In this document: in pieces, positions 1 through 24,300 of the stretch
How the letters are laid out: every line of letters begins with the position of its first letter
Position numbering within the stretch: position 1 is the first letter of the stretch
Virus record (IMG/VR): IMGVR_UViG_3300008448_000627
Coordinates: 1 to 24,300 of that record
Strand: one strand, 5' to 3'
DNA: 24,300 bases
DNA from: a virus
Translations under genes and position numbers: made by a program
Notes under the pieces: generated by a model
Seen by the model: the letters and a program-made list of their open reading frames with translations, nothing else
Told to the model about the DNA's origin: nothing
Database searches by the model: none

Positions 1-992
1 ATACTATTAGCATAGTTCTTCAAAATAGTCAACGTGTCTTCTGCCTCGTCGACGATATCTTCATCATCCTCAAGCTGCAAGTTGAGGTGATCATCTACTA
101 CCTGGATGTCAAGTGCATTAGCCTTCTCAAGACGATTGATGAATAGATCGAACCAGTATGGGTTGTTCTTGTTCTTCACAACAACCTTGATCATCGACCC
201 CTCGGCCTTCGTGTAGTCTAGCGAGTCGATGAAGCTCTGATCTTCCCACGTAGCATCGTTATAGAACCACTTCTGGAACATCTTGTATGGGTTCTGAATG
301 AACTCAAGCTCACGCGTCTCAGTGTCGTAGATGTGGAAGCCACGAGGGTCATCATAGTCCGACCACGTCATCTCATACGGCGTGCCTAAGTAGTGGATGT
401 TGCCTTGAGAGGACTTATGGTGGAAGTGACCGGACATCACTGTGTCAAACTTGTTAAAGATCTTGCGATCCATACCATGATCGTTTACAGCACCACGATA
501 CATCTCGAAGCCCGAAAGCTCGAGATGGCCGAACAGGACCTGCGCCTTAGTGGTGTTGATAAAGTCGATGCTCTCTTGGTAGTTACCAGAGCACACCCAA
601 GGAAGCAATGCCAGAGTCTCTCCACCTAGCTCAATGTCTGTAGGGTTGGAATACACTCTGACGTTCTTGCTGTAATCTAACAGAAGCAGCTCTGGTGAGT
701 TAACTTCGTTAGTATTCTTGAAGTACGTATCGTGGTTACCAACGAAGATGTCCATCATGATATCATGCTGTGATAGCTTGTCGAAGAAGTACTCGCGAGA
801 CCTCTTCAACGTATAGAAGTTGACATACTTACGACGATCGAACAGATCGCCGAGCTGGATCACATTCTTAATACCACGAGCTTCGAGAACAGGGAAGAAC
901 ACGTCCCTATAGAACTTCTCGAAGTAGTCATGGAATGCTTGATGGTCATTGCGAACGCCAAAGTGCGTGTCGCCGAGGATAGCGATTTTCAT
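1..992 (-). CDS. 47: Recombination endonuclease subunit gp47 (SbcD/Mre11-like), 3' end cut by window
   Basis: Calcineurin-like nuclease subunit of the gp46/gp47 complex, which resects DNA ends for recombination-dependent replication and takes part in host DNA breakdown. The 330 visible codons begin MKIAILGDTH and show the phosphoesterase metal motifs in order: GDTH (7-10), GDLFDR (48-53), GNHD (85-88), GHLE (155-158) and GHFHH (188-192). No stop codon occurs before base 1. T4 gp47 is 339 residues, so only a short tail should be missing. The gene follows a 54-aa gene closely; gene 46 is expected just outside the window. The start ATG at 992 gives the full GDTH motif seven residues in, as usual in this family. 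Confidence is high because every metal-binding motif is present. Confidence 0.95.
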   Translation of the reverse strand, partial: MKIAILGDTHFGVRNDHQAFHDYFEKFYRDVFFPVLEARGIKNVIQLGDLFDRRKYVNFYTLKRSREYFFDKLSQHDIMMDIFVGNHDTYFKNTNEVNSPELLLLDYSKNVRVYSNPTDIELGGETLALLPWVCSGNYQESIDFINTTKAQVLFGHLELSGFEMYRGAVNDHGMDRKIFNKFDTVMSGHFHHKSSQGNIHYLGTPYEMTWSDYDDPRGFHIYDTETRELEFIQNPYKMFQKWFYNDATWEDQSFIDSLDYTKAEGSMIKVVVKNKNNPYWFDLFINRLEKANALDIQVVDDHLNLQLEDDEDIVDEAEDTLTILKNYANS

Positions 993-995
993 CTA

Positions 996-1160
996 TTACT
1001 TCTTGACTTTCTTTTCATATTCACGAAGGGACCCGTCACAGAAATCACGGATGTTCTGCAATGTCATCATGTAGTTATGTCGAACAGTGGCTGGATTCTT
1101 AGGATCCAACATGTTCTCCCTATACTGTTCTAGCAGAGGTGGGATATTTTGTCTACTCAT
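996..1160 (-). CDS. Small conserved-position protein, 54 aa, between genes 55 and 47
   Basis: Not recognised. The 54-aa product starts MSRQNIPPLLEQYREN and is rich in charged residues, with a lysine-rich end (EYEKKVKK). No membrane segment or signal peptide is visible. Its ATG lies within the last codons of gene 55 (8-base overlap) and its stop lies 3 bases before the gene 47 start, so it is very probably translated as part of the uvsY-uvsW-55-47 unit. The tight fit between two certain genes, the absence of any other gene in this gap, and codon use like the neighbours make it a credible gene. No function can be assigned. Confidence 0.7.
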   Translation of the reverse strand: MSRQNIPPLLEQYRENMLDPKNPATVRHNYMMTLQNIRDFCDGSLREYEKKVKK

Positions 1161-1704
1161 CTTTATCTCCTAATAGTGCTTCGATGCCTACTAGTTTGAC
1201 CTTGGTCTTCTTCTTCGGTCTAATCTTACTTTCAAGCTCTGCAGTTCGCTCGGTGTCGATCACATGGTGCTGATCAAAGTACTGACCAGTTGGATCGTCA
1301 ACAAGCATATTCATGATTGCAGAGTTCTCGAATGACTTGGCCTTGATATAAGCCTGCTTCTTTTCCTTCTGGATCCTTTGCAGGAAAGCATAGTAGATGA
1401 TCTGTGTGAAGTATGCGAAGGGGTTGGTCGACTTATCGGGATCGAAGTTATGTATATATCTGATACACACCTCAATACCATCCGAGATCATCTCATCTTT
1501 GTATGTGTATGATGAGAAGTTTGGTTTAACGGCCAGGCCTGTGGCAATCTTGAAGATGCACTCGCCGATGTATTCAGGAATCTTGGGACGCCTCTCACCA
1601 TCCTTCTCACATGCTCTACACTCGTTAATGAAGTGGATCATCTCACCATATAGACGCTTGTTGTCTACATAGTTAGCTCTAGGACGCTTTGTTGGGTTTT
1701 TCAT
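1153..1704 (-). CDS. 55: Late-transcription sigma factor gp55
   Basis: Phage sigma factor that directs host RNA polymerase to late promoters, in T4 together with gp33 and the sliding clamp gp45. At 183 aa it matches T4 gp55 (185 aa). The central part carries a sigma region 2-like helix set, about residues 66-118, with DEMISDGIEVC, an aromatic run around NPFAYFTQIIYY and a basic RIQKEKK stretch. The C-terminus is basic (KIRPKKKTKVK) and ends acidic. Its ATG overlaps the stop of the preceding Sm-like gene as ATGA (4 bases). The (T/G)ATAAATA elements before the structural genes in this window are its expected targets. The family call is firm; the dependence on gp33 and gp45 is inferred from T4, since neither gene is in the window. 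Confidence 0.93.
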   Translation of the reverse strand: MKNPTKRPRANYVDNKRLYGEMIHFINECRACEKDGERRPKIPEYIGECIFKIATGLAVKPNFSSYTYKDEMISDGIEVCIRYIHNFDPDKSTNPFAYFTQIIYYAFLQRIQKEKKQAYIKAKSFENSAIMNMLVDDPTGQYFDQHHVIDTERTAELESKIRPKKKTKVKLVGIEALLGDKDE

Positions 1705-2069
1705 TGTATGCTCGTTTTGCCGGTTATCAGGGATATGAGTTCCTCTGGCGTAAGGCCAGACATAGGTTCCGAACCTTTCTCTTCGCTGTCAGAAAATATC
1801 TCAGTATAACACTTATCCACTAGTTTTGTATAATAGTCAACTGCTTTCTGACTACACGAGCTTATAGCTACTATTTGTCTACTGAGAAGAAAGCAATCAA
1901 CACCATTGTCTAGCGTTAGATACCTTGTTAGTCTCATTGCTGTGCTTGTTCCGATGTCAACATAGTCGAGGCGCAGTGGCTTTTGAACAACGCACCAATC
2001 TAGTGTGCGTGACGTTTCAAGAGCTATCAACTCATCTCCATCAACAAGTTTGTATACTCTAACTGTCAT
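1701..2069 (-). CDS. Putative Sm-like (LSm/Hfq-fold) protein, 122 aa
   Basis: Residues 1-75 look like an Sm fold. A first part contains VYKLVDGDELIA followed by a hydrophobic strand and KPLRLDYV, and a second contains LTLDNGVDCFLLSRQIVAI, where the DNG and the following strands fit an Sm2-type hairpin. The C-terminal third is a separate, acidic, probably helical tail (SDSEEKGSEP, then LTPEELISLITG). Sm-like proteins form rings that bind RNA, and Sm-like proteins of presumed cyanophage origin are known. RNA binding here is inference. It is coupled on both sides by 4-base ATGA overlaps, to uvsW upstream and gene 55 downstream, so it is co-translated with the late sigma factor. It could instead be an unrelated small beta-barrel protein. 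Confidence 0.6.
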   Translation of the reverse strand: MTVRVYKLVDGDELIALETSRTLDWCVVQKPLRLDYVDIGTSTAMRLTRYLTLDNGVDCFLLSRQIVAISSCSQKAVDYYTKLVDKCYTEIFSDSEEKGSEPMSGLTPEELISLITGKTSIQ

Positions 2070-3538
2070 ATTTTCAATCCCACTGTGTAAATCCTATAGT
2101 CGAAGTTCTCTTTCTCATAGATCTTCGTTCTGTCAATAAAGTGCTTGTATGTGAAGTTCGCTTGGCTCTTATACGTTAGATCATCGACAATGTCATAAAG
2201 GATGGCTTCTTGCTTCGTATTATGCTTACGGAGCATACGACCGATCGACTGCAGGACCTTGATCTTTGACTTAGAAGGTGAGGCAGCGATCATATGGTGT
2301 AGCTTGTTAATACTTACCCCTGTCGATGTCGTACCGAGTGAAGCCACGATGATAGCGTTCTCTTCATCTTCGACGGCAACTCGAATAGCTTCTCGATCTT
2401 GTCCGGACACACCACCATCAATATAGAATAGGTTAGTAATGCCGCTATCACGTATGGAATCAGATATGGCTTGACCGTGAGAAATAACCCTAAAGAATAC
2501 AAGTTTGTTTCCTTTCAGCGACAGAGCCAGGTTCTTGATAAACTTCGTGCGCTCTTCGTTATTGATAATGAAGTCGATCTCTTCCTGGTAGGTCTTACCC
2601 TTCATATCCTTGCACACCTCTTCGGGATACTTGAGCACGATGCATTTGATCCTAAGGTTAGATACGTGTCCACTCTCCATAAGATCCTTGGTGGTGACAA
2701 CCTGATACTGAGGACCGAATAGACCTTCGATGGTCACTCTGTTCAGTGGCGTGTCGTCCAATGTACCTGTAGTGCCAAAGCGATATGCGCAGTTGTCCAG
2801 GTTAGAAAGGATCTTAGTAAGAGTAGCTGCCTTACACGTATGAGCCTCATCACCCACTACAACTTCAAACTGCTGATACCACTGCTTAGGCATCTTCGTC
2901 TTACCGTTGTCCATAGACTGCCAGGTGGTGATAACCAGGTCCTCTGGAATGTCATTCGACTTGCTCAACTTATCCGTTGACACGTGGATCGTGCCCTTGT
3001 AGCCGTAGTCTCTAAAGTCATTCTCCATCTGTCTAACCAGACCAATCGTAGGGACAATGATCAGACCTTTGTGACCAAACTGCTTGTACCACATCATGAT
3101 GATATAGATCATCAGCGACTTACCAGACGAGGTAGGTGACAGAAGTGTTCTACGCTTCGAACGTAAGCACTTAACAACACTCTTGATCTGATAGTCTCTA
3201 GGAGTGAAGCGCTCAGGTATGTCCAAAGTTTTGATAAACTCTAGGATCTCATTGACAGACACGTTATCGTATTGCAGCTGTGGATCATATGAGAATGTGT
3301 ATCCTCGTTCATCGCAGAACTTCTTAATGTGTCTTGCAAGGCCAGCATACACCATTGCTGTCAGTCTATTGACCAGACGGATCTTACCATCCCACACTCT
3401 GGCCTTGTACTTAGGTGAGAACCGGTAGTTCTCTGCAAAGAACGTAAAGTGATCAGCAAGCTCCATTAGCGTGCCTGGATCAGTTACAATCTTACAATGT
3501 ACAGAGTTAATGTGTTGAAGGTGTACGTGCTCGGCCAA
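2066..3538 (-). CDS. uvsW: UvsW ATP-dependent RNA-DNA/DNA helicase
   Basis: Superfamily 2 helicase that unwinds R-loops and branched DNA and drives the switch from origin- to recombination-dependent replication. The motifs are in order: RDYQ (114-117), Walker A SPTSSGKS (134-141), DEAH (230-233), TTGT (256-259), TSTGVS (404-409) and QSIGRMLR (430-437). The N-terminal 100 residues match the UvsW-specific DNA-binding domain. The start is a TTG at 3538. It is preferred because the first residues (VHLQHINSVHC) align with the T4 UvsW N-terminus and the next ATG would remove 24 conserved residues. It begins 2 bases after the uvsY stop; an AGG-type ribosome site lies at the end of uvsY. At 490 aa it is near normal length. 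Confidence 0.96.
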   Translation of the reverse strand: MAEHVHLQHINSVHCKIVTDPGTLMELADHFTFFAENYRFSPKYKARVWDGKIRLVNRLTAMVYAGLARHIKKFCDERGYTFSYDPQLQYDNVSVNEILEFIKTLDIPERFTPRDYQIKSVVKCLRSKRRTLLSPTSSGKSLMIYIIMMWYKQFGHKGLIIVPTIGLVRQMENDFRDYGYKGTIHVSTDKLSKSNDIPEDLVITTWQSMDNGKTKMPKQWYQQFEVVVGDEAHTCKAATLTKILSNLDNCAYRFGTTGTLDDTPLNRVTIEGLFGPQYQVVTTKDLMESGHVSNLRIKCIVLKYPEEVCKDMKGKTYQEEIDFIINNEERTKFIKNLALSLKGNKLVFFRVISHGQAISDSIRDSGITNLFYIDGGVSGQDREAIRVAVEDEENAIIVASLGTTSTGVSINKLHHMIAASPSKSKIKVLQSIGRMLRKHNTKQEAILYDIVDDLTYKSQANFTYKHFIDRTKIYEKENFDYRIYTVGLKI

Positions 3539-3540
3539 TT

Positions 3541-3975
3541 TTACATACCTACTTTGAACTTCTCGAAATCGATAGCCGACTTAATCAAGAAGCCTCTATT
3601 GGTAAGCGACTTAATGATAGACTCTAGCATCTCAATCTTCTCTTGTTGAATACCAACTTTTAGTGTGAGCTGAATGATGTCATCATCAGCATCGACGTAG
3701 TTATTAACTTCCGACTTGATCACCTTCCCAATAGGAGGGAGACGCCAGCCTTTAGCACGTGTCTCCTCAGTCGGTCCTTGTGTATAAAACTCATACTTCT
3801 CGAGCTTGAGCTTCTTCAAGTCCAGCTCATACTTACGGAGACGCAGACGTTCTTCCGTGAAGATTCTGAAGTACTTGGAGTGCAGTGAGGGAATACGCAG
3901 AGCCTCGGTGGAGAGCTCGGTGTGATCAATCTTCGAGTCCTGGGACCACAGGTTCTGGATATCTTCAATTTTCAT
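3541..3975 (-). CDS. uvsY: UvsY recombination mediator
   Basis: Mediator that loads the UvsX recombinase onto gp32-coated single-stranded DNA. The 144-aa product is close to T4 UvsY (137 aa) and shares its layout: an N-terminal MKIEDIQ segment, a charged helical stretch at about residues 43-66 (EERLRLRKYELDLKKLKLEK), a YADxD-like middle (NNYVDADDDI) and a C-terminal helix ending KSLTNRGFLIKSAIDFEKFK, parallel to the T4 end with its RGFAIKH segment. The gene sits directly before uvsW, as expected for the recombination cluster. UvsX itself is not in the window. The start ATG follows 58 bases of non-annotated sequence, with no late promoter there. Confidence 0.93.
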   Translation of the reverse strand: MKIEDIQNLWSQDSKIDHTELSTEALRIPSLHSKYFRIFTEERLRLRKYELDLKKLKLEKYEFYTQGPTEETRAKGWRLPPIGKVIKSEVNNYVDADDDIIQLTLKVGIQQEKIEMLESIIKSLTNRGFLIKSAIDFEKFKVGM

Positions 3976-4033
3976 AGCAACTCTCTAGCTGGTAGTACTC
4001 ATCATACTCCAACAACTGAGGTAAAAAGTCAAC

Positions 4034-4561
4034 TTAAATCTTTGTGATTGTGAAATCTCTTACAGCGAATGTAGCTGTAGCAGTTACGTATTCAACTTCA
4101 GTTAGAGTCGAATCCCCTTCGATGTTGGTCAAGCTGGTTGGAAAGCAATCCCTCATAAGAAATTCTATGTTGCCATTCATTGCACTTGATAGTAAAGTGA
4201 CAGTAATGTCTGAAACAGTAGTATCTTTCTGCTCATCCGTAGCTTTGTAGGGTCTATCGCTCAGCGTGTATTGGTTGAATGATTCGGGTCGACCTAGAGC
4301 TGCCATCCAGTTAAAGATCTCGAGATAGTTGTCCAGATTTTCATTAACCTTAAATGTAATCGAGAGCTGACCGAACTCTAACTTGTCGCCAGGACGTGGA
4401 ATACGTTGGAAGCCTGTCGACTGCATTGCAACAGGAAGAGTTACATCCGGCAGAGTGACGCGCTGAGTGAAATACTCAATGTTGGGTGCACGAGACAGTA
4501 CAAACTTGTATCCAAGTGGAGACAAGAAGTTATAGTTCGTTGGCTGATTGTTGACAGACAT
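4034..4561 (-). CDS. Second tail-tube-fold structural protein (gp19-like; gp54/gp3-type role possible)
   Basis: A 175-aa protein with the signature of myovirus tube-fold proteins: an N-terminal strand YKFVLSRAPNIEYF, then RVTLPDVTLPVA, PRPGDKLEFGQLSITFKV, an ENLDNYLEIFNWMAAL helix, and a C-terminal half of alternating strands (DITVTLL, ATATFAVRDFTI). The same order of elements is seen in gp19 in this window (resting strand, PYFGRKI, DRTFDVW, VMNDEDF, helix), but the two are clearly divergent. It follows gp23 and precedes uvsY, a slot where T4-like cyanophages carry a tail-completion or tube-associated protein. I cannot decide between a tube initiator (gp54-like), a tube terminator (gp3-like) and a minor tube protein. 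The start has a strong GGAAGGAG ribosome site and its own late promoter. Confidence 0.7.
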   Translation of the reverse strand: MSVNNQPTNYNFLSPLGYKFVLSRAPNIEYFTQRVTLPDVTLPVAMQSTGFQRIPRPGDKLEFGQLSITFKVNENLDNYLEIFNWMAALGRPESFNQYTLSDRPYKATDEQKDTTVSDITVTLLSSAMNGNIEFLMRDCFPTSLTNIEGDSTLTEVEYVTATATFAVRDFTITKI

Positions 4562-4578
4562 AGTATACTCCTTCCAGC

Positions 4579-4586
4579 TATTTATC
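4579..4586 (-). promoter_or_regulatory. Late promoter GATAAATA for the second tube-fold gene
   Basis: The plus strand reads TATTTATC, so the minus strand reads GATAAATA, one base from the T4 late consensus TATAAATA. It sits 17 bases upstream of the start at 4561, directly after the gp23 terminator, so this gene gets its own late start. The leader would be very short. Confidence 0.75.
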
Positions 4587-4590
4587 CAAC

Positions 4591-4621
4591 AAAAAAAGAG
4601 GGGGACCTTTCGATCCCCCTC
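4591..4621 (-). terminator. Intrinsic terminator after the major capsid gene
   Basis: On the minus strand a 10-pair stem (GAGGGGGATC pairing with GGTCCCCCTC, one G-U pair) closes a GAAA tetraloop and is followed by seven T residues at 4597-4591. It lies 32 bases after the gp23 stop. This is the clearest factor-independent terminator in the window. Confidence 0.93.
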
Positions 4622-4653
4622 CCTTAGTTTGGTTGGTTACCCAACTCTTATGA

Positions 4654-5979
4654 TTACATAAGGTTGTTAACAAGAACGCGACGATAGTACTTGTTCGAGT
4701 CCTTGATGAGAGCACCAAGAGCTGGATCAGCAGCATCGTTACCACCAGCAAATGGATTCGCGACCATGCCGTAGCGGGTCTTGAAGCCAATCTTTGGCTG
4801 GAAGTTCTCTTGGTCAACTGCACGAACCATCTGTAGTGGAACGTATGGGCAGTAGAACAGACCAGCGTCGAATGCTGACGAACCCTTATAACCAACTGTC
4901 AGATAGTTGCCAGTTGTGTATGGGTCGATGTAAACGCGAAGGCGACCGTTAAGAACACCAGCGAAGGTGTTGCCTGTGTCGTCAACGTTCAGGTTGTTCG
5001 AGTTAAGAGCAGGAGCGTAGTCAAGAACACCAGCCATCTGAAGAGCCGAAGCAACGTCCGACGAACAGATTACGATGTTACCCTTACCACGTCTTGTGCC
5101 CTTGGCGATCTGGTTAGCTTCACGCTCGAGCTGGAACATCAGACCCTTGAACTTTTCAACCGACCAACGGCCGTTTGAGTCTGTGTCAAGGTCGAAGATA
5201 CCTGCTGTAGTTGTGCCTTCCGAAGCACCACGCTCAGCTGTGACGTTGATCGTGCGAACAACTTCACGGTTGATTTCCGAAAGGATTTCAGCCGAAAGAA
5301 TGTTTGCAAGTTCTGTCTCAGCGTCAAGACCGTGAATTGCCTTCAGGTCCTGTGCGAGTTCGAGTGAGTATTCTGCCTTCAGAGCGCGTGAGCGAGCTGT
5401 AACAGTTACCTTCTCGATCGAGAATGCCATTTCTGGAATCGAAACAGATGAGTTGCCCCATGCTTCTGCGTATGCAGTGTTAACACCACGTACGTAGTTG
5501 TATGTGTTTGATTCAGCGTTGTTGGCTGTGCCTGGAACCGTACCGGTGTGACGGAAACCAGGAAGGTTAACAGTTGTGTTACCTTCTGGGTTTGCCGAGA
5601 AGCCAGTGTTCGATTCGTTGTAGAATGCTTCGTCGCCACCCTGAGTCGAGTAACGTGCGCGCATTGCGAAGATCAGGCCTGTTGGACCTGTCATTGGCTG
5701 AACGCCGCAGATGTCATAAGCAACAAGGTTTGGCATCGCACGACGAACCAGTGAGATAAGCACTGGGTCAAATGTGTCGATAGCCGAGCCGGTTACGTTG
5801 TTTGGTGTTTCTGCAAGAAGGTTCTGTGAACCGAAAGCAGCGGTTGACTCACGAAGAGCAGACTCAGTGTTCTCAAGAATCTGAGCTGTTACTGCACGAC
5901 GGTGCGAGTCCTTGATTGGGTTGAGGTCAGCATGTTCAAGAACAGGCTGCCACTTGTTTTGTAGTTCCTCAGCTAGCAT
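4654..5979 (-). CDS. 23: Major capsid protein gp23
   Basis: Main shell protein of the head, HK97 fold. The 441-aa sequence contains the highly conserved T4-superfamily block LVRRAMPNLVAYDICGVQPM (about 78-97), followed by TGPTGLIFAMRARY. An N-terminal segment rich in helix-forming residues ends at LLAE (54-57), which fits the T4 prohead protease rule (L/I-x-E). Cleavage after E57 would give a mature protein of 384 residues; this is inferred. It is shorter than T4 gp23 (521 aa), as in marine relatives. The start ATG follows a near-perfect AAGGAGG ribosome site, and a TATAAATA late promoter lies 33 bases upstream. A strong terminator follows. No gp24 paralogue is adjacent. Confidence 0.97.
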   Translation of the reverse strand: MLAEELQNKWQPVLEHADLNPIKDSHRRAVTAQILENTESALRESTAAFGSQNLLAETPNNVTGSAIDTFDPVLISLVRRAMPNLVAYDICGVQPMTGPTGLIFAMRARYSTQGGDEAFYNESNTGFSANPEGNTTVNLPGFRHTGTVPGTANNAESNTYNYVRGVNTAYAEAWGNSSVSIPEMAFSIEKVTVTARSRALKAEYSLELAQDLKAIHGLDAETELANILSAEILSEINREVVRTINVTAERGASEGTTTAGIFDLDTDSNGRWSVEKFKGLMFQLEREANQIAKGTRRGKGNIVICSSDVASALQMAGVLDYAPALNSNNLNVDDTGNTFAGVLNGRLRVYIDPYTTGNYLTVGYKGSSAFDAGLFYCPYVPLQMVRAVDQENFQPKIGFKTRYGMVANPFAGGNDAADPALGALIKDSNKYYRRVLVNNLM

Positions 5980-5985
5980 TTAATC

Positions 5986-5992
5986 CCTCCTT
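5986..5992 (-). promoter_or_regulatory. Strong ribosome binding site of gene 23
   Basis: The minus strand reads AAGGAGG, six bases before the ATG at 5979. It is the best Shine-Dalgarno match in the window, in keeping with the very high demand for the capsid protein. Confidence 0.85.
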
Positions 5993-6012
5993 AATGGATT
6001 ATTTTATTATAC

Positions 6013-6020
6013 TATTTATA
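6013..6020 (-). promoter_or_regulatory. Late promoter TATAAATA for gene 23
   Basis: Exact T4 late-promoter octamer on the minus strand, 33 bases upstream of the gp23 start and 2 bases past the gp22 stop codon. Confidence 0.88.
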
Positions 6021-6022
6021 AA

Positions 6023-7030
6023 TTACTTTTTTGCGGATCTAGCAATTGCAGAAACATACTTCTGCATGCCCTGATCAACCGAAACAGTTACTTCTTCAGT
6101 AAGTGATTCTACTGAGTCAGATACAGTTTCTTCGACCACAATCTCTGTTGACTTAGTCTTCTTGTCGGTGAAGTAGTTTTCCTTAACTAGCTCAACCTTA
6201 CGACGATAAGAGCTTGCATCAACAAATTCTAGACCCTCAGCGAGAGTGCGTAGTTTTTCAACTTGCGTGGCAGCAAGACCCTCTGCTACTTCGTCAAAGA
6301 TAGCTTCCATTTCTGCTTCTTCAACTAGCTTCTTGAGTTCGATCTTCTCATCGATTTCCTCATTCAGCTGACCTTCCAGTTCAGCAACGCGAGCTTCAAG
6401 AGCCTCAACCACGTCAACCTTTTCTTCTGGAACTTCTACGAAGTGCTCAGCGAATAGACCCTTAACACCTTCGATAAACTTGTCTGCAGCTTCGACCTTC
6501 ATTGAAGATTCGATAGCGAGCTTGTTTTCTTCGAACCATTGCTCTGCTACGTAATCGAGGTAGCTGTCAATCTTTGTAGCCAGCTCTTCTTCGATCTGAC
6601 CAGCAGCTTCTTCGAGCTTGGTTTCAAATTCTTCTTCAAGGCGAGCAGCTTCAATACCAACGCGGGCACTAACAGCAGCTTCGAACAGAGTCGATGCCTT
6701 TTCCTTGAAGTCTTCTGAAAGTTCGTCGCCAGCAAACATCTCTTCGATGTCTTCCTTCATCGCACCCTTTGCTGCGATTGAAGCCTTGTTAGCAGCTGAC
6801 TTGTCAACAGCACCTGGGGTCTTGTTCTTACCATACTGGCTGAGAACTTCCTGGAACTTATTGATTTCCTGCTTCGACATACCGCCCATTGCAGCAACTA
6901 CCGAAGCCATAAGCTCGGTCTTGCCAACATCGCCTGCAACCGAGCCAGCGCCTGGCTTCAGTGTATCAGCGGCAGCTGTTTCGTCGAGATTTTCGTTCTC
7001 AACGATTTCAGTTGATTCTTTAATTGCCAT
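6023..7030 (-). CDS. 22: Prohead core scaffold protein gp22
   Basis: Major scaffold protein around which the shell assembles; in T4 it is degraded by gp21 before DNA packaging. The 335-aa protein is strongly acidic and rich in Glu, Ala and Lys, with long predicted helices and heptad-like spacing across about 95-270 (for example EARLEEEFETKLEEAAGQIE and VEALEARVAELEGQLNEEID). Many (L/I)-x-E sites are available to the protease. The C-terminus turns basic (AIARSAKK). T4 gp22 is 269 aa, so this one is longer, as in marine relatives. Its place between gp21 and gp23 fixes the identity; sequence alone would only show a coiled-coil protein. It has its own late promoter. Confidence 0.9.
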   Translation of the reverse strand: MAIKESTEIVENENLDETAAADTLKPGAGSVAGDVGKTELMASVVAAMGGMSKQEINKFQEVLSQYGKNKTPGAVDKSAANKASIAAKGAMKEDIEEMFAGDELSEDFKEKASTLFEAAVSARVGIEAARLEEEFETKLEEAAGQIEEELATKIDSYLDYVAEQWFEENKLAIESSMKVEAADKFIEGVKGLFAEHFVEVPEEKVDVVEALEARVAELEGQLNEEIDEKIELKKLVEEAEMEAIFDEVAEGLAATQVEKLRTLAEGLEFVDASSYRRKVELVKENYFTDKKTKSTEIVVEETVSDSVESLTEEVTVSVDQGMQKYVSAIARSAKK

Positions 7031-7068
7031 TCTCTGACTCCTTTTAGATATAATCTTATCTAGTCAAG

Positions 7069-7076
7069 TATTTATA
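7069..7076 (-). promoter_or_regulatory. Late promoter TATAAATA for gene 22
   Basis: Exact late-promoter octamer on the minus strand, 38 bases upstream of the gp22 start at 7030 and just past the gp21 stop codon. Confidence 0.87.
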
Positions 7077-7079
7077 TAC

Positions 7080-7733
7080 TTACGATTTTGATAGTGTTTT
7101 AATGAAATTCTCAAAAATACTCAGCTTTTTAGTCTCCAGATCGCGTGAACGAACTGCCTGCTCGACTAAACCTTTTGTACGTTGAGCGATGAGCATGTTG
7201 TTTTCCCAGATCCACTCAACGCCTTCCATGATGCCGTTTACGAAGGCATCGGGAGCGGAAGGATCTGCAACAATATCCGCTGCAGTAGCAAGATGGAAGT
7301 CATCCTGCACTTCATTAACACCCTCTCTATTCAGCTTTAGTGAGCCCATGCCGCGCGTCGAAACGCCGAGCCGGCCACCTGACTCGATAATGCCACGAGC
7401 AATGTTGCCCATTGGAGTGTCTGTAATCTTGGCGCGGCCGACCCAATTTGTGCCGTCCTGCTTAAGTGATTCGATGATATGTGAGATGCGGTCGAGATTG
7501 ATCTGAGGACCATCTGGGTGACCTAGCTCACCGAACGCACGTCCCTTCGAAACGAACTGCTCATTGTATCTGTTGACTTCTCTTTCGAGAACGTGCTTTG
7601 GATACATACGGCCGTTACGGTTCTTAATTTCCGATTGAAGGAATACACCTTCAATGTACATAGTCTTCTTTCCGCTTTCCTTGGTTTCGGTTACGTACTT
7701 GATCGACTCATTGAGTTCGGTAATTAGCTTCAT
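7080..7733 (-). CDS. 21: Prohead core protease gp21
   Basis: Serine protease of the T4 prohead (MEROPS U9/S80, herpesvirus-assemblin-like fold). It cleaves the scaffold, core proteins and gp23 after (L/I)-x-E. In the 217 residues the family motifs are visible: NRNGRMYPKHVLE (39-51), the histidine motif GELGHPDG with H72, and the serine motif GVSTRGMG with S125. The DPSAPDA block at 157-163 may supply the third acidic residue. T4 gp21 is 212 aa. It sits upstream of its scaffold substrate gp22. The assignment is secure; the exact third catalytic residue is inferred. Confidence 0.95.
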   Translation of the reverse strand: MKLITELNESIKYVTETKESGKKTMYIEGVFLQSEIKNRNGRMYPKHVLEREVNRYNEQFVSKGRAFGELGHPDGPQINLDRISHIIESLKQDGTNWVGRAKITDTPMGNIARGIIESGGRLGVSTRGMGSLKLNREGVNEVQDDFHLATAADIVADPSAPDAFVNGIMEGVEWIWENNMLIAQRTKGLVEQAVRSRDLETKKLSIFENFIKTLSKS

Positions 7734-7743
7734 CGGTTAGTCC

Positions 7744-8145
7744 TTAGTTCTGCTGATATTCTGAAACAAAGTTACCAGCCTTTTGTAGCTCAAACGTAAT
7801 AAAGCTATTAGCTGAGCCGATAAGATTGACAACTACGTTAGCAGCAGGATACAAGTTGATTGGCATGCCCGTACCAGCATATTCGTGTTGACCAGTAGAG
7901 TCATACACGGCTACAAGGTTAGCACCACGAAGAATCTGAATGTGACCTGTTCCATCACAGCCCCACACAGCCTGTGTGATGTAGGCACCTGTTAGGACTT
8001 CATCTCCGACAGCAACACACACGCTCGAGCCGTTGACATTGGTTGTCGATGAGTTACCTGCTACGATAATGTTACCGCTGTTTGAAGAGGCAACGTGAAC
8101 AACCAGTGAGGTGTTCTTCTTGTTTGATGTGATTACTGCTGGCAT
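7744..8145 (-). CDS. Small beta-rich protein in the head-assembly cluster (unknown, 133 aa)
   Basis: Not recognised by name. The 133 residues are rich in Val, Asn, Ser, Gly and Ala with an alternating hydrophobic pattern suggesting an all-beta fold (SLVVHVASSNSGNIIVAG, HIQILRGANLVAVYD, NVVVNLIGSANSFITFEL). There is no signal peptide or membrane segment. Its ATG overlaps the stop of the preceding gene as TGATG, and it ends 10 bases before gp21. Placement inside the portal-protease-capsid block suggests a head-associated role such as a decoration or receptor-facing head protein, but this is inference from position and composition only. Confidence 0.8.
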   Translation of the reverse strand: MPAVITSNKKNTSLVVHVASSNSGNIIVAGNSSTTNVNGSSVCVAVGDEVLTGAYITQAVWGCDGTGHIQILRGANLVAVYDSTGQHEYAGTGMPINLYPAANVVVNLIGSANSFITFELQKAGNFVSEYQQN

Positions 8146-8903
8146 CAGGCACCTCTATTTTCAATTGCGAAGGCGATCATCTTTTCGAGACCTTCTTCTG
8201 TTTGGCATGCAGCAACGAACTTCGACTTATTGTCTTCATTGAGACGATCGAACGCTGCCTTTAGAATGTCTTGGGTCAGAGATGGTAGACCATCGATTGC
8301 GCCGTCGAAATCCTCAGCTACCTTCTTAGCTGTAGCTGTTGCAATGGCCATCTTTTTCGCCATTGGCATACGTGGATTCTCGCGCTTGATAGCCTTAGCT
8401 ACTTCTTCGCGCTTCTTCATCTCTGCAGGTGTCAGCTTCTTCTCTTCCAGCTCAACATCTTCATGCATCTTATACTCACCAGTGCGAGCAAGTTGATCGT
8501 GAATGTTGCTAAGCTGGTTCGCAATGTGCTCCATCGAGCCAGTGTGACCCCAATGTGGTCCCTTACGACCCTTGTGATCTTTGTGAGACGCAGCTTCTGC
8601 TGCATGAGTCTTCAGATGCTGAGAGATTGACTTCATCAACGCCTTAGCGTGCTGGTGGTGATGGTCGAAGCGAGCCGCAGCATCCATAGCTTCGTACACC
8701 TTCTCATCTTCGCCAGGCTCGTAGCCCTTGCGTGAGGTCTTACGCTCAACTTTTTCAACGTTAGACGCCTTGAACACGTCATCTTTGTTGCCAGCGCGGT
8801 CAGGAAGAACCTGCACAATGTGCTTGTCAACAAACTTCTGTTCGTCGGGAGACTTTACCTTACGGTAACCTGTTTGTTCAATAAATTGATTAAGCGTCTT
8901 CAT
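8145..8903 (-). CDS. Head/prohead core-associated protein with His-rich segment (252 aa)
   Basis: Three parts are visible: an N-terminus MKTLNQFIEQTG of the type seen in T4-like head and core proteins; a histidine-rich middle (11 His in residues 81-126, with HHH at 81-83 and PHWGHTG near 116-122); and a charged helix around 157-196 starting KLTPAEMKKREEVAKAIKRE, a pattern I recognise from uncharacterised proteins of many T4-like phages. It occupies the place of prohead core gene 68 between the gp67-like gene and gp21, but similarity to T4 gp68 (141 aa) is not evident. It overlaps the gp67-like gene by 14 bases. Several (L/I)-x-E sites could be cut by gp21. A core or inner-head role is inferred from position. 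Confidence 0.75.
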   Translation of the reverse strand: MKTLNQFIEQTGYRKVKSPDEQKFVDKHIVQVLPDRAGNKDDVFKASNVEKVERKTSRKGYEPGEDEKVYEAMDAAARFDHHHQHAKALMKSISQHLKTHAAEAASHKDHKGRKGPHWGHTGSMEHIANQLSNIHDQLARTGEYKMHEDVELEEKKLTPAEMKKREEVAKAIKRENPRMPMAKKMAIATATAKKVAEDFDGAIDGLPSLTQDILKAAFDRLNEDNKSKFVAACQTEEGLEKMIAFAIENRGA

Positions 8904-9228
8904 CCGAATCGTCCTCTAAGTCTAAATCTAAATCTTGTAGGTCTTCGAGGTCCAGATCTTCGTCATCGAGATCCAATAGCTCGAACTCATCATCTGAATC
9001 GCTGTCATCATTGTCGGTATCGTCAGCATCAACGTCTAGATCGTCATCGTCGAGATCCAGTTCTTCCTCTGGCGAAGCCTGGAAAGCAGCCTGAGTGAAT
9101 TGATCCTGGAAGTCAGCTAGTCTGTCGGCTAGCTTTGCACGCATAATCGAATCGAAAGCCTGAGCAACCTGCAAAGGCTGCTGTGAAGCGCTGAGCCCAA
9201 CAATGTCATTTACTGTATAATCAACCAT
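8890..9228 (-). CDS. 67: gp67-like prohead core protein, very acidic
   Basis: The 112-aa protein has an N-terminal helical part (about 1-50) and then a C-terminal tail of almost only Asp, Glu, Leu and Ser from about residue 53 (for example LDLDDDDLDVDADDTDNDD). T4 gp67, an 80-aa prohead core protein (PIP), has the same design and the same position just after the portal gene. The start is placed at the ATG at 9228. An upstream in-frame TTG at 9240 would put the GGAG ribosome site inside the coding region and is rejected. A late promoter lies 19 bases upstream, overlapping the portal stop codon. The stop overlaps the next gene by 14 bases. Confidence 0.8.
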   Translation of the reverse strand: MVDYTVNDIVGLSASQQPLQVAQAFDSIMRAKLADRLADFQDQFTQAAFQASPEEELDLDDDDLDVDADDTDNDDSDSDDEFELLDLDDEDLDLEDLQDLDLDLEDDSDEDA

Positions 9229-9247
9229 TTTTTGCTCCAATTTTAAT

Positions 9248-9255
9248 TATTTATC
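9248..9255 (-). promoter_or_regulatory. Late promoter GATAAATA for the gp67-like gene
   Basis: GATAAATA on the minus strand, 19 bases upstream of the ATG at 9228. It overlaps the last codons of gene 20. Confidence 0.75.
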
Positions 9256-10774
9256 TTCCTTGAGGTTGCGTCTGCGCTGCCTGCTCTTCATCACCTTGCT
9301 GGATGACACCTGACTTGATTTCATCGGCGATCTGCTTGTCGATCTCCTTGATTTCTTCTTCAGTCTGGCGTAGAACGTTTTTACGGATCCACTCGTTGGA
9401 GTAATACTTACCAACGTAGTCATCTAGGTCTCTAACCATCTGCGCACGGTCTCTAAGGATTTCAGTTTCCTTGAGCTCTGCAAAGTAGTTATCGATTGCA
9501 TAGTCATAACGAATAGAGCGAGCGAAGTCTGGCCACTCTTCCAAGGTTACAACGCCCTTAAGGATAAGCTGGCGCTGTAGTAGTTTAGTGAATAATTGTG
9601 AAAACTTCATTCTTAGACGATCAACAAACTTAGCGAACTTGATTTCGTCGCGAGTGATCTCAGTTGATCTACCAAGGTTGTATACTGTTTCTGGTTCTAG
9701 GCGACCGATAGGAACGTTAAGTGCCTTGTATAGCTTGCGCTGGAAGTACACGATATCGTCGATCTGTCCAAGGTTCTGACCACCAGGAAGAGTTGTAATT
9801 TCTGTTCCCTTACCACCTTCACGACGTGGAAGCCAGAAGTCTTCCAGCATTGTCATGAACTTGCGGTCGTCACGGATCTCACCTGTGTCCGCATTATAAA
9901 CAATCTTGTTCTTAAAGCGAGTCATCATATCACGAAGGTGCTGCTCGGCCTTCATCTTAGGAAGGTTACCAACGTCGATGTAGAAAATACGGCGTTCAGG
10001 AGCACGTGAGATACGATAGATTACCAGCGAGTCTTCCATAGAACGAAGCTGGTTCATTGGCTTGATTGCTTTGTGCAAGTACGAAAGAACGGTATCACCA
10101 CCTGGGTTAACCAGACCACTTGTGATGTTTACAATCGAGTCCTTAGCAATCTTAATGCCCTGAGAGTTGGTAGCAGTTGAGCCAGGTGCCTTAATGAAGC
10201 CCTTGTTGTTGTAAACGTAGTATTCTGCACCATCCTGAACAACAGGAACACCACTTTCCGTTTTCTTCTTCTTCTGCTCACGCACCTTGCGAATGTTGCG
10301 AGGATCAATATAGCGAAGCTCTTTGATACCAGCTCTTAGATCCTTCGGATCGACGATTAGGTGATAGTAGAGTCTACCATCAACATACCACTTCTTAAAG
10401 ATGTCGTAGCTGTAATCATTGAACTCTAGAAGGTTCAAAATGTTCTTGAATTCTTCAGTAATAAGATCTTTAATTCTATCAGGCTGTTCGAGATCGTCGA
10501 GGTTGATCTCCACAGGACTGTCCTGGGAGTCACCAACCATTGCTTCATTAATGATGTCATCGATAGCAAGTTCGAGCTCTGGGTGGTTAGAAAGTTCTCT
10601 ATACCTTGTTACGAGCTCGGTTTCGGTTCTAATCGAACCATCCATGTCGACGTAGGTGCCATAGATGCCCCCCGCCTGAACAACCATGGCACCGTCTTCG
10701 TTTGGCTTAGGCGCAAACGAGACGGTGGCAGGTTCTTCATTTCTTTTCTTAATCTCAAAGCCAAATAGCTGCAT
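9251..10774 (-). CDS. 20: Portal vertex protein gp20
   Basis: Dodecameric portal at the unique head vertex: head-assembly initiator, DNA entry channel and site of neck attachment. The 507 aa (T4 524) show conserved portal blocks: NHPELELAIDDIINEAMVGD (about 62-81), KWYVDGRLYYHLIVD, IKELRYIDPRNIRKVRE, an INITSGLVNP-like segment (VNITSGLVNPGG), YRISRAPERRIFYIDVGNLP, LPGGQNLGQIDDIVYFQRKL and ALNVPIGRLEPE. The region used as a diversity marker in T4-like phages is intact. The C-terminus is Gln-rich and likely flexible. The ATG has a GAGAGTGA-type ribosome site and follows gene 19 by 22 bases. No late promoter was seen directly before it, so it probably relies on read-through from gene 19. Confidence 0.97.
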   Translation of the reverse strand: MQLFGFEIKKRNEEPATVSFAPKPNEDGAMVVQAGGIYGTYVDMDGSIRTETELVTRYRELSNHPELELAIDDIINEAMVGDSQDSPVEINLDDLEQPDRIKDLITEEFKNILNLLEFNDYSYDIFKKWYVDGRLYYHLIVDPKDLRAGIKELRYIDPRNIRKVREQKKKKTESGVPVVQDGAEYYVYNNKGFIKAPGSTATNSQGIKIAKDSIVNITSGLVNPGGDTVLSYLHKAIKPMNQLRSMEDSLVIYRISRAPERRIFYIDVGNLPKMKAEQHLRDMMTRFKNKIVYNADTGEIRDDRKFMTMLEDFWLPRREGGKGTEITTLPGGQNLGQIDDIVYFQRKLYKALNVPIGRLEPETVYNLGRSTEITRDEIKFAKFVDRLRMKFSQLFTKLLQRQLILKGVVTLEEWPDFARSIRYDYAIDNYFAELKETEILRDRAQMVRDLDDYVGKYYSNEWIRKNVLRQTEEEIKEIDKQIADEIKSGVIQQGDEEQAAQTQPQGR

Positions 10775-10796
10775 TATGTCACTCTCTTATAATCAA

Positions 10797-11342
10797 TTAG
10801 CCAACGAGGCCAGTGTTACCAGCGTCTACCTCATACCAATCGTATGCAAATGTTACAGTGAAGTTTTCAATCTGGTCAGTTGATTCCCAATCAAGATCGA
10901 TAGTCGAGATTTCAGTTGGGAATAGGCCGTTGAACTTATATCTACGAAGCTCTGTTCCGTCCTTACCATACTGTGTTACAAGTGCTGTTGACTTGTAGTT
11001 AGCTGGTGAAGAATCAGGGTTGAGGTTCAAGTTGGTCTGCAGCGAGTTAATTTGATTGTGCCACTGCTCCATTGTGTGACGAATACGGAAGTCTTCGTCG
11101 TTCATAACCGTTACCGACCAAACGTCGAATGTACGGTCGCCTGCGATTCTAATCTTACGACCGAAATATGGAATTTCAATCGGGTTGATTGTTGATGCAG
11201 GGAGTGAAGTAGCACGAATCAGGAATGGAGCAATCGCGTCTGACTCGTTGTTGACTGGGTTTGTCAGTTCAACTCGGAACAGGGTGGGACGAGCCCCACC
11301 CAGCGCCAGACCTGCTCTCATCTCGTTGATATTAAAAGCCAT
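10797..11342 (-). CDS. 19: Tail tube protein gp19
   Basis: Subunit of the inner tail tube through which DNA passes. The 181 aa (T4 163) carry the typical blocks: ARPTLFRVELTNP near the N-terminus, IEIPYFGRKIRIAGDRTF (about 57-74), VTVMNDEDFRIRHTMEQWHNQINS, TQYGKDGTELRRYKFNGLFPTE, IDLDWESTDQIENFTVTFAYDWYE. It follows the sheath gene, the fixed order 18-19-20. The ATG has an AAGGAGA ribosome site and a late promoter 21 bases upstream. A divergent tube-fold relative is encoded at 4034-4561. Confidence 0.97.
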   Translation of the reverse strand: MAFNINEMRAGLALGGARPTLFRVELTNPVNNESDAIAPFLIRATSLPASTINPIEIPYFGRKIRIAGDRTFDVWSVTVMNDEDFRIRHTMEQWHNQINSLQTNLNLNPDSSPANYKSTALVTQYGKDGTELRRYKFNGLFPTEISTIDLDWESTDQIENFTVTFAYDWYEVDAGNTGLVG

Positions 11343-11363
11343 TTAGTATCTCCTTGTCTCTTG

Positions 11364-11371
11364 TATTTATC
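11364..11371 (-). promoter_or_regulatory. Late promoter GATAAATA for gene 19
   Basis: GATAAATA on the minus strand, 21 bases upstream of the gp19 ATG and just after the gp18 stop, so the tube gene can be expressed separately from the sheath gene. Confidence 0.77.
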
Positions 11372-11373
11372 TC

Positions 11374-13488
11374 TTATCCAACGATCTCGGAGAATTCAAT
11401 ACCGCTTCTAACTGCAACGAAGTTCAGCTGGATGAAGTTGATTGAACGTGCTGGCTTCACGTAGATGTCGCCAACAAAGCGGTTCGAATCGATAACAGCT
11501 GCTGTGTTGTTTGTTGAGTCGCATACCACCTTGAAGTCGGTGATACCACGGCGGCCTTGAACATCGCGGAGGAATGGTTCAACGAGGTTACGGAACTGCG
11601 TGCGAGTGAATTCGTCGTTGAATTCGAACATCAGAGACTTAGCAGCACGTGCAATCGACTTTTCAAGAACGATGAAGAGGCGACGAACGTTGATGCGATC
11701 GAATGCTGATGGCTTAGCAAGCAGCGTCTTATCACCGAAGAGAATTGTTCCTTCACCTGGTGATGAGATAACTGGGTTAACACCATTCTTGTAGAGAAGA
11801 TCTCTTTCAGCCTTGTTAGGATTGAAAGCAAGTCTTACAACGTTGCGGATCTGACCACGGCTTGTACCAGCTGGCGAATACCATGGGTCTCTTGAGCTGT
11901 CTGTAACAACGCAAGCACCAGCAATGTCACCGTTTAGTGGAACATAACGGTATACATCGTTGTACTTGTCGTACATGTACTTGTAGCCCGAATCCATCAC
12001 TGCGAACGATGTAGAACGAACCGCATTGCGGAATTCAACAACGTTTGTAGCAGCTGTGCCCGACTGATTAACAACGTCTGCTCTCTGAGGCGATACGAAC
12101 ACGATGCAGTCCTTGCGAACTTCTGCAATGTTATCGATCAGATAGTTAGCTTGCTGTTCACCGTAAGTGCCACCAGTTGAGCGTCCAGTTAGAAGAAGTG
12201 AAATGTCAACTTCTTCTGCAGATGCAAACAGGTCGTAAGCACGAGCAGTATCAGCGAATGGAACCGAAGTTTCGTCGTTGTCAACACCGCCCTGGAATGA
12301 AAGGGTCATTGGCTTAACGTTTGTTGACGATACAAGAGCTGATGCAAGAGCTGATGCAGCATTTGCACGGTCCGAAGCCCACCATACATACTGTGATGTT
12401 TCGTTAAGAACAGTTCTGTAATAGTTCGATGAACCGTCAGAATTCTTAGCGTCTGTGGCGCGTGAAAGACCCTTGAATACTTCAAGAATGCCACCAGCGT
12501 TTCCAGTGAAGCTACCATCTTCGTCAACCACCACAAGGTGCATTTCGTCGACTGCAGAGGTGTTACCTGTTGCAGTTAGAGACTGATACAGGGAAGTGCC
12601 AGGAGCAGTATCAACAGCGTTGAAGTATTCCCAGTAGCGTGTTGCAGTGTTTGATGAGATAGCTGTCGATAGCTTGAGAGGATCTGCAAGCGATAGACGA
12701 ACATCGCAAGTACCAGCAACACCAGTGTTAGATGTTGAAGAGTCAGCGTTTACGAGGTTGATAGCTGTAATCTTAACTGACTGCTTACCGATTGAAGAGT
12801 TACCCACTTCAATGTAGTCGCCTACTGTGAACAGAGCCGAAACTGATGTAGCAAATGTCTGAGCCTGAGCGTTAGTAACACCAACTGCGTTCGTGTTAGC
12901 TACGCGGATGCGAGCTGTGTTCGAACCTACTGCAACAGTAAGCAGGGTGTTGTTGAACGAAGCATTCGAATCGCCGACAGTGTTTGTCTGAAGGTCGAAT
13001 GTCTTTGTATATGCGTCAGCACTGTCACAAACTGAGATCTTCAGTGAGTTACCAAGCGCACCTGGGCACTTTGCAATGTATTCAACATCGCCGCTGAATG
13101 CTCCAACTTTTTCATCGTAGTCGTCGCGGTTTCTTACTGAGTGAGCAGCGTTAGCTGAGAACGCAGCCGAGTTAGCAATAGCCGAGAACACAACCGATGT
13201 GTTAGCTGCACGCGAAACGTATAGAGCGTTCGAATAGCTCAGGAACGAAGCTGCTGTGAAGAATGTTTCTGGGTTTGTAGAAGCTGGCTTGCCAAATAGT
13301 CTAACAAGGTCATTTTCTGATGTTACGAGTGTACGTACTCCAACTGGACCCCAGCGGAACACACCTGCAATCGCACCTACTGTAGTTGACACTGGTGGGA
13401 CAACCGTTGTAAGATCGATTTCTGAAATGTTTACGCCTGGGCTAATTTGGAATCCGCCACCACCTGAGCCGAAATTCTGTACCGCCAT
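11374..13488 (-). CDS. 18: Contractile tail sheath protein gp18
   Basis: Sheath subunit that contracts to drive the tube into the cell. The 704 residues (T4 659) begin with the sheath signature ISPGVNISEIDLTT and VGAIAGVFRWGPVG (about 15-50) and end with the conserved C-terminal domain (residues about 560-704): DPWYSPAGTSRGQI, FGDKTLLAKPSAFDRINVRR, EFNDEFTRTQFRNLVEPFL and a final IQLNFVAVRSGIEFSEIVG. These terminal arms connect subunits in the sheath. The middle, about 100-430, is Ala/Ser/Asn/Thr-rich and variable, corresponding to surface domains. A GGGGAGA ribosome site and an exact late promoter precede the ATG. Confidence 0.97.
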   Translation of the reverse strand: MAVQNFGSGGGGFQISPGVNISEIDLTTVVPPVSTTVGAIAGVFRWGPVGVRTLVTSENDLVRLFGKPASTNPETFFTAASFLSYSNALYVSRAANTSVVFSAIANSAAFSANAAHSVRNRDDYDEKVGAFSGDVEYIAKCPGALGNSLKISVCDSADAYTKTFDLQTNTVGDSNASFNNTLLTVAVGSNTARIRVANTNAVGVTNAQAQTFATSVSALFTVGDYIEVGNSSIGKQSVKITAINLVNADSSTSNTGVAGTCDVRLSLADPLKLSTAISSNTATRYWEYFNAVDTAPGTSLYQSLTATGNTSAVDEMHLVVVDEDGSFTGNAGGILEVFKGLSRATDAKNSDGSSNYYRTVLNETSQYVWWASDRANAASALASALVSSTNVKPMTLSFQGGVDNDETSVPFADTARAYDLFASAEEVDISLLLTGRSTGGTYGEQQANYLIDNIAEVRKDCIVFVSPQRADVVNQSGTAATNVVEFRNAVRSTSFAVMDSGYKYMYDKYNDVYRYVPLNGDIAGACVVTDSSRDPWYSPAGTSRGQIRNVVRLAFNPNKAERDLLYKNGVNPVISSPGEGTILFGDKTLLAKPSAFDRINVRRLFIVLEKSIARAAKSLMFEFNDEFTRTQFRNLVEPFLRDVQGRRGITDFKVVCDSTNNTAAVIDSNRFVGDIYVKPARSINFIQLNFVAVRSGIEFSEIVG

Positions 13489-13531
13489 TTTGATCTCCCC
13501 TAAGAGGTTCTGTAGTTTTAATTACGTCCAG

Positions 13532-13539
13532 TATTTATA
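13532..13539 (-). promoter_or_regulatory. Late promoter TATAAATA for gene 18
   Basis: Exact late-promoter octamer on the minus strand, 43 bases upstream of the gp18 start and 10 bases past the gp17 stop. Confidence 0.87.
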
Positions 13540-13549
13540 AAACAGTAGA

Positions 13550-15574
<2,025 letters not shown>

Positions 15575-15575
<1 letters not shown>

Positions 15576-16405
15576 CAGAAGTTCTCCGTAAAATCAATCA
15601 GGAACCCATAGTTATCGCTCACGTCGATTTCATCGGGCGCAACAGATAGAGCAGCGTTGGACGTAGGTTGTCCATTGGCTGTAAGACCTGGCTTGATATT
15701 TATAATAGCGCTAGGCGTGACAAGTGTGTTAGCAATCATCGGTGATGCATCTGATGCCGGCACACGAATGTTGACATCGATATCCTTAATGATCTCCGAC
15801 TTGCGTGTAGGGCCAAACAAGTAGCCTTTTATAGTGAACGTTAGCGTGTGGATTAGAGCTCTGCGTGTTGCAAAGTCACCCTCGTATGTATCTTCCGATG
15901 AGATATCGTTGAAGATGATTGGGATGTCATACTTGCCGTTCATATCTGGAACAAGATTGACAGATGCCGTCCACTCGGGTGTGAAGTATGGTAGAATCTG
16001 TTCGATGATCTTTGTTCCATCTTCCGCATTCTTAACCATGATTGCAAGCTGGAATGTGAAGTCATAAGGAACGGGCGAATACTGATACAGAACCTGATTA
16101 GGGTCAGCAGGATTCGCTTTGTGAACCTTGTTAATAGTGTTCATCTTACGATCGGGAGCATACGACATCGTAAGCATTTCAAACGACATTCTAGGAAGAA
16201 TCATTGCGATTGGCTGATTCAGCCCTGCGTCGTTGTTGATACGTGCCAGAAACTTTTCCTTGGGTCCGTATGATAGGGGGACCTTGAACGTCTGAATCGT
16301 CTGACCAGCTGCATTCTGTCTTGTGATATACAGGTTATCGAACAGTGTTCCAAACAGAACAATGTACTTACGAATTGTGTTATGATTCCATGTCTGTCCA
16401 AACAT
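15575..16405 (-). CDS. 15: Tail sheath stabilizer / tail completion protein gp15
   Basis: Protein that caps the head-proximal end of the tail and joins it to the neck. The 276 aa match T4 gp15 (272). Conserved stretches include MFGQTWNHNTIRKYIVLFGTLFDN at the start, a long strand-rich middle with QYSPVPYDFTFQLAIMVKNAEDG (about 109-131), QILPYFTPEWTASVNLVPDM and a DIPIIFNDISSEDTYEGDF block. The ATG overlaps the gene 14 stop as TAATG. A late-promoter octamer lies inside this gene (15697-15704), pointing to gene 16. Confidence 0.93.
15697..15704 (-). promoter_or_regulatory. Possible internal late promoter TATAAATA before gene 16
   Basis: Exact octamer on the minus strand but inside gene 15, 121 bases upstream of the gene 16 start, much farther than the other late promoters in the window. 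It may support terminase expression or be chance. Confidence 0.35.
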
Positions 16406-17142
16406 TAGGCTAGTCCCTCGCTGAATGGATCAATCTCTGTCCAGTCTAGAATGTCATCTGCCTCCATATCGATCTCAAGGTTGTCAGAACCATAGTCTTG
16501 CGTCTGCTTGTCGAAGTCATACTGACCCTGGATGATGTCGTAGCCGTCCTGATCTGTGATTGCGAGGCCATCTTGTGTGAGCAAGCGGAATGCCTGAATG
16601 TTTGTCGTATATTCAGCTTCGATCGTATCAAGAGCTGCTATACCCGTGTTTAGCTTTTCGTTGGAGTATTCGAATAGCTCACATACAAGATCATATACCT
16701 GCAGACCGCCTAACTGATAGAAGATCGAGCGGTCATTAACATACTTGATTTGAAGAATCTGCGATCTTTGGGGGTTGAGCTGGAAGAAGATAATATCGCC
16801 TTCTTGAGGAACCGACTTGGTGGTATACTGACCCACCTCTTCGTCGTATGTTCTCTTTGCGATAGTGAATGTAATCTGATCTCTAATTTGCAGACCAAAC
16901 TTTGATAGAAACACTCCATCACCTTCGTAGCCGTCAACAGACTTGATATACATCTCAACCATATAGCTTGAGTTGTATTCAGATATAGGATCCTCACCAT
17001 AGATTTCATCCAGCTTCACGATAGTACGAGGGCAGTAGAAGACATCATTGCCGTAGATCTTAATAGACTCTACGACCAGGTCTTCGACCAGTTGTTGCTC
17101 CATCGAGTTGTTGAAGTTGTTGAAATAGAATGATGCAGACAC
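16405..17142 (-). CDS. 14: Neck protein gp14
   Basis: Head completion/neck protein that forms the collar ring joining head and tail together with gp13. The 245 aa (T4 256) carry the family block QQLVEDLVVESIKIYGNDVF (about 15-34) followed by YCPRTIVKLDEIYGEDPIS, a strand-rich middle (QITFTIAKRTY, EGDIIFFQLNPQRSQILQIK) and an acidic C-terminus. The start is a GTG at 17142, 4 bases after the gp13 stop; no ATG lies between that stop and the conserved block except the internal Met at residue 14. Its stop overlaps gene 15 as TAATG, so genes 13-16 form one coupled string. Confidence 0.92.
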   Translation of the reverse strand: MSASFYFNNFNNSMEQQLVEDLVVESIKIYGNDVFYCPRTIVKLDEIYGEDPISEYNSSYMVEMYIKSVDGYEGDGVFLSKFGLQIRDQITFTIAKRTYDEEVGQYTTKSVPQEGDIIFFQLNPQRSQILQIKYVNDRSIFYQLGGLQVYDLVCELFEYSNEKLNTGIAALDTIEAEYTTNIQAFRLLTQDGLAITDQDGYDIIQGQYDFDKQTQDYGSDNLEIDMEADDILDWTEIDPFSEGLA

Positions 17143-17146
17143 TATG

Positions 17147-17890
17147 TTAGCCTATCATGTCTGCCACTGGCAGCGAGTAAGAGTTAATGAGACCTTCTTC
17201 GATCTTTTCGATCTCAGCTACAGCATCATCATAAATCTTCTCACCGTTAAACTGCACGCCGCCAGGTAGCTGCATTCCGGAGAACTTGATAAGGTTGGAA
17301 CCCCATTGTCTCTTGATTAGAGCTGTGCAATACTTTGCAAGCCAACTATCACCCCAAGCATCCGTCCATACATCTGGGTTGACAACCTCATACGCTTCGA
17401 CTAGAAGATACTCACCAACGTTAACTGTGTTCCAATCAATGTCAACATATAACCTGTCGGTGTGGCGATTATAACGTATCGGCATCTTACCAACAAGCAT
17501 TTCTGTTAATAGAGCTAGGTGTTCCATAGCCATGTAGTATGGAACCATCGACACAGATGTAAGAGTGTATAGATCGTTCAGAGCAATCTGATAGCGGATG
17601 TTGAATAGGTCGTCTGAGCGGATAGCAGGATCTGAGATAGAGAAGATATTGATCACGCCCATGATGTTTTCAGGCATAGTGATATACTTGTTATTAATAT
17701 CTGTCTGAGTGATCTGGTGCTTATAATACACCTTCTCTGAGCCATCGAAGTGGAAGTCGTAGAACTTCTTTAGAGCTTCATCGATGCGATCCTCGACTTG
17801 ATCATCGTCGACGTTGATCTCAATGACAGGCTTTCCTAGCCTACGTAGGCAGTATTCTTTGAATTCTGATCTCGATTGTGGTACAGCCAT
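17147..17890 (-). CDS. 13: Neck protein gp13
   Basis: Head completion protein that binds below the portal. The 247-aa sequence opens with the conserved segment SRSEFKEYCLRRLGKPVIEI followed by NVDDDQVEDRIDEALKKFYD and FDGSEKVYY (about 6-56). It also has the VYDIDWNT-like YVDIDWNTVNVGEYLLVEAY (about 148-167) and a C-terminal SNLIKFSGMQLPGGVQFNGE. It is shorter than T4 gp13 (309 aa), as in marine relatives. A GATAAATA late promoter 26 bases upstream begins the 13-14-15-16-17 unit. Confidence 0.94.
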   Translation of the reverse strand: MAVPQSRSEFKEYCLRRLGKPVIEINVDDDQVEDRIDEALKKFYDFHFDGSEKVYYKHQITQTDINNKYITMPENIMGVINIFSISDPAIRSDDLFNIRYQIALNDLYTLTSVSMVPYYMAMEHLALLTEMLVGKMPIRYNRHTDRLYVDIDWNTVNVGEYLLVEAYEVVNPDVWTDAWGDSWLAKYCTALIKRQWGSNLIKFSGMQLPGGVQFNGEKIYDDAVAEIEKIEEGLINSYSLPVADMIG

Positions 17891-17916
17891 AGCATAATCC
17901 CTAGGTTCTTTTTAGT

Positions 17917-17924
17917 TATTTATC
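17917..17924 (-). promoter_or_regulatory. Late promoter GATAAATA for gene 13
   Basis: GATAAATA on the minus strand, 26 bases upstream of the gp13 start, overlapping the stop codon region of the oxygenase gene before it. Confidence 0.77.
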
Positions 17925-18489
17925 GAAACTTAGGACCTTGGATCCACGAAACAAGAGATCTACGCACACCCTTTGTTACAGGAGTTACGCGGTGAAGCAA
18001 GAATGAAGGGAACACCATAACTGATCCTTTTGCGCGGATCTGGTCTGCTGGCATCTGAGCGTACTGTGAATCGATCTCAAAATCCCCACCCTCATACTCG
18101 GAAGGATCTGTCAACTGGATCACGATTGATATCTTTCTGTCATATGCTGTCGGGTTTGCCCAGAATGTATCGTGGTGCCAATCATACTTGCCGTTATCGT
18201 CGGCCGTGTACTTTGTATACTGAATGTCTGGCAGGTAGTCGATATCGAATCCGAATGCATTCCTATTCGCTTCTCTGGCGTAATACCACAACACATCTGT
18301 GATGAACCTACTAGATGGATCATTAGGATTGATCCATCTGATCTCGCTCGACCTAGCTCCGTTGTTGTGCGTCGATCCATCAAAGCCAAGACCTGCATTA
18401 GCTACAGGGTATTGATCTCCGATGTCTATAATGCTCTTCACTTGATCGTTGTTTAACGAGGCGTGCCAAAACTGCCATAACTGATTCAT
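17920..18489 (-). CDS. 2OG-Fe(II) oxygenase, prolyl-4-hydroxylase/PKHD type
   Basis: 2-oxoglutarate and Fe(II)-dependent dioxygenase. The 189 residues show the iron triad HxD at H105/D107 (in YDWHHDTF) and a distal H166 (in LLHRVTP), with R176 ten residues later in GVRRSLVSW as the 2-oxoglutarate binder. The strands between (RKISIVIQLTD, GGDFEID) fit the double-stranded beta-helix. Such genes are common in cyanophages and some rhizobial T4-like phages; the substrate (peptidyl residue, nucleobase or small molecule) is unknown. It sits between a second, different oxygenase and the neck genes, and a TAGGAATT ribosome site precedes the ATG. Confidence 0.92.
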   Translation of the reverse strand: MNQLWQFWHASLNNDQVKSIIDIGDQYPVANAGLGFDGSTHNNGARSSEIRWINPNDPSSRFITDVLWYYAREANRNAFGFDIDYLPDIQYTKYTADDNGKYDWHHDTFWANPTAYDRKISIVIQLTDPSEYEGGDFEIDSQYAQMPADQIRAKGSVMVFPSFLLHRVTPVTKGVRRSLVSWIQGPKFR

Positions 18490-18497
18490 TGTAATTC

Positions 18498-19169
18498 CTA
18501 ACTAAAACTGCGCCAATTACTTATAGGTTGTAATCCCATCGATCTTGCTTGCTTCTCTTTGAACGTAAGAACAAAGTCGCCCGCCAATGAGATCCTACGA
18601 TCTTCCATCTTCTCCACTCGTTCCGTCTTATGAGTCTCTACCATATGCCTTAGCTTTGCAGGGAAGATTGCAAGCGCACCCTCTATCGGTCTAAACTCTA
18701 CTGAGTTACAGTTGTACTGATTGCTATATTCAACAGCCCTATTATCCTTATGTCCTAAGAACATTCCGTTCGTTAAGTCGTTTGGCCTATCGAGAGGAGG
18801 TAGAAAGTGTAGAGGGTATGCTGACTCTTCAGGAACATTGACGTAGTACACAAACGAGAGGTGAGCGTCTTCATGATTGTGAGCTGGGACATTGAAGTCG
18901 CTAAACCACGTCTTAACTAGCCATGGCTCCCACATATCTTTGAAGCCAACTAGAGTTTCGACATACTCCTCTGCAACACTCGCTACAAACTTAAAGAACT
19001 CTTCGAAGTCGGGATTGAGATGTAGATCGACGTGGCCAGACTGCTCGCCAGTTATTCCATCTTCTCTTAGATACTTTGGAAGGTTGTCGAAGAACGTCTG
19101 CTTGAACTTATCGTGCCGTCTATACGTTTCAGTTGCTACAAGTGTAGGGAACAAGTCGTAGGTTTTCAT
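18498..19169 (-). CDS. 2OG-Fe(II) oxygenase of the phage-common TIGR02466 type
   Basis: Second putative 2-oxoglutarate/Fe(II) oxygenase, unrelated in detail to the one downstream. In the 223 aa the pattern of this family is visible: a short N-terminal MKTYDLFPTLVAT, then WFSDFNVPAHNHEDAHLSFV with H97/H99 (about 88-107), YYVNVPEESAYPLHFLPP, and the C-terminal iron and cosubstrate segment ALAIFPAKLRHMVETH (H175) followed by EDRRISLAGDFVLTF (R191/R192). Which of H97, H99 and E100 bind iron is not certain from sequence. The ATG overlaps the stop of the small membrane gene as ATGA, so it is translationally coupled to the Coq4 block. Confidence 0.87.
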   Translation of the reverse strand: MKTYDLFPTLVATETYRRHDKFKQTFFDNLPKYLREDGITGEQSGHVDLHLNPDFEEFFKFVASVAEEYVETLVGFKDMWEPWLVKTWFSDFNVPAHNHEDAHLSFVYYVNVPEESAYPLHFLPPLDRPNDLTNGMFLGHKDNRAVEYSNQYNCNSVEFRPIEGALAIFPAKLRHMVETHKTERVEKMEDRRISLAGDFVLTFKEKQARSMGLQPISNWRSFS

Positions 19170-19321
19170 AATAAGTCTACTCCGAAGTAGAGCACACCAA
19201 TAAGCACAGCTATTCTAAAGATCCAACGAACAATTATGAGACCAAGAAAGATTTGAAACCACCTTTTGGTCTTCAGTTTATCATATAGATTGCGCAGCCG
19301 CGAAGTTAAGTTTGACATCAT
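19166..19321 (-). CDS. Small membrane protein overlapping the Coq4-like gene (51 aa)
   Basis: Not recognised. A basic N-terminal part (SRLRNLYDKLKTKRW, about 7-21) is followed by a strongly hydrophobic C-terminal segment (WFQIFLGLIIV and IAVLIGVLYFGVDLL around a central Arg pair) that would span or lie in the inner membrane once or twice. The start is placed at the ATG at 19321; a second ATG follows at 19318. A longer form using a TTG at 19369 is less likely. The first 41 bases overlap the 3' end of the Coq4-like gene, and its stop overlaps the next oxygenase start as ATGA. This coupling suggests a shared job with one of these neighbours, by inference. Confidence 0.65.
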   Translation of the reverse strand: MMSNLTSRLRNLYDKLKTKRWFQIFLGLIIVRWIFRIAVLIGVLYFGVDLL

Positions 19322-20114
19322 TATACTCAGGGTGAATAGAATCGAGTCTGAACGACTCTCTATTTTCAATTGCGAATTTCAAGAATCTGACAGGTGTGCC
19401 GATGTTATACATCTTACGGGCTTCGTTGACATCCATGTCGAGTATCTCTAGCGGATTAACATACCAAAGCTCATCTTTAGCCTGCTTTGCCAGCATGTTA
19501 GCCTCTCTCAGTATGTGAAGAGGTTCCCAGGTCTTATACTTATAACAGTTTTTAAGTGCCATTACGTGAGATAGATACCAGGCTCCCCAGTGTCGAGACA
19601 TAACATACTGGAGTTCTTGAACACAGGCTTCACCGAGCTGTGTGGTATCGTATCTGAACAAAACATGCATAAAGTCGTGGCAGAGAAATATATGACGAGA
19701 GATGTTTGAGCGCACATCATCGATGAACCCAACGAACCCATCCTCGCGATCTTGCTGGAACCTACGATCCCACAACTCATCAAAAGACCACTGCTTAATC
19801 AAGTGATAGTAGTGGCCACCGACAGTGTTAGGCGCATACTTCTCCATAATCTCCTTGCTAGTGATTACAGGGAGAATATTTTCATATTGGTATTGGATCG
19901 ACTTATCGTTACGACCCCACAAAATATCTCTGCCGCGCGGAGTTGATCTCAGCTTCTTTACGATAAGTAAGTTAGATGGAAAAAGGAGTTGGGAGTTGAC
20001 TTCACGCGCAACATCAGCCGCCGCGATCTGCAGGTCCTCGTCGTAATGATTGTAATTAGTATCACGGTTCCAAATGATCTTAGTCAGCTTGTATAGCTTA
20101 ACAGGATTCCACAT
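19281..20114 (-). CDS. Coq4-family protein (ubiquinone biosynthesis homologue)
   Basis: Coq4 proteins bind a divalent metal and act late in coenzyme Q synthesis; recent work links Coq4 to oxidative decarboxylation at ring carbon C1. The 277-aa protein has the family metal motif HDxxH-x11-E exactly: H146, D147, H150 and E162 in HDFMHVLFRYDTTQLGE. Around it lie other Coq4-like features: GFIDDVRSNISRHIFL just before, and an EACVQELQYVM helix after. The N-terminal 120 residues are helical and charged. No signal peptide is seen. Gene order (unknown 235-aa gene, Coq4, small membrane protein, two oxygenases) is a compact accessory block before the neck genes. Whether it acts on quinones or has been recruited to another lipid is unknown. 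Confidence 0.85.
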   Translation of the reverse strand: MWNPVKLYKLTKIIWNRDTNYNHYDEDLQIAAADVAREVNSQLLFPSNLLIVKKLRSTPRGRDILWGRNDKSIQYQYENILPVITSKEIMEKYAPNTVGGHYYHLIKQWSFDELWDRRFQQDREDGFVGFIDDVRSNISRHIFLCHDFMHVLFRYDTTQLGEACVQELQYVMSRHWGAWYLSHVMALKNCYKYKTWEPLHILREANMLAKQAKDELWYVNPLEILDMDVNEARKMYNIGTPVRFLKFAIENRESFRLDSIHPEYNDVKLNFAAAQSI

Positions 20115-20120
20115 TTTACA

Positions 20121-20828
20121 TCATCCTTTGTAGTATCTTAGCACTTTAATACGTTGAGTCCCGGTATTCACAATCTCCAGAGACTGACTTGTCATTTTGT
20201 ATAACTTGTACTTTGTTAGCACAACGTCACCTTTTGTTACGTCTCCAGTAAACATAACATAACACACTTCACACTGAGGCTTTGTGATTTCTAATGATGC
20301 ATTAGGCTCTACAGTCCTCTGCTGAAAGGTGTAGTTATGAAAGGTTCCATTAAGACGTGTCACACAAAGAAACTCCGCATCGTCCGAAGTGTTGGTAACC
20401 TTTGCATAATATGCCTTTGGGTGCCACTGTACTAGTTGACCTGACCATTCAGGAACCTCGAAGTTCCCATTGTGAAGGTCAATAAGAATAGTATAGTTTT
20501 CAATATCGTTTGTTACGGTCGAGCCGGCCGGCGCCTGGGACTCTAGAAGCGGAATGTATGCGTTGATATCTGCTTCCGTTACCTCATTTGGATCCCATCG
20601 CCACTCCATTTGAAATGACCCAGCAATAAACACGTGACCATTGGTGTTTTTAATAACATTGTTTAGAGCTGGGTGTGGCTCGGGGCTTCCTCCAGCATGA
20701 TGCATGTTTTCAAGAGAGTCGCGGCCAATAGTCTTTCCCATGCTGTTAGGAAGGAAGTGTGATACCATTAGCTCATTATCATATACACCAATAAGATCTG
20801 GATTACCATGCGTAGTAAAGAAAGCCAT
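20121..20828 (-). CDS. Unrecognised 235-aa protein upstream of the Coq4-like gene
   Basis: No family recognised. The N-terminal third has HGNPDLIGVYDNELMVSHFL and an MHHAGGSPEPHPALNNVI segment rich in His and Pro. The remainder looks strand-rich, with ENYTILIDLHNGNF, YYAKVTNTSDDAEFL, TFHNYTFQQRTVEPNASLEI and a last LYKMTSQSLEIVNTGTQRIK, which could be a small beta-sandwich or cupin-like fold. Two Cys lie in QCEVCYVM near residue 183. There is no signal peptide or membrane segment. The ATG overlaps the stop of the 41-aa gene as TAATG and the stop is 6 bases before the Coq4-like ATG. It could be a virion protein of the tail-fibre set or part of the metabolic block. Confidence 0.82.
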   Translation of the reverse strand: MAFFTTHGNPDLIGVYDNELMVSHFLPNSMGKTIGRDSLENMHHAGGSPEPHPALNNVIKNTNGHVFIAGSFQMEWRWDPNEVTEADINAYIPLLESQAPAGSTVTNDIENYTILIDLHNGNFEVPEWSGQLVQWHPKAYYAKVTNTSDDAEFLCVTRLNGTFHNYTFQQRTVEPNASLEITKPQCEVCYVMFTGDVTKGDVVLTKYKLYKMTSQSLEIVNTGTQRIKVLRYYKG

Positions 20829-20953
20829 TAGATTTCCTCGGCTTCTGTCTCAGGAGTTTTGTGATTGGGAGAACGAGTCAGCTGATCTATGATGTGCTGA
20901 TTCGGCGCAGCGGTCTCATCACCCTCTTCCCACGTTCTAATATCGTCTTCCAT
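20828..20953 (-). CDS. Small acidic protein, 41 aa
   Basis: Not recognised. The product begins MEDDIRTWEEGDETAAPNQH and ends PETEAEEI, is strongly acidic and probably disordered. The ATG has an AGAGGAT ribosome site three bases away, and its stop shares a base with the next ATG (TAATG). It fills the only gap in this stretch. The ribosome site and coupling are the main support. Confidence 0.65.
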   Translation of the reverse strand: MEDDIRTWEEGDETAAPNQHIIDQLTRSPNHKTPETEAEEI

Positions 20954-20962
20954 TTTATCCTC

Positions 20963-21508
20963 TTAGAACTTAACCAAACAGTGAATCGTGCCCGATGTCG
21001 GCATATCATACGTCACAAGCACATTAGAGCCTGCACTGCTACTGGTCTGAGAGGTAATACTTCGCGAAGTATTAGCAAGTACCACTCTACTAACATTTGT
21101 AGTCTTAAAGCCGGCCGTGACTTGATCGCCGTTAGATGTATACGCTGTCGAATTGGGTTCAATATACAACCCTGTTGTTCCAGCGCTATACGTAACACTC
21201 TCAGAAACTTCTGCTAACCAACTGTTAGCAGCAAACTGCAATCTTCCACTACCTTCATCTGGGGACATAGAACCAAATGAAACAACAGTACTCCACCCAT
21301 CTGTTTCTGATGCAAACTTACCCGTAACAGTATAGCGCGCTGGGCTAATAGTAAACCCCTCTGAGTTACGAAGATCATTAAACGAGATAGCACCCGAACC
21401 CCCATATCTGGTGCGCATCTCTGACATCGAGACAGAACTCGACGTAGCACGGTTGATGTGCGTACGCATGTCATTCATTGAGATTGCACCAGATCCAGGG
21501 GTCGGCAT
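20963..21508 (-). CDS. Probable tail-associated protein with triplicated SGAISxNDxR motif (181 aa)
   Basis: The N-terminal 47 residues hold three copies of a short motif: GSGAISMNDMR (5-15), SVSMSEMR (25-32) and GSGAISFNDLR (37-47). Motifs of this kind mark N-terminal regions of tail-fibre and tail-tip proteins of many phages. The rest is Ser/Thr/Gly-rich and strand-like, typical of an exposed beta domain, ending SGTIHCLVKF. It lies directly downstream of the tail-fibre gene and two small genes, so a fibre, adhesin or fibre-accessory role is likely but inferred. An AAGGATAACC ribosome region precedes the ATG. Confidence 0.75.
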   Translation of the reverse strand: MPTPGSGAISMNDMRTHINRATSSSVSMSEMRTRYGGSGAISFNDLRNSEGFTISPARYTVTGKFASETDGWSTVVSFGSMSPDEGSGRLQFAANSWLAEVSESVTYSAGTTGLYIEPNSTAYTSNGDQVTAGFKTTNVSRVVLANTSRSITSQTSSSAGSNVLVTYDMPTSGTIHCLVKF

Positions 21509-21511
21509 TGG

Positions 21512-21712
21512 TTATCCTTGTGGCGGGCCTAGCTGAGCTTGAGCCTGCTGAAAGAGTTTCTTTAGAATAGGGTCAACCACACGGTGGGGAAGCTCTTGCA
21601 GCCCACCCATGATGACATTAAGTTCGCTTACGTTCACTTCAAGAGTAACGGTTGGAGCCTGCTGCTGGTTTTCAACAACTAGCTTCGGATCGAGCTCGGG
21701 ATTAGTAGCCAT
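21512..21712 (-). CDS. Small protein of unknown function, 66 aa
   Basis: Not recognised. It has a Gln/Pro-rich start (NPELDPKLVVENQQQAPTV), a short strand (TLEVNVSELNVIMGGL), then a helix with HRVVDPILKKLFQQAQAQLG and a Pro/Gln end. It looks like a small soluble protein, with no membrane segment. The GGAGAT ribosome site and the tight spacing (3 bases to the next ATG, 16 from the previous stop) support it. Similar small genes near tail-fibre genes occur in T4-like marine phages, but I cannot name a family. Confidence 0.7.
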   Translation of the reverse strand: MATNPELDPKLVVENQQQAPTVTLEVNVSELNVIMGGLQELPHRVVDPILKKLFQQAQAQLGPPQG

Positions 21713-21728
21713 TATAAATCTCCATTAA

Positions 21729-22097
21729 TTAAGTATTGGCAGTTGGTTCTGCCCAAGGAAGGGCATCGACATTGACTTCAGTCAATGGACGAACGATAGC
21801 GTCGATCTGCTTCTGGATCTGCTCATCGATGTGAGCCTTATAGTTAGGATTGCCTTCGACAACATCTTGAATCCAGCTAAGCACCTGAGTTTCTGTCAGG
21901 TCTTCATAAGCAGTAAAGTTATCAGGGTCGACCTGATCTGGTTCAAAAGGAGTTGCGCCGTGGAACGTGCCTGAGTTGTTAGCCGAGTCCGTACCGGTGC
22001 ATTCCCAGTAAGTCTGAACGATAATGTCGTCAAGTTCTGCAGAAGGATCATCTTGCTTCTTTAGACTTTTGATTTTCCACGTGTATGTAAGTGCCAT
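21729..22097 (-). CDS. Conserved phage protein following the tail fibre (DUF7936-like), 122 aa
   Basis: The 122-aa protein begins MALTYTWKIKSLKKQD and has IIVQTYWECTGTD (about 25-37), then a GTFHGATPF turn and a C-terminal helical part with TETQVLSWIQDVV and HIDEQIQKQIDAI. I recognise the MALTYTW...VVQTYW pattern from small proteins of many cyanophage-like phages; DUF7936 is my best name for it, from memory. Proteins of this set usually sit beside tail-fibre genes, as here; a fibre-assembly or virion role is inferred. The ATG comes 1 base after the tail-fibre stop, with AGAGGT as ribosome site, and a TATAAATA late promoter 36 bases upstream. Confidence 0.75.
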   Translation of the reverse strand: MALTYTWKIKSLKKQDDPSAELDDIIVQTYWECTGTDSANNSGTFHGATPFEPDQVDPDNFTAYEDLTETQVLSWIQDVVEGNPNYKAHIDEQIQKQIDAIVRPLTEVNVDALPWAEPTANT

Positions 22098-22098
22098 T

Positions 22099-24300
22099 TT
22101 AACCTCTAATTGAGTTGATTTGTTCTTGTAGAATATTTATATGCGCTTGTTGCTCCTTGATTGCTTCGATCAGAAGACCAACAACATTACCATAAGCAAC
22201 AGACTTAATGCCATGCTCATCTTCCATTACAACCTCCGGCAGGATCTTCTCAATCTCTTGAGCAATCACACCAGCACCTCTATTACCCGTATCTATTCTT
22301 TCGAATGTGACACCACGAACGCTTAATACCTTCTCGAGGGCGTTTGGAATCGACTCAATGTTCCTCTTAAGCTTGATATCTGAGTAAGCAGTAATGTTGT
22401 CTGCAGCGGTCAGGGCACCAGCTGTGGTAATTTGGATACCACCCGTTCCAAGAGTAGTACCAGAGTTGATGCACCACACGTCGGAGGTGTTCGGACCCCA
22501 TGCCCACCAAAGATCCGCATTCGAACCATTTCTAGCAGAGAGAATATTCAAGCCGTTTTGGTTAGCACTGCTAGGAGACATCTGTGTGAGACGGCCGTTA
22601 CCACCCTGGATACCTACAACGTGAATTGTAGCATCGAAACCAGATCCACCACCCAGGTTAAGGTTTCTCATACGACTGCTATCATTAGGATTGGTGTAGA
22701 AACCAGTGTCCTGGCTATCATAAAAGATAGCTGAACGCATATCGTGAGACGTACCAGTTGTTTGTAGAATACCACCGAAAGTTGCTGTGTTATTAGTCAG
22801 GTTAATTTCTAATGGCCAAGCGCCATTAACCTGAGCCCATGACTCTGTATCGTTACCGCCACGGAGAACATAGAAAATGTTACTATTACAGTGTATCATC
22901 GACGAGTTGTGATCTGTATCGCGTAGGAAAATAGTTGGAGAGCCACCGCGAAGCACAAAATCATTTCCAGTCCAACGGATAGTAGTATCATTCTGATCGT
23001 AGAAGATTGGAGCACGTATATCTCCAGTTTCAGCAATCACACCGCCGTTCAGTGTATACAGATAGCCGTTACTATCGAATCTAAAGTACTTTTCTGCGCC
23101 GCCAGCACCAGATCTAATACCCAAATGATCATTTGCCACACCATAGATGTATGCATTTTGACTGCCTACTAGTATTCCAAACAAACGCGAGTTGCTATTT
23201 GGGTTAATAAAGTAATTGGTATCATCACTATCATAGAAGATTGGAGCCCGCCAGTCTGAAGACGAGTAACCGATCCCATCGATATGGAAGTGATAGCGGG
23301 CATTAGACGCACCAAAGCTGGCTACGTTAGACCAGGAGTTAGCAGTGCCTGTTGTTTGCTGAATATAAAGAGGGAGACCGCCACCATCATCCCATTTACG
23401 AAAGCGAGAACTATACTGACCATTAGTGTAAGAACCATTAATTACAACACCGCGGCCGTTTTCAAGGGAACTAGATCCTGTTGCTAAATCGATTCTAGCC
23501 CATCCAGCAAGTATACTTGCCGCGGCGGGATCAACATAATATGCCGTGTTGTTGCTGTCATAGAAGATCGGTGCGCGCATATCAGCAAGGGCAGTTAGAA
23601 CACCAGCACCTGTAAGGGTTAGAGCGTCACTTGAAGCAGACCACCCACCGATGCGGAATACATTGTCCGTACCAAGGCCCATGTTGATAGCATAGGCACC
23701 GGTTCTGTGGAACGACATAACCGCAACTGTAGACGTGTTTCCACGAGCAGAGAACGAACCTGTATCGTTCGCTGAGTTTACATCAGTAGAAGCAGAGTTT
23801 CGGCCTATGACAAGACCGGCCATAGCAAGAACGTTTAGAGATGATGTGCTATTAGGATCTGTGTAAAAACCCGTATTATCTGAATCATAGAAGATTGGAG
23901 CTCGATCTGAGTCATCATGTTGAGTATATGTAGCATAGCGCACCATTCCAGCGGATGTAGATCCACCACCATAGATTCGAGTTAAACCGCTGTTGCCGTT
24001 TCCATAACCGATGTACATTCCATCGGCCAACACTCCTGAGGTGTTATTATTTCTGAAAACGCGCATGCTAGCATAAACATCATTGGTAGCTATGTCAAAA
24101 CCGGCTGTACATCTTAATCCAAATAAAACCGATTGGCTTGCCGGATCGAGGTAGTAATTGGTGTCATCATAATCATAATAGATACCATCTGCATGGATAT
24201 TCTGTCCAAAGTAGAACTGCGCTCTGTCTGTCTGAAAGTGGCAGAAACCAGTGTTCATTGGTCCTAAATCAAGATAACCTGAAGGTGTTTGTAGTCTGTG
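22099..24300 (-). CDS. Tail fibre protein with FYDxxNT repeats and S74 chaperone domain, N-terminus outside window
   Basis: Long fibre-like protein cut by the right edge: the frame stays open from the stop at 22099 to base 24300, so the Met at 24258 is internal (the residues before it read TPSGYLDLGP). Counting from that Met, six copies of a (P)IFYDSxxTxYYxDPxS element lie at about 27-42, 120-138, 229-247, 339-356, 417-427 and 510-528. Residues about 622-719 are an intramolecular chaperone/autoprotease (Peptidase S74) domain with AYSDIKLKRNI, where S626 and K631 match the Ser-Lys pair of endosialidase, and VIAQEIEKILPEVV after it. The domain trimerises the fibre and then cleaves itself off before S626; this processing is inferred. 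The fibre probably binds the host surface. Confidence 0.93.
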   Translation of the reverse strand, partial: HRLQTPSGYLDLGPMNTGFCHFQTDRAQFYFGQNIHADGIYYDYDDTNYYLDPASQSVLFGLRCTAGFDIATNDVYASMRVFRNNNTSGVLADGMYIGYGNGNSGLTRIYGGGSTSAGMVRYATYTQHDDSDRAPIFYDSDNTGFYTDPNSTSSLNVLAMAGLVIGRNSASTDVNSANDTGSFSARGNTSTVAVMSFHRTGAYAINMGLGTDNVFRIGGWSASSDALTLTGAGVLTALADMRAPIFYDSNNTAYYVDPAAASILAGWARIDLATGSSSLENGRGVVINGSYTNGQYSSRFRKWDDGGGLPLYIQQTTGTANSWSNVASFGASNARYHFHIDGIGYSSSDWRAPIFYDSDDTNYFINPNSNSRLFGILVGSQNAYIYGVANDHLGIRSGAGGAEKYFRFDSNGYLYTLNGGVIAETGDIRAPIFYDQNDTTIRWTGNDFVLRGGSPTIFLRDTDHNSSMIHCNSNIFYVLRGGNDTESWAQVNGAWPLEINLTNNTATFGGILQTTGTSHDMRSAIFYDSQDTGFYTNPNDSSRMRNLNLGGGSGFDATIHVVGIQGGNGRLTQMSPSSANQNGLNILSARNGSNADLWWAWGPNTSDVWCINSGTTLGTGGIQITTAGALTAADNITAYSDIKLKRNIESIPNALEKVLSVRGVTFERIDTGNRGAGVIAQEIEKILPEVVMEDEHGIKSVAYGNVVGLLIEAIKEQQAHINILQEQINSIRG
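22134..22141 (-). promoter_or_regulatory. Late promoter TATAAATA inside the tail-fibre end, for the 22097-17920 gene string
   Basis: Exact octamer on the minus strand within the last codons of the tail-fibre gene, 36 bases upstream of the 122-aa gene. It is the only late promoter found before gene 13 and would drive the small tail genes, the Coq4-like block and both oxygenases. Confidence 0.8.

Follow-up and report, generated by a model that had tools for sequence, protein, structure and literature searches.

A divergent Coq4-family gene in tailed phages, its small transmembrane partner and a possible role in ubiquinone synthesis

The window (the whole stretch of DNA analysed here, 24,300 bases of an IMG/VR virus record) encodes a Coq4-family protein, divergent but intact, that belongs to a previously undescribed group of phage proteins. 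In cells this family takes part in the synthesis of ubiquinone, a molecule of respiration. The leading reading of its function, put forward tentatively and as somewhat short of probable, is C1 decarboxylation of a ubiquinone precursor together with a small transmembrane (TM) partner.

Results

Identity of the Coq4-family gene

The gene lies at 19281-20114 on the minus strand and encodes 277 aa. The first-pass annotation, made from the sequence without database searches, had placed the ORF at exactly these coordinates, with no strand given, and described it as a Coq4 homologue of a T4-like phage with an intact metal motif. That description was borne out, and neither of the outcomes that the annotation had named as refuting it was observed. 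In Pfam the protein scored 28.8 bits with PF05019 (Coq4; E = 9e-7), for which the curated cut-off is 22.9, and the same profile was matched by all 16 aligned relatives at E values of up to 1. A profile search matched PDB 3MSQ at 2.5e-4. Residues H146, D147, H150 and E162 are present with the HDxxH-x11-E spacing and are invariant in 43/43 records. Taken with the relatives, the AlphaFold2 model and the fold matches to 6E12 and 3MSQ, membership of the Coq4 family is near certain. A further claim, that a preceding 'FIDD...RHIF block' is typical of Coq4, did not survive comparison: FIDD is not kept even within the phage family, and RH (140-141) is particular to that family, the usual cellular counterpart being R-R/L-x-D-x-HD. 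A match of the window protein in PHROGs (E = 0.048) was dismissed as chance.

The phage Coq4 family

As the alignment grew, the number of IMG/VR loci with a phage Coq4 rose from 4 to 19 and then to 44. The family is counted here as 43 IMG/VR records, with one row per contig and the window included, and all of these phage records are fragments. Besides E162 and the other motif residues, G61, T97, G99, R118, N137, R140, Y155, T157, G161, Q166, E204, D228 and R233 are found in 43/43 records. The gene is under mostly strong purifying selection: of the 13 pairs that allowed a dN/dS estimate, 10 fell within 0.02-0.18, and the remaining three (0.28, 0.41 and 0.75) are close pairs with dS < 0.1.

Carriers belong to at least three unrelated kinds of phage. 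The first is T4-like and includes the window, with a flap endonuclease that resembles that of Melnitz. The second has a recombination exonuclease similar to that of T5-like Vibrio phages, and the third is small and podovirus-like, with a stabilisation protein similar to that of Pelagibacter phage HTVC106P. No homologue was found when 50,697 annotated phages were searched with the proteins of the window, L013 and L018, nor was there a match among plasmids (window protein) or in PHROGs (three relatives), and a BFVD search gave nothing below E 0.9. A full-text search of the open-access literature found no report of Coq4 as a viral gene, in agreement with the earlier remark that Coq4 has no established role in T4-like phages.

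Predicted structure and metal motif

The AlphaFold2 model of the phage Coq4 (pLDDT 78.7, pTM 0.80) has the all-helical Coq4/Alr8543 fold. Its top fold matches were the two solved structures of the Coq4 family. Nostoc Alr8543 (6E12) gave Z 18.6, with 2.6 A over 205 residues, and 3MSQ gave Z 16.7; the next-best chain reached only Z 4.3. The motif helices span 127-153 and 159-173, in positions that agree with 6E12, and the spacing of the metal motif is identical in the two proteins. The corresponding residues of 6E12, namely H120, D121, H124 and E136, bind Mg2+ (PMC9774615).

The transmembrane partner

In 43/43 contigs coq4 is directly followed by a small ORF whose product has a single, strongly hydrophobic segment; the ORF nearly always overlaps the end of coq4 by 1-60 bases. 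Clustering detected it in 28 contigs, and a directed search for an ORF overlapping coq4 or the next gene added the remaining 15. The copy in the window is a small single-transmembrane protein of 51 aa (19166-19321, minus strand; maximal Kyte-Doolittle mean 2.33) that overlaps the end of coq4 and had no match in Pfam. Most copies have in common W-[DNK]-[FW]-P and a K...N pair within the hydrophobic stretch; that of the window is divergent, lacks W-x-x-P and is the positional counterpart of the others. A search for homologues of the small protein at the cellular coq4 loci tested gave none (best E 0.34). Coq4 and the small protein may act as a single unit; the latter would probably anchor its helical partner at the inner membrane, in a putative membrane complex. 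Because an intact, selected clade occurs in three kinds of phage, always with a membrane partner of the same type, the gene is no accidental pick-up.

Gene neighbourhood

Six bases upstream of coq4 in the window is a 235-aa predicted double-cupin protein, pirin/oxalate-decarboxylase-like and without conserved cupin metal ligands (20121-20828, minus strand). A double-cupin-fold gene of about 230 aa is found just upstream of coq4 in 32/43 contigs. The model of the cupin-fold protein (pLDDT 86.6) gave a best whole-length Z of about 9, to a pirin-like structure. A role as a metal enzyme was discounted, as the alignment shows no conserved ligands and its Z scores (<=9.6) are modestly above background. 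Further upstream, in the same transcriptional direction, is a tail fibre with an S74 intramolecular chaperone (22099-24258, minus strand). Giant tail-fibre-like proteins consisting almost entirely of short T/F/N/S-rich repeats (TTTFNTSRTTTF...) occur just upstream of the cassette in L002 (131-2521) and in L006 and L010 (cluster C5).

Downstream of the pair in the window are two genes for 2OG-Fe(II) oxygenases, both on the minus strand, the next gene (18498-19169, PF13759) being followed by a second (17920-18489, PF13640). 2OG oxygenases also come after the coq4-TM pair in L022, L023, L052 and L054-L057; examples directly after it are at 17920-19169 in the window, L022:3155-3772 and L055:7010-7708. 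Genes of this type are common among T4-like phages, so the adjacency, which would place a hydroxylase beside a decarboxylase, is perhaps coincidence.

A different setting is found in L012, L013, L015-L018, L032, L033, L036 and L038. Here the pair sits amid genes for Redoxin (peroxiredoxin), phosphoribosyltransferase, NifU_N (IscU), Fe-S_biosyn (IscA) and glutaredoxin, distant from fibre genes and without a cupin gene. Three of these loci (L013:1485-7503, L018:1031-2682 and L016:509-2362) also show a gene set that is unusual for a phage: curli-secretion proteins (CsgF, and CsgG at E = 2e-50 and 4e-53), a FecR-domain protein, a weak match to curlin repeats and, after these, a membrane CHASE2-guanylate/adenylate cyclase. 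Among the neighbours examined, a subset of the genes in these fragment records, none besides coq4 was recognised as a gene of quinone synthesis, which weighs against a quinone role. Bacterial ubi genes are often scattered, so co-location is no strict defining feature.

Phylogeny and host

The window carries T4-like capsid, terminase, sheath and helicase genes. The major capsid protein (4654-5979, minus strand) has its nearest relatives in Stenotrophomonas phage DLP6 (71%), Methylophilales phage Melnitz (68%), Pelagibacter phage Mosig (66%) and Sinorhizobium phages (65%); the capsid proteins of cyanophages are a little more distant. The terminase large subunit (13550-15187, minus strand) is nearest to Sinorhizobium phages (60-61%). 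The nearest named hosts for both proteins are Proteobacteria throughout.

Genome contigs gave no match to a profile of the phage-only alignment and were therefore searched with a mixed alignment of phage members and fragments of 3MSQ and 6E12. PF05019 was found in 27/117 genomes of Cyanobacteria, 59/195 of Myxococcota and 33/398 of Pseudomonadota, each set including a seed genome picked for carrying the family. There was no match in E. coli or Caulobacter, both ubiquinone makers, among the control genomes. The marine cyanobacterium Synechococcus WH7803 (L125, G017), which has a small genome and makes no ubiquinone, has six separate PF05019 proteins. A genome titled Comamonas sp. KCTC 72670 (L136) was dropped as the centre of the Pseudomonadota set in favour of a Pseudomonadales genome (G016), since its Coq4 falls among those of Myxococcota and a search of its phylum yielded mostly very large genomes; at 9 Mb, it is probably mislabelled.

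Pseudomonadota Coq4s scored highest among the best 25 hits of the phage-family profile. In a maximum-likelihood tree, a branch with 100/99 support divides phage and Pseudomonadota proteins from those of cyanobacteria, myxobacteria and planctomycetes, and a topology joining the phage proteins to cyanobacteria and planctomycetes was disfavoured (p-AU 0.026). The phage Coq4s are not nested in Pseudomonadota and have a long stem (1.99). The gene was probably acquired long ago from, or near, a Pseudomonadota-type Coq4, and may then have spread to tailed phages of three or more kinds.

A proteobacterial host is thus favoured for the window phage, by its capsid and terminase relatives and by the Coq4 tree. 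The first-pass annotation had named the same host on other grounds, namely that Coq4 implies a ubiquinone maker and excludes cyanobacteria. That host remains favoured, but the reasoning fails. Cyanobacteria produce plastoquinone and no ubiquinone, yet PF05019 is commoner in them than in Pseudomonadota and both solved structures are cyanobacterial; being frequent in Cyanobacteria and Myxococcota and sparse in Pseudomonadota, Coq4 does not by its presence indicate a host that makes ubiquinone.

Discussion

A link to ubiquinone comes from the cellular relatives on the phage side of the tree. If the Pseudomonadota Coq4 is a C1 decarboxylase, its carriers should depend less on UbiX, which prenylates flavin for UbiD. 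UbiX was above cut-off in 14/33 Pseudomonadota genomes with Coq4, against 27/32 without it (Fisher p = 7e-4, with kinship ignored), and UbiA was matched in 33/33 of the carriers, 31 of them above cut-off. This anticorrelation supports, without proving, a ubiquinone role for these relatives. In animals, COQ4 is a Zn-dependent C1 decarboxylase in vitro and mutation of the motif abolishes activity (PMC7615680).

From the computed properties (family, fold, motif, selection, TM gene, tree and UbiX pattern) we infer the following on the metal and the chemistry, on the complex at the membrane and on what the phage would gain. By homology to animal COQ4, a Zn2+ or other divalent ion at HDxxH-x11-E would most likely remove the C1 carboxyl from the prenylated 4-hydroxybenzoate precursor of ubiquinone at the membrane. 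The phage Coq4 would thereby replace or supplement UbiX/UbiD in the infected proteobacterium, and the quinone pool, hence respiration, may be kept or raised during infection. The data suggest, without showing it, that the carrier viruses may alter host quinone chemistry while infecting. An extended form of the proposal, which we consider unlikely, is a two-protein membrane enzyme invented by phages. Here the Coq4-like protein and its dedicated single-TM subunit, in some cases with the adjoining cupin-fold protein or 2OG-Fe(II) oxygenase, would carry out a quinone head-group reaction, possibly C1 decarboxylation and hydroxylation, by a route absent from known cells, and many unrelated aquatic phages would use it to control host respiration.

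The substrate may instead have changed, given the low identity to cellular Coq4, the long stem and the conserved phage-only blocks. A true Coq4 fold could then act, with its TM partner, on some other membrane isoprenoid or lipid, such as another type of quinone or a carrier of polyprenyl phosphate; one conceivable purpose is remodelling of the envelope. Many PF05019 proteins, often in multiple copies, are found in organisms without ubiquinone, which also counts against the quinone reading; Alr8543 contains oleate, with geranylgeranyl monophosphate reported earlier (PMC9774615); and a glycosyltransferase gene lies near the pair in the L016 group. The phage proteins fall, however, on the same side of the tree as Pseudomonadota Coq4s, whose UbiX pattern fits ubiquinone synthesis. 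A changed substrate seems rather improbable, if still a serious rival.

The position of coq4 bears on a second alternative. Both the window and the small podovirus-like phages carry it late, right after the tail-fibre genes, an odd site for a metabolic gene and a further point against quinone chemistry. Together with the ligand-free double-cupin protein upstream and the single-TM partner, this would suit a late membrane-active module for superinfection exclusion, lysis timing or virion assembly, with the cupin-fold protein as a tail component. Such a module would not account for the four metal residues kept by every member, or for the IscU/IscA/glutaredoxin group, where the pair is away from fibre genes and has no cupin gene, and we regard it as doubtful, though a serious rival.

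Yeast Coq4 was long regarded as a scaffold. A scaffold role for Coq4 within its complex has been proposed (PMC11495197), and a membrane partner would suit a recruiter. A catalytically idle phage Coq4 might accordingly bind host quinone-synthesis proteins or lipid precursors and block or reorganise them, but the complete conservation of the metal motif and the absence of an own Coq4 from most Pseudomonadota make this very unlikely. A chance motif or spurious ORF unrelated to Coq4, for which one could cite the failure of single-sequence phmmer to retrieve a Coq4 structure and the lack of an NCBIfam match to the window protein, is already refuted by the Pfam score, the 43 relatives, the purifying selection and the fold match.

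Decarboxylation of a ubiquinone precursor remains the leading, tentative reading. To our knowledge, no enzyme by which a phage would act on the quinone pool through Coq4 has been described. Coq4 chemistry is difficult to study within the eukaryotic complex, and the coq4-TM pair offers a simple two-gene bacterial system for it. A viral ubiG has been reported (PMC9301287). With this family it becomes testable whether phages, while infecting, redirect the ubiquinone synthesis and respiration of their hosts.

Comparison with known systems

In one group of Coq4 phages the neighbourhood includes auxiliary genes of Fe-S and redox metabolism (IscU, A-type carrier and glutaredoxin). Such genes are known from marine T4-like viruses, and the passages that describe them do not mention Coq4 (PMC5332604). 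No Fe-S genes were identified within the window. With animal COQ4 the phage protein has the PF05019 motif HDxxH-x11-E in common. The animal protein belongs to a mitochondrial multi-enzyme complex, and the likeness is one of family and motif. Alr8543 of Nostoc (6E12) and Npun02000094 (3MSQ) have the same fold and motif spacing at about 16% identity, but are cyanobacterial, from organisms without ubiquinone, and their relatives lie on the opposite side of the 100/99 branch. The Pseudomonadota Coq4s (e.g. L175 and L180) are the top cellular relatives by phage profile. They differ in having an EDTxQVFxI block that the phage members lack, in lacking the phage-only MWNPIKI and GRDILWGR, and in the TM partner gene of the phages, which was not found at the cellular loci tested. 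Both sides belong to the same fold family, with the same motif, and have in common V98, G99, Y102, H146, D147, H150, Y155, G161, E162, R233, I238, P241 and Y/F244.
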